Source: Pseudoalteromonas piscicida | GTDB taxonomy: Bacteria; Pseudomonadota; Gammaproteobacteria; Enterobacterales; Alteromonadaceae | DNA: 64,000 nucleotides | Direction: 5' to 3' | Assembly (NCBI RefSeq): GCF_002208135.1 | Contig: NZ_CP021647.1 | Coordinates: 871,501-935,500 of the forward strand | Shown: positions 1 through 64,000 of the stretch, one piece after another | Layout: the number at the start of each line of letters is the position of its first letter | Position numbering within the stretch: position 1 is the stretch's first letter | The notes under the pieces: generated by a model | Seen by the model: only the letters and a program-made list of their open reading frames with translations | The model's database searches: none | Told to the model about the DNA's origin: nothing | Position numbers and translations under genes: made by a program

Positions 1-125
1 TAAGTGTGAAACTGGACATCAACAACCTGTTTGATAAGACTTATTTTGAAAACTCCTATCACAAACTATGGACCATGCCGGGATCACCTACAACATACAG
101 CGCAAGTGTGAAGTATCAGTTTTGA
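1..125 (+). CDS. TonB-dependent receptor, C-terminal fragment
   Basis: Only the last 40 or so codons are in the window; the gene starts upstream. The reading frame (second frame, stop TGA at 123-125) ends with the segment LDINNLFDKTYF, then a short GSPTTYSASVKYQF tail. A 'NLFDKxYF' strand close to the C-terminus and a terminal aromatic Phe are typical of TonB-dependent outer-membrane receptors, where the last beta strand ends in Phe for BAM recognition. Such receptors import siderophores or other large ligands using TonB energy. The ligand cannot be told from this fragment. A terminator hairpin follows 60 bases downstream. Confidence 0.85.
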   Translation, partial: SVKLDINNLFDKTYFENSYHKLWTMPGSPTTYSASVKYQF

Positions 126-183
126 TCCCTAATACGAGCGTAAAGTCTTAGCATATTTTAAGTCTTCTGCTTGTCGAGAGAGT

Positions 184-217
184 AACAGTCTGAGTCATTT
201 TACTTGGACTGTTTTTT
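184..217 (+). terminator. Rho-independent terminator after TonB receptor
   Basis: AACAGTC (184-190) pairs with GACTGTT (207-213), extended inward by two G-T wobbles and AGT/ACT, giving a 12-bp stem with a CATTTT loop, followed by a T run. It ends the TonB-receptor transcript. It also overlaps position 204, which argues that translation of the next gene begins at 243 rather than at the upstream in-frame start at 204. Confidence 0.8.
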
Positions 218-242
218 CGCTTTTAACACGAGAAAGAGTGTA

Positions 243-1409
243 ATGAATAATCTGCAAAACAGTAAAACACGGTTGTCTTCTATCGATATACTGCGTGGCA
301 TCGTGATGTTATTTATGTTGGTTGACCATGTGAGAGAGCGTTTTTTCTTGCATGTACCAGTTCTTGATCCAATGGACATTCATACTACGAGTCCAGATCT
401 GTATTTTACCCGTTTAAGTGCCCATTTTTGTGCGCCTATTTTTGTCTTTTTGACAGGTTTATCGGCTTGGTTGTATGAAAACCCCGCAAATGGCGCGAAG
501 CGATCGGCCCAGTCATTTCTTTTAAAGCGTGGCCTATTTTTAATTTTACTTGAAATGACACTGGTTAATTTTTCTTGGTTTGGCGCGTATCAAACACTGT
601 ACTTGCAAGTTATTTGGGCAATTGGCGTCAGTATGGTGGTATTGGCACTGATGGTCGCTTTACCTCGTAGTGTGATAGCAATATTGGGTGTAAGTATTGT
701 GGCTGGTCATAATTTATTGTCGCCCATCGAGTTTGCACCGAATGAAATAGGCTATACCGTTTGGACGATTCTGCATGACCGAGGTTATTTAGTCGCAGAT
801 GCTGTTGTTAACGTAAAAGCGTCTTATCCGGTTTTACCTTGGATTGGCGTTATCTTGTGCGGCTATGCGGTAGGGCCTTTATTTTCAGGCTCAGTGTCAT
901 CGCAGGCACGTAAAACCATTTTATTGCAAAGTGGCACAGCTCTGTTAATTGGTTTAGTGATCCTAAGAGGATTAAATCTATACGGAGAAACGCTTGATTG
1001 GTCTCAACAGGCAACAATACTTCTCACCACAATGGACTTTTTTAACTTTACCAAATATCCACCATCTCTCGACTTTATTTTACTTACCTTGGGAGTTGGT
1101 GCATTCGTATTAGCGTTTTTAGAGACTAATGCGCTCAGAGTATTAGAGCCGGTTCGAGTACTAGGGTCAGCACCGATGTTTTTCTACATTACGCACCTAT
1201 ACGCGCTACTTGTCCTTAGTATATTGGCACAATGGCTATTTGGTGCGAATCAACACTATGGTAGCAGCAAAACAGCATATTTTGGCTTTTACCATGTTTG
1301 GCAGATATGGCTATTCGCAATGGTTTTAAGCGTGCTTTTATACCCATTATGTAAATGGTTTGCAGGTTATAAACGGAAAACATCAGCGCGATGGGTAAAG
1401 TATTTTTAA
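243..1409 (+). CDS. DUF1624 / HGSNAT-like multi-pass membrane protein
   Basis: A polytopic inner-membrane protein of 388 residues. The N-terminal 'RLSSIDILRGIVMLFMLVDHVRERF' region is the hallmark of DUF1624, related to the acyltransferase domain of heparan-alpha-glucosaminide N-acetyltransferase; the conserved Asp/Arg and the 'DH' after the first membrane segment are present. About ten hydrophobic segments follow. By family analogy it may transfer an acyl group across the membrane, but the substrate is unknown. The start at 243 is chosen because GAAAGAG lies just upstream at 232-238, whereas the longer frame from 204 begins inside the preceding terminator. It stands alone between a terminator and a convergent gene. 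Confidence 0.85.
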   Translation: MNNLQNSKTRLSSIDILRGIVMLFMLVDHVRERFFLHVPVLDPMDIHTTSPDLYFTRLSAHFCAPIFVFLTGLSAWLYENPANGAKRSAQSFLLKRGLFLILLEMTLVNFSWFGAYQTLYLQVIWAIGVSMVVLALMVALPRSVIAILGVSIVAGHNLLSPIEFAPNEIGYTVWTILHDRGYLVADAVVNVKASYPVLPWIGVILCGYAVGPLFSGSVSSQARKTILLQSGTALLIGLVILRGLNLYGETLDWSQQATILLTTMDFFNFTKYPPSLDFILLTLGVGAFVLAFLETNALRVLEPVRVLGSAPMFFYITHLYALLVLSILAQWLFGANQHYGSSKTAYFGFYHVWQIWLFAMVLSVLLYPLCKWFAGYKRKTSARWVKYF

Positions 1410-1483
1410 ATATCAAAATACTGTTTAAGTTGTTGTTTTTAAAATGAAAAACATTTAAGGCGGAGCTGGTAAGCAAATGGCAG

Positions 1484-1525
1484 ACACTCACCATAACATG
1501 GATGCGAATTATGGTGGGTGTTTGT
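1484..1525. terminator. Convergent terminator hairpin
   Basis: ACACTCACCATAA (1484-1496) pairs with TTATGGTGGGTGT (1509-1521) as a 13-bp stem with one G-T wobble and a 12-base loop, followed by TTGTATT. It lies between the tail-to-tail DUF1624 and glutamine-amidotransferase genes. The T run is weak, so the assignment as terminator is moderate. Confidence 0.6.
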
Positions 1526-1581
1526 ATTAGCCTCGAGCGCATGCCTTATCCAAACCTCAGGTTAAATAGTATAATTAACAC

Positions 1582-2298
1582 TCAGCGTTTTGATTTATAG
1601 AAGCTTTCTAACTTATCTAAAAAGTCGTGCAGTTTTTGGTTCATTTCGTCATAGTTATGACTCAGTAAAACGTCTGGCTCATCTACAAATCGATACTGTA
1701 ACGCGTCACTGAGGTCGTCATTTTCAATCAGTAATGCGACGATATCTTTGGTAAATTCCATATGGCACTGAAAACCATATACGAGATCGCGATAGGCGAC
1801 AATTTGCCTTGGGCACCCCGCGCTATATGCAATCACTTGTGATCCATTGGTGAGCCCCGGCATATCATTATGCCAATGACCGACATCCAACACTTTTCCA
1901 AAATGACTAAATAGTGGGTGTGTCATCCCGGCTTCCGTCAAGGTTATCGGGTATTTTCCTATTTCACGTTCAGGGCTAGGTTGAAATGCTGCACCTAACG
2001 CTTCACCGATTAGTTGCGACCCAAGGCATATACCAAGCACAACTTTTCCGGCGGTAATCGAGTTCAAGATGACTTCTTGCTCACCTGTTGCATCGAAGTG
2101 CGGGCATTGCTCAATTGTTGTTGATGGATCTTGAGGTCCTCCCATTACAATCAAAAAATCTAAGTCATCGATATTTTTTGGGAGCGGTTCTCCTTGATAA
2201 ACTCGCGAGTAGGTAATGGTATGGTCGCGTTTATTTGCCCACGATTCATAGGCACCGGGCGCTTCAAAATGTTCATGAACGATAAAGTGAATATGCAT
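1582..2298 (-). CDS. Class I glutamine amidotransferase (GATase1)-like protein
   Basis: 238 residues, cytoplasmic. The class-I GATase triad is visible: nucleophile Cys91 in GICLGSQ, His179 and Glu181 in FQCHMEF; an oxyanion-type 'VMGGPQDP' motif lies near residue 52. This is the stand-alone type often labelled GMP-synthase-like; partners that would receive the ammonia are not present, so it may instead hydrolyse a gamma-glutamyl compound. AAGG lies seven bases before the ATG. It is transcribed away from the AraC regulator at 2397 with a 98-base shared promoter region, so control by that regulator is a reasonable inference. Substrate unknown. Confidence 0.88.
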   Translation of the reverse strand: MHIHFIVHEHFEAPGAYESWANKRDHTITYSRVYQGEPLPKNIDDLDFLIVMGGPQDPSTTIEQCPHFDATGEQEVILNSITAGKVVLGICLGSQLIGEALGAAFQPSPEREIGKYPITLTEAGMTHPLFSHFGKVLDVGHWHNDMPGLTNGSQVIAYSAGCPRQIVAYRDLVYGFQCHMEFTKDIVALLIENDDLSDALQYRFVDEPDVLLSHNYDEMNQKLHDFLDKLESFYKSKR

Positions 2299-2396
2299 CT
2301 TTGTGCCTTTTAATTAACGATAGGCTGTAGATGGTATATTAAATTTGGATGGCGTAATTTATACTAGCAGACGTTTAATGTTGATAAGTCGCCAAG

Positions 2397-3188
2397 ATGC
2401 AAGCTAATGACCTCATCAAAGGTTCTCCTAATAAACAAATCATAACTAAAACGACGAATATGGCTTCTGGCTATGTTGATGACTTTCACTCACATTTGTG
2501 GCATCAAATTGTGTTTCCTTTGCAGGGGCTGCTGCAATCGAGTATCGGCGATAAAAGCGGGATCGTACCTCACAATGGCATGCTCTTCATACCCGCAAAT
2601 ACAGTGCATAAATCCATAGCGATTACAGACACACAGTTTTTGGCGATTTACCTTAATCCCGACAAATATGTTCAGTATGGAGACCAACCAAAATCCTGTC
2701 TGGTAACGCCATTTATTAAAGCGTTAATACTGCTGTTATTTGAAAACGAGACGCTCACTCAAGCAGAGTCCAATATCACACATTTGCTAACGGTATTGCG
2801 AGATCAAATTGAGATCGCAAACCGTTATGAAATACCTTTGCTCATACCTACCGATAAACGTCTTTTATCCATTTTCTTACAGCTTAAAGAGCAACCGGAT
2901 TTACCATTTACGTTAAAGGAATGGGCAACAAAAGTGGGCGCTTCTGAGCGTACTTTGTCGCGATTGTGCTCAAGGGAGTTTTCTCAATCATTTTCACGGT
3001 GGAGACAAAATGTGAGGTTAGTTTTATCTTTGCAATTGTTAGAGTCGCAAAAGAGCATACAGGAAATTGCTATCGAGTTGGGATACGCTTCTGACTCTGC
3101 ATTTGTACAAGCGTTTAAGAAATTGTTTAACCAAACACCGAGAAAGTACCGTATTGCCAACCTACAGCATAACGTAAATTCATTTTGA
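2397..3188 (+). CDS. AraC-family transcriptional regulator
   Basis: 263 residues. The N-terminal half is a cupin-like ligand-binding domain ('DFHSHLWHQIVFPLQGLLQS', 'FIPANTVHKSI', typical of AraC_binding). The C-terminal ~100 residues carry the two helix-turn-helix motifs: 'FTLKEWATKVGASERTLSRLCSREF' and 'SIQEIAIELGYASDSAFVQAFKKLFNQTPRKYR'. It should bind DNA and respond to a small molecule. Divergent from the GATase1 gene, which is its most likely target along with itself. No strong ribosome-binding site is seen before the ATG. Confidence 0.92.
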   Translation: MQANDLIKGSPNKQIITKTTNMASGYVDDFHSHLWHQIVFPLQGLLQSSIGDKSGIVPHNGMLFIPANTVHKSIAITDTQFLAIYLNPDKYVQYGDQPKSCLVTPFIKALILLLFENETLTQAESNITHLLTVLRDQIEIANRYEIPLLIPTDKRLLSIFLQLKEQPDLPFTLKEWATKVGASERTLSRLCSREFSQSFSRWRQNVRLVLSLQLLESQKSIQEIAIELGYASDSAFVQAFKKLFNQTPRKYRIANLQHNVNSF

Positions 3189-3309
3189 GCAACTTCTGCT
3201 ACTTGCACGTGACTCGCGCTATAGGCGCAAATATCTTATCGCGAATGCTTTTAAGTTCTTCTGGGTTTATGTAGTCTATTCTAGTTTTGATTATTGGAGG
3301 CATTTCGCG

Positions 3310-5214
3310 ATGTTGCGAATTCTTTTATGTGCTAGCTTAGGATTAGCACCAAGTTTTGGATTAGTTGCCAAAGAGGTAATGACCCCAGACAAGCTTTGGC
3401 AAGTAAAGCGCGTGAGTGCGCTTGGGTTATCTAAAGACAACACCCATGTAATTTATCGAGTTACAACGCCTAGTGTTGAAAACAATGACTTTGATAGCAA
3501 AGTTTATCAAGTGCCGTTAAAGGGTGGGGCGTCTCAACTTTTAAGCGCGTATCAAGGGATATTATCAGACGATAATATTTCGCCTGATGGCAGCAAAAAA
3601 CTATTTCATGACACCGTCAATGTTGAAGCTGTGCTGGCCACAGATAGACATAAAGCACTTACGCAAGCAGATGCTTACGTGTTTGACGACTTAAACTACC
3701 GCCATTGGGATACCTGGAAAGACGGCAGTGTTAAACATGTGTTCTATCAGGATCTAATCACAGAAGAAAAAGTCGACATCATGAAAGGTATGCCTTTTGA
3801 TAGCCCGACGTCACCATTTGGTGGTTCAAGCGACTATGTTTGGGGTCCAAAAGGTGAAAATATCTACTACGTCAGTAAAAAGTTGACTGGCGCAGAATAT
3901 GCGAGCAGCACCAACACAGATATTTATCGTTATAACTTAGCGAGCAAGAAAACCACCAATCTAACCGAGCAAAACTTGGGTTATGATAAAAGCCCAGAGT
4001 TCTCATCCACAGGGCTGCTGGCTTTCTTACGTATGGATGAAGCGGGTAACGAGGCGGATAAAAATGACATTATCGTTAAGCAGGGTGACAGAGAAATCAA
4101 TCTAACTGCGCACTGGGACGGCACGGTAAGCAGTTTTGAGTGGAGTTATGATGGTAAGCATATTTATTTTATTGCACCAATTGACGGGACAATCCAGCTA
4201 TTTCAAGTTGCGGTGAACACCAAAACCAAAGCCAATCCAAAAATTAAGCAGCTGACTAAGGGCATGTTTGATGTAAATAGCATTGTTGCCGCCCTAGACG
4301 ACCAGTTAGTTGTTACTCGTAATAGCATGAATCAAGCAAAAGAGATCTTCCGCTTTGATCTGAATAGTAAAAAGCTTGTTGCGCTGACAAATGTTAACGA
4401 GGCGTTTTATGCTGATTTGGATTTACCGAACGTTGAAAAGCGAATGGTGAAGACAAAAGACGGCGAAGACATGCTAACGTGGGTTATCTACCCACCTAAT
4501 TTTGATAAGCGTAAGCAATACCCAACGCTGTTATACCTTCAAGGTGGCCCACAGTCGCCGTTATCACAGTTTTACTCCTTCCGCTGGAACTTCCAAGTGA
4601 TGGCTTCACAAGGGTACATTGTGGTTGCGCCAAATCGTCGTGGTATGCCTGGACACGGTGTGAAATGGAACAAAGACATCAGCCAAGATTGGGGTGGTAA
4701 GGTAATGCAAGATTACCTAGACGCAATCGACGATGTTGCGAAAGAGTCATACGTTGACAACAAACGTATCGCAGCAGTTGGTGCGAGCTTTGGTGGTTAC
4801 TCTGCGTTTTACTTAGCTGGCAACCACGATGGTCGTTTCAAAACTTTTATCGCGCACTGTGGCATTTTTGATTTGCGTAGTATGTACGGCACAACCGAAG
4901 AAATGTTCTTTGTGAACAACGAATTGGGTGGCGCGTACTGGGAGCAAAACAATGCGGCCATCAGCAAGGCATACAATCAGTTTAACCCAATCAGCTATGT
5001 CGATAAGTGGGATGCGCCGATGTTCGTGATCCATGGTGGTAAAGACTACCGTGTACCACTGAGCCAAGGGATGCAAGCTTTTCAAGCTGCTAAACTACGT
5101 GGCTTAAAGAGCCGTTTCCTTTATTTCCCTGAAGAAAACCACTGGGTACTGACACCGCAAAACGGGATAGTATGGCAGCGTGAATTCTTCAAGTGGTTAG
5201 AAGAAACTCTATAA
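3310..5214 (+). CDS. Secreted S9-family (prolyl oligopeptidase/DPP-type) peptidase
   Basis: 634 residues with an N-terminal signal peptide ending near VAKEV (residues 1-22). Residues ~25-370 form a beta-propeller with WD40/TolB-like blades; residues ~380-634 are the alpha/beta hydrolase catalytic domain. The S9 triad is visible: Ser493 in GASFGGYSAF, Asp579 in HGGKDYRVP, His611 in EENHWVL. Family members cleave dipeptides or acyl-peptides from oligopeptides; a periplasmic or extracellular nutrient role fits. GGAGG lies nine bases before the ATG. A MITE-like element separates the stop codon from the apparent native terminator at 5451. Confidence 0.93.
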   Translation: MLRILLCASLGLAPSFGLVAKEVMTPDKLWQVKRVSALGLSKDNTHVIYRVTTPSVENNDFDSKVYQVPLKGGASQLLSAYQGILSDDNISPDGSKKLFHDTVNVEAVLATDRHKALTQADAYVFDDLNYRHWDTWKDGSVKHVFYQDLITEEKVDIMKGMPFDSPTSPFGGSSDYVWGPKGENIYYVSKKLTGAEYASSTNTDIYRYNLASKKTTNLTEQNLGYDKSPEFSSTGLLAFLRMDEAGNEADKNDIIVKQGDREINLTAHWDGTVSSFEWSYDGKHIYFIAPIDGTIQLFQVAVNTKTKANPKIKQLTKGMFDVNSIVAALDDQLVVTRNSMNQAKEIFRFDLNSKKLVALTNVNEAFYADLDLPNVEKRMVKTKDGEDMLTWVIYPPNFDKRKQYPTLLYLQGGPQSPLSQFYSFRWNFQVMASQGYIVVAPNRRGMPGHGVKWNKDISQDWGGKVMQDYLDAIDDVAKESYVDNKRIAAVGASFGGYSAFYLAGNHDGRFKTFIAHCGIFDLRSMYGTTEEMFFVNNELGGAYWEQNNAAISKAYNQFNPISYVDKWDAPMFVIHGGKDYRVPLSQGMQAFQAAKLRGLKSRFLYFPEENHWVLTPQNGIVWQREFFKWLEETL

Positions 5215-5240
5215 TTGATGTCACTACTATCAGCAATGAG

Positions 5241-5447
5241 TAGTTAACCTGAACTCGGGATAACAACTTGTTCTCTAGCAGCTGTTATCCCTTACTACTG
5301 CGTTAAATTTGCTTGCAATAGGCCAGCTATTGACGCACAAATTTGCCTTGTATTAAGAAATAACTTCTGGCTAGAGTGATATTACGCTTTTGAACTTAGG
5401 TATTTTAGTGAATTAACTAACTTCTTATCCCGAGTTCAGGTTAGTTA
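5241..5447. mobile_element. MITE-like element with 17-bp terminal inverted repeats
   Basis: ACCTGAACTCGGGATAA (5247-5263) is the exact reverse complement of TTATCCCGAGTTCAGGT (5425-5441), and both ends are flanked by the direct repeat TAGTTA (5241-5246 and 5442-5447), as expected of a target-site duplication. The 195-bp body has no protein-coding capacity and is rich in secondary structure: GGGATAACA/TGTTATCCC (5257-5265 with 5283-5291) and a second stem around CAATAG/CTATTG with TGCGT/ACGCA. This is the structure of a non-autonomous miniature inverted-repeat element. The transposase family that would move it is unknown; no second copy was noticed in this window. Confidence 0.8.
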
Positions 5448-5450
5448 AGA

Positions 5451-5494
5451 AAATGCCAGATCGCACAGTATGTTGTCTGGCATTTTTGTTTTGT
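5451..5494 (+). terminator. Rho-independent terminator for the S9 peptidase
   Basis: AAATGCCAGA (5451-5460) pairs perfectly with TCTGGCATTT (5476-5485), followed by TTGTTTT. It sits directly beyond the MITE-like element, about 240 bases after the peptidase stop codon. Confidence 0.85.
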
Positions 5495-5582
5495 AGTGTA
5501 GCCTTGGTACTGCGCAAGTATTGTTTGGCCCGAAAATTGGCGCCATACTAAATTAGTCAAAGGAAACTAGAGGGAAAATTAA

Positions 5583-5984
5583 ATGATTAAAAGGATAATA
5601 AGTGGTTTTTGGTTACTTATGTTGGCTGTCAATACACAGGCAGCTGAAGAAGCGTTAACGATTGATAGTGTAGTGCCTAACAGTATTGAGCTGGCTTTTC
5701 CTAATGATGCCAATATTTACCCAGATATCAGTGACTTCAAAGTACTTAACGCGGTGTTGATGAGTAATGAAAGCGGTGAGCGCTGGGCAATGATCACGAT
5801 TAAAAACCAATCGAGTGGCCGCCGTACGTTAACACAAAAACATCTGTTGGCACTAACGGCGAACGGTCAAAGGATCGCGCCGATGAAGCTTTCTGAAAGT
5901 TTTGATGGCGGTGAAACGCTTTCCCTCACATTGGCTTTCGGTGAGAATAAGTTTCCGTTGCTTAACGTGTATACGCGTAATTAA
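5583..5984 (+). CDS. Small secreted protein of unknown function
   Basis: 133 residues. An N-terminal signal peptide (KRIISGFWLLMLAVNTQA, cleavage probably after residue ~20) predicts export to the periplasm. The mature part is about 110 residues, predicted mostly beta, with no recognised motif and no cysteines. It stands alone between the terminator at 5451-5494 and the convergent DUF2063 gene. I do not recognise the family; orthologues would probably be in related marine gammaproteobacteria. Confidence 0.75.
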   Translation: MIKRIISGFWLLMLAVNTQAAEEALTIDSVVPNSIELAFPNDANIYPDISDFKVLNAVLMSNESGERWAMITIKNQSSGRRTLTQKHLLALTANGQRIAPMKLSESFDGGETLSLTLAFGENKFPLLNVYTRN

Positions 5985-6009
5985 TCTAACATTCGACCCA
6001 AAAGAACAC

Positions 6010-6873
6010 TTATGCTTTCTGTAACGTAAACAGCCCCCTGTTAATCGCGCTTGGCAGCCAAACTGCTAACTGCGATCTCAATACTTGAGTCTCCATATTC
6101 ATGCGCTTAGCACAGTAGGTTATTGCTTCTTGATAGCGTAGCGGCTTTTCTCTCAAATGAAGCAATAAATCTGCTTGCCAGTCATTTAAGACACTCATTT
6201 TGATGCGATATTGTTGGCGCGATATTGCAATATACGTTTGCTCAGGCGTTGGCAAGGTGTACGGCTTTGCTTGTTCAAGCTGGGTTATAAGCGGCAGCAA
6301 AGGGTAATCGGTTTGAATCAGTTGTACGGATTCTGGCACCGACATGACAAAGTTTTCTGCGACACCACAAAGGAGCTCAATCTCGTTTATTGCCGCGGTT
6401 GATTGCTGTGCTTCAGGCCCAGGCTTTAACAGTGCAAGCGCTTTGGCTCTTTCAAACTTAGCGAGCTCTGAAGGCAAACTAAACATCGTTTGCTGGTGGG
6501 CATTAAAATCGCCGGTAGGTTTAGTGTTTGCTAAAAAGTCAGCGAAGCGCGAGCCTAGTTGATGTAGTGTCCAAGACTCTGAGGGTAAGGTGACGATAAA
6601 GGCTTTGGCGAAGGTGTCGAATACTTCGTCGCCCATAAACTGGCAAAGTAATGCAAACTCTCCCCGAAGACATTCTACTAAACGCATCACATAGCCTGCA
6701 GCATAGATGTCTACTCTTCTCATGGCTCCGAGTGTTTTACTACTTTTTACACAGTCATGCAGCGTTAAACCATGGGGATTTGCAGCGGTATTGAGTTTTT
6801 GTGGTAGGTCGCCTCGTACCATTAAAACGGTGCTAAGCCACTGCTGAGTTTGCGTTAAGTCTGGCGTTTTCAT
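6010..6873 (-). CDS. DUF2063 (HvfC/BufC-type) partner protein
   Basis: 287 residues. The N-terminal ~100 residues match the DUF2063 'putative DNA-binding' domain: a pattern of 'RRVDIYAAGYVMRLVECLRGEFALLCQFMGDEVFDTFAKAF...P' is visible at ~50-100. The family almost always accompanies DUF692 enzymes and is thought to act as a precursor-recognition or docking partner (HvfC/BufC), not as a DNA-binding protein. Its ATG overlaps the DUF692 stop by one base (TAATG), so the two are translationally coupled. The C-terminal half is less conserved and resembles a winged-helix fold. Last gene of the three-gene operon. Confidence 0.88.
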   Translation of the reverse strand: MKTPDLTQTQQWLSTVLMVRGDLPQKLNTAANPHGLTLHDCVKSSKTLGAMRRVDIYAAGYVMRLVECLRGEFALLCQFMGDEVFDTFAKAFIVTLPSESWTLHQLGSRFADFLANTKPTGDFNAHQQTMFSLPSELAKFERAKALALLKPGPEAQQSTAAINEIELLCGVAENFVMSVPESVQLIQTDYPLLPLITQLEQAKPYTLPTPEQTYIAISRQQYRIKMSVLNDWQADLLLHLREKPLRYQEAITYCAKRMNMETQVLRSQLAVWLPSAINRGLFTLQKA

Positions 6874-7823
6874 TATGTTAATTCTGCTCGCTCTTTAACG
6901 ATTGGAGTTGACAGCGCGTTGGTGCTAGTAACTGTATCTTGCTTTGGAATATGCCCTGTCAGTACCAGTTTTGCTTTGCTTAACTCATCAACGAGTTCAG
7001 GAAAACTGGGGATATTGGCATCCCATTCAAGTAGGGTAGACACGCCACCCGTTAACTGCTGCGCCAGTTGGTAAAGTTGCCAAACTTTGGCGGGCACCGG
7101 TTGGTCATGGGTGTCTATCAAACAATCACCGCAGTCGCTAGGACCGGCTAGATGTATTTGAACGATGTGTTTATGGGGGAGTTGGCGAATAAATGCCTCG
7201 GCGTCAAAACCATGGTTAAAGCTACTGACAAAAACATTGTTTACATCCAACAGCATACCGCAGCCTGTTGCGGTGACTAATTCACTAAAGAACTCGCTTT
7301 CGGTGAGAGTTGAATGTTGAAACTCAAGATAAGTTGAAGGATTCTCAAGCACTAAAGGCCGTTCTAAAAAATCCTGCACTTGATCAACACGGTTGATAAC
7401 GTGCTGTAGGCTTTCGTCGGTTAACGGCATAGGTAGGAGATCGTGACTATTCAAACCAGCAACGCCTGTCCAACACAAATGATCAGAAATAAGCTGTGGT
7501 TTAACGAATTCACTTAACTCCTTGAGCTTGCCTAAGTATTCAAAGTTAAGTGGGTCACTGCTACCAATATTCATTGACACACCATGCATCACTAGCGGGT
7601 ATTGTTCCTTTAACTGAGCGAGCATATGCCGGCCATATCCGTGATTATCTATATAGTTTTCACTGATGATTTCAAACCAGTCGACACCAAGTGATGTACC
7701 GCGCTCTAAATGGGACATAATAAAGGGATAGTGCTGGCTTCTTAGGCCAATACCAAACCCCAAGTCGGTTAGTTTTTCGATAGCGGACGCAGCAAGCTGC
7801 TGCGTCCGAATTGGATTTGTCAT
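6873..7823 (-). CDS. DUF692 multinuclear non-heme iron oxidative enzyme (MNIO)
   Basis: 316 residues, a TIM-barrel-like DUF692 protein. Characteristic segments are 'GIGLRSQHYPFI', 'DWFEIISENYIDNHG', 'VMHGVSMNIGSSDPLN', 'PQLISDHLCWTG', 'LENPSTYLEF', 'GMLLDVNNVFVSSFNHGFD', 'HIVQIHLAGPSDCGDCLIDTHDQPVP' and 'LLEWDANIPSFPEL', which contain the His/Asp/Glu metal ligands of the MNIO family (MbnB, TglH, BufB, HvfB). Known members use two or three irons to modify cysteines (or other residues) in a peptide with help of a partner protein. AGGAAAG precedes the ATG. It lies 13 bases after the ferritin-like gene and overlaps the DUF2063 gene, so its substrate is probably the upstream gene product. Confidence 0.93.
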   Translation of the reverse strand: MTNPIRTQQLAASAIEKLTDLGFGIGLRSQHYPFIMSHLERGTSLGVDWFEIISENYIDNHGYGRHMLAQLKEQYPLVMHGVSMNIGSSDPLNFEYLGKLKELSEFVKPQLISDHLCWTGVAGLNSHDLLPMPLTDESLQHVINRVDQVQDFLERPLVLENPSTYLEFQHSTLTESEFFSELVTATGCGMLLDVNNVFVSSFNHGFDAEAFIRQLPHKHIVQIHLAGPSDCGDCLIDTHDQPVPAKVWQLYQLAQQLTGGVSTLLEWDANIPSFPELVDELSKAKLVLTGHIPKQDTVTSTNALSTPIVKERAELT

Positions 7824-7836
7824 GCTATCTTTCCTA

Positions 7837-10155
7837 TCAAGTTGATGGAGGAAGAGCTAGACGAATATCTGAAGGTTTTGGCTTCTCTTTAGGTTTGCCT
7901 TCTTCGTTCAATAAACCATTGGCGTTGCAGTATGCTTGCCAAGCAATATTGTATACGGCATCTCCTGTTTCATAAGGCATGAGCACGTGATCTGTAGGTT
8001 CGTCTGTTTGAACTTCTTGATCTTTCGGATAAGTGTAATCAATAGCAGAGAAGCTGTTATCTTTAAGATTAAACTTAAATAATTGCATAAAGCATTTTTT
8101 GTCTTCACCGGAAAGTTTTGGGAAGAGTTGAGAGGCTGAGATAGGCACTGCACACCCACCCAAGTTATTACACTTATTATCAGCAGGGGCACTCTTTGGC
8201 CCTGTTGATACACTACCACCACAGCTACCACCTGGCGTTGTACTATGAACAAAACCACAGCCACCTTGTGCTTTACAGTCGTTACTACCCTTACAGCTGT
8301 GATAGACCTCAGGAGGTGGTAAGTCATCCGAGCCGATGTTGGTATAGCTCATTCCTTGGCAGGCATGATAAAGGGTGTTCGGATTTTGTGGGGCGATACC
8401 CGTTACTAAATCTGGCGCAATTCCCGTAGTTGCCCAGCAAATCGAGATCCTATCGCCAGAGCCACCCATTGCAGGGCCCGGAAATTCAGTGGTTTTACCT
8501 GACCAGTAACGATCAAGTGCTGAAGTTAGACCTTTAATTGTGCCTACTGCAGATTGACTAAATAGCTTGTTTGTTTCCTGCGTTTTTTTGTCTGTTTCCC
8601 TAAGATTATTGAGTGCGTGCACTACGCTATCCACTGGTGGAAGTTGTGGGTGACGTCCGTGTGCTTCATCACCGCCGTTGGGATCCAATAATGCCTCAGT
8701 CCAACTATTACCCTCAGCAAACCAAGTTGGCCAAGTCAGGTAGCGTTCTTTATGAGCCGTTGTTGGTTTTTCATAACTAACAATGAGCTTCATCGTATCG
8801 GTGAAAATTTGAAAGTGGTCTTTATATTTGTTGGCTATTCGGGCACAGGCTGAACCGGATAACGGTTTGTCATCTGTGCTCGGATAGTCATGCTCTAAGG
8901 CAGGTTCATCTGGTTGAAAACGTGCATCTACAGTGCTCGGGTGAGCAGGCTTAGCCGCACTTTGTAATTTACCCAAGACACTTTGGGCCCAAGGCTCTTC
9001 TGCCCAGCGTAAACATATCATTTTTGCAACGCCGTCACCTTCACCTTGATCTGTGATTGCATTGACATTATTTATGAGTGCTTTTTTTAACAAATTATGT
9101 TCATTATATTTCTCAAGAGAACCTTTTATTTTAGGAAATTGGGCATCATATGAAGTATCACCGGGACGTTCATTAAAGTAGTTTCTTTGCGCTCTAGCAT
9201 CGTTTGCTTCAGCCTTTGAGAGCGCATAGTCTAGTAGACTCGTGTTATCATCGTATTCAATTTGAATATAGTCCCAATAACTCAAGTACATATGTCCAAT
9301 TGAGCCAAATAGTGGCAAATCACTTTCGGTGTAATCCGGTTTCCACCAGTCGTATGGGGCTTGTTCAAAATATTTTGGCTGTTTTGTTTTTGCGTCTGGC
9401 TCTAAAAACTGCGGCTGAATAATTTTTTTAGCGTTTTCTTCAGTCTCTTCTATTAGCATAAAGAGTAAAGTCTGTTCTTTATTTAGCTCTGTCGCATTAA
9501 CGCGCAGGTCTTGTAATGTTTTACCAGGAAAAATTTGTTCGAAATAAGCTTGAACTTCTGGGCTTAGCTTAGATAAGTCTGTAGTACAGTCTGCAAAGTC
9601 TAAAATATGTGGAATACCACTTTGATTGTTGTAGCACTTCCAACCAAATTTTTCGTCAATTAACGCCTGACTGGTAAAGCTCGGTGTGAGCCCTAGTTTA
9701 CTCGCCATATTTGAAGCGAGTTGCAGATGCAGCATCTCTTCAATAAATACGCTATAAACGCCGTTAAAAACCTGTTCATTGACATTAAGTTCAGAATTAC
9801 TAATACCAATAAACCTGTCTTTTAAATCGTTGTCGTAAGGAGACAGTCGTTCTGAAGGAATGTATCCCGCAGTCGGACCAAGCCCTGGCCAGTAACGGCC
9901 AGGATAGAGATTTGAAGAGTCCGCAATCTGGTGTGTGCCTTGAATTGAGTAGAGGCCGGTCATATAAAGTGGGATTGTGAATAACTCCACGTTAATCGCA
10001 GCTTGTGCAATTGCTTTCAGACAAGATAAATCAGCAGCCTTATACTCGCTACTGCGCGCTTTAATTTGTTGTTTTTGTGCACTGCTTAAGAGGATGTTGG
10101 CATCAATCTCTTTATCTACTTCTACCGATGGGCCTGTTTTGTTCTGCACATTCAT
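7837..10155 (-). CDS. Large ferritin-like (iminophenyl-pyruvate dimer synthase-type) protein with Cys-rich tail
   Basis: 772 residues, no signal peptide. Residues ~40-300 form a ferritin-like domain related to VioB-type iminophenyl-pyruvate dimer synthase, with carboxylate/His metal-ligand candidates Glu57 (NVELFTIPLY), Glu139-Glu140..His143 (FIEEMLHLQL) and 'MLIEETEEN' further on. The C-terminal third holds a cysteine pattern: Cys599 (ACQGMS), then Cys621-x5-Cys627-x5-Cys633 (SCKGSNDCKAQGGCG), Cys645, and Cys662-x5-Cys668 (KCNNLGGCAV). CKGxNxCKxxGGC-like motifs occur, as I recall, in short precursors next to DUF692/DUF2063 genes (bufferin-like RiPPs). First gene of the operon, with AAGGAG six bases before the ATG. 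Inference: it is the substrate or co-enzyme of the MNIO downstream. Violacein genes themselves are absent. Confidence 0.85.
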   Translation of the reverse strand: MNVQNKTGPSVEVDKEIDANILLSSAQKQQIKARSSEYKAADLSCLKAIAQAAINVELFTIPLYMTGLYSIQGTHQIADSSNLYPGRYWPGLGPTAGYIPSERLSPYDNDLKDRFIGISNSELNVNEQVFNGVYSVFIEEMLHLQLASNMASKLGLTPSFTSQALIDEKFGWKCYNNQSGIPHILDFADCTTDLSKLSPEVQAYFEQIFPGKTLQDLRVNATELNKEQTLLFMLIEETEENAKKIIQPQFLEPDAKTKQPKYFEQAPYDWWKPDYTESDLPLFGSIGHMYLSYWDYIQIEYDDNTSLLDYALSKAEANDARAQRNYFNERPGDTSYDAQFPKIKGSLEKYNEHNLLKKALINNVNAITDQGEGDGVAKMICLRWAEEPWAQSVLGKLQSAAKPAHPSTVDARFQPDEPALEHDYPSTDDKPLSGSACARIANKYKDHFQIFTDTMKLIVSYEKPTTAHKERYLTWPTWFAEGNSWTEALLDPNGGDEAHGRHPQLPPVDSVVHALNNLRETDKKTQETNKLFSQSAVGTIKGLTSALDRYWSGKTTEFPGPAMGGSGDRISICWATTGIAPDLVTGIAPQNPNTLYHACQGMSYTNIGSDDLPPPEVYHSCKGSNDCKAQGGCGFVHSTTPGGSCGGSVSTGPKSAPADNKCNNLGGCAVPISASQLFPKLSGEDKKCFMQLFKFNLKDNSFSAIDYTYPKDQEVQTDEPTDHVLMPYETGDAVYNIAWQAYCNANGLLNEEGKPKEKPKPSDIRLALPPST

Positions 10156-10390
10156 GGTTTGCTCCTTTGTGACGGTGAACGTTATGCAATACCACTGGCT
10201 TAAATAAAAATAAGTTAGGATTTAGGTTATTTATCCAAGGCAACTCAAAATTTAAGCAAGTTGATGTAGGTGAGCGATGAACACTCGTTATACAAAGTAG
10301 TCGTAAAAAGAGATAAGATCGATTACGAGATATTACATGCTGGTAACTTTTTTATAACCTATTTAAGGGGCACAAAGCGAATAAGCTGAA

Positions 10391-10433
10391 AGGATAAAAG
10401 AAGTGGTTTAAAGTCCAGAGCCTTAAACCACTT
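10391..10433 (-). terminator. Terminator of the tricorn-like protease gene
   Basis: On the minus strand a perfect 11-bp stem (AAGTGGTTTAA 10401-10411 with TTAAACCACTT 10423-10433) is followed by CTTTTATCC. It lies 20 bases beyond the stop codon of the S41 gene and before the promoter region of the ferritin-like operon. Confidence 0.85.
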
Positions 10434-10452
10434 TGAGGAGCTAGTTACGCGC

Positions 10453-13400
10453 TCAGAACTTAGATGGTGCAGGAGGCACAGTCAGTGTTTTCTTCGGGCT
10501 ATCTTTTAACTCTTGCAATAGCTCTTGCACCGCACGCTCGACTGAAGGATCTTTACCTGCATGAACAAGCTCAGGTCTATCGATCACTTCGATATCAGGG
10601 CTTACGCCTTCGTTCTCGATTATCCAATTACCATCGTTATCTAGAATTCGGAAGGTCGCTGCGATCACCTGACCACCGTCAACTAGACTCGGGTTACCTG
10701 AGATACCAATTAGACCACCCCAAGTGCGAGTACCAATCAGTTTGCCAAGACCCGCCTGACGGAAGTAGTAAGGTAGAGCATCACCACCGGAACTTGAATA
10801 ACCATTGATAAGCATGGCTTTTGGACCATCGTGTGCAAACGAAGGTGTTTTTGTTGGTTCAACACCACGGCGTTTCCAATAGTTAAGTGGCTTACGAGCA
10901 AGCCAAGTGATCATGTGCTCAGGGATAAAGCCGCCGCCGTTATAACGGTCGTCGATGATCAGCGCATCTTTGCTCGTTTGTGGCATAAAGTTCTTAAATA
11001 ATGAACGGTTACCATCATAATGAGTATTTGGCAGGTGAACATAGCCAATCTTACCGTTTGATAGTTTATCCACGTAGTCTGCGCGTGATTGAACCCATGC
11101 CATGTAACGTAAGCCTTGCTCGCTGGCGACAGGTTTTACCGTGGTTTTCCAGCTATCATCAGCGCTTGGTGATTTACTCAATACCAGCTCAACTTGCTCG
11201 CCTAGGGTGTTTTCAAGTAGCTCGTAAAAGTTAACCACGTCTTTTACCGAGCGGCCATTTACCGAGATGATGTAATCACCCGCATTGGCATTCACGCCAG
11301 TTTCATCGAGTGGTGAACGGTAGTCTTCATGCCAGTTCTCACCTTTGTAGATACGCTCAATTTTTACGTAGCCAGACTGATGAGCGCTTATTTCTGCGCC
11401 AAGTAAACCATGCTTTTTGCGCTCGGCTGTTGGGGCATCACCAGATTGTACGTAAATGTGACCTGCGTTGATTTCACCTGCAATTTCGCTAAGTACATAG
11501 TCTAAGTCGCTACGGTGTGCGACAGCGCTGGCAAGTGGTTGATACTTCTCCAAGATAGCATCCCAATCTTGACCGTGGTGATGCTCGTCGTAGAACCAGT
11601 CGCGTAAGGTACGCCAGCCTTCTACATACATTTGTTGCCACTCAACTTGCGGGTCGATTTTCAGTGTCATCTTAGATAAATCAAGCTGACTGGCTTTTAA
11701 ATCTTGCTTTGGCTTTGGTGCAATGACACTGAAGTTGTTACCAGCGCGAGCGATCAGGTGTTTACCGCCTGCGGCAACTTTATAGCTGCTTACGCCTTCG
11801 GCGACGGTTTCTAGTTTGCTATCTGGCTCGGTGCCGAGGAGCTTTAACGCACCGCCAGTTAAGGTCAGTACGCCGCCTTCAACACCTGTGAGTGAACTGT
11901 AGTTACCAGCTGGGGCTGAGAGTGATACAACCCGTGACATAAAGCCGTTGGCCTCAATGTGATTTTCTTGTTTGTCGCTGTCCTTTTTCGTTTCTTCGTC
12001 TGATTGAATGCTTAACTCATCACTTTCAAAGGCATTAAGCGGCTTGATCTGACTATTCACCGCAACGCTATAAATGCGCGTGGCATTATTAAACATATAA
12101 TCAAATTCATAGCTGCTAAAGGTAAGGTTATAGTCGCGCTCAGAAGTGAAATAAATGTAGTTACCGTCAGGAGAGAAAGTCGGGTTACGCTCACTGGTCA
12201 TGTTGTCAGTCAGTCGAGTGACCTTTTTATCCTCAGTGTTATAGTGCCAAAGCGAGGCGTAGCGGTTTTCATTGTTTTTAACAAAAACAATATCTTCACT
12301 GTTTGGCGACCAAGTATATTCAGTTAGACCATCTTCGTCGTATTTGGCGGTGTCAATTTTATGCATATCGCCAGATTTCGCATCAACCCACCATAGCGTG
12401 TGGTTTTTATCTGCGAAGAGTAGTTTGCTGTTATCAGCGGACCAAATTGGTGTAAAGCGCCAGATGGTACCATTGTCGGTTAACTGGATGGTTTTGTTGT
12501 TATTTGCTCTATCTTTGAGATAGATCTCATATTCACCTGTTTTATCGCTCATGTAGGCAATATAACGGCCATTCGGTGACCAGCTAGCTTCAATTTCACG
12601 GCCTTCTGGCGTGTAAGAAAGGTTGCGAGTTGGGCCCTGTTTTACTGGGACTGAGAATAACTCACCACGGGCAGTAAACAATGCACGCTTACCATCGTGT
12701 GATATATCCATAGAATCAATAAAGTCGCTAACGTTTTTACTATATGGCATGGCATATTGACGCACACCTGCTACATCGATTTGTAGCTTCTTAGCGGTCT
12801 TTGTCGCTTCCTCAAAGCGATATAAGTAACCGCCATTTTCGTAGACAATGGCATCTGGCCCAGCTGATGGCCAAAGCACGTCAAAGTCTTTGTGGTCAGT
12901 CATTTTTATCGGTGACTTACCATCGCGATATTTATAAAGGTTGAGCGTGTATTCACGGTCAGACACAAAGTAAATACTGTCATTCACCCAAGTTGGTTGT
13001 TGATCGGTGGCTTTGTCAGTGGTGAGTTGTTTGGACGTATTGTTTTTAAGGTCGTAAATCCAAACATCCTGTGCTCGACCACCACGGGAGCGCTTCCAGG
13101 TTCTAAACTCTCTGTCGATTGGCGTGTAAACATACTTGCTACCATCAGGGGAAAGCATACCACCGCCAGTTTCAGGGATAGCCATCGGCTGTTCAAGTCC
13201 ACCTTCTACCGGTACCATATATGGACGACCCATACGTTTACCCCATGGTGTGCGATTTGCTCTAAACACGATATGTTTACCGTCTGGTGTCCAGTCCATC
13301 ACTCGATAGTCGAACCCACCACGTGGTGGCATTTGCCCAACATCGTTGTAATAAGTGAGTTGCTTTAATCCCGAGCCGTCAGCATTGATCACATAGATTT

Positions 13401-13671
13401 GGCGGCTGCCATTATACTCGGCGGCAAAAGCGATTTTGCTGCCATCTGGAGAGAACTTAGGGAAGGTCTCAAAACCAATATGGTCAGTCAGACGCTGACT
13501 TTTACCTGTGTTGGTATTGGCAATATAAATGTCGCCAGCATACACAAAAGTGACTTTATCTTTGTGAATATCTGGAAAGCGGAGTAGGCGAGTATCTTCT
13601 GTCTGATACGCTGAAACAAAAGGCGCGGCCGCCGCAGCAATGGCGAGCACGAGTGTTTTTATCTTCATCAT
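10453..13671 (-). CDS. Tricorn-like S41-family secreted protease
   Basis: About 1072 residues. A signal peptide (KIKTLVLAIAAAAAPFVSA) follows the ATG pair at 13671/13668; the frame is open to 13836 but those 55 upstream codons lack a signal sequence, overlap the neighbouring terminator, and are probably untranslated. Then come two beta-propellers with repeated 'SPDGSKIAF', 'TPDGKHIVF' blades (~30-650), a tricorn core C1 region ('YDEHHHGQDWDAI'), a PDZ domain ('GDYIISVNGRSVKDV'), and the S41 catalytic domain with the Ser in 'GYSSSGGDALPYY' and the acidic 'IENEGVSPDIEV' motif. Tricorn homologues degrade oligopeptides to short peptides; in bacteria most are periplasmic. Transcribed alone between terminators. 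Confidence 0.92.
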   Translation of the reverse strand: MMKIKTLVLAIAAAAAPFVSAYQTEDTRLLRFPDIHKDKVTFVYAGDIYIANTNTGKSQRLTDHIGFETFPKFSPDGSKIAFAAEYNGSRQIYVINADGSGLKQLTYYNDVGQMPPRGGFDYRVMDWTPDGKHIVFRANRTPWGKRMGRPYMVPVEGGLEQPMAIPETGGGMLSPDGSKYVYTPIDREFRTWKRSRGGRAQDVWIYDLKNNTSKQLTTDKATDQQPTWVNDSIYFVSDREYTLNLYKYRDGKSPIKMTDHKDFDVLWPSAGPDAIVYENGGYLYRFEEATKTAKKLQIDVAGVRQYAMPYSKNVSDFIDSMDISHDGKRALFTARGELFSVPVKQGPTRNLSYTPEGREIEASWSPNGRYIAYMSDKTGEYEIYLKDRANNNKTIQLTDNGTIWRFTPIWSADNSKLLFADKNHTLWWVDAKSGDMHKIDTAKYDEDGLTEYTWSPNSEDIVFVKNNENRYASLWHYNTEDKKVTRLTDNMTSERNPTFSPDGNYIYFTSERDYNLTFSSYEFDYMFNNATRIYSVAVNSQIKPLNAFESDELSIQSDEETKKDSDKQENHIEANGFMSRVVSLSAPAGNYSSLTGVEGGVLTLTGGALKLLGTEPDSKLETVAEGVSSYKVAAGGKHLIARAGNNFSVIAPKPKQDLKASQLDLSKMTLKIDPQVEWQQMYVEGWRTLRDWFYDEHHHGQDWDAILEKYQPLASAVAHRSDLDYVLSEIAGEINAGHIYVQSGDAPTAERKKHGLLGAEISAHQSGYVKIERIYKGENWHEDYRSPLDETGVNANAGDYIISVNGRSVKDVVNFYELLENTLGEQVELVLSKSPSADDSWKTTVKPVASEQGLRYMAWVQSRADYVDKLSNGKIGYVHLPNTHYDGNRSLFKNFMPQTSKDALIIDDRYNGGGFIPEHMITWLARKPLNYWKRRGVEPTKTPSFAHDGPKAMLINGYSSSGGDALPYYFRQAGLGKLIGTRTWGGLIGISGNPSLVDGGQVIAATFRILDNDGNWIIENEGVSPDIEVIDRPELVHAGKDPSVERAVQELLQELKDSPKKTLTVPPAPSKF

Positions 13672-13763
13672 AATATAGGTATTTCCGTTATTATTTTGAT
13701 ACATAATAACGATTGATAAGTGAAATGCACCCAATTTAGATGAGTAGCTTGTTTCAAAATGTG

Positions 13764-13804
13764 AAAAAACACCCCAACGCGGAGTGTGGTCGCGAAGAGG
13801 TGTT
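13764..13804 (-). terminator. Terminator of the outer-membrane barrel gene
   Basis: On the minus strand AACACC (complement of 13799-13804) pairs with GGTGTT (complement of 13768-13773), with an inner CGCG/CGCG stem, followed by a TTTTTT tract. It stops transcription of the 13849-14652 gene before the tricorn-like gene. Confidence 0.7.
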
Positions 13805-13848
13805 GAGTAGTTGGGGGAGGTACAGATGTACCTCAATCATGTGTTGAT

Positions 13849-14652
13849 TTAGAACTGAGCAACAAAAGTTAGGTTGCTTGTTTCACCGCCGTCTGTGTCA
13901 ACTACACTGCCTTTAAGGTAGTAAGTGTCGTTGAAGAAGTATTTAGCTTCTACCGCTAAGTCTGAATCATATGAACCTAGACCAAGCGCAAAGTTGCGAG
14001 TGAAATAGTAATTTGCAAGCACGTTTGTTACAGAGTCGTCTGCAAAATCTGTATCAATGCGGTTGTGCTCTACATCGATTGTGAAGTAGCTTTCACCACC
14101 TACATGCATGAAGTAACGTGCACTTAGGTTTAGGTAATCAAATTCGTCTTCAGTTTCAACTGTGAAACCGATGTAATCTGTAGAATTGAGTTCGTGGTTG
14201 TACTCAGCTTTGAACCAAGTAGTATCACCGTTTTCAAACTCTTCTTGGCGAATGCTTAGCTTTAGATTGTCGTTGTAAAGGTAACCAAAACCGAAAGAGT
14301 AATGGTCGTCAGCTTCGCCAAGATCTGCGATGCTAGCAGTTACAAACCATTCTTTAGTGATAAAGCCTTCACCACGAGCTGAGAAAGCATTTGAATAATC
14401 ATCGTTAAAGTAACTTACGCCTACATTGCTGTCCGTATCAAGGTAGCCAAAGTCATCCCATACGCCTACTGATTCTTGAGGTGCGAAGAAATAGCGAGAA
14501 GAAAGCATCAGTGCGCGGTTGTCAGAGCCATCATAGTCATAATCTGTGTAACTAGCGGTGTTGAACCACTCTTTTTGTACGTTACCAGTGTTAGCCTGAG
14601 CTGCTGCTGAAACAAGTAGTGAAACAGCTGCGATAGATAGTAGTTTTTTCAT
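13849..14652 (-). CDS. Putative outer-membrane beta-barrel protein (porin-like)
   Basis: 267 residues. The signal peptide KKLLSIAAVSLLVSAAAQA is followed by alternating hydrophobic/polar beta strands rich in Tyr, Phe, Asp and Asn, and the chain ends in Phe ('NLTFVAQF'), the outer-membrane barrel signature. Very acidic, as is common in marine porin-like proteins. The start at 14652 is preferred because AAAGGG lies six bases before it; the frame is open seven codons further. Similar proteins are often annotated as putative porins; ligand unknown. Monocistronic. Confidence 0.8.
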   Translation of the reverse strand: MKKLLSIAAVSLLVSAAAQANTGNVQKEWFNTASYTDYDYDGSDNRALMLSSRYFFAPQESVGVWDDFGYLDTDSNVGVSYFNDDYSNAFSARGEGFITKEWFVTASIADLGEADDHYSFGFGYLYNDNLKLSIRQEEFENGDTTWFKAEYNHELNSTDYIGFTVETEDEFDYLNLSARYFMHVGGESYFTIDVEHNRIDTDFADDSVTNVLANYYFTRNFALGLGSYDSDLAVEAKYFFNDTYYLKGSVVDTDGGETSNLTFVAQF

Positions 14653-14822
14653 AGTCATCCCTTTAATTTCCATATATTGAGCTACATCGACTCAACGGCG
14701 CGCATGGTAGTATTAGAAATCTGAACGGAAGCTGACAATAATGAAAAAAGTTTGGATATTGGCAAAAAAGCTGAGACTTAATTATGCTTTTTGTCTATGA
14801 GATAAACATAAAGGAAGAGAAC

Positions 14823-15209
14823 ATGACGAATTCATTCCATGGTATATCAATAGGCACTGAGCGCTTTGGAGATGATATTTATCTCACACTTAAGCCTACA
14901 GGTAAACTCACTCATGAAGATTATGTTGTTATTACACCAATAATCGAGAGTGCACTGAAAGCCGTAACAACGCCTAAAATCTATGCATTTCTTGATGCGA
15001 CTGATTTTGAAGGCTGGGAGCCAAGGGCCATGTGGGATGACTTCCGACTCGCCTTTGAGCATAGCACTGAATTTGCCAAAGTAGCAATATATGGTGGCAA
15101 AAATTGGCATCGACTTGCTGCAACAATAGGTAATTGGTTTGTTACTGGGAAAGTGAAGTATTTTGATGATAAAGGAGATGCGCTGAATTGGCTTAATGAA
15201 CGAGATTGA
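14823..15209 (+). CDS. SpoIIAA-like (STAS/Sec14-type) protein
   Basis: 128 residues, cytoplasmic. The pattern 'GISIGTERFGDDIYLTLKPTGKLTHEDYVVITPIIESAL', 'YAFLDATDFEGWEPRAMWDDFRLAFEHSTEFAKVAIYG' and 'VKYFDDKGDALNWLNE' fits the SpoIIAA-like family, which folds like an anti-sigma-factor antagonist but lacks the phosphorylatable Ser. Function is unknown; members are often single-domain housekeeping-type proteins of environmental bacteria. The start at 14823 is chosen for the GGAAGAG ribosome-binding site. Confidence 0.85.
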   Translation: MTNSFHGISIGTERFGDDIYLTLKPTGKLTHEDYVVITPIIESALKAVTTPKIYAFLDATDFEGWEPRAMWDDFRLAFEHSTEFAKVAIYGGKNWHRLAATIGNWFVTGKVKYFDDKGDALNWLNERD

Positions 15210-15351
15210 TCAAAGTTGAATTAAATTCATGACCTATGCTGTATGGCTTAAAGCGCTAGCTACGTGTGCAAAAAGTGGATTATTCAACCTATCATCAGTA
15301 TAGTGAAGTAACACCATTGGCTTTTGTCATAACGGCTTAGGAGCTCCAACT

Positions 15352-16044
15352 GTGAAAAAAATACTGATCACTGGTGCAAACCGCGGTATTGGACTTGCGT
15401 TAACTAAAACCTATCTGCAGGCTGGTTGGCACGTGTTAGCAACGTGTCGAGACCCGCTTATTGCTTCAGAATTAAATTCTCTTGCGCCAACTTTTCCTGA
15501 GCTCCAAGTATTTGCCCTAGATGTGACCAATTACGACCAGATGGAAGAATTAAGCGAGAAGCTGGCCCCTGTTGCCATCGATATTGTTATCAACAATGCG
15601 GGTATTTATGGGCCGAAAGACTATGCATTTGGTGAAACCGATATAGAAGCGTGGCGAGAAGTGATGGAGGTTAATGTATTTTCCACCATGCGACTCGCAG
15701 AGCTGTTTTACACCCACCTTTGTAATGGCAACGAAAAGATTTTTGCGGCCATTTCCTCTAAGGTAGGCAGCCACACCATGAATACCAAAGGTGGCGGTTA
15801 TATCTATCGCAGCTCCAAGGCAGCGCTAAACTCAGTGGTAAAAAGCCTATCAAATGATTTACTGGGTGAAGGGATCCGCACCGTTGCGCTTCACCCTGGC
15901 TGGGTTCAAACGGAAATGGGTGGCCCTAACGCCTTAATTTCCCCAGATGAGTCTGCAAGTGGGATCTATTCCGTGTTATCTCATTTCGTGGATGCACAAA
16001 GCGGAGGCTTTTACGACTATAGCGGCGATGCTATTCCATGGTAA
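15352..16044 (+). CDS. Short-chain dehydrogenase/reductase (C-factor-like)
   Basis: 230 residues starting with GTG, with TAGGAG eight bases upstream. The NAD(P)-binding TGANRGIG motif lies at residues 7-14, NNAG near residue 82, and the catalytic Tyr152-x3-Lys156 (YRSSK). It belongs to classical SDRs of the C-factor type (short, ending 'GGFYDYSGDAIPW'). The oxidised/reduced substrate is unknown. Confidence 0.92.
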   Translation: MKKILITGANRGIGLALTKTYLQAGWHVLATCRDPLIASELNSLAPTFPELQVFALDVTNYDQMEELSEKLAPVAIDIVINNAGIYGPKDYAFGETDIEAWREVMEVNVFSTMRLAELFYTHLCNGNEKIFAAISSKVGSHTMNTKGGGYIYRSSKAALNSVVKSLSNDLLGEGIRTVALHPGWVQTEMGGPNALISPDESASGIYSVLSHFVDAQSGGFYDYSGDAIPW

Positions 16045-16135
16045 TAAACAGATAGCTAATCTGCGCTGACACGAGAAATAAGATACTCTGGCTACTTAAT
16101 GAAACTGATAAATTGAGTAGCGCCCACATAGGAAT

Positions 16136-16801
16136 GTGCATACAGTGGTAGAAGTTCAAAACTTGGTCTTCACGCGTCGTGATGGTGAGGTGAATCGAGC
16201 TGTATTAGATAAGCTTAGTCTCAGTATTGCTGCTAAAGAGCAGGTCGCGATTGTTGGAGATAGTGGATCGGGTAAAACCACATTGATCCATCTTATTGGT
16301 GGTTTGTTAAAGCCCGATAGCGGCAGCATTGTTATTGATGGCCAAAACATTACGCAATTTAATGATACCGAGCTGGCGCTCTATCGTCGCGGTTTGGGGA
16401 TGATATTTCAGCACTATCAATTACTTGCACCTCTATCTGTCTACGACAATATTGTCTTTCAAGCACAGCTAAATCAAATGAATCCCAAGCAAAGCGACGT
16501 CAATGCGCTGGCAGAACGCTTGGGGATTTTGCATAAATTAACAGCCTTGCCTCAGCAATTGTCAGGTGGTGAGCAGCAGCGAGTTGGTATCGCACGTGCC
16601 ATGATCAACAAGCCTAAGTTATTGCTGGCCGATGAGCCGACGGGCAACTTAGATGCTGCGAAAAGCGAAGAAGTGGTATCGCTTCTGCGTGAGCTGTGCG
16701 AAGAGCAAGGCGTTAACTTGCTTATGGTTACGCACAGCCAACACCTTGCTGACAGCCTCGATAGAAAAATCACCATTCAAAATAACCGTGCCTATGGCTA
16801 A
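16136..16801 (+). CDS. ABC transporter ATP-binding protein (LolD/AttE-like)
   Basis: 221 residues. Walker A GDSGSGKT (~residue 41), signature LSGGEQQRVGIARAM (~142), Walker B LLLADEPTGNLD (~163) and the His switch MVTHS are all intact. It is the MacB/LolD type, which pairs with FtsX-like permeases. The start is GTG, either 16136 or 16145 (the latter gives better spacing to AGGAA). It overlaps the permease gene by 8 bases and together with the CrtC-like lipoprotein downstream matches an AttEFGH-type export system. Confidence 0.93.
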   Translation: MHTVVEVQNLVFTRRDGEVNRAVLDKLSLSIAAKEQVAIVGDSGSGKTTLIHLIGGLLKPDSGSIVIDGQNITQFNDTELALYRRGLGMIFQHYQLLAPLSVYDNIVFQAQLNQMNPKQSDVNALAERLGILHKLTALPQQLSGGEQQRVGIARAMINKPKLLLADEPTGNLDAAKSEEVVSLLRELCEEQGVNLLMVTHSQHLADSLDRKITIQNNRAYG

Positions 16802-19259
16802 AGCAATGGAACGGCTGAGCGCGTTATCAGAAATTAGGCTGATACTTACTGTTTTTATCCAGTTCTACAAAAGGCATCTTTGGTTGTTTTTGCTATTCGT
16901 TTTTGGCTTGTCCTTGGGTAGCGCTTTGCTTGGCTCAATTCGAGGACTAAATCAAGAAGCAACAGATCGCTATCAGCAAACCAGCGCGCTTATTAACAAT
17001 CCAATTAGTCATTTTGTTCGGCCAAGCGTAGGCCGCGAGATGTTAACTGCCGATGTGTGGACTGCGCTTCGAAGCGCAGGAGTGGTATCAGCAGAGCCGG
17101 TTTTGGAAGGCGTGCTGACCCTGCCGAGCGGGAATAGTCTTCGCATCAAAGGGGTTAATACTTTGCAATGGCTGTCTGTGCCTAAAGTGCAATCACAGGG
17201 TGACAAGTCAGGCAACCAAACTGCATCATTACAATTTGGATTTAGCACAATTTACGTATCAGACACGATGGCTCAACAGTTGTCGCTCAGAAGGCATGAA
17301 GTGACCAAGCTTCTAGATACGGATGTACACTTCGTTGTTTTATCGGAACTGACTGGTGATACCGCATTAGCAGATATTGCATTAGTTGACCATTTACTGA
17401 ATTCAGTGGGTCGAATAAGTTATATAGAGATCTCAAATGCAGCATTAGACGAGGCAAAAGTTAGGCAGATTATTGGTGACAACGGACAGTTGCAAAGTGC
17501 ACAAGCGCAGTCATTCGACTCGTTGTCGAAAGCGTTTTTCTTCAACCTGCAAGCACTCGCATTTCTAGGCTACGTGGTTGGCGCTTTTTTAAGTTTTAAT
17601 GCCATAAAGCTTTGTCTGCATGCGAGAACAAAACTACATCAGCAACTTACACTACTTGGATGTATTCAAGCAAATGTGATCGCAGCGGTAATTATTGAGG
17701 TGCTCGTCTTAAGCTTGATTGCTGCACTGGTGGGCGCAGGTGTGGCTTTCTTGGGGGCGAACTTATTGGTGAGCGAGATCTCTATGGCGTTAGAGAGCTT
17801 GTTCGCGTTAGATAGGCGTTTACCGGTTCATTTCAGTTGGTTGGTCGTGCTGCAAGCATTTGTGTTAAACCTTTTGGTACTTGCCAGTGTGGCCTATTGC
17901 CAAGTAAAGCCTCTTACTTTTTATAAATCTTGGCAGAGTAAAATAGTGAGTGGAAGTCTACTGGCTGTGGCCGCTGGGTATTTTTATCTTGGTAGCGAAG
18001 CGCCATTTCATGCGCTTGGGTTGTGCGTTTGCTTACTGTTGCTCTTTTTTATGATAACACCAGTGGTACTACGAGCCGCGTTTAAAGGTATTCCAACTCA
18101 GCATCCATTAGTTAAATGGATGAAAGCAGATAGTGGCGAGCAGATCAGAGTACTTGCAATCAGTGTTTATGCCGTATTGCTTGCGGTTGGTACTTCCGTA
18201 GGGTTACAAATTATGGTGAGTAGTTTTAGTTCAGCTTTGCAGATCCATTTAGATGGCCGCCTTAGCGCAGATCTATATGTGAGGCCTAGTGAAGTTTCTG
18301 ATGTGCAATATCAATGGCTTTTAAGCCAACAGGATATCGACAAGGTCGGTGTATTCTGGCGTGCAGAGATAAGTTACGGTCTGAGCTCACATCAACGAGA
18401 TCCCCAACCTGCGAGTTTGATTAGCTTCGGTCGCTCTGGTGAACATCACTACAATCTTACGCTACTTTCGAGATCGCCTCCTAATAATGAAGTGCTTTAC
18501 TATGATGTGAATAAGAACGTGATTGGGTGCCTTGCAAACGAGCCAAGCAAATTATTGTATGGCGTAAAGTTGGGTCAGCGTATTCGGTTGCAGCAAGGCA
18601 AAAAGCATATTAACTGTGAGATAACGGGTTTTTATTACGATTATGGCGAGCAGCGTGCGGTATTCGTCGCCGTGAATGACGCAATTGAAAACGCTGGGTT
18701 TAACTATGAAGCATATGGTTTTTCAATTGTTTTGAAGCCAGATATTGATACCGCTTTATTTAAGCAAAAGGTCATGCAGCAATTCCATTTAAACGACTCT
18801 CAAGTGGTTCAAAATCAGCGTTTTAAACAATACGCTACGCGTTTGTTTGAACATACGTTTTACGCAACACACGCGTTAAATTTAATGATAGTTGCTATCG
18901 CGTTATTTGGGCTATGGGTATCATTACTGACACTCGGCGCTAAGCAAATTCAACCATTGGCCATCTTAAAAACACTAGGCGTTACAACTTGGCAAGCATT
19001 TGCCATTAAATTAGGGCAAAGCGCCGTTATTCTGCTTGTGAGTTTAGTGCTGGCGACAATACTTGGGGGAATGCTCGGGTGGATCTTGCTTAAATTTGTG
19101 ATGCCAATTGGCTTCGGTTGGACGATCCCTTTTCTATTACCTTATCTTGAGATCGCAGTCTTTATCACCCTAATTTTTGGTTTAGCTTTGCTGGTTAGTG
19201 TACTTCCTCTACTCAAACTGAGTCGTTACGATACTGCGGATCTGTTGTATGAAGACTAA
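16794..19259 (+). CDS. FtsX-family ABC transporter permease (AttF/AttG-like fusion)
   Basis: 821 residues counted from the ATG at 16794, which overlaps the ATPase stop; the frame is open further upstream, but only inside the ATPase gene. Two FtsX-type halves are visible: a membrane segment at ~20-40, a large periplasmic domain, then three segments at ~250-400, further segments, a second periplasmic domain at ~510-690, and three segments at the end ('LGVTTWQAFAIKLGQSAVILLVSLVLA'). Permeases of this type work mechanically on periplasmic or outer-membrane lipids and lipoproteins rather than forming a classical channel. Its stop overlaps the next gene by 11 bases. Confidence 0.9.
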   Translation: MAKAMERLSALSEIRLILTVFIQFYKRHLWLFLLFVFGLSLGSALLGSIRGLNQEATDRYQQTSALINNPISHFVRPSVGREMLTADVWTALRSAGVVSAEPVLEGVLTLPSGNSLRIKGVNTLQWLSVPKVQSQGDKSGNQTASLQFGFSTIYVSDTMAQQLSLRRHEVTKLLDTDVHFVVLSELTGDTALADIALVDHLLNSVGRISYIEISNAALDEAKVRQIIGDNGQLQSAQAQSFDSLSKAFFFNLQALAFLGYVVGAFLSFNAIKLCLHARTKLHQQLTLLGCIQANVIAAVIIEVLVLSLIAALVGAGVAFLGANLLVSEISMALESLFALDRRLPVHFSWLVVLQAFVLNLLVLASVAYCQVKPLTFYKSWQSKIVSGSLLAVAAGYFYLGSEAPFHALGLCVCLLLLFFMITPVVLRAAFKGIPTQHPLVKWMKADSGEQIRVLAISVYAVLLAVGTSVGLQIMVSSFSSALQIHLDGRLSADLYVRPSEVSDVQYQWLLSQQDIDKVGVFWRAEISYGLSSHQRDPQPASLISFGRSGEHHYNLTLLSRSPPNNEVLYYDVNKNVIGCLANEPSKLLYGVKLGQRIRLQQGKKHINCEITGFYYDYGEQRAVFVAVNDAIENAGFNYEAYGFSIVLKPDIDTALFKQKVMQQFHLNDSQVVQNQRFKQYATRLFEHTFYATHALNLMIVAIALFGLWVSLLTLGAKQIQPLAILKTLGVTTWQAFAIKLGQSAVILLVSLVLATILGGMLGWILLKFVMPIGFGWTIPFLLPYLEIAVFITLIFGLALLVSVLPLLKLSRYDTADLLYED

Positions 19260-20316
19260 TTATTTTATCGTTTTATTACTATTAATTGTGGGAGTCGGCT
19301 GCACACCGGAGCTATCAGAAGTCCCTAATTCAAAAAATGATTTTTTCAACCTTCAGTTGGGCGATCCGGTCTCTCCCTCATATCAGTTAAGTTTTCCACT
19401 TGATCACGGCAGTCATCCGGACCAAGGTATTGAATGGTGGTATGTTACTGCAAACTTAAAAAGTGATTCGGGACAAGAGTTTGGTGTTCAATGGACGTTA
19501 TTTAGAACCTCAGTTGTCAGCGGTCAATATGCCAGTCCATGGTGGGATGGTGAGTTATACTTTGCGCATTTTGCAATTCAAGATAATACAAGGCACCAAG
19601 CCTTCGAACGTTATGGCAGAGCAGGGCAAGTAAAAATTCAAGCTGACCCATTTGTCACGCAATTAGATAATTGGTATTTGCGCAGTGAGACGGAAACATT
19701 TTTTCCGTTAACGCTTCATGCTGAGGAAGAAAACAGCCGTGTTAGTTTAGCATTTAACACAAGCCCAATGGTGCTACATGGGAAGAATGGCTACAGTGAA
19801 AAAACGTCCGACGGCCATGCCTCCATGTACTACAGCTATCCTTTTTTAAGCGTCTCGGGTGAGCTTACTTTTCAAGGTGCAACACATCAAGTCAGCGGTG
19901 ACGCGTGGCTCGATAGAGAATGGTCTTCGTCGTTTATCAGTAAATCACAACGCGGCTGGGACTGGTTTAGCATTCGGGGTCAAGACAGGTCGAATGGTGC
20001 ACTAATGGTATTTTGCATTCGTGATAGCCAACAAGTCTACAAAGATTGCCGAGGCACTGAGATTACAGCTGAGGGTAGAGCGACAGAAATAGCGCATAAA
20101 GATATTCAATTAAGTGTTTTGGAGCAGGTTTCGTTAGACGGAGTAAGCTATCCATTTAAATGGCAACTACGACTAAAGCACAATCCTGTTATTCTGATAG
20201 AAAGTATCAATCGTGATGCGAGAAATCAGCTGATGCTCCCGTATTGGGAAGGAAGAGTAAAAGTGTCCGGCGGCTATACCGGTGAAGGGTACGCTGAGCT
20301 AGTCGGATATGAATAG
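19249..20316 (+). CDS. AttH / CrtC-like lipocalin-type lipoprotein
   Basis: 355 residues. A lipobox (VGVGC, Cys18) predicts a lipoprotein. The mature part has the AttH/carotenoid-1,2-hydratase (CrtC) features: 'FPLDHGSHPDQGIEWWYVTANL', 'FGVQWTLFRT', 'WWDGELYFAHFAI', 'DGHASMYYSYPFLSVSGEL', 'SGDAWLDREWSS' and 'GWDWFSIRGQDRS', two lipocalin-like barrels. In AttEFGH-type loci this protein is thought to bind a lipophilic cargo handled by the FtsX-like ABC transporter. Its start overlaps the permease stop, so the three genes form one translationally coupled operon. Real carotenoid hydratase activity is unlikely without carotenoid genes nearby. Confidence 0.9.
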   Translation: MKTNYFIVLLLLIVGVGCTPELSEVPNSKNDFFNLQLGDPVSPSYQLSFPLDHGSHPDQGIEWWYVTANLKSDSGQEFGVQWTLFRTSVVSGQYASPWWDGELYFAHFAIQDNTRHQAFERYGRAGQVKIQADPFVTQLDNWYLRSETETFFPLTLHAEEENSRVSLAFNTSPMVLHGKNGYSEKTSDGHASMYYSYPFLSVSGELTFQGATHQVSGDAWLDREWSSSFISKSQRGWDWFSIRGQDRSNGALMVFCIRDSQQVYKDCRGTEITAEGRATEIAHKDIQLSVLEQVSLDGVSYPFKWQLRLKHNPVILIESINRDARNQLMLPYWEGRVKVSGGYTGEGYAELVGYE

Positions 20317-20419
20317 CCCGCATTGGCTATACCGATTAACTTGTACCTATATTGTCTTTAAACTTCCTAGTGAGATAGTACTAGCCCACAATAAACATGA
20401 ATTTATCCTGAAATCTTGT

Positions 20420-20444
20420 TTTGACAGCGCTTTTTTCTGTCAAA
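20420..20444. promoter_or_regulatory. Inverted repeat upstream of the MHYT kinase
   Basis: TTTGACAG (20420-20427) and CTGTCAAA (20437-20444) form a perfect 8-bp inverted repeat with a 9-base spacer, 50 bases before the start codon. It could be an operator, or the TTGACA part could be a -35 box. A similar TTTGACAGCG core occurs in the region before the chitinase gene (28753-28762). Confidence 0.45.
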
Positions 20445-20494
20445 CTCAGTCCTAGAAAGCTAGACTCTAAGAATATCTTACTATCTGTGTTGCT

Positions 20495-23400
20495 ATGTTA
20501 AATACGTTTTTTGTAACCGATCCCGCACCAGAGTTACTACTCAACGGAACTTATGATGCTACGCTTGTGGCGTTATCTGTGCTTGTGGCTGTTATTGCCT
20601 CATTTTTTACGCTTATCCAGATCGACTTTGCTGAGCAAAATCAAAATAGCCGTATAAATCGACTCGCAAAATTTGGCGGTGCTGTGGCCATGGCTGGTGG
20701 TATTTGGAGTATGCACTTTATTGGCATGCTGGCGTTCTCACTCTGTGTAGAGGTGGATTACGATCCTTGGCTTACTGCGGCGTCCATCTTCCCCGCTTTC
20801 TTAGGCTGTTGGGCTGCATTTGATTTGATAACTCGAGCAAATGCCACACTCGCAGTCAAGGGACTCGCTGCCGTCATTTTGGGTGCGGGCATTGGCACCA
20901 TGCACTATAGCGGTATGGAAGCCATGCAGCTTGGCCCTATGCTGGGTTATGACCCTGCACTTTTTGGTTTATCAATTGTTGTTGCAGTGTCACTCGCCTT
21001 CATTGCAATTCAAACGAGAAGTAAACTACGCGATTATGTCAGCGACAACAATATCAGTGTCGTTAGGTGGCTAGGTGCTTTGGCGCTCGGGGCATCAGTG
21101 TCGGGAATGCATTACACGGGCATGCAGGCAGCAAAATTTGTATCTGACTCACCCGTTATCAGCCAAGAAATGCAAGATCAGCACACACAGTCACTCGCAT
21201 TGTTTATTGCTGCTGTCAGTATGATCATTAGCGCTTTATCTGCGCTTATTCATACCGCGAGCAAGTACCGTTCGGTAGCAGCAGATAAAGCCGCGAATGA
21301 ATCTAGGCTGGCGGCAATTCTAGAAACAGCCGTTGATGGGATCATCACTATCAATGGTGACGGTATTATCAAGAGCTGTAACCCGTTAGTTGAACGAATT
21401 TTAGGATGGCCTGAGCGAGAGACACTTGGTCGCAATGTAGCTGTGTTTTTACCTAAAGAAACGCAAACGAAAGTATCATTCGACAGCGCTTACCTTGAAC
21501 AATTTAAAGGGGTTGGCCGTGAAATCAAGGCGCTACACAAGCAAGGGCACTTGGTGCCTATCCGGTTGGGAATAGGAGAGGTTGAGTTAAAAGATCAAAG
21601 TGGGTTTTATGTGGGTTTTATTACTGATTTAACTGCCCAAAAGCAAATGGAAAAAGCGCTGATTGAGCAGGAAACGCGTTATCGGACACTATTAAATAAC
21701 ATGCCTGGCGTGGCGTTTCGTTGCCGGATTGATAGCGAATGGACAATGTCGTTCGTAAGCCCCATTGTCGAGCAGCTTACTGGCTATCGAGCAGAAGAAT
21801 TTATGTCTGGGCAAGTTCATTTTGCCAGCTTGATTATTGAAGATGACAAAAGCTTAACGCACGATGTGGTTGAACAAGCACTGCAATGCGGCAAAGCGAG
21901 TTATTCACAGGAATATCGAATATTACACAAATCTGGGCATACCAAGTGGGTACTCGATAAAGGCTCATTTGAATACGATCAAGCGGGTAAAGTTGAGGGC
22001 ATTGCAGGCGTATTACTCGATATTAGCGAACGCAAGAACATGGAAGACGAACTACGTACCGCGAAAAGCGTTGCTGAGAGTGCGGCGGCTTCCAAGCAGG
22101 CGTTTTTGGCGAACATGAGTCATGAAATTCGTACCCCGATGAATGCCATTTTAGGATTTAGTGAAGTACTTAGAGAGTCTGAGCTGAAGCAAGATCAAAG
22201 TAAGCATGTAAATACTATACTTACCAGTGCAAAGGCGCTGCTGCACTTACTTAACGATATTTTAGACTCGGCTAAGCTAGACCAAGGCAAGCTCGACCTA
22301 ATTGAAAATGATTTCTGTATTTCTGAGTTACTCGACAATGTGGTATCGACGTTTTGGTATCAAGCAAAGAAAAAGGGCTTAAAACTTGAGCTCACGATGA
22401 GCCACAGTTTGCATCAAACTTATCATGGTGCTTCTGATCGGTTACGGCAGGTATTAGTTAATTTATTGGGTAATGCCATTAAGTTTACGGCGCAGGGCGG
22501 TGTGGAGCTTAGCGTTGAGTCATATCAAGACGATTATGTACTGTTTAAAATTGCGGACACAGGGATAGGGATTGCCAACGATAGACTAGACTCTATTTTC
22601 AACCCCTTTGAGCAGGCCGATGAGAGTATGAGTCGCCGCTTTGGTGGCACAGGCCTTGGGACGACCATTAGTCGCCAGTTAGTCGAGTTAATGGGTGGAA
22701 AAATATGGGCTCACAGTGAGCTTGGAAAAGGGTCTACTTTCTACTTTACTGTGCCACTTAAGAAAATAGCGGCATTCACAATAGCGCAAGATGTTCATGT
22801 CGAGCTTCCCCCGTTAAATATCTTGGTTGCTGATGATATTCAACAAAATACCGAATTGTTGAGCTTATTACTTGAAAAGCAAGGTCATAGTATAGAGGTC
22901 GCGGGAGATGGGCTTGAGGCCATCGAAAAAGCAAAAGCGCAACAATACGATCTTATTCTAATGGATATTCATATGCCGGGTTGTGATGGACTTGAGGCGA
23001 CGCGCGCTATCAAAGCATATGAACGAGAAAATAGGCAACAAGAGACACCGGTAATAGCACTCACCGCGAGTGTGTTAGGCGAGGATAGAGCGGCTGCAAA
23101 AGCAGCTGGAATGGCTGCATTTGCCTCAAAACCGGTGGTGATAGAAGACTTAACCCGCACTATTGCTGAAACACTCAATATCAATATTACTCATACGGCG
23201 ATTGAAGTAAGGCAAACCAGCAACAAACAGCTTATAAATAGAGCTAGAGCAATCAACCTGTGGGGCAGTGAGGCTCGGTTTTTAAAAGAGTTGGCGCGTT
23301 TTTGGGATGGTAAAAGAGAGGAAGTGGTAGCGCTCTTTGCTCACGAAGGTCAGTTTACGAATGATGTGCTACAGAGTATTCATACTATCAAAGGCGTTGC

Positions 23401-23773
23401 CGGAAACTTGGCGTTAGAGACGCTATTTGCTCTGCTAGAGCAAATAGAGCGTAAAAAGGAAGTTGACGAGCGGCTGAGAGCCAAAATGGCGCTCATTATT
23501 GAAAAACTAGACGACGTGGTTGGACTGAGTGATGAAGAAGTCGTGACCAACGCGTTGAGTGAGGGCGACGTTTTTTTGTTTAAGCAAAACTTGCCACAAG
23601 TAAAAGAAATGATAGATGAGGCGCAAGTCGAGGATGATGTGCTTGACGCATTGTTAGAGAGTGCGCCCCTTACTTACCGAAGCCAGGTAGAGGCGTTGAA
23701 ACATGCATTGGATGATTTTGAATTTGAACGTGCGGAGGAAATTCTCGCACAATTAATGAGTACTGATGTGTAA
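20495..23773 (+). CDS. MHYT-PAS-PAS hybrid sensor histidine kinase with REC and HPt domains
   Basis: 1092 residues. The N-terminal ~250 residues form a seven-helix MHYT sensor with the three motifs MHFIGM (Met73), MHYSGM (Met136) and MHYTGM (Met205), proposed to bind copper and sense a diatomic gas. Two PAS domains follow (~265-380 and ~385-505), then HisKA with phospho-acceptor His543 (SHEIRTPMN), an HATPase domain (N, G1 'DTGIGIA', G2 'GGTGLGTTI'), a receiver domain with Asp824 (LMDIHMP), and an HPt domain with His963 (IHTIKGVAGNL). The complete phosphorelay is therefore on one chain. Its stop codon overlaps the start of the REC-HD-GYP gene (TAATG), so the downstream phosphodiesterase is the probable output. 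Confidence 0.95.
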   Translation: MLNTFFVTDPAPELLLNGTYDATLVALSVLVAVIASFFTLIQIDFAEQNQNSRINRLAKFGGAVAMAGGIWSMHFIGMLAFSLCVEVDYDPWLTAASIFPAFLGCWAAFDLITRANATLAVKGLAAVILGAGIGTMHYSGMEAMQLGPMLGYDPALFGLSIVVAVSLAFIAIQTRSKLRDYVSDNNISVVRWLGALALGASVSGMHYTGMQAAKFVSDSPVISQEMQDQHTQSLALFIAAVSMIISALSALIHTASKYRSVAADKAANESRLAAILETAVDGIITINGDGIIKSCNPLVERILGWPERETLGRNVAVFLPKETQTKVSFDSAYLEQFKGVGREIKALHKQGHLVPIRLGIGEVELKDQSGFYVGFITDLTAQKQMEKALIEQETRYRTLLNNMPGVAFRCRIDSEWTMSFVSPIVEQLTGYRAEEFMSGQVHFASLIIEDDKSLTHDVVEQALQCGKASYSQEYRILHKSGHTKWVLDKGSFEYDQAGKVEGIAGVLLDISERKNMEDELRTAKSVAESAAASKQAFLANMSHEIRTPMNAILGFSEVLRESELKQDQSKHVNTILTSAKALLHLLNDILDSAKLDQGKLDLIENDFCISELLDNVVSTFWYQAKKKGLKLELTMSHSLHQTYHGASDRLRQVLVNLLGNAIKFTAQGGVELSVESYQDDYVLFKIADTGIGIANDRLDSIFNPFEQADESMSRRFGGTGLGTTISRQLVELMGGKIWAHSELGKGSTFYFTVPLKKIAAFTIAQDVHVELPPLNILVADDIQQNTELLSLLLEKQGHSIEVAGDGLEAIEKAKAQQYDLILMDIHMPGCDGLEATRAIKAYERENRQQETPVIALTASVLGEDRAAAKAAGMAAFASKPVVIEDLTRTIAETLNINITHTAIEVRQTSNKQLINRARAINLWGSEARFLKELARFWDGKREEVVALFAHEGQFTNDVLQSIHTIKGVAGNLALETLFALLEQIERKKEVDERLRAKMALIIEKLDDVVGLSDEEVVTNALSEGDVFLFKQNLPQVKEMIDEAQVEDDVLDALLESAPLTYRSQVEALKHALDDFEFERAEEILAQLMSTDV

Positions 23774-24755
23774 TGATAAATGACCACAAGCCTCTGATCC
23801 TAGCTGTTGACGATGAAGCGACAAATTTGCAAATTCTAAAGCAAACGCTGGGCAATCAATATCGTATGAAGTTTGCAAAGTCAGGAAAGTTGGCGCTGGA
23901 GCTAGTAGATAAAGAACTACCTAACTTAATTTTACTCGATGTTATGATGCCAGAAATGACAGGTTTTGAAGTCTGCTCCAAATTAAAAGAAGACCCTACC
24001 ACGGCGAGGATCCCGGTGATTTTTGTGACCGCCTTGAGTGAAGAGTTTGACGAAGCTCGAGGCTTTGAGTTAGGTGGTGTTGATTACATCACAAAGCCTA
24101 TCAGCCCTGCGATAACTAGAGCCCGAGTGAAGACGCACTTGTCTTTAGTTAGTGCTACTGAGCTTAAAAGTGCATACGTTGAATTGATGCAGCGGCTCGG
24201 TCAGGCAGCGGAATACAAAGACAATGAAACAGGCCAACATATTGCAAGAATGAGCCGCTACTGCTTTGTGCTTGCTAAAGCTTGTAGTTTACCGGAAGCG
24301 TATGCGGAAGATTTGATGCTCGCCGCCCGATGCATGATATTGGTAAGGTTGGTATTGCCGACAGCATTTTGCTGAAACCCGGCCGTTTAGATGCCGAAGA
24401 GTATGAGGTGATGAAACAACACGCTGAGCTGGGTGCAAATATACTCGCGGACTCTGATTCAAAACTCGTCAAGCTTGCATATTTAATGGCCATGGAGCAC
24501 CACGAAAAATTTGATGGAAGCGGTTATCCAAAAGGATTAAAGGGGGAAGAAATCTCACTTGAAGGGAGGATCTGTGCGCTTGCGGACGTGTTTGATGCAC
24601 TTACTTCAAAGCGCCCATACAAAGAGGCTTGGCCTATTGAAAAGGCATTAGCCTTCATTCATTCTGAAAGTGGTAAGCACTTTGACCCAAAATTAGTTGA
24701 ATTACTCGATGAAAACCTACCAGAAATCCTAAAGATTAAAGCGCAGTATGACTGA
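23773..24755 (+). pseudogene. REC-HD-GYP response regulator, interrupted by a one-base frameshift
   Basis: An N-terminal receiver domain (phospho-acceptor Asp56 in LILLDVMMP, Lys in 'DYITKP') is joined to an HD-GYP domain that hydrolyses cyclic di-GMP. The first frame ends at 24375 after 'LMLAAR'; the second frame continues with MHDIGKVGI from 24330 through 'HHEKFDGSGYPKGLKG' to 24755. One extra C in the CCC run at 24326-24328 would restore 'LMLAAPMHDIGKVGI' and give a ~327-residue protein. HD and GYP motifs are otherwise intact. It starts in the stop codon of the MHYT kinase. Either a real inactivating deletion or a base-calling error. Confidence 0.88.
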
Positions 24756-24917
24756 GGGAGTTGATCTTCGCTGGCTAATTGAAGATTAATGCTTGTGAGC
24801 GTAGAGAGAGGGAGTAGTAAGGCATTTTTAAGTTCTCATATTGTAAAGCATTTGCTATACGAATAATTTGTATCTATATTGGGTTCTAACCATGGAACTA
24901 TCAACAAGGATACGATT

Positions 24918-25613
24918 GTGAATTCAGTTTCAACTATGGCAATAAGTCTTACCGCCATGTTAGCGTCACTACCTAGCATCGCCAGCTCAACAAATTTTAT
25001 GGAGCTTGGATTTGGTCGGTTAGCGTTCGATAGAGTTAGTGAAATTGAGCCTAAAGGCTTTGTCATTACAGCAAATATAGAGTTCGGTGGGCTTTACCTA
25101 GAAGGTTCTTCTGCTCTGATGGCTGATGACGTCGCGGTTACCGGAGTAGTTTATGGTGCAGAAGAAGACGTATTAACTACATTAGATTTCGATGTTGACT
25201 CTAGAGCTTATACCCTATTGGCCGGTAAGCAGTTTGATTTGAATGATAATAGCCTTATTGATATTTATGGCGGTTATTCTAGGCATAGATTGGAGGTAGC
25301 TTATTCAGGCTTAGTCAATACGACGTACTATGATGGTTACACCAATAAAGAGCTTATATTATTTCTTGACCAAGGGGAAAATGAGTCAAGTGATCATTAT
25401 CATTTAGAAGCTGCTTATGACTATACACATGTAGACCTTAATTTTAGGGTAGGTGTTGGCTTTGAGCGGATCCAGGATGATGAAAGTGAGAATAATTTAG
25501 TGTATCTGGCTGAGGTTGGATATCGTTTTACCAATAATATTTCCGCAAATGTGAGCTATAGAAATGCTGAGGTCTACAATACCCTCAGTCTGAATTTGAG
25601 GTATAGCTTCTGA
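24918..25613 (+). CDS. Outer-membrane beta-barrel protein (paralogue 1)
   Basis: About 231 residues from a GTG start with AAGGA seven bases upstream. It has a signal peptide (VSTMAISLTAMLASLPSIASS), then beta strands with turn-rich acidic loops, ending in 'SLNLRYSF' with a terminal Phe, a barrel signature. It resembles OmpA-transmembrane/opacity-type eight-stranded barrels. The C-terminal third ('VYLAEVGYRFTNNISANVSYRNAEVYN') is closely similar to the next gene on the same strand, so the two are a tandem duplication. Function unknown. Confidence 0.82.
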   Translation: MNSVSTMAISLTAMLASLPSIASSTNFMELGFGRLAFDRVSEIEPKGFVITANIEFGGLYLEGSSALMADDVAVTGVVYGAEEDVLTTLDFDVDSRAYTLLAGKQFDLNDNSLIDIYGGYSRHRLEVAYSGLVNTTYYDGYTNKELILFLDQGENESSDHYHLEAAYDYTHVDLNFRVGVGFERIQDDESENNLVYLAEVGYRFTNNISANVSYRNAEVYNTLSLNLRYSF

Positions 25614-25647
25614 TATCACAGTTGCTAAGGTCGGCAGGCCCTAGGCA

Positions 25648-25679
25648 AGATACGATTTCTTAAAATAGAAATCGTATCT
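25648..25679. repeat. Perfect 13-bp inverted repeat between barrel paralogues
   Basis: AGATACGATTTCT (25648-25660) pairs exactly with AGAAATCGTATCT (25667-25679) across a six-base loop. No T tract follows on either strand, so it is not a standard intrinsic terminator; it may be an mRNA-stabilising hairpin or a protein site. The rest of the 300-base gap holds a second small inverted repeat (AAGTGTTT 25844-25851, AAACACTT 25861-25868) about 65 bases before the next start codon. Confidence 0.6.
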
Positions 25680-25931
25680 ACAACGGAATGTATACCTACC
25701 TGATTTTTAAACTAAACTTTGCTCTACATACTCAAGTAACAGTTCTTCTGGCATTCGTGTTCACCTCTTTGAACTTTCCTGCCAAATTGAGTTTTCTGTA
25801 TCGCATCCGAAATTTAATTGTTAATTAAACAAACTGATATTAAAAGTGTTTTTATTCTAGAAACACTTAAACGTGTAACAAAACCTTGTTATGCTTTCAC
25901 CTTCAATATGTAGATGGATAAGGAGATGATC

Positions 25932-26618
25932 ATGGATTCTACAGTTAAGTTAGCTGCTTGCCTTTCAGTAGCTTTGGTAAGCTCAAGTTGCTGCGCACAA
26001 TCAAAAGACTATGTTGAGATAGGTTATGGGAAAATCTCAATCAAAGAGCTGAGCGAAATAAAACCAACTGGGGTGGCGCTGAGCGCAAAAAAATCCTTCG
26101 AGCAATTTTACCTGCAAGGTACCTATATAATATCGAGTGATAAAAACAGTCAGCAAAATGATATCGCTAGTGGCGTTGGCGCCCGAATCATTGAAACGAA
26201 AGTTGATACGGACTGGAAACAATTTACTGTGCTAGTGGGTCACGAATTTCAACTATCAGAGCAATCATGGCTAGATCTATATGGTGGTTACTCTCGACTC
26301 AAGTTGCAAATGGATGCAATTGCGGAAGTGGAATATATTATCAATGGCAAATATCGTTATAGAAATGAAGTTGACGTCTCAGCTAATAATGATGCCGATC
26401 TTTATCATCTCGAATTGGCTTATGCATTCTCGGTAGACTCATTTGATGCGAGGGCGGGTATAGGTTTTGAACGCATCAATGGTGAGGAAGGAGAAAGTAG
26501 TTTTGTGTACCTGGCTGAGATTGGCTATCATTTTACTGATCATATTTCGGCAAATCTAAATTATAGAAATGCTGATGTGTACAACAACGTTGGTTTTAAT
26601 CTGCGCTATAGCTATTAG
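25932..26618 (+). CDS. Outer-membrane beta-barrel protein (paralogue 2)
   Basis: About 228 residues from the ATG at 25932, preceded by AAGGAG with six-base spacing. A signal peptide (STVKLAACLSVALVSSSCCAQ) is followed by a barrel ending 'VGFNLRYSY', a terminal aromatic. It aligns along its length with the preceding gene ('VEIGYGKISIKELSEIKPTGVALSAK', 'DLYGGYSRLKLQM', 'FVYLAEIGYHFTDHISANLNYRNADVYN'). Two Cys in the signal region might suggest a lipobox, but the spacing does not fit well. Ligand and role are unknown. Confidence 0.82.
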   Translation: MDSTVKLAACLSVALVSSSCCAQSKDYVEIGYGKISIKELSEIKPTGVALSAKKSFEQFYLQGTYIISSDKNSQQNDIASGVGARIIETKVDTDWKQFTVLVGHEFQLSEQSWLDLYGGYSRLKLQMDAIAEVEYIINGKYRYRNEVDVSANNDADLYHLELAYAFSVDSFDARAGIGFERINGEEGESSFVYLAEIGYHFTDHISANLNYRNADVYNNVGFNLRYSY

Positions 26619-26624
26619 TCGTTG

Positions 26625-26656
26625 AAAAAAGGTGCTTGATGGGCGCACCTTTTTAT
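26625..26656 (+). terminator. Rho-independent terminator after the barrel paralogues
   Basis: AAAAAGGTGC (26626-26635) pairs with GCACCTTTTT (26645-26654), loop of nine bases, ending in a T run. Confidence 0.85.
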
Positions 26657-26723
26657 TTACCCAAGGGTAAGAGCTAACCTTTCTGATAGAAAGGCGTTAA
26701 TTCTCAGATGCTTAGTTTGTTTG

Positions 26724-28057
26724 CTAAGCGTATTTATCCATCAACTGCGCATATTGGTAATAAGCTAGTTGCCCCATTCTTCTTAATTGTGGCATTGGAA
26801 ATTTGGGCAGTGGCTTGGTATAGATGGGTAAATCAGGCACTTTAAAGCCCATTAATTTTTCAGCAAGTCGGATACTTGCCTGTGCACTAAACGCCACTCC
26901 CGAGCCACAATATCCAAGCACATATCCGATGTTGTTTTCACTGTAGATATGGGGAAGGTCATCAAGCGCGGCAGCAATATAGCCACTCCAAAAGTAATCA
27001 ACTTTAACATCGAGGTTAAAAAAGCAATCGTTAAGCGCTGAGCGTAGGTTTTGTTGATATTTTGGATTGTCTTGATCGTATCCAAACACTGCGCCTCGCC
27101 CACCAAACAGAATGCGATTATCGGGAAGACGACGATAGTAATACTTAAGCCGCCTAGTATCCATGACGACTTGCTCCGTCATTAAGCCACTGACAGCAAG
27201 TTGTTCATCGCTGAGTGGCTCAGTTACGATGATACTACTTAAAATCGGTAGATAACGCCCTTGAGTTAACGGAGAAAATTGTCGTTGGCTGTAGGCATTT
27301 GCTGCGATCACGACTTTGTTCGCCGAGACTTTGTGGCCATTCACTTCTAGCTGGTGGTTGCCATTTTGATTCTGGTGGTGGGTGACCAAACTGTTTTCAT
27401 AAATTTGTACGCCAGCTTGCTGAGCTAATGCCTTGTAACCTAGCAACAGCTTCAAAGGGTGAACACCAAACGCGTTGTCAAATCGCAATGCGCCAAACCC
27501 TTGCTGATTGTGCATATAGGTTTCGGTTAGTTGTTGCTGAGATAGTAACTGATGGCTCTTGCTACCCATGGTTGCAGTGAGAAATTCTGACTGTGCCTTT
27601 AGTTGCGAAAATGCTTGCTGATTGTGTGCAACTTTTAAATACCCGGATCCCTGCACGTTGCAGTCAATGTAATTAGCGTCAATATGTTCTCGTACTAAAG
27701 CAACGGCGTTATTGTACTCTTGATATATGGCTTTACTGACATCCAAACCATACTTTTTAGCCAGTTGCGCATAACCAAGCCGGCCCGTACTTGGTAGCAC
27801 AAAACCCGCATTTCTCGCGCTCGCGCCAAAGCCAACTTGATTTGCTTCAAATAGGGCAACGCTTTGATGATGAGTGGCTGCCAAATGGTAGGCGGTAAGT
27901 AAGCCCGTAAAGCCACCACCGATCACTGCGATATCTACCTGTAATGGTTTATCTAGAGAAGGGTTAGGGGACCTAAAGGGCAGGTTGCAGCCCAGTAGCT
28001 GTTGGCAAAAGCTTGGCCTTGGCAATGTGGCTGAGTGAGTGGATCAAACCCTGACAT
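26724..28057 (-). pseudogene. FAD-dependent amine/amino-acid oxidase (DAO, PuuB-like), frameshifted near its start
   Basis: The main frame encodes a DAO-family flavoprotein: Rossmann motif DIAVIGGGFTGLLTAYHLA near its start, 'GASARNAGFVLPS', and C-terminal 'GYCGSGVAFSAQASIRLAEKL'. It is similar to gamma-glutamylputrescine oxidase (PuuB) and related oxidases. The natural N-terminus 'SGFDPLTQPHCQGQAFANSYWAA' is in a different frame, starting at the ATG at 28057 with TTGGAG seven bases upstream; one missing base near 27985-27986 (an AA pair on the coding strand) separates it from 'NLPFRSPNPS'. The ATG follows the GNAT gene stop by one base, so they are an operon. Either a sequencing error or a true mutation; without the first part, translation would need a weak internal start. 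Confidence 0.85.
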
Positions 28058-28058
28058 C

Positions 28059-28616
28059 TTAAAACTCCAATACCATTTCTGCTGCTTGGCAGTGGCATTC
28101 AGACCCACAAATAGTACAAACATAGCCGTGATAGATACAGTCATCTAGCCACTTATCATCATGGACTTTGATCAGTTTGCCACCGGCTTTGGTGAAGTAT
28201 TTAACGGCACCGTTACCTGGGCTTTGTTTCCAAAGATGAGCAACGCCAGCTCTTGCGCCTTGTTGTTTTAGTGCTGTTATTGCGTGTTTTAGTAATTGGG
28301 GCCCAATACCTTGGCCCTGTGCGTTCGGTGACACCGCGATACATTTAAAATAGGCCATGTCATTTTGATCGACAGGCCACAAAGACGGTGAACTCCACTT
28401 ATCTATAGCCCATTGTCCGGCACTATATGATGTTCTAAAACCGAGTAACTCATCGTCATCGCTTAAGGCAACAAAGGAAGCATTTATACCATCTTTACAG
28501 CCTTTTTGGCGCATTTGTTCAATGCCTGCGTAATCAAGATAATTATCACCATGAACGAGATTGCCAAGTGCGATAACACGTTCGAAATGTTCTGGTTGTA
28601 AAGGAATAATTTTCAT
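28059..28616 (-). CDS. GNAT-family N-acetyltransferase
   Basis: 185 residues, cytoplasmic. The acetyl-CoA-binding motif A is visible as 'CIAVSPNAQGQGIGPQLLKHAI' (~residues 90-112), preceded by 'DDDELLGFRTSY'. The C-terminal part has a Cys/His cluster ('CIYHGYVCTICGSECHC') that could bind a metal. Substrate unknown; position directly before an amine/amino-acid oxidase gene suggests a role in amine or amino-acid metabolism. Confidence 0.88.
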   Translation of the reverse strand: MKIIPLQPEHFERVIALGNLVHGDNYLDYAGIEQMRQKGCKDGINASFVALSDDDELLGFRTSYSAGQWAIDKWSSPSLWPVDQNDMAYFKCIAVSPNAQGQGIGPQLLKHAITALKQQGARAGVAHLWKQSPGNGAVKYFTKAGGKLIKVHDDKWLDDCIYHGYVCTICGSECHCQAAEMVLEF

Positions 28617-28745
28617 AGGCTCTCTGTTGTTGTTATTTACTGTGAGGCATTTTGACTAGCATACCACGTTGGATCATGTACTAAAAACGCTAAGACTCAT
28701 CGATTTTGGAGGACGTTACTACATATGTTGTAAGAATAAAAAGTG

Positions 28746-28775
28746 AACAAAATTTGACAGCGATGTCATTTTGTT
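28746..28775. promoter_or_regulatory. Inverted repeat / promoter upstream of the chitinase
   Basis: AACAAAAT-TT-GACA (28746-28759) mirrors TGTC-ATTTTGTT (28764-28775) around GCGA. The left arm contains a perfect TTGACA (28754-28759), and AATAAT/TAATAA follows 15-16 bases later, so the repeat overlaps a plausible sigma-70 promoter for the chitinase gene, where a regulator could bind. Confidence 0.5.
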
Positions 28776-28830
28776 AATAATTGTTGAATTGATGGGTTTT
28801 ACTATTAACAACAACATGTAAAGGAAAAGT

Positions 28831-30269
28831 ATGAACAGTCTAAAATTAGCGACCGCAGTTTCGCTTGCCATAACTGCAAGTCAGGTGATGGCCATGAGTC
28901 CGCAACCCGATCCACAAAACCCCAATGGTTATATTGTTTCTCGAATAGAATTGAATAATGCCGAAAGCGCGAAAACCAACAACCCGATGTATGCTATTTG
29001 GTCTAAAGCACTCGAAACAAGAGACAATACAGTTGTAGAAGCAATTGCGCCGGGCCTTGCCAGTAATCCTGATAATGTAAAAAGAGCTGAACGGGTATTT
29101 GGTCAAACCCAGTGGCAATTTCTGACGCAAATGGCGGCACCTGAATACACCTATACGCGCTTTTTGCGTGCTATTGGCAAGTTTCCCGCATTTTGTGGCG
29201 ACTATACTGATGGCAGAGACGCCGACGCAATCTGTAAACGCTCAATCGTGACTGCATTTGCGCATTTTGCTCAAGAAACGGGGGGCATATTGCCAAAGAC
29301 AATACTTCTGATAACCCTCTCGGGTTAGAAGAATGGCAACAAGCCTTGGTTCATGTGCGCGAAATGGATTGGTCAGAAGGGCAAGTTGGCTATACCACGG
29401 GGTGTGGACAAAATGACTGGCAGAATCGCCGTTGGCCATGTGGAACTGGACAAGGATATTTTGGCCGAGGCGCTAAGCAGCTCTCATATCACTTCAACTA
29501 TGGCGCATTTAGTGAAGTCATGTTTAATGGTGATGCAACGGTGCTATTAAATAACCCTGGTTTAGTGGCAGACTCTTGGCTAAATTTAGCGTCTGCAATT
29601 TGGTTTTTCTTAACTCCGCAAGCGCCAAAACCTGCAATGTTACACGTTATTGATAGGACTTGGACGCCGTCACAACGTGAGAGTGAGGCAGGGATTGGTT
29701 ATGGCTTTGGTACCACCATTAATATTATTAACGGTGGGATTGAGTGTGGCGCGCAAAATAAAGACAAAGGTCAGCCCGTTAACCGCATTCGTTATTGGGA
29801 AGGGCTCTCGCATTATTACAACATCACCATTGAAGCTGATGAAGAAAATACCTGTTGGCAGCAAACACCATACGGTAGCTTAAACCTCGATGGGGCGACT
29901 GACGTCCTTTACACCAACTGGGAAGGGGATTGGGCTTATTATGCAGATCGTCCCGGAGGGTATTCATTTGAGTGTAAACTCGTGGGGTATCAAACAGCTT
30001 ATTCAGCGCTGGTTCCGGGAGATTACGAGAAATGCGTGACAAACTTTTATCAATCACACGCAAGTTGGCCCGAAGTTCGAGTCGTTGATGACTTACCAAC
30101 CAACCCTACTGAACCGCCAGTGGATGGAGTGCCTGCTTGGGATGCGGACAAGGTTTACCTAAAGGGTGATAGAGCGAGTTATAACGGCGTGATCTACGAA
30201 GCAAAATGGTGGACCAAAGGTAATATACCTACTGCCGATGGCTCCAGTCCTTGGTTGGCTGTTAACTAA
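28831..30269 (+). pseudogene. Secreted GH19 chitinase with C-terminal chitin-binding module, one-base frameshift
   Basis: A signal peptide (residues 1-21, ending VMAMS) is followed by a GH19 catalytic domain: 'TAFAHFAQETGG' carries the catalytic-Glu segment, and downstream 'YFGRGAKQLSYHFNYGAFSE' and 'WLNLASAIWFFLTPQ' are typical of the family. The C-terminal ~45 residues ('VPAWDADKVYLKGDRASYNGVIYEAKWWTKGNIP') are a CBM5/12 chitin-binding domain. The first frame ends at 29328; the second is open from ~29287 to 30269. One extra G in the six-G run at 29280-29285 restores 'QETGGHIAKDNTSDNPLGLEEWQQALVHVREMDW'. An intact protein would be ~479 residues and secreted to degrade chitin. The break is in a homopolymer, so error is plausible. 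Confidence 0.88.
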
Positions 30270-30277
30270 ATAGTGTT

Positions 30278-30300
30278 GGCGGGTTTCCCGCCTCTATTCT
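30278..30300 (+). terminator. Rho-independent terminator of the chitinase gene
   Basis: GGCGGG (30278-30283), a three-base loop, and CCCGCC (30287-30292), followed by a T-rich stretch. Confidence 0.8.
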
Positions 30301-30766
30301 TATTAGATTTATTTTCTCCTAAAACTCGCCTTGTATTACTTTTAGTTCTATTGATTTTTTCAAAATACCCCACTTTATTACAATTGTAATCTTATTTTAT
30401 AGTTATTTATTTAAGGGTTTTAAACGCTTGTTTATCATTTTTATGGTGGTTTTTAGTTTATTTTTATTTTTTTAATATTTAAAAAAGCTGCTTGTTGTGT
30501 TTTTTATTTTGTTTTGTTTTCCGATGGTTTTGGGAGAGGTTTTTTTAACTTAATGAAAATATTGCTAATTTGTATTTTTTTGTTTCGTTTTCTTGAATTT
30601 TTCATCTGATTTTTGCTTTGTTGTTTTTTTGTTTTTTATGTGTAAATTTGCTGTGTCTAAAATGTGTTTATATGTATATCTGTAGTTTAAGTTGTAGTTT
30701 GCATTACTTTTTTAGTCGGTATAAATCAGAATTTACTTTGATTTTTAAAATAAAAAAGGAAAAATC
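30301..30766 (+). other. T-rich non-coding region upstream of the S8 protease
   Basis: About 465 bases with no credible gene. The plus strand is strikingly rich in T with many TTTT, GTTTT and TTTTTATTT runs and very few C. It ends with AAAAAAGGA just before the protease ATG. It probably holds the promoter of the protease-Hint unit, and such AT-rich DNA is a typical target of H-NS-like silencers, but no discrete site was recognised. Confidence 0.6.
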
Positions 30767-32278
30767 ATGAAAAAAAGGAAAATAACTCCCTTGTTATTGA
30801 GCCTTATGCTTGGGTCTACAGTTCAAGCAGCTGAGTTTTACAGTAACTCGTCGGGATCACAGGCGATTAAAGACAGCTATATTATTGTGTACAACACACC
30901 GGCTGCTCTAATTAATGCGGATATCACCACCAAAGCGGCATTTACGGAATCGTTAACGACGAAGTTAAGCGCTGAGTTTGGCTTAGATGTTGAGTATCAA
31001 TATGATAACTTAGCCGGTGTTGCTGTTAAAGCAAGCTCCGAGCAATTATTGAAGCTGCTCTCTCATCCAGATATTAAGTTCATTGAGCAAAATGCGACTT
31101 TTAGCATTGATCCACAGTTCTCTGATTTCCACGCGTTACAAAATAACCCTACATGGGGTTTGGATCGCATCGATCAAAGAGATCGTCCATTAGATAAGAA
31201 ATATGTAGGTGCGAACAACGGTCAAGGTGTAACTGCTTACATAATCGATACTGGGGTGTTAAACAGCCATAATGATTTCGGTGGCCGTGCAAGAAATGGA
31301 TATGATTTCGTTGATAACGACGCTGTTTCTCAGGATTGTAATGGTCACGGTACACACGTTGCAGGTACGATCGGTGGTTCGCAATATGGGGTTGCCAAAG
31401 CCGTAGATTTAGTTGGTGTGCGAGTTCTTAACTGTAGTGGTTCGGGATCGTATGCTGGCGTAATCGCAGGGATCGACTGGGTAGCAGGTAATGCTTCTGG
31501 ACCATCTGTTGCAAATATGAGTTTGGGAGGCGGTAAATCTCAAGCTGTTAATAACGCAGTAGCAAATGCGGTAAATCGTGGCATTACTTTTGTTGTGGCT
31601 GCGGGCAATGACCGTGGTGATGCTTGTTCTAAATCACCAGCAAGCGAGCCTTCTGCAATCACAGTTGCCTCTTCGGATATTAATGACGCAAGATCGGGTT
31701 TTTCTAACTACGGGAAGTGTGTCGACGTATTCGCACCTGGATCTTCAATAACGTCTGCATGGATTGGTTCTAATAGTGCAACGAAAACGATTAGCGGTAC
31801 ATCAATGGCATCGCCTCACGTTGCTGGTGTAGCTGCGCTACATTTGTCTAAATCACCAAACCTAAATCCAGCTCAGGTGACTACGGCAATGAGTAATAAC
31901 GCCTCAAAAAACAAAATTTCGGATGTCGTTGGTTCGCCAAACAAATTGGTCTATGCCAAATTTGAAGACCAACCAGGGGATGGCTTAGTTGAAATAGTCA
32001 GTGGTAACAAAGGCCAATCTAAAGTATTCCCTTTCAATGTTGCTTCAGGTACGACCAAATTGGTAGTTAGTTTATCCGGTGGAACGGGTGATGCTGATCT
32101 TTATATCAAGCATGGTCAAGAACCTTATCCTATCGATAACGACTGCGCTTCAGAAAATCCAGATACTTCAAACGAATCATGTGTCATCACTAACCCTGCA
32201 AATGGCACTTGGTACCTATCAGCCTATGGGTATAGCGCTTTTAATAATGTCACCCTTAAAGCTGAAGCTGTGAAATAA
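30767..32278 (+). CDS. Secreted S8 serine protease (proteinase K-like) with PPC domain
   Basis: 503 residues. A signal peptide (1-~21) is followed by an I9 propeptide inhibitor ('DSYIIVYNTPAALINADITTK...', ~35-115) and a proteinase K-like catalytic domain with triad Asp161 (YIIDTGV), His194 (GHGTHVAGTIGG) and Ser346 (GTSMASPHVAG). Residues ~405-503 are a PPC domain ('KVFPFNVASGTTKLVVSLSGGTGDADLYIKHGQEP'), usually removed on maturation and involved in secretion or substrate binding. It should be exported and degrade extracellular protein. A Hint-domain protein follows 35 bases downstream, probably in the same transcript. Confidence 0.96.
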   Translation: MKKRKITPLLLSLMLGSTVQAAEFYSNSSGSQAIKDSYIIVYNTPAALINADITTKAAFTESLTTKLSAEFGLDVEYQYDNLAGVAVKASSEQLLKLLSHPDIKFIEQNATFSIDPQFSDFHALQNNPTWGLDRIDQRDRPLDKKYVGANNGQGVTAYIIDTGVLNSHNDFGGRARNGYDFVDNDAVSQDCNGHGTHVAGTIGGSQYGVAKAVDLVGVRVLNCSGSGSYAGVIAGIDWVAGNASGPSVANMSLGGGKSQAVNNAVANAVNRGITFVVAAGNDRGDACSKSPASEPSAITVASSDINDARSGFSNYGKCVDVFAPGSSITSAWIGSNSATKTISGTSMASPHVAGVAALHLSKSPNLNPAQVTTAMSNNASKNKISDVVGSPNKLVYAKFEDQPGDGLVEIVSGNKGQSKVFPFNVASGTTKLVVSLSGGTGDADLYIKHGQEPYPIDNDCASENPDTSNESCVITNPANGTWYLSAYGYSAFNNVTLKAEAVK

Positions 32279-32313
32279 ACTTCAATTTACATTAATTACA
32301 AGGAAATTTTTCT

Positions 32314-33093
32314 ATGAGATCTTTGATGATTTTATTCACTACGTTGTTTGCACTTGTCGCATTCAAATCAGAAGCAACAATGGATATTGCTGCTTACCAA
32401 AGTCAAGCGACTACCGATAATGCCGCTCATGGACGCTGTGCGAAAAAGGCTATTTCAGCGACTGAGTGTGTTAAACGTATAGATTGGGCTGTTCGTGAAG
32501 GCTATATCACTGCTAGAGCTGGTGAGTGGGGTAAAGCAAATGGTTTCTATCCAGTTGTTGACTTTTATGACAGAACGGTTGGTGCAGTATGTAAGTGTGG
32601 TTGTTTTGAAGCCAATACATTAATCCGTGTCACCAAAGGTGGTGATATTGTCGATGTAGCAGCAAAACATATAGATGATAGCTATGGTTTGGTTGGCCTG
32701 GCAAAGGATGCTTCTTTGAGCTTGCTATCGACAAACACGTTTGAAATGAGAGCGCGTACTAAAGGTGCTGAAGAATCAGATCTTTACGTGTTTACTTTAG
32801 AAGATGGCTCTGAACTTAAAGTGACTCAGCACCACGGTATGCTTTTAGGCAATGGCGCGATGGTTGCTGCTAAAGATGTTGAGTTAGGCCAAACGATGTT
32901 GCGTGCAGATGGCGTTGAGCTTTCAGTTGCTTCAATCACTCGTGAGGCTACCGAGCTGGATGTATACAACTTTGAAACCAATGGTGCGGAAGTAGTAAAT
33001 CACATCATTATTGCAAACGACATTTTAGTTGGTGATTTGACTTGGCAGAATCAGCTACAAGCTGAATTAGGCCAAGTTGTAGTACGCCAGTAA
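32314..33093 (+). CDS. Secreted stand-alone Hint-domain (hedgehog/intein-type) protein
   Basis: 259 residues. A signal peptide (residues 1-~21, ending KSEA) is followed by a ~75-residue Cys-containing domain and then a Hint fold beginning at Cys97 in 'CKCGCFEANTLIRV', with the block-B TxxH equivalent 'VTQHHGMLL' (Thr171, His174), 'GAMVAAKDVELGQTML', and a C-terminal 'VVNHIIIANDILVGD'. The hedgehog/intein first Cys and the Thr/His for N-S acyl shift are present, while the usual C-terminal His-Asn pair for splicing is not, so self-cleavage or transfer to a nucleophile is more likely than splicing. AAGGAAA precedes the ATG. A terminator closes the S8-Hint unit. Confidence 0.85.
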   Translation: MRSLMILFTTLFALVAFKSEATMDIAAYQSQATTDNAAHGRCAKKAISATECVKRIDWAVREGYITARAGEWGKANGFYPVVDFYDRTVGAVCKCGCFEANTLIRVTKGGDIVDVAAKHIDDSYGLVGLAKDASLSLLSTNTFEMRARTKGAEESDLYVFTLEDGSELKVTQHHGMLLGNGAMVAAKDVELGQTMLRADGVELSVASITREATELDVYNFETNGAEVVNHIIIANDILVGDLTWQNQLQAELGQVVVRQ

Positions 33094-33107
33094 ATAATTC
33101 TTCAATC

Positions 33108-33131
33108 GGGAAGGTTATTCCTTCCCTTTTT
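33108..33131 (+). terminator. Rho-independent terminator after the Hint gene
   Basis: GGGAAGG (33108-33114), five-base loop, CCTTCCC (33120-33126), then TTTTT. Confidence 0.88.
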
Positions 33132-33440
33132 CTATCTGTTTGATTTGAAGTTGGGTTGTTATTTGAGACAGCAGTCTTTACTCGTGATTGTATTTTAATC
33201 AGTTGAGTCGTTCAGTCGCAAACGCTGCAAATATCGGTGGTGTTTATAGGATGCTTGAAGCGCTGGGGTAGCAATGAGTAAAGTTGCCATTATGAGTAGC
33301 GCAGCCCTGATACTGCATAGGCTTTTGAAAAGCTGCTGTAACTATTTTTTATAATGAAGTTGGCACTATTTTCCAGTTCGAACACGAGCAGGTTTTTATC
33401 TTCAAATTATCTATCGGTTTAATTTTTAGGTTTTATTTTT
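33132..33440. other. Intergenic region without a recognised feature
   Basis: About 310 bases between the Hint-gene terminator and the next gene. It presumably carries the promoter of the gene at 33441, but I see no convincing -35/-10 pair, repeat or conserved RNA. Confidence 0.5.
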
Positions 33441-34223
33441 ATGAAAAAAAGTATTTTGATCACAGTTGTGGTCGCTGTGATAGCACTGGCAGCTTTTAAG
33501 TTTAACTTGTTTTCTGTTGCAGAAGTTGGGGCGGGAAATGAGGTAGGAAATAATTCAACAACAGCGCTCACTAAAAGTGAGGAAGTGGAATTAAGTAAAC
33601 TCGATGAGTTAGATAAAAAGCTTATCAATGAAATCAATACTAAGTTACCTAAAGCCGATCCTAAACTTGCCACCCCTGAGGTTCGATTATTAACGGCTTT
33701 TGAGAGAATGCAATTGTCAGTGGGTAAGTTTAATTCTGCCTCTTTTATTAGCGAAGAGATGCAAGACTTATTGCATGACGCCAAGATGATTGAAATTGCA
33801 AAACAAAGCCTTGTGGATTATGAGCACGCTGAAAAAACATTTGGGGAACAACAAGCGCTGGTTAGAGTGTTTTCAATTCGTTTGTTAGACGAACTTGCCA
33901 AAGCGGGAGAGCCGGGGCCTTTGTATGAGGCTACTGGCCAAGTTGCACACGCATTAAATGCGAAATTGGTAAACGGTGAGACGATTGAAAAGCGCAGAGA
34001 CCTAGATCTTGAAGATTTGGTTTATGCTTCCATTGCTACCTATGGAGATAAACAAGTGATTGACTCTCCAGAGACTGTAATGATGGAACTCGGATATTAT
34101 GACGACTTTCATACTGACATCAGGAAGATTTATGCCAATCAATTTGGTGCAATTATCAATCGTAAGAAAAGCGTAGATGAAACAATATTAATAGTACAGA
34201 AGTTATTTAAAAAGCAGTCATAA
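33441..34223 (+). CDS. Membrane-anchored or secreted protein of unknown function
   Basis: 260 residues. The N-terminus 'KKSILITVVVAVIALAAF' is a signal anchor or signal peptide; no lipobox. The remainder is predicted helical with charged heptad-like stretches ('SEEVELSKLDELDKKLINEINTKL') and no cysteines in the mature part. No family was recognised. It is preceded by a terminator and followed after 58 bases by the first of two subtilase-like genes, so a role in the secretion, folding or inhibition of these proteins is possible but unproven. Confidence 0.75.
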   Translation: MKKSILITVVVAVIALAAFKFNLFSVAEVGAGNEVGNNSTTALTKSEEVELSKLDELDKKLINEINTKLPKADPKLATPEVRLLTAFERMQLSVGKFNSASFISEEMQDLLHDAKMIEIAKQSLVDYEHAEKTFGEQQALVRVFSIRLLDELAKAGEPGPLYEATGQVAHALNAKLVNGETIEKRRDLDLEDLVYASIATYGDKQVIDSPETVMMELGYYDDFHTDIRKIYANQFGAIINRKKSVDETILIVQKLFKKQS

Positions 34224-34281
34224 AAATAGTGTTTTAACTTACATCATCAAAAATCAAGAGATTTAAAAGAAGGACTTTGTA

Positions 34282-35748
34282 ATGGGTAACTCCACAAAAG
34301 CTGTTTTTTTATTGAGTGCTTTATATGTAGCATCAAGTCATGCCAGTATGCACCCTGTTAAACCATTTGCTCAGCAATATATTTCAGATTCAATTAACTG
34401 GATGACGGAGCAAAATATTGCCTGTGATTTGGCCGAACAATCACACCCGATGTGTGATTCTGTCACTGTTCATTTTAATGACGGTAATTATGATCCGCAA
34501 AGGACTAAATCGCAGCAGACTGTATTGGTATTAGATTACGGTATGGATTTGCAAACGGTATTGCGTTATCGAAGCCGAGTCATCGCGACGTATAAATATG
34601 ATCATCAGAGCCAGTCTTTTGTGGCTGATAATCCATCGGTGACTATCTCAAAATTAGGGAAAAAGTTGTTAACTGAGCTTGACGGATTTACTTATCTCAA
34701 TGGCGAGACAGGGTATACCGAAAGTGGCTTTTTGCCTGCGGCTTGGCTTGGAGAATTAGCGGCTAAATATGTTTCGATAGCGAAACACGATAAATACGAT
34801 CATATAACTGGAAAGCCGCACTTTAGTCATGGAACTAAGGTTTTTGGTTACTTAGCACAACACAATCCCGATGCCGAGTTTGTCATTGTTGATACTGAGA
34901 GCTTTTCTCCATTTATCAACCATAAAGATGCACTTTGTAGCCGTAATATAGAAGAGCTACATACCAAAATGCAAAAGGCTGCAAATTCCTTACGGGCCGA
35001 TGTTATTGAGCAGCATGGTGTTGAGTATATAAACTATTCAGGCGGTTTTGAAAGAACCGATGTCCGTAATGCTTGGTCTGCTAGCTCATGTAATGGTCAA
35101 TTGAGCAATAGTACCGCTACCGAATTTGTTAAGAGTATCCAGCCTATTTATGATGTTCTGTTTAACACCCACGGAGTACTAGGCCTTCATGCCGGTGCGA
35201 TTGGTGCTAGTAGCAGTGAGAACCCCTTAGATGTAACTGATTACCCTAACCGGGTACGTGTAATGTCCTACACCACCGGCTCGGTGGACACCAATATAAC
35301 GGCTACAGGCGATTTAAATTGGCAAAAGGTGTTTGTAGATCACACTTCTGAGTTTAATGGAGATAAGTATATCGATCTGTATATAAACTTTGGCTATGGT
35401 AGAAGCGACTTCTGGGAACAAAATAGTACGCCGAAAATGGCTTCCGATGTTTATGGAATGCGCTACGGAGCTGATTGGGAGTTTCCATCATCCTCTTGGG
35501 CTGCGCCGATTGCCACTTCTTATGCGATTTCGACACAAACTCAACTTGAGCATGATAGGCAAATAACTTGGTTTGACCCTGTGCTGTTAAAACAGACTTT
35601 GTTACCAACTCAGTGTTTTGACAATGGTGGCTACTTCATCAACTTTAAGTTATCTCAATTCATTCAAAATGGTGAAGGAGTGTGTAGAATTCAAGATCCG
35701 TTGAAGCATCGTATTGATGAACTTAATCGTCAAAAGTATCTAAACTAG
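34282..35748 (+). CDS. Divergent secreted subtilase-like protein (paralogue A)
   Basis: 488 residues with a signal peptide (ending SSHAS, ~residue 22). No close family was recognised, but the order and spacing of subtilase landmarks are visible: Asp85 in VLVLDYGMD, His183 in FSHGTKVFGYLAQHNPDAEF, a 'NYSGG' strand, 'GLHAGAIGAS' in the place of the oxyanion/AGN region, 'STPKMASDVYGMRYG', and Ser405 in SSSWAAPIATSY. This implies a catalytically competent S8-like fold very far from classic subtilisins. A propeptide is not obvious. It is followed by a paralogue that adds a lipobox. AAGGA precedes the ATG. Confidence 0.82.
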   Translation: MGNSTKAVFLLSALYVASSHASMHPVKPFAQQYISDSINWMTEQNIACDLAEQSHPMCDSVTVHFNDGNYDPQRTKSQQTVLVLDYGMDLQTVLRYRSRVIATYKYDHQSQSFVADNPSVTISKLGKKLLTELDGFTYLNGETGYTESGFLPAAWLGELAAKYVSIAKHDKYDHITGKPHFSHGTKVFGYLAQHNPDAEFVIVDTESFSPFINHKDALCSRNIEELHTKMQKAANSLRADVIEQHGVEYINYSGGFERTDVRNAWSASSCNGQLSNSTATEFVKSIQPIYDVLFNTHGVLGLHAGAIGASSSENPLDVTDYPNRVRVMSYTTGSVDTNITATGDLNWQKVFVDHTSEFNGDKYIDLYINFGYGRSDFWEQNSTPKMASDVYGMRYGADWEFPSSSWAAPIATSYAISTQTQLEHDRQITWFDPVLLKQTLLPTQCFDNGGYFINFKLSQFIQNGEGVCRIQDPLKHRIDELNRQKYLN

Positions 35749-35908
35749 TAGCTAATTAGGACTTTGTACTAATTTGTTACTTTATGGTGCCTGTTTGACA
35801 ATCCATGATATAGTCTCTAAGAAAATTTTTTGTTAATTTGTTGTGTTTGAATATTTTGCTTAGTAGGCAAAATATAATGTATCGAGCACCATTCTAAGGA
35901 TAGGTTTT

Positions 35909-37462
35909 ATGGTTAAAATAACAGGTACTTTATTTGCCGTTTCGTCTTTGTTATTTGTTTCTGGTTGCGGTGGTGGGAGTGATTCAAATGACCCTGTACC
36001 GGATCCGATTAAACCGCCGCCAGATCCAGTTATAGTTGAGCCCGATCCCAGCGTGTTTATGGACGCAATTGAGCTGCAGGGAAAGCAGTATGTCGCTGAT
36101 GCAATTGAAGTAATAACGTCGGAAGGCATAAACTGTGCAAATACGACAGCGACTCATGAGATGTGCGATATCGTTAACGTAAAGTTTAACGATGGGGTGT
36201 TTGACCAATCTCGGACAAAACCATCGCAAACATTGCTAGTTTTAGATTACGGAATGGACTTTCATACGGCGCTTAGATACCGATCTCGAGTTAAAGCTGC
36301 GTTTAAATATGACCCTCAATCCAAAACTTTTATCGCGGATAACCCAGAGGTAAACCTTTCAAAGCTGGGAGTTAAACTTTTAACAGAGGTCAATCAGTTT
36401 ACCTTTACGAATGAAAAATTTGACTCTCCGCAGCCAGCATTTCTACCCGCCGCGTGGTTATCTGATCTCGCTATTAAATATAGGGCGGTAGTGCCTGCTG
36501 ATAAAGCAGATAGAGTCACGAAGCGCAATTTTAATAGTCATGGCACTAAGGTATTTGGTTATCTTGCTCAGCATAACCCTGAGGCAGAGTTTGTTGCTAT
36601 TGATACTGAGTCTTTCTCACCTTTTATTCAGCATAAAAACGCGCTCTGTGCGCAAGATGTCAGTGAATTTTCTCGTTTCATGACAAGTGCAGCAAGCTCG
36701 TTAACTGCAGATATTATTGAAGCGAACGAAGTTGAATTTATTAACTATTCGGGCGGCTTTACGCTACAAGATGTGTATATCGCATGGGAGCAAAATGCGT
36801 GTGCGGGAGAGCTGAATAACGCAAAAGCTACTGAATTTTTATATGCTTTAAAGCCTGTTTATGAGGCAATATTTGGCTCACCCAGAGCGCTTGCATTTCA
36901 TGCAGGCAATATTGATGCTGTGACAAGCAATGATGAATTGGATCTCATGCCATTTAGCAATCGAGTTCGGGTTTATCAGTATTCTACTTCAGCAAAAAAC
37001 ACGACAATTCAGCCATTTGGAAAGTCTGAGTGGCAACAGGTTTATGTCGAGCAGCCAGACAGTTTTGTCGGCAATGAAAGCATCGATTTGTATATTAATG
37101 TTGGTTATGACCCATACGACAGCACGGAAAAAAATAGTACGCCTAAAATGGAACCTGATGTGCTTGGTATGCGCTATGGTGTAGAGCAAGCCTTGTATGG
37201 CTCCTCTTGGACAACACCAGTTGCAACATCATACGCGATAAATGAGCAGGTAAAGCTTGCTACTGAAACGGGTGTGAGTACCTTTAACCCTCAGGTGTTA
37301 AAAACAAGACTACTACCAGACTCTTGTAATGATTCTGGCGGCTATCAAGGAAATGAGGCGCTCGCTAAGTTTATTGAGCAAGGGCAGGGGATGTGTCGTA
37401 TTCAGGACCCATTGCGTCACCGAGCTGATGAGCTGAATCGTATCGGATATTTGAGCCGGTAA
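35909..37462 (+). CDS. Divergent subtilase-like lipoprotein (paralogue B)
   Basis: 517 residues. A lipobox (FVSGC, Cys20) and a Gly/Ser/Pro-rich linker ('GGGSDSNDPVPDPIKPPPDP') predict attachment to a membrane. The rest aligns along its full length with the preceding protein, with the same triad: Asp113 (LLVLDYGMD), His211 (NSHGTKVFGYLAQHNPEAEF), Ser433 (GSSWTTPVATSY), and the shared C-terminus 'GMCRIQDPLRHRADELNRIGYL'. The duplication thus yielded one free and one anchored form. Substrate unknown. A 160-base gap separates the two genes, so it may have its own promoter. Confidence 0.83.
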   Translation: MVKITGTLFAVSSLLFVSGCGGGSDSNDPVPDPIKPPPDPVIVEPDPSVFMDAIELQGKQYVADAIEVITSEGINCANTTATHEMCDIVNVKFNDGVFDQSRTKPSQTLLVLDYGMDFHTALRYRSRVKAAFKYDPQSKTFIADNPEVNLSKLGVKLLTEVNQFTFTNEKFDSPQPAFLPAAWLSDLAIKYRAVVPADKADRVTKRNFNSHGTKVFGYLAQHNPEAEFVAIDTESFSPFIQHKNALCAQDVSEFSRFMTSAASSLTADIIEANEVEFINYSGGFTLQDVYIAWEQNACAGELNNAKATEFLYALKPVYEAIFGSPRALAFHAGNIDAVTSNDELDLMPFSNRVRVYQYSTSAKNTTIQPFGKSEWQQVYVEQPDSFVGNESIDLYINVGYDPYDSTEKNSTPKMEPDVLGMRYGVEQALYGSSWTTPVATSYAINEQVKLATETGVSTFNPQVLKTRLLPDSCNDSGGYQGNEALAKFIEQGQGMCRIQDPLRHRADELNRIGYLSR

Positions 37463-37485
37463 TCGACCCGCTGTAATAATGTAAA

Positions 37486-37526
37486 AATGAATCGAAGTCG
37501 CATGTTGTTGTGTGCTTCGATTCATT
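37486..37526 (+). terminator. Hairpin after the subtilase-like pair
   Basis: AATGAATCGAAG (37486-37497) pairs perfectly with CTTCGATTCATT (37515-37526). The following sequence is only weakly T-rich, so it is a likely but not certain intrinsic terminator. Confidence 0.65.
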
Positions 37527-37616
37527 ACCTTATTTCCGCTGAAGATCATAAACTTCAATTGATGCTCTTCTATATGCGCGCTAAAATAGTGTTTTAGCAA
37601 TAATCGAGACCATATT

Positions 37617-38816
37617 GTGTCTGTAACTCGCTCGTTAGTCCAAACTCTGTCTGAGTGCATTGAACATGTGCTAGATACTTCTCTTCATGCCGATAAAGCA
37701 TTAACTCAACTGCTCCAGAATAACCCTCAGTGGAACCTTGATGAAAGGCAGTATGTGGTGAGCAACTATTATCATATTTTCCGTTTTAAACGGTTACTGG
37801 CTTACCTACTTGAGCATGAAGAAATGCCGCTAGATGGTTTTGGCTACTGGTTAACTTGCCAAGTTGTTACAGGGCAGCCGCTGCCGGAGTGGGTGGATAC
37901 TGAGCGTTATAATCAGGAACAGCTACAAAGCTTAATTGAGCAGGCACCTCAGGCCGTTCGTCTATCTTTACCTGATTGGTTGCATGAGGTTGCATCTGAA
38001 CAACTGGGCGAGCAGTGGCCTGCGGTTGCATCCGCGCTAAATCAGAGTGCTCAGCAATATTTGCGAGTCAATAGCCTAAAAAGCGATATTGCGACAGTGA
38101 CAGAGTCTCTGGCAAAAGAAGGGATCAAGGTTTCACACGTTGCGCTTGATTCTCATATCGCGCTAAAAGTTGAGTCCAATAGCCATCTGTTCCGCTCTCA
38201 AGCATTTCAGTCTGGTTGGTTTGAAATGCAAGATGCAGGCTCTCAGCAAATCGTGCCTTTTTTAGAAATACAGCCTGGTCATAAGGTGGTTGATGCCTGT
38301 GCAGGCGCCGGTGGCAAGAGTTTGCATATTGCTGCGCTGATGGAGAATAAAGGGCGCTTGTTATCTATGGATATCCATGAACATAAGCTTGAAACACTGA
38401 AACAACGAGCGAAACGTGCGGGCGTGCATGTGGCTGAAACACGCGTTATTCAAAACAATAAAACTATTAAGCGCCAAAAAGAGAAGTTTGATCGGGTGCT
38501 ACTGGATGTGCCGTGCTCAGGTCTTGGCGTATTAAAGCGTAATCCAGATGCAAAGTGGCACTTGAATTCGCAAAATTTGGACACACTTATTGCTTTGCAA
38601 ACCGATGTGCTAGCGCGTTACAGCCAAATGTGTAAGGTGGGCGGCAAACTGGTGTATGCAACTTGCTCAATTCTACCTTCTGAAAATGAGCAGCAGGTTG
38701 AACGCTTTTTGGCAAATAACCCCAATTGGCAGTTAGAAGATTCTCTACGTTTACTTCCAGGAGTAAATTCGGAATTTGACGGTTTTTATGCCGCACGATT
38801 AGTAAAAAATAGTTAG
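37617..38816 (+). CDS. RsmB/NOP2-family rRNA m5C methyltransferase
   Basis: 399 residues, cytoplasmic, starting with GTG. The SAM-binding motif 'VVDACAGAGGKSLHIAALM' and the two catalytic cysteines of NOP2/Sun m5C methyltransferases are present: Cys300 in LDVPCSGLGVLKRNPDAKW and Cys350 in YATCSILPSENEQQVERFL. The N-terminal ~180 residues are a helical substrate-binding region. It lacks the full-length NusB-like domain of canonical RsmB and is nearer to the shorter RsmB/RsmF-like proteins, so the exact methylated cytosine is uncertain. A DUF2999 gene follows eight bases after the stop. Confidence 0.92.
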   Translation: MSVTRSLVQTLSECIEHVLDTSLHADKALTQLLQNNPQWNLDERQYVVSNYYHIFRFKRLLAYLLEHEEMPLDGFGYWLTCQVVTGQPLPEWVDTERYNQEQLQSLIEQAPQAVRLSLPDWLHEVASEQLGEQWPAVASALNQSAQQYLRVNSLKSDIATVTESLAKEGIKVSHVALDSHIALKVESNSHLFRSQAFQSGWFEMQDAGSQQIVPFLEIQPGHKVVDACAGAGGKSLHIAALMENKGRLLSMDIHEHKLETLKQRAKRAGVHVAETRVIQNNKTIKRQKEKFDRVLLDVPCSGLGVLKRNPDAKWHLNSQNLDTLIALQTDVLARYSQMCKVGGKLVYATCSILPSENEQQVERFLANNPNWQLEDSLRLLPGVNSEFDGFYAARLVKNS

Positions 38817-38824
38817 GAAACAAG

Positions 38825-39076
38825 ATGAATCCAATCATTGCATTACTTAAAGAGCACAATATTTCGGATGAACAGATCCAAGCGGTATTTACCCAGCTGA
38901 CTGAAAATCCAATGATGGCGATGGCGACTATTCAGCAACTAGGTATTCCACCCGAAAAGCTTCAACAGTTGATGGCTTTGGTAATGCAAAATCCTGCATT
39001 GATCAAAGAAGCAGTTAACGAATTAGGTCTTGATTTTGAAAAGGTTGAGGCTGCAAAAGCACAGCTAAAACAGTAG
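38825..39076 (+). CDS. DUF2999 small protein
   Basis: 83 residues, helical, without signal or membrane segment. 'MNPIIALLKEHNISDEQIQAVFTQLTENPMMAMATIQQLGIP' and 'LIKEAVNELGLDFEKVEAAKAQL' match DUF2999 as I recall it from Vibrio, Shewanella and Pseudoalteromonas. Function unknown. It follows the methyltransferase by eight bases with an AGGAAACAAG site, so the two are probably one operon. Confidence 0.85.
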   Translation: MNPIIALLKEHNISDEQIQAVFTQLTENPMMAMATIQQLGIPPEKLQQLMALVMQNPALIKEAVNELGLDFEKVEAAKAQLKQ

Positions 39077-39084
39077 CATTAATG

Positions 39085-39124
39085 GCTAGGCCCTAGACAA
39101 GCTCAGCCTTGTCTAGGGTCTAGC
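39085..39124. terminator. Strong convergent hairpin
   Basis: CCCTAGACAAG (39091-39101) pairs with CTTGTCTAGGG (39108-39118), extended outward by GCTA/TAGC across a small bulge. It lies between the tail-to-tail DUF2999 and DUF3667 genes. There is no T run, so it may act in both directions or simply stabilise 3' ends. Confidence 0.6.
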
Positions 39125-39143
39125 TAAATAGCTCACATACAGA

Positions 39144-39902
39144 TCAAATTTTGTGAGTAAAACCACTGTATACCCCAAACAAAAATGCGAAAATAACAGA
39201 AAATAGTGACGAGCCTATCGCGTAGGCAAGTGCTGCCTTACCCCAATTTTTCCACTTTACAAGCCCATGTTCCGCCATTTTATAGTTAAGTACTATGCTG
39301 TACAAACCAGAAAATAAGAGCGAAAGAATTGCGAACAGCTGCTCGCCGAATATACCCAACATTAGTGGAATTGAGAATAGCAGGACGCTTAGGGTTAAAA
39401 TGAGTAGGTGTCCTATCGTGTACTCCAGCATTGTGTAGGGCGCAGAACGATATACTAGCTTAGAGGCTAATCCGAGTAAAAATGCCAGAATAAAGACGCG
39501 ATAAACATGAGTTGCCTCATAAAGTGCGATTTCAGATTGCCATTTGAGCTGATCTTTCGATTCCAAAAGTTGACTGCTGGGCATGAAACTGATTTCAAGT
39601 AGATGCGAGGCAAGCACGATCACTGTGAGTAGAATAAAACTAAACTTGAAGGGATTACCAAAGCGACTTCTCTGTCCATTCAGATATCCAAGAATGGTCT
39701 TAAAAGGTCGAAGCAATAATCCAAAAAGTAATTTAAAAAAAGGGGATTCGAGTTCAAGCAGTGCGCTTTGAAGCAAAATGCGTAAGTGTTTAAAGGTCAA
39801 TCTCGACGCTTTTTTCTGTCCGCAACCTGAGCAGTACTCGCCAACAAGTTGAGTGTGACAATTTAAACAGTGCGATTGATTGTCAAAATTTGCGTGATCC
39901 AT
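39144..39902 (-). CDS. DUF3667 zinc-ribbon membrane protein
   Basis: 252 residues. The N-terminal zinc-ribbon 'HCLNCHTQLVGEYCSGCGQKKASRLTFKHL' (CxxC...CxxC) followed by an 'ELESPFFKLLFGLLLRPFKTILGYLNGQRSRFGNPFKFSF' segment and five hydrophobic helices is diagnostic of DUF3667. Function unknown; family members are inner-membrane proteins. The downstream gene on the same strand starts 50 bases upstream of it (39953-40942 ends there), so they may be co-transcribed. Confidence 0.85.
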   Translation of the reverse strand: MDHANFDNQSHCLNCHTQLVGEYCSGCGQKKASRLTFKHLRILLQSALLELESPFFKLLFGLLLRPFKTILGYLNGQRSRFGNPFKFSFILLTVIVLASHLLEISFMPSSQLLESKDQLKWQSEIALYEATHVYRVFILAFLLGLASKLVYRSAPYTMLEYTIGHLLILTLSVLLFSIPLMLGIFGEQLFAILSLLFSGLYSIVLNYKMAEHGLVKWKNWGKAALAYAIGSSLFSVIFAFLFGVYSGFTHKI

Positions 39903-39952
39903 AGATGCATTTATTATTTTTTAATATCGATGAATGCTACCTTTTTTTGTCT

Positions 39953-40942
39953 CTAATAATCAAACAAAATAGCTGTTAAGGCCCACTTTTCCAGTACCCC
40001 ATCTGAACTTATCGTAGTGAGCACATTGTTATCGGAGATGTGCACATCATAAACGGTGCTGCCCAAATTCAGTTGTGCAATTGGCCAACTGACAATCTCT
40101 TTTCCCGACGTTAATTCCCATAGCGAAATATATTCCTTGGAAGAGGTGGTTAGCAGAAACTTGTCGTCAGCTACGAATTGTGCACTTCGGAAAAACTTGA
40201 AGCGCTGAGGATAGGATAGAGATAACACTGCTTGACCTGTGCGCGTATCAATGAATTTTTGGTCTTGCAGGGCGTCAGATACGAACAGCCAGTTTTCATT
40301 TTGTGATAATGCCAAACTGGTAATACGATGAGGCAGCTCATAGTCTACAGTGACTTCTTTACTAGTTAACTCAAGCCTTTTAGCGTGGCCATCTAAAGAG
40401 GCCGAGTAGAGCGAGGTCAAGTTACGATTAAAAATCAAATGTGTAATGCTACTTTCGTGAAGGTTTATTGTGGTGATGATTTGCTCATCTAAACTCAAAA
40501 GTAGTACGCTGCCGTCATTGTAGCCAAGGGCGATAAACTGCTCGTCGCTGGACCACTGGGCCTTGGTAACGCGGATAAACGAGTCAAACTCAGGTAATGG
40601 ATAACTGACAACTTCGTTTGAGTGCAATTGCCAGATGTTGAGTTGGGTGTCCGAAATACTCAGAATACTGCGCTTGCTCGGCGCTATTAAAGCGTCACGA
40701 AAAGTAAGTTGGTATTTACTTCCTTCGATTTGTTTAATGAGCTGTTGGCTTTGGTTATCCCATACTTGTAGTAAATGATCGTCAATGAGTAACAAGGTTA
40801 GCGCCGCGTCACTAGAAAGTTGGGCGAGGCTAACCGGCAACTGAGTCAATTGTATTTGCTCTGTTGGCTCTAGAGTTTGCCTTTTGCTACATCCTGTGAG
40901 GATAAGCAAAGCGACTATCATTGCGTAAAAAGCGAGTCTCAT
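39953..40942 (-). CDS. WD40-like beta-propeller lipoprotein
   Basis: 329 residues. A lipobox (ILTGC, Cys18) is followed by about seven weak WD40-type blades ('ITHLIFNRNLTSLYSASLDGHAKRLEL', 'HISDNNVLTTISSDGVLEKW'). It should be anchored to the periplasmic face of a membrane as a protein-protein interaction scaffold. Partner unknown. No strong ribosome-binding site was noted. Confidence 0.85.
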   Translation of the reverse strand: MRLAFYAMIVALLILTGCSKRQTLEPTEQIQLTQLPVSLAQLSSDAALTLLLIDDHLLQVWDNQSQQLIKQIEGSKYQLTFRDALIAPSKRSILSISDTQLNIWQLHSNEVVSYPLPEFDSFIRVTKAQWSSDEQFIALGYNDGSVLLLSLDEQIITTINLHESSITHLIFNRNLTSLYSASLDGHAKRLELTSKEVTVDYELPHRITSLALSQNENWLFVSDALQDQKFIDTRTGQAVLSLSYPQRFKFFRSAQFVADDKFLLTTSSKEYISLWELTSGKEIVSWPIAQLNLGSTVYDVHISDNNVLTTISSDGVLEKWALTAILFDY

Positions 40943-41082
40943 TCTATACCTTAAGTTTTAGCCTTTCCCTCTTTCTTAAAGAAAGTTAAACACATTCTAA
41001 TGACAGTACCAAAAATGGCTTGTGCTGTATTTATATATCGGCGTAAGGTAAAGCTCCATTAATATTAACCTTGGAGTAGGGA

Positions 41083-41966
41083 ATGAAAGGGTTTCTTGGT
41101 TTAATGTTACTTGCCGCAATTTGGGGTGGCTCATTTTTATTTATGAAGGTGGCTGCCGGTGTCCTTGGCCCAGCTGTACTCATTGAATTTAGAGTCTTAT
41201 TTGGTGCGCTAACGCTCGCCGCGGTTGCTTTAGTATTAAAGCGCAATTTACATTTTTGGCAATATAAAAAGCACTTTTTAATCCTTGGACTGTTTAACTC
41301 AGCGTTACCTTTTATGCTATTCGCTTATGCCGTGCAAACGCTTGATGCTTCTATGCTCTCAATTTTAAATTCAACTGCACCATTTTGGGGTGTGCTAATC
41401 AGTGTGTTTTGGCTAAAAGTGCCGACTCAAAAGTCGGTGTGGCTAGGTTGTGGGTTTGGGATTGCAGGTGTTATCACGCTAGTCGGGTTGGATAGCACCG
41501 TACTGGATGAGGGCGTATGGCTGCCTATTATTGCAACCTTGTGTGCGACTTTGAGCTATGCGGTGGCCTCTCATTACACCAAAACGGCACCAAAAATGAG
41601 CGCATTTAATCATGCCCATGGTAACTTATGGGCTCTGCGCTATTGGTGTTGCCGTTTATTTGGTTTATGCCAATGAGGGAAATGCCTGACTCTACAGTGA
41701 TAAGTGCGGTAGTCGGTCTTGGCGTATTATGCACGGGCGTTGCCTATATTCTCTATTTTAAGTTAGTTGAAGATCTTGGCGCTGCGTCTGCTTTATCCGT
41801 TACCTTTTTAATTCCCGTGTTTGGGATTTTATGGGGACATCTCTTTTTACAAGAGCAAATAGGTGCTAACACAATCCTTGGCAGTATTTTAGTCTTGCTT
41901 GGAGTCAGCCTAGTAACTGGACTACATGAAAAGATATTCCCGCCAAAAGCGATAAAGAAATTGTAG
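41083..41966 (+). pseudogene. EamA/DMT-family transporter, one-base frameshift
   Basis: The first frame (41083-41676) gives an EamA repeat, 'FLGLMLLAAIWGGSFLFMKVAAGVLGPAVLIEFR...', and the start of the second; the second frame (41628-41966) continues 'GSALLVLPFIWFMPM' and 'ALSVTFLIPVFGILWGHLFLQEQIG'. The break lies at 41626-41628, where the sequence reads AACTTATGGGC; an extra A (TTAATGGGC) would restore 'HAHGNLMGSALL' and a ~294-residue ten-helix inner-membrane exporter. DMT transporters export amino acids or metabolites; substrate unknown. GGAG and TAGGG precede the ATG. Again a single base, so sequence error is likely. Confidence 0.87.
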
Positions 41967-42022
41967 GTGAGAAAAGTGGTGGCCCTTTAACATGGTGCGG
42001 CCAAAAAAGCGCTCCTCAGAAA

Positions 42023-42047
42023 CGATAAAAGGGCCTAAAGGCCCTTT
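42023..42047 (-). terminator. Terminator of the nup-udk unit
   Basis: AAAGGGCC (42028-42035) and GGCCCTTT (42040-42047) form a hairpin that on the minus strand is followed by TTTTATCG. Confidence 0.8.
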
Positions 42048-42138
42048 GGTGAAGTATCGTTCAAGTTAGTGTGGTCACTTTAACCCCTTAAAGCAACCAA
42101 CCAATTGTTTTGCAACTGCGGCTTATCTCAATAAGTTT

Positions 42139-43362
42139 CTAAGCTAGCGAGAGGAAGAAACCTGCAATTGCTGCACTCATGAGGTTAGCCATAGACCCTG
42201 CTAACACTGCTCTGAGCCCTAGGCGAGCGATATCCTTTCTACGACTTGGGGCCATACCACCAAGTCCGCCTAGTAAGATGGCAATCGACGATAAGTTAGC
42301 AAATCCACATAAAGCAAATGTGACAATCGCTTGAGTGTGCGTGCTCAACGTATCGCGATAATTCATATAATCTAGGTAGGCAACAAACTCGTTAACTACC
42401 AATTTTTGGCCGATAAAACTACCTGCCGTCACGGCTTCCGACCAAGGTACCCCAAGTAGCCAAGCAACAGGGGCAAAGACGTAGCCTAAAATTTCTTGTA
42501 GCGTCAGTGTTGGGTAATCAAAAATTCCACCAATACTGCCTAGTAAACCGTTTAGTAGCGCAATAAGTGCCACAAACGCAAGTAGCATCGCACCTACGTT
42601 CAGTGCTAAGTGCATACCGCTTGATGCACCTGATGCTGCTGCGTCAATTACGTTTACTGGTTTATCATCACCACTATCTACATCAGATAGGTTTTCGTGT
42701 GGCTTCTCGGTTTCTGGCACAATCATTTTTGCCATTAAGAAACCACCAGGAGCTGCCATAAAGCTCGCGGCAATGAGGTATTTAAGCTCAACACCAATCG
42801 CCACATAGCCCGCCATAACGGAACCTGCTACCGTCGCCAAACCGCCCACCATAACTGCAAACAACTCTGATTGCGTCATTTTTGGAATAAACGGTTTTAC
42901 GATCAAAGGGGCTTCCGTTTGGCCGACAAAAATATTTGCCGTAGCTGAAAGCGACTCTGGTCGTGACGTTTGCAGCAGCTTTTGCAAGCCACCACCTAAA
43001 ATTTTAATGATCCAGTTCATGATACCAAGGTGATACAACACAGCAACGAGTGCCGAGAAGAACACGATCACTGGTAATACCTGAATCGCAAAGATAAACC
43101 CTAGCGAGTCTTGTTTGGCTAATGGCCCGAACAAGAAACCGATACCGTCATTAGCATAGCTAATCACTTTGGCAACCGCGCTAGACATTGAAGCTAATAC
43201 ATTTTTGCCTGCTTCAATAAAGAGTACAAAGCCACCAATAAGGACTTGCAATAAAAATGCAACGCCTACGGTACGCTTATTAATAGCACTGCGATTTGTC
43301 GAACACGCAAATGCTACGCCTAGGAGCATCATCATGCCCACTAAGCTCATAATTGTTGTCAT
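42139..43362 (-). CDS. CNT-family (NupC-type) concentrative nucleoside transporter
   Basis: 407 residues, polytopic inner membrane. The CNT signatures '[37 protein letters not shown]', '[39 protein letters not shown]' and '[27 protein letters not shown]' are all present. It imports nucleosides with Na+ or H+. It lies 12 bases downstream of udk on the same strand, so uptake and the first salvage step are one operon. Confidence 0.95.
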
Positions 43363-43374
43363 GCCAATTTCCCG

Positions 43375-44004
43375 TTATTCTTGTAGCAAATATTTTATTT
43401 TACTTTTAATAATATCAATCGCAACGCGATTCATACCGCCACGGGTCACAACCAAGTCGGCATTATGCTTGGATGGCTCGATAAACTGATAAAACATCGG
43501 TCTTACCGTCGCCTGATATTGTTCTACCACAGATGACAGACTTCTTCCTCTGTGCTCTATATCTCTTTGCATGCGACGCAGCAAACAAATATCCAAAGGT
43601 GTATCAATAAACACCTTGATATCAAACTCTTCACTTAATGCAGGATCGCTCAGTAGTAATATACCCTCGACGATTAGTATCTTAGCAGGATTTACTATTC
43701 GGGTTTTATCACTACGTGTATGCTGTCCGTAATCGTAGGTAGGAACCTCTACGGATTCACCTAGGCGAAGCTTAGTTAAATGCTCGCGTAACAGCTCGTG
43801 TTCAAACGCATCAGGATGATCATAATTCGTTTGAGTACGATGCTCTATAGGTAAATGCGATTGATCTTTATAATAGGCGTCCTCTTCGATTACCGCGATA
43901 GTGCCTGAGGCAAGCTCATTCACTAATTCGTTGTAGATCGTTTGACTAAAAAGAGACTTACCAGACGCAGATGCGCCAGCTATGGCTATAATAGTTCGTG
44001 TCAC
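43375..44004 (-). CDS. udk: Uridine kinase
   Basis: 209 residues. P-loop GASASGKS (~residues 9-16), 'IEEDAYYKDQSHLPIEHRTQTNYDHPDAFEH' and 'TYDYGQHTRSDKT' and 'ILIVEGILLL' are diagnostic of uridine kinase; the length is normal. It phosphorylates uridine and cytidine with ATP/GTP. It is co-directional with the CNT transporter and divergent from deoB-deoD, giving a compact nucleoside salvage locus. Confidence 0.95.
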   Translation of the reverse strand: MTRTIIAIAGASASGKSLFSQTIYNELVNELASGTIAVIEEDAYYKDQSHLPIEHRTQTNYDHPDAFEHELLREHLTKLRLGESVEVPTYDYGQHTRSDKTRIVNPAKILIVEGILLLSDPALSEEFDIKVFIDTPLDICLLRRMQRDIEHRGRSLSSVVEQYQATVRPMFYQFIEPSKHNADLVVTRGGMNRVAIDIIKSKIKYLLQE

Positions 44005-44108
44005 TAAAGTTCACACCCAGCAGTTGTTTATGTTGGAAGATCACAATAGCAAAAAAGACACGATTAATCTCTTTTGCCTCGCTTAATGAGCAAATTTAAC
44101 GGGTTTGG

Positions 44109-44219
44109 CGGACTCAAAACAGGACTTATGTCCGCTTGAGTGCGACAGAGCTAAATTAGCAAGATCGCAGCTTTTCGTGAATTTTGTGACTATTTTATGA
44201 CAGCGGACTTATGTCCTGT
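44109..44219. promoter_or_regulatory. Palindromic sites between udk and deoB
   Basis: The 12-base palindrome GGACTTATGTCC occurs twice (44122-44133 and 44205-44216). With flanks the two copies are inverted: ACAGGAC-nnnn-GTCCGC (44119-44135) and its mirror at 44203-44219, 83 bases apart. The first is also nested inside ACTCAA (44112-44117)/TTGAGT (44136-44141). Two identical palindromes in a divergent promoter region suggest operators for one regulator controlling both nup-udk and deoB-deoD. The remainder of the 308-base gap has no gene. Confidence 0.6.
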
Positions 44220-44312
44220 ACGATTTTTTTAACCAAACATAAAGTAACCATCGCTTCAGGTAACCATGTATTTAAGAATAAATAACAGCCTGAGCAGTAT
44301 AGAGAGGTATCT

Positions 44313-45524
44313 ATGGCAAGAGCAATCATTTTAATGGCGGATAGCCTAGGCATTGGCGCAGCACCGGACGCAGAAAAGTTTGGTGATGTTGGCGCTAATA
44401 CTCTCGCACACTTATTGCAGGCGTATAAAGAAGAAAAAGGGCAAGCGTTAGACTTACCGAATCTTTCTAAACTAGGCCTTATTGCAGCATGTGAAGCTGC
44501 AGGTAAAGAAACTTGCGCCGTGGCGCAAACTATAGAACCAAGTGCTGCTTGGGGATTTGCAAAAGAATTATCGAGTGGTAAAGACACGCCGTCTGGCCAC
44601 TGGGAAATGGCAGGGGTGCCAGTATTGTTTGATTGGGGTTACTTCCCAAATACAACCCCCTGTTTCCCACAAGAATTTATAGATGAATTGTGCAAACGTG
44701 CAGACATACCTGGCATTTTGGGTAACTGTTATGCGTCGGGCACAACGATTTTAGAACAGCTGGGTGAAGAACACGTACAAAGCGGTAAGCCGATTTGCTA
44801 CACCTCAGTTGATAGCGTCTTTCAAATAGCCGCTCATGAACAATCGTTTGGACTTGACAAGCTTTATCAAGTATGTGAAATCGCACGGGCACTGCTTGAT
44901 GAAATGAATATAGGACGAGTGATTGCGCGGCCATTTATAGGCACTTCAAGTGCCGACTTTATTCGTACAGGTAATCGCCGAGACTATTCGGTATTACCGC
45001 CTTCGCCGACTGTGCTAGATAAGCTAGCCAATGACGGTGGCGAAGTAATTAGTATTGGTAAAATTGCAGATATCTATGCGCATCAAGGGATCACACAAAA
45101 GCACAAAGCACCGGGTCTTTTGAATCTGCTAGCGAAGACAAGCGAAGTGATGGACACAGCGCCGGACCACAGCCTTATCTTCACCAACTTAGTCGACTTC
45201 GACGAAAAGTTTGGTCACCGCAGAAATGCAGTGGGATATGCAGAAGCACTTGCTGAGTTTGACGCATTTTTGCCGGAAATTATTGCCAAACTAAAAGCTG
45301 ATGACTTACTTTTAGTGACTGCCGACCATGGTTGTGACCCAACCGCAGAAGGTACAGATCATACGCGAGAGTACGTGCCCGTATTGGCATATACACCGGG
45401 TATGAACAATACTCCGTTAGGAGAAAGACAAAGTTTTGCTGACATAGGTCAAACGCTTGCCCAGTGGTTTGATTTAGATGCAACGCAGTACGGTGAAGGC
45501 TTTAAGGCCGAGATAAAAGCCTAA
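44313..45524 (+). CDS. deoB: Phosphopentomutase
   Basis: 403 residues, normal length. Metal-binding/catalytic segments of the alkaline-phosphatase superfamily are visible: '[25 protein letters not shown]' at the N-terminus, '[13 protein letters not shown]' with the phosphorylated Thr, '[15 protein letters not shown]' and '[24 protein letters not shown]'. It interconverts (deoxy)ribose-1- and -5-phosphate in nucleoside breakdown. GAGAGG precedes the ATG. deoD follows after 14 bases, forming deoBD. Confidence 0.97.
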
Positions 45525-45538
45525 CTAAAGGAAACAAT

Positions 45539-46240
45539 ATGAGCACTCCACACATTAGCGCAAAGCCAGGTGATTTTGCAGAAACGGTATTAATGCCGGG
45601 CGATCCACTAAGAGCAAAATACATTGCAGAAAACTTTCTGGAAGATGCTCGTCAAGTAACTGACGTTCGCAACATGTTTGGTTTCACTGGTACTTACAAT
45701 GGTAACCCAGTTAGCATCATGGGTTCAGGCATGGGTATTCCATCTATGTCAATCTACGCTCGTGAGCTTATTGTTAGCTTTGGCGTTAAGAACCTGATCC
45801 GCATCGGTACATGTGGAGGCATCAGCCAAGACATCAAGATCCGCGATGTGATCTTTGCCCAAGGCGCAAGCACAGACTCAAATGTTAATCGTGCTCGTGT
45901 ACGTGGTTATGACTTCGCTGCGATTGCTGATTTTGGTTTATTAGAAAGCGGCGTAAACGCTGCTCGCCGTCTAGGCATTGATGCAAAAGTTGGTAATGTT
46001 TTCACGACAGATACTTTCTATCAAGCCGATGGCGAATTTTATAAAGAATTAGACAAGCTAGGCGTAATGGCTGTTGATATGGAAACAGCAGGTTTATACG
46101 GCGTAGCGGCTGAGTATGGTGCAAAAGCGATGGCATTATTCACAGTAAGTGACCATGTTATTACTGGTGAAGCAACACCACCAGAAGAGCGTCAAAGCAC
46201 GTTTAATGAGATGGTTAAAATTGCACTAGAGTCAATTTAA
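45539..46240 (+). CDS. deoD: Purine-nucleoside phosphorylase (DeoD type)
   Basis: 233 residues. '[32 protein letters not shown]' and '[29 protein letters not shown]' match the trimeric/hexameric DeoD family, with the catalytic Asp in 'SDH'. It phosphorolyses purine (deoxy)nucleosides to base plus (deoxy)ribose-1-phosphate, the substrate of DeoB. AAAGGA precedes the ATG. Confidence 0.97.
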
Positions 46241-46315
46241 TACGATTTAAAAAGTTCCTTGGTAACGTAATCGCAGAGTTTTGGAGACACGCCTAAAACA
46301 ACGCGAATCACACCC

Positions 46316-46345
46316 AAAAAAGCCGCTTTAAGCGGCTTTTTTTTT
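46316..46345 (+). terminator. Rho-independent terminator of deoBD
   Basis: AAAAAAGCCGC and GCGGCTTTTTT arms form a strong hairpin that ends in a nine-T run. Confidence 0.95.
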
Positions 46346-46434
46346 GATCTGGCCCCGTCTTAAATAACCTTGACTAGTTTAAACTGCATAAAGGTGGTAG
46401 AGTTTTTCTAATAGTAAAGTGCTGGTGTTGGGTG

Positions 46435-47400
46435 ATGACGATTCTTGTTATAGGCTTTTTAGCGTTGATGGCGAATGCTGAAGTTGACTTAGATGCGTTT
46501 GAGTCACTGGTCAAAAACGCGCCTGACGAAGCACTTAAGGTATATCAATACGAGATTGCTAGGCAGGACCTTTCGGTTCGAGATTTATATCAACTCCACT
46601 ATCAAGCGATTAAAGCAAGTGCTAGCACATTCAATAATGCCATTTTTATTAAGGCACTAGATACGCTTAAAGAACCACGCTTTCAGGCGCTAGCAGATGA
46701 AGATAAAGCAAAAATCTTGACTAATATAGGTGTTGGTTATCGTCGTCGTAACCAAAATGAGCAAGCGATTTGGCACTATCGATGTGCAATGAACGCTTCG
46801 GTCAGCTCCCAACATAAGTCCGCATTAAAAGTGAATATAGCAATTGCCTATACCCAGCTTGGTCAGCCCGCTGTCGGATACAATCTTTTAAAAAGTGTTG
46901 ATAAAGGACGGCTGCCAAATTTTATGCAAGCAGGGCTGTTAACCGCACTTGGCAATGTAACATTTGCAAAAGGGGAGGCTGATGAGGCACTTAACTATTT
47001 TATTAAGGCGGCGACACAGTACGAAAAAGACGAAAACTATAGAGCCGTGAAGCAAGTCTCAATCAATAGCCTTGGGATATACGTACTCAACTCAGATTTT
47101 TCTAGCTATCGTAAAGCGCTTGCTGAAATCGCAACAGAGCCCTCTTTGCTAGATGATAATCAGCATTATCTTGGTTGGCTGCGAGCACTGGTGCAACAGC
47201 TAGAGCAGGGCAAACAAGCTGTAACTGTTTCTACAACTATGAAAGCGTATTCACTTGGTGCTGCTAAAACAGGATATGCGTCCATGGTGAATGCCCATAT
47301 CGATAAATTTAATTTGTCGCTGCCAAAGGTAGCGCCACAGATCGCCGTTAGAGATCCACTCCCTGTTGAATTGGGTAAAATCTGGTGCCCGAAACTTTGA
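46435..47400 (+). CDS. Secreted TPR-repeat protein
   Basis: About 321 residues from the ATG at 46435 (a GTG directly before it is also in frame). A short signal peptide (TILVIGFLALMANA) is followed by TPR-like repeats, for example 'NIGVGYRRRNQNEQAIWHYRCAMNASVSSQ' and 'ALGNVTFAKGEADEALNYFIKAATQYEKDEN'. It is probably a periplasmic scaffold. Function unknown. The ferredoxin-NADP reductase gene follows, 69 bases downstream. Confidence 0.78.
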   Translation: MTILVIGFLALMANAEVDLDAFESLVKNAPDEALKVYQYEIARQDLSVRDLYQLHYQAIKASASTFNNAIFIKALDTLKEPRFQALADEDKAKILTNIGVGYRRRNQNEQAIWHYRCAMNASVSSQHKSALKVNIAIAYTQLGQPAVGYNLLKSVDKGRLPNFMQAGLLTALGNVTFAKGEADEALNYFIKAATQYEKDENYRAVKQVSINSLGIYVLNSDFSSYRKALAEIATEPSLLDDNQHYLGWLRALVQQLEQGKQAVTVSTTMKAYSLGAAKTGYASMVNAHIDKFNLSLPKVAPQIAVRDPLPVELGKIWCPKL

Positions 47401-47469
47401 CAAAGCCGAGTTTTTTGCCATGTTTATGTTATCGTAAAATAAATACGGCTTGTGAGTTTCGGAGAAATA

Positions 47470-48210
47470 ATGTCGCAGTGGGTAAAAGGAGAGATCGTCG
47501 AAATAACACATTGGACGCCAACATTATTCAGTATCAAATTTAATGCGGACATCGCACCTTTCAAGGCTGGCCAATATACTAAATTGAGTTTGCAACAAGG
47601 GGATAAGCGTATTGCGCGAGCATATTCCTTTGTAAACCCGCCATCAGAGCCAATTCATGAAGTCTTGTTAGTCGAGGTACCCGACGGCAACCTTTCTGTG
47701 CCCTTACATCAGCTACAAGTCGGTGATGAGTTTGATGTTACTTACCAAGCAAACGGATTTTTTGTATTAGATGAACTACCACCCTGCGATACGCTTTGGA
47801 TGATAAGTACAGGTACAGCGATAGGCCCATTTTTGTCTATGCTCAAAGAAGGCAAAGTGTGGCAACAGGTTAAACAGGTGATCCTTATTCATGGTGTGCG
47901 ACTAAATGCAGATTTGTGTTATCGCGAAATGCTTGAACAGTTGCAACAGCAAAGAGACGACTTTACCTATGTACCGCTCGTAACACGTGAAAAGCCAGAG
48001 CTGGGTTGCCAAGGGCGAGTTACTGAATTGATAGAAAACAAGCAGTTATTAATTCACCTTGGCTATGAGCAGTTACCGGATAATAGCCATTTTATGCTCT
48101 GTGGTAACCCTGAAATGGTAAAGGAGCTAAGTGCTCAGCTGCAAGGTATGGGATTTGAACGTCATAGACGTGCAAAACCCGGACAGATCACAGTCGAGCA
48201 ATATTGGTGA
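47470..48210 (+). CDS. fpr: Ferredoxin-NADP reductase
   Basis: 246 residues from the ATG at 47470, which has CGGAG six bases upstream. FAD-binding 'RIARAYSFVNPPSEP' (RxYS) near residue 46, the NADP-binding 'MISTGTAIGPFLSML' near 110, and the terminal 'KPGQITVEQYW' place it in the bacterial Fpr subclass. It passes electrons between NADPH and ferredoxin or flavodoxin, often under oxidative stress. The next gene starts five bases after the stop. Confidence 0.9.
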   Translation: MSQWVKGEIVEITHWTPTLFSIKFNADIAPFKAGQYTKLSLQQGDKRIARAYSFVNPPSEPIHEVLLVEVPDGNLSVPLHQLQVGDEFDVTYQANGFFVLDELPPCDTLWMISTGTAIGPFLSMLKEGKVWQQVKQVILIHGVRLNADLCYREMLEQLQQQRDDFTYVPLVTREKPELGCQGRVTELIENKQLLIHLGYEQLPDNSHFMLCGNPEMVKELSAQLQGMGFERHRRAKPGQITVEQYW

Positions 48211-48214
48211 TATT

Positions 48215-49117
48215 ATGCGGGCTCATGTTATCTATGTCCTGTACTTGTTGCTTCTGGTAACTGCTGATACTGTTTTTGCAGCATCAAAGGTCATTAGAGT
48301 AGTGGATGCGGCAAAAGAAAACGGCACGCCGCAGAACCAATACTTTTTGTCAGTCTTGCGTTTAGCATTAGATAAGTCACGCGAACGATATGGCGAGTAT
48401 TGGATAGAACCGATTGATTTACCCATCAACCAATCACGACAATTTAAGGAATTACTAAAACATAATGTAGATGTGTTCTGGACAGTTTCAACAGCCGCTA
48501 GAGACGTTCAGGCGAAGCCTGTGGCTATTCCCATTGCATTTGGAAGCTTTGGTATAAGAGCACTGGTAATGAATGTTGCCGACAGCGGTAAGCTAAATGT
48601 GCATTTATCGTTAGCAGAGCTACAACAGTTCAACGTTGTCTTGGGAAAAGACTGGCCCGATGTTGCTATTTTTGAAAAGGCGGGTTTTACGGTAGAAAAA
48701 TATGTCGATGGTTTAGCGGGTTATCGCGTGCTTGCAAATAGTGCCGGTAAGATTTTTCCACGAGGTATTATCGAGTTAGTGCCTGAACTCAATGCTTTTG
48801 ATAATAAGCAAGTTACTTATTGTGAGAAAAACTTGTTGCTCTACCCCTCAATGCTGTACTTCTATGTCCGTAAAGATGATATTAAGCTTCATAAACGTCT
48901 GGAGTATGGTTTAACACAAGCACTTGAAGATGGCTCTTTGGCCGCACTTTTCTATGACAGTAATATGATGCTTGAGTTGAAAAAGCACTTTAATTTGCAA
49001 GGAGCTACGATCCATCAAATTGAAAATCCGTTGATTATCTCTAAGAAGCAGCTCGACATTATCACTCAATTACAAATCGAACTGCTAAAACAACTTAACT
49101 ATTCACCAGCTCGTTAA
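48215..49117 (+). CDS. Periplasmic solute-binding (PBP2-like) protein
   Basis: 300 residues from the ATG at 48215; the frame is open upstream only inside fpr. The signal peptide 'RAHVIYVLYLLLLVTADTVFA' is followed by a two-lobed binding fold ('VIRVVDAAKENGTPQNQYFLSVLRLAL', 'VAIPIAFGSFGIRALVMN', 'DGSLAALFYDSNMML'). It is distantly similar to transporter substrate-binding proteins (SBP_bac_3 type). No permease or ATPase is nearby, so it may be a sensor or accessory protein. Its 3' end overlaps that of the convergent TPR gene by 23 bases. Confidence 0.8.
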   Translation: MRAHVIYVLYLLLLVTADTVFAASKVIRVVDAAKENGTPQNQYFLSVLRLALDKSRERYGEYWIEPIDLPINQSRQFKELLKHNVDVFWTVSTAARDVQAKPVAIPIAFGSFGIRALVMNVADSGKLNVHLSLAELQQFNVVLGKDWPDVAIFEKAGFTVEKYVDGLAGYRVLANSAGKIFPRGIIELVPELNAFDNKQVTYCEKNLLLYPSMLYFYVRKDDIKLHKRLEYGLTQALEDGSLAALFYDSNMMLELKKHFNLQGATIHQIENPLIISKKQLDIITQLQIELLKQLNYSPAR

Positions 49118-49973
49118 AGCTTTGGTTGTCAGCAAGACTCGCAAAGGCAGGCTCGTGCTGTAGCTCGTTCTTTAAGTTAGGCGCATATTCCAATGCCATA
49201 CGGATGTCGGCCATTGCATCTGCGTGCTTGTAAAGCATGGAGTAGGCACAAGCTCGTTGCCAATAGGCATAACCATAATCACTGTCTATTTCTAGCGCTT
49301 GATTACACAAAGCAATCGCCGTGTTGGTTTGACCTAGTTCTAATAAAGCATCGGCTTTATAGGCAATTGCTTCTACGTCTTCAGGTTTGCGATTTAGGAT
49401 CTCATCGTAAATTTCAATTTTAGAATTCATGTCACTTTCAAGATTTGCCCGCATCCACAGAGAGTGTACTTCATTCGTTATAGAGATTTTCTTTTGGTTA
49501 TTGAGGATTTCTTCAGAACGTTCGCGTAATTTCTCTTCTATAACCTGAAGGCGCTTTTCATATTCATCGGTGATTGTGCCAACGCGTAAACTCACTATAT
49601 CTTCAACTTTACTCTTAATATCTCTAAAAGAAGTCCAACCAACGACAACTAAGATGGACGCAGCAGCGGTGATCAAAAAGAGCACATTATTAATGGTATC
49701 TGTGGTGTAGGTAATCGCGCGATCTGCAGTATCGAGCTGGGAGTGGCTGATTTTTTTCTCTATATCTGCTCTTAAGCGCATTTGATCTTCTCTTACCGCT
49801 CTTAACTCATCCAGAATATAGCGCTCAATTAAGGGTCTATACATCGGCTCTTGTAATTGTGACAAAGCCTGTTGTTGTTGGTTTTCAGTCGGCTTTTTTT
49901 GCGTAACTTGTTCATTTGCCAAGCTAGTAAAACTACAAGCGACGAGAAGGATAAATAGTACTATGCTTTTCAT
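49095..49973 (-). CDS. Membrane-anchored coiled-coil/TPR protein
   Basis: 292 residues. A signal peptide (SIVLFILLVACSFTSLA) and a second hydrophobic segment at ~96-115 ('TINNVLFLITAAASILVVVGW') bracket a charged helical region; a coiled coil follows (~120-170), then three TPR motifs ('PEDVEAIAYKADALLELGQTNTAIALCNQALEIDSDYGYAYWQRACAYSML'). It probably sits in the inner membrane as an assembly scaffold. Function unknown. Confidence 0.8.
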   Translation of the reverse strand: MKSIVLFILLVACSFTSLANEQVTQKKPTENQQQQALSQLQEPMYRPLIERYILDELRAVREDQMRLRADIEKKISHSQLDTADRAITYTTDTINNVLFLITAAASILVVVGWTSFRDIKSKVEDIVSLRVGTITDEYEKRLQVIEEKLRERSEEILNNQKKISITNEVHSLWMRANLESDMNSKIEIYDEILNRKPEDVEAIAYKADALLELGQTNTAIALCNQALEIDSDYGYAYWQRACAYSMLYKHADAMADIRMALEYAPNLKNELQHEPAFASLADNQSFNELVNS

Positions 49974-50050
49974 ATTGATGTTCTTGAAACTTTAGATTTG
50001 TAATATGGTGCATGAGTTAAGGTGGAATTGCAAAAAGCGGGGAGGAAATA

Positions 50051-50788
50051 TTGGTTTATGTAATTAAATTAGCCGCTTATAGCCTAATCATACTCTCTTC
50101 AATGGGGTTGAGTGCCTTTGCAAAAGATCTACTGGTGGTAACCGAAGAGTGGAAACCGTACAACTTCACCAATGATAAAGGAGAGGTTGTTGGGAGAGCT
50201 ACAAAAAAGGTGAGGGAGGTGCTAGCAGAAGCTGAGATTGACTACGAGATAAAAGTCTACCCTTGGATACGTGCTATGAAAATTGCAAAAGAGCGTCCAA
50301 ATACAATGATTTATTCGATTTATCGTACGGCTGAGCGTGAAGCTGACTATGAATGGGCATGCCCTTTGATACGCCCTGTAGGCGTCTATTTCTTCAAACT
50401 GAAAACGCGTAAGGATATTCAAGTTGCTTCATTGGAAGATGCTAAGCAGTACACGTCCGCTGTTGTGAAGGGGAATCTCTATTATGATTTCTTAATCCAA
50501 CATGGCTTCGCTCAGGGAGAGCACTTGGTTGTTGCCGCAGATTCAAAAAGCTTTTACAAACTCTTTTTCAAAGGGCGGATAGACCTTGTCATGTCAACGG
50601 AGTATATCATGAGTGAAGAACTTAAGGCGGCTGGACTTAACGATGACGAAGTTACACCGCTTTTAGAAGTCACTAAGGCAAGTCAGCAGCGCGGATGTAT
50701 GGCATTTAGCAAGGATACAGAACCTATGTTAATAGACCGAATTAGGCGTGCACTGGCAAAGCATAATCAAAAATTTGTTGGACCATAA
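50051..50788 (+). CDS. Periplasmic solute-binding (SBP_bac_3-type) protein, TTG start
   Basis: 245 residues. The best start is TTG at 50051, with GGAGG (50041-50045) five bases upstream; no in-frame ATG or GTG starts earlier and the signal peptide 'VIKLAAYSLIILSSMGLSAFA' begins right there. The mature part is a two-lobed binding protein: 'DLLVVTEEWKPYNFTNDKGEVVGRATKKVREVLAEA', 'IYSIYRTAEREADYEWACPLI'. Similar proteins in this group are often orphan and carry no transporter genes, and here too none are nearby. Confidence 0.85.
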   Translation: MVYVIKLAAYSLIILSSMGLSAFAKDLLVVTEEWKPYNFTNDKGEVVGRATKKVREVLAEAEIDYEIKVYPWIRAMKIAKERPNTMIYSIYRTAEREADYEWACPLIRPVGVYFFKLKTRKDIQVASLEDAKQYTSAVVKGNLYYDFLIQHGFAQGEHLVVAADSKSFYKLFFKGRIDLVMSTEYIMSEELKAAGLNDDEVTPLLEVTKASQQRGCMAFSKDTEPMLIDRIRRALAKHNQKFVGP

Positions 50789-50833
50789 TGGACAATCCTC
50801 AGGGAAAGATTGCCCATAGTGATAAGGTACTAA

Positions 50834-51418
50834 TTAGTAACTAAGCTCAATTTGACCAACTGCCACACTACCTTTATCCCACGTTGTTCTGCACTTGAAG
50901 TCCAAAACCGCACTACTTTCGTAGTTATTGTCTAACGTTGTGGTGTAGGTAACAAATTGCTCGCCTGTTACGGTTGGATCTGACAGGTCTGCCCAATCAA
51001 ATCCCTTGCCTGTTTCTCTAAACTTGAACCATTTATCTATACCACCGTCGCTCACTTTACGGATCTTTGAAATTAAGCAAAAGGCATTAGTGCCTGATAA
51101 TCCCTTCGTTGTACCATGAACAGTTAGCGTAAATTGACCAATATTGGCATTTAGCGGCACGCTACAGTTGAAGTAACGCTCAGTTCTTAAGTAGGCAGGG
51201 TTGAAAATAAAGTAGCCATTTCCCGTGGCACCCGCTTGCTCGCTGTGTTTTTGTGTTAACGCTTCTAAGTTACCAACCGCATTTGCATGCTTAGTAAAAG
51301 CGGCAGCCTCTAGTTTAGTGTCCAAAGCACAGTTATTTGCACCTGAGTACAATTCCACAGTAGCGTATGCTGAGTTTGCTGCGAACAATGAAGCGATAAT
51401 CGCCAGTTTGGTTTTCAT
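50834..51418 (-). CDS. Secreted protein of unknown function
   Basis: 194 residues with a clear signal peptide (KTKLAIIASLFAANSAYA). The mature part is Cys-containing (four to five Cys, possibly disulfide-linked) and mostly beta. No family was recognised. It stands alone between two convergent or divergent neighbours with no close co-directional gene. Confidence 0.75.
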   Translation of the reverse strand: MKTKLAIIASLFAANSAYATVELYSGANNCALDTKLEAAAFTKHANAVGNLEALTQKHSEQAGATGNGYFIFNPAYLRTERYFNCSVPLNANIGQFTLTVHGTTKGLSGTNAFCLISKIRKVSDGGIDKWFKFRETGKGFDWADLSDPTVTGEQFVTYTTTLDNNYESSAVLDFKCRTTWDKGSVAVGQIELSY

Positions 51419-51528
51419 ACTAATTCCTTGTTTTAGTTAGCGAAGTGGGTAAATTAACAGGGTGTGATATTTACGTAAATAAAATGTTTTTTAAATATTA
51501 ATGAAAGTGTTTTCAGGAGAGTAAGGGG

Positions 51529-51550
51529 AAAAGCGCACCAAACGGTGCGC
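51529..51550 (-). terminator. Terminator of the HDAC-like gene
   Basis: GCGCACC (51533-51539) and GGTGCGC (51544-51550) form a hairpin that on the minus strand is followed by TTTTCCCC. Confidence 0.8.
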
Positions 51551-51652
51551 CTAATCAGTGCCATGGTGAAGGGGAAGTAAACTAAAGGTGTTACACCAAT
51601 TGAACCCTTCATAATGATAAACGAATGCGCAAAATAAAAAGATCATCATTTT

Positions 51653-52558
51653 TTACAGTTTTGCAGCTTGTTGCACCACAATCGCGTGGCGCTTTGCTAA
51701 TCTTTGGTGATCTTTATCGTATCCGCCACCGATCACGGTCGCGACAGGGACACCATGCTTTTGACATAACGTCAGCACCAGTGCATCGCGTTTTGCAATG
51801 CCAAGCCATGAGATATCCAATTTACCTAAGTTATCACCTTGCCAAACATCGACACCAGCGTCGTACAGCACAATATCCGGATTTAGAGCAACCAATAATG
51901 ACTCAAGCGTATGTGCAACAATTTCGAGGTAGTGTGTGTCACTGATCCCTACTTCTAAGCCAATATCTAAATCGCTAGCATGTTTACGAAAGGGGAAATT
52001 TTTCTCACAGTGGATTGAGCAAGTGTAGACATACGGGTTGTGCCTTAACATGGCGGCGGTACCGTCGCCTTGATGAACATCCAAATCAAAGATTAAGGCA
52101 TTGGTGATTTGATTGCTGTCGAGCAAACGCGAGGCTGTAAAGGCGAGATCGTTAACCATACAAAAACCAGAACCAAAATCATAGTGTGCGTGGTGCGTAC
52201 CACCGGCTAAATGGCATGCAATACCGTGTTTAAGCGCAAGTTCTGCAGTTTTAAGCGTTCCAAGAGGCGCAGTAAAAGTACGTGCCATAAGCTGCTCTGA
52301 CCAAGGCAAGCCGATACGACGCATCATTTTAGCGTCGAGTTGATTACGCCATAAGCCCCAAATATATTGCTCGCAGTGCACGCTTTCAAGTGGCGATGGG
52401 TCGCCGGGTTTAGGGCTATAAATATTGTTGTTAATGAGCCCTAATGCATCTACTTCTTGGTAGAGACGTGCAAACTTACTCATCACGAAGCGGTGCTTTG
52501 GGTCAAAATTGAATGAGTAATTAGAGTGATAAACTAGTGGTAAATTTGGGTTGTTCAA
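51653..52558 (-). CDS. Histone-deacetylase-family (acetoin-utilisation-type) protein, TTG start
   Basis: 301 residues. HDAC landmarks are visible: 'GGTHHAHYDFGSGFCMVNDLA' (tandem His), 'ALIFDLDVHQGDGTAAM' (metal Asp/His), 'VLYDAGVDVWQGDNLG', and 'GGGYDKD'. The start is TTG at 52558, with CGGAG six bases upstream; 'PLVYHSNYSFNFDPKHRFVMSKF' is the normal family N-terminus, so no part is missing. Such bacterial enzymes remove acetyl groups from proteins or polyamines. Substrate unknown. Confidence 0.92.
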   Translation of the reverse strand: MNNPNLPLVYHSNYSFNFDPKHRFVMSKFARLYQEVDALGLINNNIYSPKPGDPSPLESVHCEQYIWGLWRNQLDAKMMRRIGLPWSEQLMARTFTAPLGTLKTAELALKHGIACHLAGGTHHAHYDFGSGFCMVNDLAFTASRLLDSNQITNALIFDLDVHQGDGTAAMLRHNPYVYTCSIHCEKNFPFRKHASDLDIGLEVGISDTHYLEIVAHTLESLLVALNPDIVLYDAGVDVWQGDNLGKLDISWLGIAKRDALVLTLCQKHGVPVATVIGGGYDKDHQRLAKRHAIVVQQAAKL

Positions 52559-52597
52559 AAACGGCTCCGGAAGTGGCGATATGGCAGTGTAGCAATA

Positions 52598-53224
52598 TCA
52601 ATCCCCGAAGCCGAGCGCTTTAGCTTTCAGTGTTGCTTGTGTTCTGTCCCGTACTTGTAGTTTTGCAAGCAGGCAAGAGACTGAGTTACGGATGGTACCT
52701 TCCGCTTTGTAAAGCGTATTGGCGATTTCCTTATTGGAATATCCTTTCGCGATTAGTTTCAAAATATCTTTCTCTCGTGTGGTGAGCTTATCTAAAGTGG
52801 GGTCAGGTTTCAGTAAGGTCTCTGCAAGCTCTTCTTGGATGATGAGTTCACCTTGATGAACTTGTCGAACGGCATCAATTAACTCTTCTAATTCAACGTC
52901 CTTGAGAAGGCAACCCTTGGCACCCAGCTCTAAAGCTAATTTTAGCTTTGCAGTATCGTTGAAGGTAGTGAGGATAATGACTTTAAAGTTTATTGCCAAA
53001 GGTAGAAGCTCGGTGAGTACATCGACACCATCTAGCTCAGGCATACGCATATCTAAAAGCACAATGTCCGCAGTGATTTGGTTTAATTGAACCTGTTGGA
53101 TAAACTCGCTGCCGCTGCCACAACTTCCAGAACAAATAATGTCACCACTCAGCGAAAGGAGTGCTTGCATACCCTGGCGCACAAGCGCCTGATCATCGAC
53201 TAGGTAAACCGATATTTTAGCCAT
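52598..53224 (-). CDS. NarL/LuxR-family response regulator
   Basis: 208 residues from the ATG at 53224, which overlaps the kinase stop and has GGGA six bases upstream. The receiver domain ('YLVDDQALVRQGMQALLSLSGD', 'DIVLLDMRMPELDG', 'VIILTTFND', 'KGCLLKD') is followed by a LuxR helix-turn-helix ('KLTTREKDILKLIAKGYSNKEIANTLYKAEGTIRNSVSCLLAKLQVRDRTQA'). It is the DesR/NarL type; its cognate kinase is the overlapping upstream gene. Target genes unknown. Confidence 0.93.
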   Translation of the reverse strand: MAKISVYLVDDQALVRQGMQALLSLSGDIICSGSCGSGSEFIQQVQLNQITADIVLLDMRMPELDGVDVLTELLPLAINFKVIILTTFNDTAKLKLALELGAKGCLLKDVELEELIDAVRQVHQGELIIQEELAETLLKPDPTLDKLTTREKDILKLIAKGYSNKEIANTLYKAEGTIRNSVSCLLAKLQVRDRTQATLKAKALGFGD

Positions 53225-54329
53225 TTGTAGTCCCAAAATGGATAGTTAATGTCACACCTTGATGAGTTGACACATCAAGACTGCCGCCAAGTTCCTGGAT
53301 CCGTTCCTGCATTCCCGCTAGACCATTTCCAAATCGAATACTATTTAAGGTAATGCCGTTATCACTTATTTGTACTTTTAACCCTTGTTGACAATACACT
53401 CGTACTTGCATTTTATCCGCCTTGGCATGTTTTAAGGTATTGGTGATGGCCTCTTGGCAGCACTTCAAAATGCAATTGGCATAACTTAATTTTTCGAGTA
53501 ACGGATGATGTTCATAATCGAGCTCAATATTAAGACGAGGGATAGATTCAGTAAGCCTTAGTAATGCATCATGGAGATCGATATGCTCGTTGCTACGCTT
53601 GTCGCTGACGAGATCGCGAATACACTTTAGCGTGTCTTTGGCTTGCAAATAGCAGCTATCCAATAGCTCGGTTAATGGTGCAGCCGCAGTTCGCCTTGCG
53701 ACGTCTAAATTTACGATAAGGCTGGTTATTTGATGTCCAACATCGTCATGTAATTCTCGTGCTAACTGAAGTCGCTCTTGTTTAGCAATACTTTGGCTTA
53801 GCAGAGACTGCGTTGCAGATAGCTCACTGTGGGCGAGTTGTAGCGCTTCTTTGGCTTCTTGTTCTTTTTGCATTCTTTTACACACCACGTACGCAAACAA
53901 CTGAAAACAAGCAAATAACACAGCGTTGAGATATTCAAAACCATGTCCCCAAAAAAAGTATTGCGACGCAACATATAAGCAGGAGGTAACTAGGATATAC
54001 CCAAGCGCAAAACTTAAAGGAACATAAAAAGCAAGGATCCCAACGAGTTTTACGTTGTAAATGAGATGAATTGCGGCGGGGGAGGTAAGGTTAATTGATT
54101 GGATCAAAAGCGCCAGCAAAAACAGCATTGAATATCTAACCTTGTAGCCATAGTATTTTTCGGATTCATTGATACATAAAAGTACGAGGATCAAAACACC
54201 GATATGCTGTACCCAGGGCAGCCATTGTGCTTTTTGCTGAGCATAAATCAAACTTGGTATTGCAACGGCTAACCAAGTGAAAATGGTTGTTACTAACCAA
54301 GCCGTCGGATAGCGAAAAAACGCCGACAT
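53217..54329 (-). CDS. DesK/NarX-type sensor histidine kinase
   Basis: 370 residues. Several membrane segments occupy ~10-150 (a multi-pass sensor without a large extracellular domain), followed by a coiled coil and a HisKA_3 dimerisation domain with the phospho-acceptor His in 'LARELHDDVGHQITSLIVNLDVARR' and a HATPase domain ('ANCILKCCQEAITNTLKHAKAD', 'DNGITLNSIRFGNGLAGMQERIQELGG'). It autophosphorylates and passes phosphate to the overlapping response regulator. GGAG precedes the ATG. A membrane-state (lipid fluidity) signal as in DesK is possible, not shown. Confidence 0.93.
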   Translation of the reverse strand: MSAFFRYPTAWLVTTIFTWLAVAIPSLIYAQQKAQWLPWVQHIGVLILVLLCINESEKYYGYKVRYSMLFLLALLIQSINLTSPAAIHLIYNVKLVGILAFYVPLSFALGYILVTSCLYVASQYFFWGHGFEYLNAVLFACFQLFAYVVCKRMQKEQEAKEALQLAHSELSATQSLLSQSIAKQERLQLARELHDDVGHQITSLIVNLDVARRTAAAPLTELLDSCYLQAKDTLKCIRDLVSDKRSNEHIDLHDALLRLTESIPRLNIELDYEHHPLLEKLSYANCILKCCQEAITNTLKHAKADKMQVRVYCQQGLKVQISDNGITLNSIRFGNGLAGMQERIQELGGSLDVSTHQGVTLTIHFGTTNG

Positions 54330-54558
54330 CTACTTACTCCGCTAAAAACCTGCTACGCAGGTATTATTCCTTTATTCTCTTGCGAACCTATCCTAACAGA
54401 TATTTGTGACTCTGTGATGATGACGAATGTCATGAGTTTTACATTATAAATCAAAGTGCAATAAAGGCTTTTCAATCTTGGCAGTGCGTTAATTTGTGAC
54501 GCCACCATTCCTGTTCTATCTTTATGTAACAATCTTTTCATAATTAGGGATACTCAGA

Positions 54559-57324
54559 ATGAAAAGTGTTAAGGCAAAACTTATTTCAGCGGTAACAGCA
54601 GGCTTAGTGGTAATACTCATCGGCGCGATGATTACCGTTTTGGTGATGAAACGTGTAGCGGAGCAATATGATGGCATGATAGCCAATGAACTGGCTGCTC
54701 GCGAGCAAATAAACATGGTGCTTGAAGACTTTAAAACCCAAGTACAAGAGTGGAAAAATGTACTCATTAGAGGAAGAGATCCTGCCCAGCTAAATAAATA
54801 TTGGTCGAGATTTGAAAGCAAAGAAGCTGACGTGCAAAAGCAGCTCAGTTCAATTGTTTCTGCCTATGCGTTACCAACTACCCTAGAAAGTAAGTTACGT
54901 GATTACCAACAAGCGCATCTCACGTTAGGACAAAAATACCGTGAAGCGGTGGAATTACTTAAAAGCTCTGGCTTTGATGTCGACCTTGCCGATGGAGCTG
55001 TAAGCGGAATAGATCGTCAAGCTAGCACATACTTACTTGAAATTAATGATCAAATTAATGCGTTAGTTAAAGCGCGAACCCGCGAAATTGTTGCGACAAA
55101 AAATCAACTTGTCTTTTTCAGTACCCTAGGACTCATCATTGTTGCCGTTGTCACTTTGGGATTATTGACTTGGTATATGCAGCATTTAATCACCCGTCCA
55201 ATTCGCCAAGCATCCGATGTGGCAAAGGCGATTGCGAGTGGCCGCTTAGACAACAACGTTGTTGTACACAGCGACGATGAAATTGGTAACCTGCTGGCAA
55301 ATTTGCGTAAAATGCAAAGTAGCTTACTTGATGCAACTCAAAAACTAGAGGCGCAAGCAAAAGAAAACTTACGGATCCGTTATGCGCTAAATAACGTGGC
55401 CGTACCCGTGCTTTTATGCGATGACAATAATCGAGTGATCTATGTAAATGCGCAATGTGAGTCTTTATTTGAGCGTTACCGCGCCGCGTTAAACGTGCCA
55501 GCCGAAATCGTCGATCACCCTATTCCCGAAGCTTTACTTCATAGCTCTAAAGCACTGCATCAGGCCGCAGGTCAATTAATACGGCAGCTAGAGTGGGAGT
55601 GGTGTGAAGGTGACATTATCATAGCGGCAACCGCAAACCCGGTTTCCGCTCAAAATGCTAAGGTGTTAGGCACTGTTTTTGAATTTAAAGATTTAAGCCA
55701 GACAAGGCGTGCAGAGCAGCAGGTTGAACAGCTTATCAAGTCTGCTTCTGATGGTAAATTAAGTGAACGTCTAAACCTTGAAGGATACGTTGGCTCCATG
55801 CAATTAATAGCCAGTGGACTTAACAAACTACTCGATACCGTTGAGCAACCCATTAGTCAAACAAAACAATATCTTATTTCACTTTCAAAAGGAGAAATTC
55901 CTGAGCAGATTAATGGCGAGTTCAAAGGCGAATTTGCGCAAATTCATATGGCCTTACAACGCGCTACGTCATCGCTTTCATTGCTTATTGATGATACTTA
56001 CAGTTTAGTTGCTGCCGCAGGAGAAGGGGAGCTCTCTACTCGGGCGGATGAAGCCAAACATCAGGGCGAGTTTCGTAAAATCATTCGTGGTGTCAATGAA
56101 ACGCTTGATGCCGTCTCTAAACCTGTTGCACTCACTAGCGGATATCTAGAAAGTATCGCAAAAGGAGAGCTACCGGCCTTAACGAATGATGGTTATAAGG
56201 GAGAATTTGATAGCATTTATCAAAGCCTCTCAGCGTGTGTTAGTGCGATTAAATTAATGCTAATAGATGCCGAAGAGCTTGCAGAAGCGGCCAGTGAGGG
56301 AGATTTGCATCATAGAGCTGATGCCAGCAAACACCATGGTGCATATGCCAGCATAATCAGTGCGATGAATGGAACGTTGGACTCAATTGAAGCGCCGCTC
56401 AAGGAATGCATGAATGTGATGGATGGGCTGTCTCAAGGCAATTTAACGCGTCAAGTTGAAAAAAGTTATGCGGGTGATTTTGCGCTGTTGAAACAATCGG
56501 TGAATACCAGTGTTGGCAACTTAGCTAATATGATGCAAAAGCTACTAGCCATGGCGGAATCCATCACAGTCTCGGTACAGCAGATCACCACAGGCATTGA
56601 AGAGTTAAGCGAACGCTCCTCTTCTCAAGCTGCATCTATTGAAGAAACAAGGGTATCAGTCGGTGAAATCACCGAAACCGTGCACTCAAACGCCAGTAAT
56701 GCGCAATCGGCCAATCAGTTGGCAATTGAAGTAAACCAGCAAGCACAGCAAGGTGGAAAGGTGGTTGAGTCAACGATTGAGGCAATGACCGAAATTAGTA
56801 AGAGTGCTAAAGAAATACTTACCGTCATTGAGGTGATTGATTCTATCGCGTTTCAAACTAACTTATTGGCGCTGAACGCCTCTGTCGAAGCCGCTAGAGC
56901 GGGAGAAAAAGGCAAAGGCTTTGCGGTCGTCGCCTCTGAGGTGAGAAATTTAGCGCTGCGCAGCGCAAGCGCATCAAAAGATATCTCTGAGCTTTTAGGA
57001 ACCAGTAACGTCAAAGTGAAGCAAGGGTCTAAACTGGCCTCAGAATCCGGTGAGACGCTAAAAACCATCGTGGAAAGTGTGTATGGGCTTGCATCGCAAG
57101 TGCAAACTATCGCTGAGGCTTGCAACACGCAATCGAGTGGTATTGAGCAAATTAATCTAGCCATTAAACAAATTGATGGTATTACTCAGCAAAACAATAC
57201 CTTGGTAGAGATGACAAACGCATCAGGGCTATCATTGTTGAGTAAAGCCAATGAATTGCGAGAGATGGTTGAGCAGTTTGATATCGGCAAGACTAAAGCA
57301 GAGTTGATGAAAGTGGTGAGCTAA
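54559..57324 (+). CDS. Methyl-accepting chemotaxis protein with a HAMP array and PAS domain
   Basis: 921 residues. TM1 at ~10-31, a ~160-residue periplasmic helical sensor, TM2 at ~190-212, a canonical HAMP ('[38 protein letters not shown]'), a PAS domain (~275-385), then at least four further HAMP-like units, seen as recurring 'GEL(ST)' and 'EF..I...' segments ('[20 protein letters not shown]', '[20 protein letters not shown]', '[20 protein letters not shown]', '[20 protein letters not shown]'). The signalling tip '[40 protein letters not shown]' near ~770 is intact. A tethering pentapeptide is absent. It directs chemotaxis through CheA/CheW; ligand unknown. Confidence 0.94.
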
Positions 57325-57580
57325 AGGTCAGCAAAATCTGCGGCCTGTTGATCTTTATTGCTTTTAGGAACATCACGTGACAGGTTAGAGTAATTAGATG
57401 GCTTTTTAACCGCTAACAATGTTTAGGGATATGGCATAAACCATGGTTACACCAATCATCATTATACTGTTACTTTGCCACCCGTTATTACTCGGTATCA
57501 CCTAGTCAAAGATAAGAGACGTGCAGATAGAGACAACATCGCTTGCCTGTTGGGGTTTCGGTATCACTTTATATTCTTTT

Positions 57581-58327
57581 TTATTGGTCGTTTACTTTTT
57601 CATTCCCTAAGCAAGGTTTTCCAGCTAAATGATCAGCCAAAATTTGTGCTATTTTGTCTGTTAGCCAGCTCGGACCTTCGTCAGTCATGTCGTTGTGTTT
57701 TGCGTTCGCGATCGTGACAACACAATCGTGATATTTTTGCTTTTCAGCACGACTTGGCAATACCCCTTTGTCCGCTGGAAAGTCACTTGCTCGTATCGAC
57801 AATACCGCTACATCAAGGCTTCTCGGTAATGGCACTCTGCGATGGTCTAGCGTAATGATCTGACTTACAAATTTAGCGCCGTGATTGATTAACCATGCTG
57901 AAATATCACCGCCATTAGAATGGCCAACCAAAAGGATATGCTCAAAATCAAAGGTGGTGAACTTTGGCTTAAAGTAATCGCGAATAAACACTAGCGTATC
58001 GGCGCCGCGTTGCCAGTTTTCTGCGCGTGTTTCGTATAGGTTTCCCTCGACGGAAAGAGGAGGGTCAGTTGCAAGCTCATGGCCTACAGTAATAACCAAA
58101 TATCCTGCTTGGTTTAGCGTTTTGACCAAAAATTGATATTCGGTATGAGAGACACCATAGCCGGCGCTTAGCAGTGCAACGGGGCAAAGCGCTGTAGTTG
58201 AGCAGTTATCGGTATTGGATGGTTGATGAGTTTCTATAGGAATTGCTCTATCACGAGCGGGATCAATCACGGTTTCAGCGGCCAAGGCGAATGGCAGACA
58301 TAGCAATAATAAAAATGAACGTAACAT
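57581..58327 (-). CDS. Secreted alpha/beta-hydrolase (esterase/lipase-like)
   Basis: 248 residues. The signal peptide 'RSFLLLLCLPFALA' is followed by an alpha/beta-hydrolase with nucleophile elbow 'LLVGHSNGG' (Ser in GHSNG, ~residue 127) and the acidic/His region 'NAKHNDMTDEGPSWL'. 'GYGVSHTEYQFLVKTLNQAGYLVITVGHE' resembles dienelactone-hydrolase/PAF-acetylhydrolase-like secreted hydrolases. Two Cys pairs may be disulfides. AGGA precedes the ATG. Substrate unknown. Confidence 0.83.
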   Translation of the reverse strand: MLRSFLLLLCLPFALAAETVIDPARDRAIPIETHQPSNTDNCSTTALCPVALLSAGYGVSHTEYQFLVKTLNQAGYLVITVGHELATDPPLSVEGNLYETRAENWQRGADTLVFIRDYFKPKFTTFDFEHILLVGHSNGGDISAWLINHGAKFVSQIITLDHRRVPLPRSLDVAVLSIRASDFPADKGVLPSRAEKQKYHDCVVTIANAKHNDMTDEGPSWLTDKIAQILADHLAGKPCLGNEKVNDQ

Positions 58328-58336
58328 ATTTATCCT

Positions 58337-58374
58337 AAAAAATAGTGGCGCTCAGCAAAAGCCAAAAGCGCCAC
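58337..58374 (-). terminator. Terminator of the M1 aminopeptidase gene
   Basis: GTGGCGCT (58345-58352) and AGCGCCAC (58367-58374) form a stem that on the minus strand is followed by TATTTTTT. Confidence 0.85.
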
Positions 58375-58390
58375 AACTGGTTGGAGTCTT

Positions 58391-60979
58391 TTACAAGTTA
58401 TTCAAAAATTGGTTAACTGAAGCCAGCTCTCTTTGCTTTTGCATAATGCAGGTATTTGTTGCCAGTTCCAGCTGCTTGAGTGATTTACTCAGGCCTTCTA
58501 TCTCGTTTTGCATTGGTCCAAAAAACTGCTGCGCTTGTTTTAGCGCATCTGCGTCACAGTACGAAAATAAGTAAAAAGGTAGCTGTGGTTTTGCAAAAGG
58601 AGGGAAGCGTTCCTTTAAGCGCTCAAAGTGCTGATAAAACCACTTTTGATAAAGCGCTTTTCGCTCATCGCCTTTACCATTCCCGCTTAATATGTAATTA
58701 AAGTCGGAGGCAGTTACGTGCTCGCTTAGGGCATAATCTAGTACTTGTTGTTGCAATTCTTGTGGGCCAAAATAACCCATTGCAAGCAATAGATTAGTAC
58801 GTTGAGTTGGGTTATTGGTAGTTTCAAATACTTTTTTGTACGACTTCAACAGCTCAGCATCACCGTAGTAAGCGGCAATTTGCAGGAAACTTCTCGCCAA
58901 GTAGGGGTCAACTTTATCAGGTGTCGTTAAATACAAACTCGCTTGTTTTTTTGCATGCGTAATAATGGTTTGATGCTTTGTCTCGAAAGCCAGTGCTCTA
59001 ACCAATGCTGCACGTATTTCAGATGTGGCAGCTGGTTCATTTGCATTTGCCTCAAGTCCATATCGAGAAAATGCAGGCTCAACATAAGTCGTAAAAAGCT
59101 TCTTCCAAAGTAACTTATTTGAATCGTCTTCATACTGTTTATGTTGTGATAGTAATTGAGTAAGAGCAGCCTTTGCTACCTTGGGGTGATTGTCATTAAT
59201 AAACTCACTGAGCGTTAACATCAACGCGTTGGCGTTTATTTTTCCAGACTCCATCAGCGCATCAACATTGCTTAGTAGGTCTAATCTCTCCCGCTCGTTT
59301 AGCTTGTTTGGGGCATGTGATATTAGGCTTGCGAGTTGAGATTCAGAAAGATCCCAGCGGTAATAACCTGTCGCATTGTCGTTTGGTAAGATCCACTCTG
59401 GCTCAAAGTCTAATTTAATCTGTTGTTTCTTCGAGTCTAGAAGTATTGTCTTAGTGGCCGTTTTGTCACCTTTACCATAGCGCAACGTGATGGGGATATG
59501 CCAAGTTTGTGCTGCCGCTTCTTGTCCTTTTATTACAAAACGCTGTTGGGATACGGTGGCATTCTGACCATCTAACTTAATCGTCAAAAGTGGAAATGAA
59601 GCTTGTGATACAAATGAGTCTAGCACTGTCGCAACATCTTTATTAGACACTTTACCCAGCTCATTCCACAGATCTTTGGCTTCTGCATTTTTATAAGCAA
59701 ATTTACGGATATAATTGCGCATGCCTTCCTTGAATACCGCTTCCCCAAGCCACTGCTCAACCATGTAAAGTACCGAGCTACCTTTGCTGTACGCAAGTCC
59801 CAAGCCGTCTGTTACATCAGACTCTGTAATAACCGGTTTGCGGATCGGTGAGGTAGTTGCCTGAGCGTCATAGGGCATTGCATTGTGTTGAGATAAGGAT
59901 AAATTTGTCTCTAGCTTAGGAAACAGCTGTAGTGTGATCTTTGCAGCCATCCAAGTGGCAAATGCTTCGTTTAACCAAAGGTCATTCCACCATTTCATCG
60001 TAACTAGATTACCATACCATTGGTGTGCAAGTTCATGAGCAATAACGTTCACATGCGAAGTTTGGGCTTGTCTTGTCGACGTTGCTGGATCGATAAGTAA
60101 TATGTCTTCTCGGTAAGTCACAAGGCCTGCATTCTCCATTGCACCAAACGGAAATTCAGGGACTGCGACTTGGTCTAGTTTTTTATAGACATAGGGTAAG
60201 TCAAAATAGTCTTCAAGTGCTTTGAGTATCTTTGGCGTGTTTTCGATGGAATAAGCGGCAAGATTTGATTTCTTTTGTGGGGTAATAATGTTACCCGGAA
60301 CCGACATCCCTTTAACATCAAGTACTTCGAATGGACCAACGGACAAGGCAACTAAATAAGAAGGAAGGGGCGGCGTCTTGTCGAAATAGTGGGTGGTCAT
60401 GCCATTTGACTTTTTGGTCTCTAAAACTGGCGTGTTAGCGAATACTTTTTGATCGTCAGGGGCGGTAATAGTGAGTTGGAATGGAATTTTATACTCAGGT
60501 TCATCGAACGTTGGTATTGCTCTTCTTGCATCACTCATCTGAAACTGGGTAAATAAGTAAGGCACGCCATTGTCTATGGTTTTATATAGACCGACGCTAT
60601 TACGATTGTATGGGGCGGTATAGTCAATAGTAAGCGTGTAGCGACCCGGTTGCAGTGTTTTTTCGCAACTCAATCTCACTTTACCGGTTTCGAGCATTTT
60701 ATCTCTGAGCTCACACGACGCTTTTCCGACTAACTCTGCAGTGTTGATTGCATAGTCTAATCCGTTGAGCTCAATAAACTGAGTGGCTTTGAGCACCTCA
60801 AGTTTTATAGTCGTGTGTCCTGAAAAACGCTCCTTAGATGGGTCTAAGTTAAATGTGACTGCTTGTTCTATCGGTTTAGCTACGGTGGCTAAACGATGAA
60901 GTTCAGCATTAGATTGGGCATCAACAGAAGCGCTAGTAGCTAGTAAAATAGCACTGCATATCAGAGATTTAGATAGCAT
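58391..60979 (-). CDS. M1-family zinc aminopeptidase, secreted
   Basis: 862 residues. A signal peptide (LSKSLICSAILLATSASVDAQ) is followed by the M1 N-terminal beta domain, 'GAMENAG' exopeptidase motif (~residue 280) and the zinc site HELAH (His315, His319) with Glu338 in 'WLNEAFATW'. The C-terminal ~330 residues are the helical ERAP1-like domain. It removes N-terminal residues from peptides, probably in the periplasm or outside. AAGGA precedes the ATG. Transcribed away from the LysR gene. Confidence 0.96.
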   Translation of the reverse strand: MLSKSLICSAILLATSASVDAQSNAELHRLATVAKPIEQAVTFNLDPSKERFSGHTTIKLEVLKATQFIELNGLDYAINTAELVGKASCELRDKMLETGKVRLSCEKTLQPGRYTLTIDYTAPYNRNSVGLYKTIDNGVPYLFTQFQMSDARRAIPTFDEPEYKIPFQLTITAPDDQKVFANTPVLETKKSNGMTTHYFDKTPPLPSYLVALSVGPFEVLDVKGMSVPGNIITPQKKSNLAAYSIENTPKILKALEDYFDLPYVYKKLDQVAVPEFPFGAMENAGLVTYREDILLIDPATSTRQAQTSHVNVIAHELAHQWYGNLVTMKWWNDLWLNEAFATWMAAKITLQLFPKLETNLSLSQHNAMPYDAQATTSPIRKPVITESDVTDGLGLAYSKGSSVLYMVEQWLGEAVFKEGMRNYIRKFAYKNAEAKDLWNELGKVSNKDVATVLDSFVSQASFPLLTIKLDGQNATVSQQRFVIKGQEAAAQTWHIPITLRYGKGDKTATKTILLDSKKQQIKLDFEPEWILPNDNATGYYRWDLSESQLASLISHAPNKLNERERLDLLSNVDALMESGKINANALMLTLSEFINDNHPKVAKAALTQLLSQHKQYEDDSNKLLWKKLFTTYVEPAFSRYGLEANANEPAATSEIRAALVRALAFETKHQTIITHAKKQASLYLTTPDKVDPYLARSFLQIAAYYGDAELLKSYKKVFETTNNPTQRTNLLLAMGYFGPQELQQQVLDYALSEHVTASDFNYILSGNGKGDERKALYQKWFYQHFERLKERFPPFAKPQLPFYLFSYCDADALKQAQQFFGPMQNEIEGLSKSLKQLELATNTCIMQKQRELASVNQFLNNL

Positions 60980-61476
60980 AAAAATCCTTTATCCATATTT
61001 GTTATTGTTGGTTTATATTGCTAATCAATGTGCTGTATGTTGTCACTAGGTGTGAACAAAACATAATGAGTGCAATGTTCCATTTACTTTAACAAAACTT
61101 GTTGCAAAAAGAGTGTGGGTAAAGGTTTACTATCCGATCAATATTTAAAATATTAAGTAATATCAATAAATTGTAGCGGTGGGCTAGTCGACTTTTTGTG
61201 TAACAAAAATTGTAACAGGCTCCACCGTACTTGATTATGTTCACACATATTGAAACTACTTATGTTTTACTGCGTGCTCTAGTTTCAGATAAGCCCCTAT
61301 TATAGTTAACCAGTGAAATAACCGTGACTTTGGTTTTGGTTTGCAATCGTTCATTGCCGCTCCTGCTGAGGTTTTAAGTAACCTGAGTTTAGGTTTAGTA
61401 ATTTATGACTGTATCTTGGGTCAAAATATGGCAGGATACCAACGATAGTTAATTACAATTAATATAAGTTGAGCTT
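60980..61476. other. Intergenic region between divergent M1 peptidase and LysR genes
   Basis: About 500 bases without a gene. It presumably holds two divergent promoters. A small self-complementary AACCT...AGGTT segment lies at 61380-61395, and TGTAACA repeats at about 61199-61216, but neither is strong enough to call a site. Confidence 0.5.
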
Positions 61477-62379
61477 ATGGATAAGAGGTTAAGGCACTTA
61501 AGTGCACTACGCTGTTTTGAGAGTGCTGCTCGACTCCAAAGTTACACCCAAGCTGCACTCGAATTGAACATTACGCAAGCGGCAGTAAGTCAACAAATGC
61601 GGCAACTGGAAAATGCACTTGCAGTTAAGCTTTTTGTAAGAAAAGGCCGTAATATGCACTTAACTGAGGCAGGAGACGTGTTGTTAATGTCTACTCAAAG
61701 TGCGTTTAAGCGCATTATTGGGGGATTAAATCAAATTCAAACCCAAGAATTGGCCGGTAGCTTAACTATCACGTCAACCCAGTCATTTTGTTCTTTATGG
61801 CTAATGCCTAACCTATGCTCATTTTACGAGTCCCATGAAGATATCCAAATTCGTGTGCTTGGCTCGAATCACTTTGAAGACATTCGTTTAAACCATATTG
61901 ATATTGCGATCCGGTTTTCTACCAAACAAGGTTTAGCGTGCCCCGCCGGACTTGAACAGTTATATCTGGGGGAAGATAGCAACTATCCAGTTTGCTCACC
62001 AAGCTACAAAGCAGCGCTGCAAATTAACTCTCCGAATGATTTAGCAAGGTGCAATCTTATTCACCATGACGATGACAAAGTAAGCTGGGAGCAATGGTTT
62101 GAGTCTCAAGGGATATGCGGTTCAAGTATTTGCGCCAAAGGCCCACACACTCGAGTCTCTTCTAACGATATGGCACTGAGTGCAGCGCTTAAAGGCCAAG
62201 GTGTGGCAATCGTTTCCAAAGAGCTATTTTTAGACTTTCAACAAGCTGGGCTTATTGTGCAGCTTTTTGATATCCCTCACCCTGTGGTATGGCAACGCTA
62301 TGTGTTATTTGATCCCTATTCACCAAAAAGAGTTCGGATCCAAGTATTTATTGATTGGCTTATTAACCACTTGCCATAA
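61477..62379 (+). CDS. LysR-family transcriptional regulator (GcvA-like)
   Basis: 300 residues. The N-terminal helix-turn-helix 'LSALRCFESAARLQSYTQAALELNITQAAVSQQMRQLENALAVKLFVRKGRNMHLTEAG' is canonical, and residues ~95-300 form the LysR substrate-binding domain, of the GcvA-like subgroup. The ATG has no strong ribosome-binding site. Targets are unknown; the divergent aminopeptidase gene and the downstream PhoD-like gene are candidates. Confidence 0.94.
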   Translation: MDKRLRHLSALRCFESAARLQSYTQAALELNITQAAVSQQMRQLENALAVKLFVRKGRNMHLTEAGDVLLMSTQSAFKRIIGGLNQIQTQELAGSLTITSTQSFCSLWLMPNLCSFYESHEDIQIRVLGSNHFEDIRLNHIDIAIRFSTKQGLACPAGLEQLYLGEDSNYPVCSPSYKAALQINSPNDLARCNLIHHDDDKVSWEQWFESQGICGSSICAKGPHTRVSSNDMALSAALKGQGVAIVSKELFLDFQQAGLIVQLFDIPHPVVWQRYVLFDPYSPKRVRIQVFIDWLINHLP

Positions 62380-62389
62380 AGCCTAGTTA

Positions 62390-62413
62390 TGGCTCATTCA
62401 TTGAGCCACTTTC
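62390..62413 (+). terminator. Hairpin terminator after the LysR gene
   Basis: TGGCTCA (62390-62396), five-base loop, TGAGCCA (62402-62408), followed by CTTTCG. The T run is short. Confidence 0.6.
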
Positions 62414-62547
62414 GTATTATTTCATTAATGCGGGAGTAAATGTGAACCTGAAATAAATATTAAACTAAAATTTAACATTGCTGAATTAGACTCCGTTCCC
62501 GCAAGGAAAACTAGCAAGGATGCCAACATTCAAATACCGAGGAAACG

Positions 62548-64000
62548 ATGAAAACCTATACTCTCACGCCAGCTGTGTTGATGCTCATGAGCAGCGTCGC
62601 CAAGGCGCAGCCCGAAGTTCACTACGAGTCTTGTAAGTCCACTTTTAACTATCTAGCCGCACAGTATCAAGGGACGACGGATAAAAATAATTCAGGTTCA
62701 CAGTGGTGCTATTTAAAACAAAGCATTGAAGGTGCAACATGGGGTCATGTCAGAACAGAAACCATCCCAGAGTTCAAAACGGTAACCGGAAAAGCGTGTA
62801 AAACGCCATCGGAGTATCAGGGTGAAAAGTTTTATGGCTGTACAACCCGAAATCACACCGCACCTTGGTGTTATGTTGAGGACGGCGGCTGGGAAGAGTG
62901 TCAACCAGAAGCTCCGCCTGCGCTATTAGCTCACACTCAACCCTTACAAAGTAAGCGATTAGATAGAGTTGCGCTAGGCTCATGTTTCAAAACCAAAGGA
63001 GATATGCCCGAAGCGCTCGCTAAGCTTATTGGCCAACAACCGGACCTGTTTCTTTGGTTAGGGGACAATATTTACGCAGATACCACCGATATGGCAGTGA
63101 TGCGCCAGAAGTACGATGATAAAAAGAACAATAGTGAGTATCGCAAGTTTTTAGAGGCTAAGATCCCAGTGATGGCGACTTGGGATGACCATGATTTTGG
63201 TTGGAACAATGAAGGCAAACATTACCCACAGAAAGTAAATGCACAGAAAGAATACTTGCGTCACTTTGATGTCGATAAGGCTGATCCAAGACAAAATGGT
63301 CAAGCTGGTATTTACGAAGCCAAAATGCTGGGTGGCTCGGGCGAAACCACGCATGTGATAACATTGGATGCCCGTTACTTCCGCTCTCCCACTTTTTCAA
63401 GTTACGGTGCGTGTGAAGGTGAAAGTAGCACCATATTGGGAGAGGCGCAGTGGCAATGGCTTGAGCAAGAGTTACAAAAACCTTCGGAAATCAAGCTTAT
63501 TGCAAGCGGCATTCAAGTGCTGCCCCCGCTACATCAAGGCAGAAGTAAAACTAACTACTGTGCTTATGGAGACGGCAAAACATTTAATGCTGCCATCGCG
63601 TCATTAGAAGAGACAAATATGTCCGGGACAAGTTATGAGTCTTGGGCTGAAATGCCTGCGCAAAGAGAGCGCTTGCTAAGGTTAGTACAAAAATCGGTGA
63701 ACGAAGGGAAGACTAAAGCCGTTGTGTTTTTGTCTGGCGATCAGCATTGGGGAGAGCTTCTGCAAAAGACAATTCCAGCAAGCAGTACATATGGTCAAGC
63801 GGTTAATGTCTATGAAGTGACGGCATCGGGGTTTGGTCAAAACTGGCCTTATCATATTGAAAATCCATTAAGGTTGCCGATTTACGCAGACGACAAAGGG
63901 GATGGCAATTTTGCCAAAGCATGTCAATTACCATTCAAATATGCAGGTGTAACTTATCAAGGTTGTATCACCCGAGACAACGATAAACCTTGGTGTTATA
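62548..64000 (+). CDS. PhoD-type alkaline phosphatase with fibronectin-type-II-like modules (partial)
   Basis: Open from the ATG at 62548 to the window end (484 codons, no stop), with GAGGAAACG just before the ATG. A signal peptide (TYTLTPAVLMLMSSVAKA) is followed by two Cys/Trp-rich repeats: Cys29...WC54, and Cys84-x13-Cys98-x9-Cys108-x9-Cys118 ('EYQGEKFYGCTTRNHTAPWCY'). The phosphatase core has PhoD metal motifs 'LWLGDNIYAD' (Asp173, Asn174, Asp178), 'TWDDHDFGWNN' (Asp213-Asp214-His215-Asp216) and 'LSGDQHWGE' (Asp398, His400). Another 'CQLPFKYAGVTYQGC...DKPWCY' module (Cys459, Cys473, Cys483) begins at the end. These modules have the fibronectin type II pattern. The gene continues beyond the window. 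Confidence 0.9.
   Translation, partial: MKTYTLTPAVLMLMSSVAKAQPEVHYESCKSTFNYLAAQYQGTTDKNNSGSQWCYLKQSIEGATWGHVRTETIPEFKTVTGKACKTPSEYQGEKFYGCTTRNHTAPWCYVEDGGWEECQPEAPPALLAHTQPLQSKRLDRVALGSCFKTKGDMPEALAKLIGQQPDLFLWLGDNIYADTTDMAVMRQKYDDKKNNSEYRKFLEAKIPVMATWDDHDFGWNNEGKHYPQKVNAQKEYLRHFDVDKADPRQNGQAGIYEAKMLGGSGETTHVITLDARYFRSPTFSSYGACEGESSTILGEAQWQWLEQELQKPSEIKLIASGIQVLPPLHQGRSKTNYCAYGDGKTFNAAIASLEETNMSGTSYESWAEMPAQRERLLRLVQKSVNEGKTKAVVFLSGDQHWGELLQKTIPASSTYGQAVNVYEVTASGFGQNWPYHIENPLRLPIYADDKGDGNFAKACQLPFKYAGVTYQGCITRDNDKPWCY

Follow-up and report, generated by a model that had tools for sequence, protein, structure and literature searches.

The well-studied products of the MNIO (DUF692) enzymes are metal-binding peptides or small proteins. 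In the bufferins, for instance, thiooxazoles bind copper (PMC12452194). Such modification is marked by a mass lower by about 4 Da for each Cys site and by absorbance near 305 nm (PMC13097082, PMC12452194). The main text of that paper also names several larger proteins that carry a bufferin domain (Buf1/Cytochrom_C/FGE-sulfatase, MerC/Buf1, MerC/Buf2 and EGKCG/EF-hand), associates DUF2063 partners with precursors that bear a signal peptide, and describes TIGR04222 membrane proteins, which are large, carry a C-terminal unstructured Cys segment, often lie beside an MNIO and have a PME-type 2 partner or none. Its authors gathered signal-less Cys proteins preceding MNIO genes with no limit on size; therefore, ferritin-like proteins may sit unnamed in their data, and an overlap of the family described below with unnamed clusters such as adjamnio-I is possible. 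A DUF692 RiPP cluster in Pseudoalteromonas is mentioned, without detail, in the text of PMC10286705. No description of a pairing between a ferritin-like protein and an MNIO was found in the full-text literature, at the level of titles and the starts of abstracts, with most subscription papers and supplements outside this scope.

Such a pairing is found in the window, by which is meant the whole stretch of 64,000 nucleotides of Pseudoalteromonas piscicida DNA that was analysed. The window sits in a two-contig genome, at positions 871501-935500 of the second contig. Three minus-strand genes of the ORF list follow one another in it: a 772-aa ferritin-like protein with a PF12902 match and a C-terminal Cys module (7837..10155; ORF and Pfam profile), a 316-aa MNIO (DUF692, PF05114; 6873..7823; Pfam and NCBIfam profiles) and a 287-aa DUF2063 partner (PF09836; 6010..6873; Pfam profile). 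A 13-bp gap separates the first two genes and the last two overlap by 1 bp, so the three packed genes proposed in a first-pass annotation of this DNA are borne out by the reading frames and the Pfam cut-offs. That annotation had also seen no second candidate precursor in the operon, and none was seen here when the reading frames listed in 5900-10500 were judged by eye for other Cys-rich precursor-like frames; the short frames listed there either overlap the three genes in another frame or fall in the flanking DNA.

The locus is most readily compared with the BufA2/Buf2 systems (NF050166, NF050167), with which it shares a Cys-rich module that begins with CxGxNxC, an MNIO scoring over the BufB cut-off, a DUF2063 partner and the gene order precursor-MNIO-partner. 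However, the window protein has neither a Sec-like start (by a rough test) nor a BufA2 match, its module ends a 772-aa enzyme, and its MNIO bears the signature EWDA, whereas Buf2 enzymes bear ERDD. Like the large bufferin fusions of PMC12452194, it places a bufferin-like domain on a larger protein, but the larger protein is ferritin-like, and the word 'ferritin' occurs 0 times in the main text of that paper. A DUF2063 partner is present though no signal peptide is apparent on the ferritin-like protein, unlike the pattern reported there. The resemblance to the TIGR04222 proteins, a large protein with a C-terminal unstructured Cys segment, stops at their membrane location, their partners and their lack of a ferritin-like domain.

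The ferritin-like domain occupies residues 27-584 (8404..10077, minus strand), as judged from profile, alignment and structure match. PF12902 is matched at residues 51-375 with 63.4 bits against a cut-off of 22.3, and the predicted model matches the crystal structure 3hl1 (CC_0557), the one clear structural relative (Foldseek, VIA), over 281 of the 289 residues of 3hl1, so that profile and fold agree on the family. The protein has no NCBIfam match at E up to 1, hence neither to the VioB equivalog TIGR04492 (cut-off 1250 bits) nor to BufA2 (NF050166, 60 bits). An alignment was made of the window protein and 39 sequences chosen from 120 listed homologues (the best 120 of 552, the window's own included). 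E57, E140, H143, E236, E372 and H447 are invariant in all 40 rows and are candidate metal ligands; C174 is Cys in every row as well.

The bufferin-like Cys module spans residues 599-668 (C599, C621, C627, C633, C645, C662 and C668; 8152..8361, minus strand) and was delimited by alignment, profile comparison and predicted structure. These seven residues, together with C573, are Cys in 40 of 40 rows. The numbering given in the first-pass annotation is correct (C621-KGSND-C627-KAQGG-C633; C645; C662-NNLGG-C668), and C621 and C627 stand in Cys-Lys pairs, as in BufA2. Among the best 120 of 552 homologues, CxGSNxCxxxGGC is kept in 119 and a longer pattern in 118, and the PPST of the conserved C-terminus RLALPPST (7840..7863, minus strand; homologue alignment) is present in all 120. 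The protein of locus L071 (genome G625) departs from this, ending in PPN, with C627 replaced by His and C645 missing, though its MNIO and DUF2063 genes are kept. Residues 619-671 of the window protein have pLDDT below 50 and are predicted to be unstructured, while the mean identity within the genus is 88.5% for the tail (617-679) versus 68.3% for residues 22-600 of the same alignment. The tail is thus predicted to be unfolded yet is conserved better than the folded domain.

By a rough hydropathy test, the best 12-residue value in the first 40 residues of the window protein is 0.38, versus 2.08 for a Buf2 precursor (L001). Fused homologues reach values of up to 2.38, with a median of 1.38, and some of them start directly with the ferritin helix. 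Among stand-alone tails, described below, the same rough test of a signal peptide gave a value above 2 in none of the best 120 of 666. The window protein apparently has no Sec-like hydrophobic N-terminus, and in the best reading it would be cytosolic.

The tail can also be found in other arrangements, two of which were met among weak profile matches. In genome G976 (locus L074), consecutive separate genes encode a PF12902 protein of 459 aa, a 15-Cys protein of 207 aa and an MNIO; the contig ends at the MNIO, short of where a DUF2063 gene would lie. The corresponding locus of G096 (L063) has a diverged ferritin-like frame of 742 aa that bears the same Cys module, followed by an MNIO and a DUF2063 gene. 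With the free 207-aa protein as query, 666 relatives were obtained, and the motif is kept in all of the best 120. With the L063 protein as query, 491 were obtained; the tail core is present in 118 of the best 120, the two others being 492 and 524 aa long. A stricter spacing pattern matches only 44 of the best 120 in this second fused lineage, and therefore spacing varies there; its 120 listed members (best 120 of 491) also have no RLALPPST-type end. That the tail arose by chance or belongs to a single clade was considered and rejected, given its retention in 119 of the best 120 homologues of the window protein and in those 118 of the second lineage.

Profile comparison joins these forms. Window-type tails match stand-alone tails at E 2.8e-9 and L063-type tails at 2.2e-12, and L063-type match stand-alone tails at 4.9e-57. 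Stand-alone tails in turn match 11 BufA2-like precursors from the fetched loci at 2.2e-7, while window-type tails match these precursors directly only weakly (7e-4). The best of 50 column-shuffled controls each was 0.005 for window-type versus stand-alone and 0.011 for stand-alone versus BufA2, and control comparisons gave 0.99 for the tail versus the ferritin part and 0.3 for the ferritin part versus stand-alone tails. Searched against NCBIfam, 29 of 32 stand-alone proteins matched BufA2 and no other family, with a best E of 3.5e-6; two NF050166 scores, 22.6 bits (the L074 protein) and 21.3 bits (one of the stand-alone set), lie under the 60-bit cut-off. In a low-confidence model of the stand-alone protein, most of the Cys region also falls below pLDDT 50, as it does in the window protein. 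By these profile comparisons, the fused tail is a separable module homologous to the stand-alone Cys proteins, and it is probably a remote relative of the bufferin BufA2, a link that runs through the stand-alone family. As a sequence family, the tail-plus-ferritin architecture is widespread and large.

Searching whole genomes with a 40-sequence profile (398 of the phylum, 108 of the genus, 369 of the class and 295 of the order, in overlapping sets) yielded 26 full-length loci, 22 in Pseudoalteromonas, the window included, and the rest from four other genera (G256, G625, G637 and G878). In all 26, the ferritin-like gene, the MNIO and the DUF2063 gene occur in that order on one strand, the 22 genus loci being relatives and not independent cases. 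Two genomes (G398 and G414) had one stop counted at the match places, yet both loci hold intact 709-aa frames. PF12902 matches in the 108 genus genomes came to 72, comprising the 22 tail-bearing genes, two decayed ones and 48 tail-less genes with frames of 373-397 aa (22), about 1010-1024 aa (19) and 341-354 aa (7). Of the decayed copies, one (G437) has the start of the ferritin-like gene running directly into the end of the MNIO, and in the other (G467) both genes are fragmented, with no tail core seen. Each tail-less gene was taken with about 20 kb around it, except for three shorter stretches at contig ends, and neither an MNIO nor a tail core was found by tblastn in any of the 48 neighbourhoods with four MNIO types as queries; when the window's own MNIO was dropped from the queries, the rest still detected the enzyme in every tail-bearing locus (21 of 21). 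The idea that any PF12902 gene draws an MNIO is accordingly rejected.

Similar results were obtained elsewhere. At two weak profile matches (G026, L107, and G732, L075), neither a tail core nor an MNIO lies within the 7.7 and 13.6 kb covered, respectively. The 6 kb of L146, a weak match to the tail profile, are likewise free of an MNIO, as are four plasmid regions (L150-L153) by tblastn. Tail-less relatives on plasmids belong to ebo clusters or neighbour a tyrosinase gene, without an MNIO. Other PF12902 proteins (CC_0557/3hl1, VioB-size and ebo-cluster types) thus differ from the window protein, since the 48 others of the genus and three annotated plasmid cases have no tail core or MNIO neighbour. 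Only two plasmid records, both Pseudoalteromonas replicons, hold tail-bearing loci; two further plasmid searches returned 36 and 134 records, in each of which less than 80% of the query was covered, one more search gave none, and PHROGs gave no match. The first-pass annotation had suggested checking whether the tail occurs only next to a DUF692 gene, and the loci agree with this, with an MNIO beside the tail in every full-length locus and absent beside the 48 tail-less genes. A tail with no DUF692 neighbour, named there as counter-evidence, was also sought, and none of the loci examined has one, most of the homologues listed having come without gene context.

The MNIO itself scores 347 bits against PF05114 (cut-off 25) and 344.6 against NCBIfam NF050167 (MNIO_BufB; 310). 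Its residues H80, H115, E160, D193, H224, D237, H239, E266 and D268 are each conserved in 46 or all 47 of the aligned MNIOs, and all of these except D268 are presumably metal ligands. A PME-type 1 partner would combine PF09836 with an RRE-type domain. The DUF2063 protein scores 55.5 bits against PF09836 (cut-off 27.2), and it matches NGO1945_C (20.3 versus 27) and the HvfC model (42.6 versus 142) weakly, under both cut-offs. In a tree of the 47 MNIOs, from which L061 (decayed), L132 (the same place as L136) and L137 (100 bases) were left out, the 28 ferritin-associated enzymes, fused or split, form one branch with support of 99/99; L062, L071 and L072 were counted among them because they lie beside a ferritin-like gene. 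L149 falls just outside this branch on a long branch of its own, Buf2-type enzymes are the neighbours, and seven EGKCG-type enzymes lie well apart. The tree program warns of long branches where L149 joins the 28 and for L062 with L071.

All 28 ferritin-associated MNIOs carry the signature EWD[A/G], which in the window enzyme is E266-W-D-A (7017..7028, minus strand; motif match). The 19 other enzymes of the tree have ERDF (7), ERDD (11) or ERDA (1), and seven further MNIOs, sought in eight of 16 fetched loci, have ERDG, ERDF, ERDA (twice), EWDN and ERDD (twice). EWD alone was tried as a clade marker and rejected, as L167 has EWDN beside a Buf1-like precursor; L163 and L164 have ERDA. It is the combination EWD[A/G], not the W alone, that marks the ferritin-associated clade in this sample. 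According to the text of PMC13097082, Asp249 of FonB is the proposed catalytic base, and the site of Phe250 is linked to substrate choice, with Asp there in Cys-Lys (BufA2) enzymes. By motif, D268 and A269 may be taken as the matches of Asp249 and Phe250. With Ala or Gly at the putative specificity site instead of the Asp of Cys-Lys enzymes, the chemistry or the choice of sites may differ.

Taken as a comparison, these results make the ferritin-like protein a well supported candidate for the MNIO substrate, because no full-length locus found has the tail without the MNIO, and because elsewhere the module stands alone as a precursor-like gene next to an MNIO. The first-pass annotation had named this protein as the substrate, which co-occurrence and module homology uphold; its suggestion that a folded enzyme is the target does not hold up as well, an unfolded appended module being likelier. 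It is improbable that the tail is instead an ordinary, unmodified zinc, iron-sulphur or disulphide element, with the MNIO and DUF2063 protein acting elsewhere. Eight invariant Cys in 40 rows are also typical of structural metal sites, but the module is predicted to be unfolded and in G976 forms a gene of its own next to an MNIO, the 48 tail-less PF12902 genes of the genus lack an MNIO neighbour, and no other precursor was seen in the operon. It is very improbable that the position of the MNIO is incidental and that it serves other precursors in trans: the same genome does encode Buf2 and EGKCG precursors, but each adjoins an MNIO of its own, in other branches of the tree.

A somewhat better, though still unlikely, alternative is that the ferritin-like domain is a second tailoring enzyme, a di-iron oxygenase, acting on the tail as its RiPP-precursor substrate, fused or adjacent; once modified, the tail would then be released or passed on. 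The coexistence of split and fused forms is what would be expected of an enzyme and its substrate, and the G976 cassette adjoins genes for an FAD oxidase and a thiamine-diphosphate enzyme. However, no gene beyond the trio recurs in six loci judged by eye, so that no dedicated protease or exporter is apparent, and the conservation of the residues past the module up to the very end of the protein suggests that the tail is not cut off. For these two reasons, the tail is expected to stay attached.

The reading we prefer, and consider likely on sequence and model grounds, is that the MNIO and DUF2063 protein modify the bufferin-like tail and so yield a di-metal enzyme with an attached metal-binding arm. 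The proposed reaction is a cytosolic oxidation of Cys residues in the unfolded C-terminal module, with thiooxazole-type rings like those of bufferins as the most likely product. With the module still attached, the ferritin-like enzyme would gain a post-translationally built arm, most likely one for binding a soft metal, for instance copper, that may either shield the enzyme or feed it, or withhold from it, metal. In some bacteria, the arm would be a separate protein encoded beside a tail-less enzyme. More tentatively, and with the odds against it, an MNIO-installed thiooxazole or related group could give a cytosolic di-metal enzyme a metal or redox cofactor of its own, acting in cis in fused forms and in trans in split ones.

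The family has a recognisable sequence handle in its CxGSNxCxxxGGC tail and the EWD[A/G] of its MNIO, and with this system one can ask directly whether full-size enzymes are modified by MNIOs. If the cofactor reading were true, a ribosomal-peptide maturation machine would have been recruited to mature a cofactor on a folded protein. More broadly, a large protein family joins a bufferin-like module to a ferritin-like enzyme, suggesting that the MNIO machinery may decorate a whole enzyme.

The window's own genome carries three MNIO types together, namely that of the window and those of two further operons, one with a Buf2-type precursor (13 Cys; L001, C2:964326) and the other with an EGKCG-repeat precursor (L002, C1:2256455). 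A further signature combination can be found at locus L167 (genome G411), where an EWDN MNIO adjoins a Buf1-like precursor of 96 residues with 4 Cys.

The split cassette (L074, genome G976, 3307-7394), in which the ferritin-like protein, the tail and the MNIO are separate genes, lies next to genes for a thiamine-diphosphate enzyme and for a FAD/berberine-type oxidase with an additional laminin-G domain. Adjoining the decayed cassette copy of L106 are a FAD-oxidase-like frame and the gene for a 732-residue protein, which we take to resemble LodA-type oxidases.

Long Gly/Cys-rich inserts separate the two halves of the tail in the fused homologues P0065, P0067 and P0085. At L071 (G625, 8007-9974), two tail Cys positions are missing, with His at one of them, and the protein ends in PPN; both MNIO and DUF2063 are retained despite the altered tail. 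The window protein ends in PPST (7840-7863), as do all 120 homologues listed (the best 120 of 552, itself included), and this ending occurs in 0 of the 120 proteins listed (out of 491) for the other fused lineage, the relatives of the L063 protein. C-terminal PPST may be a recognition signal.
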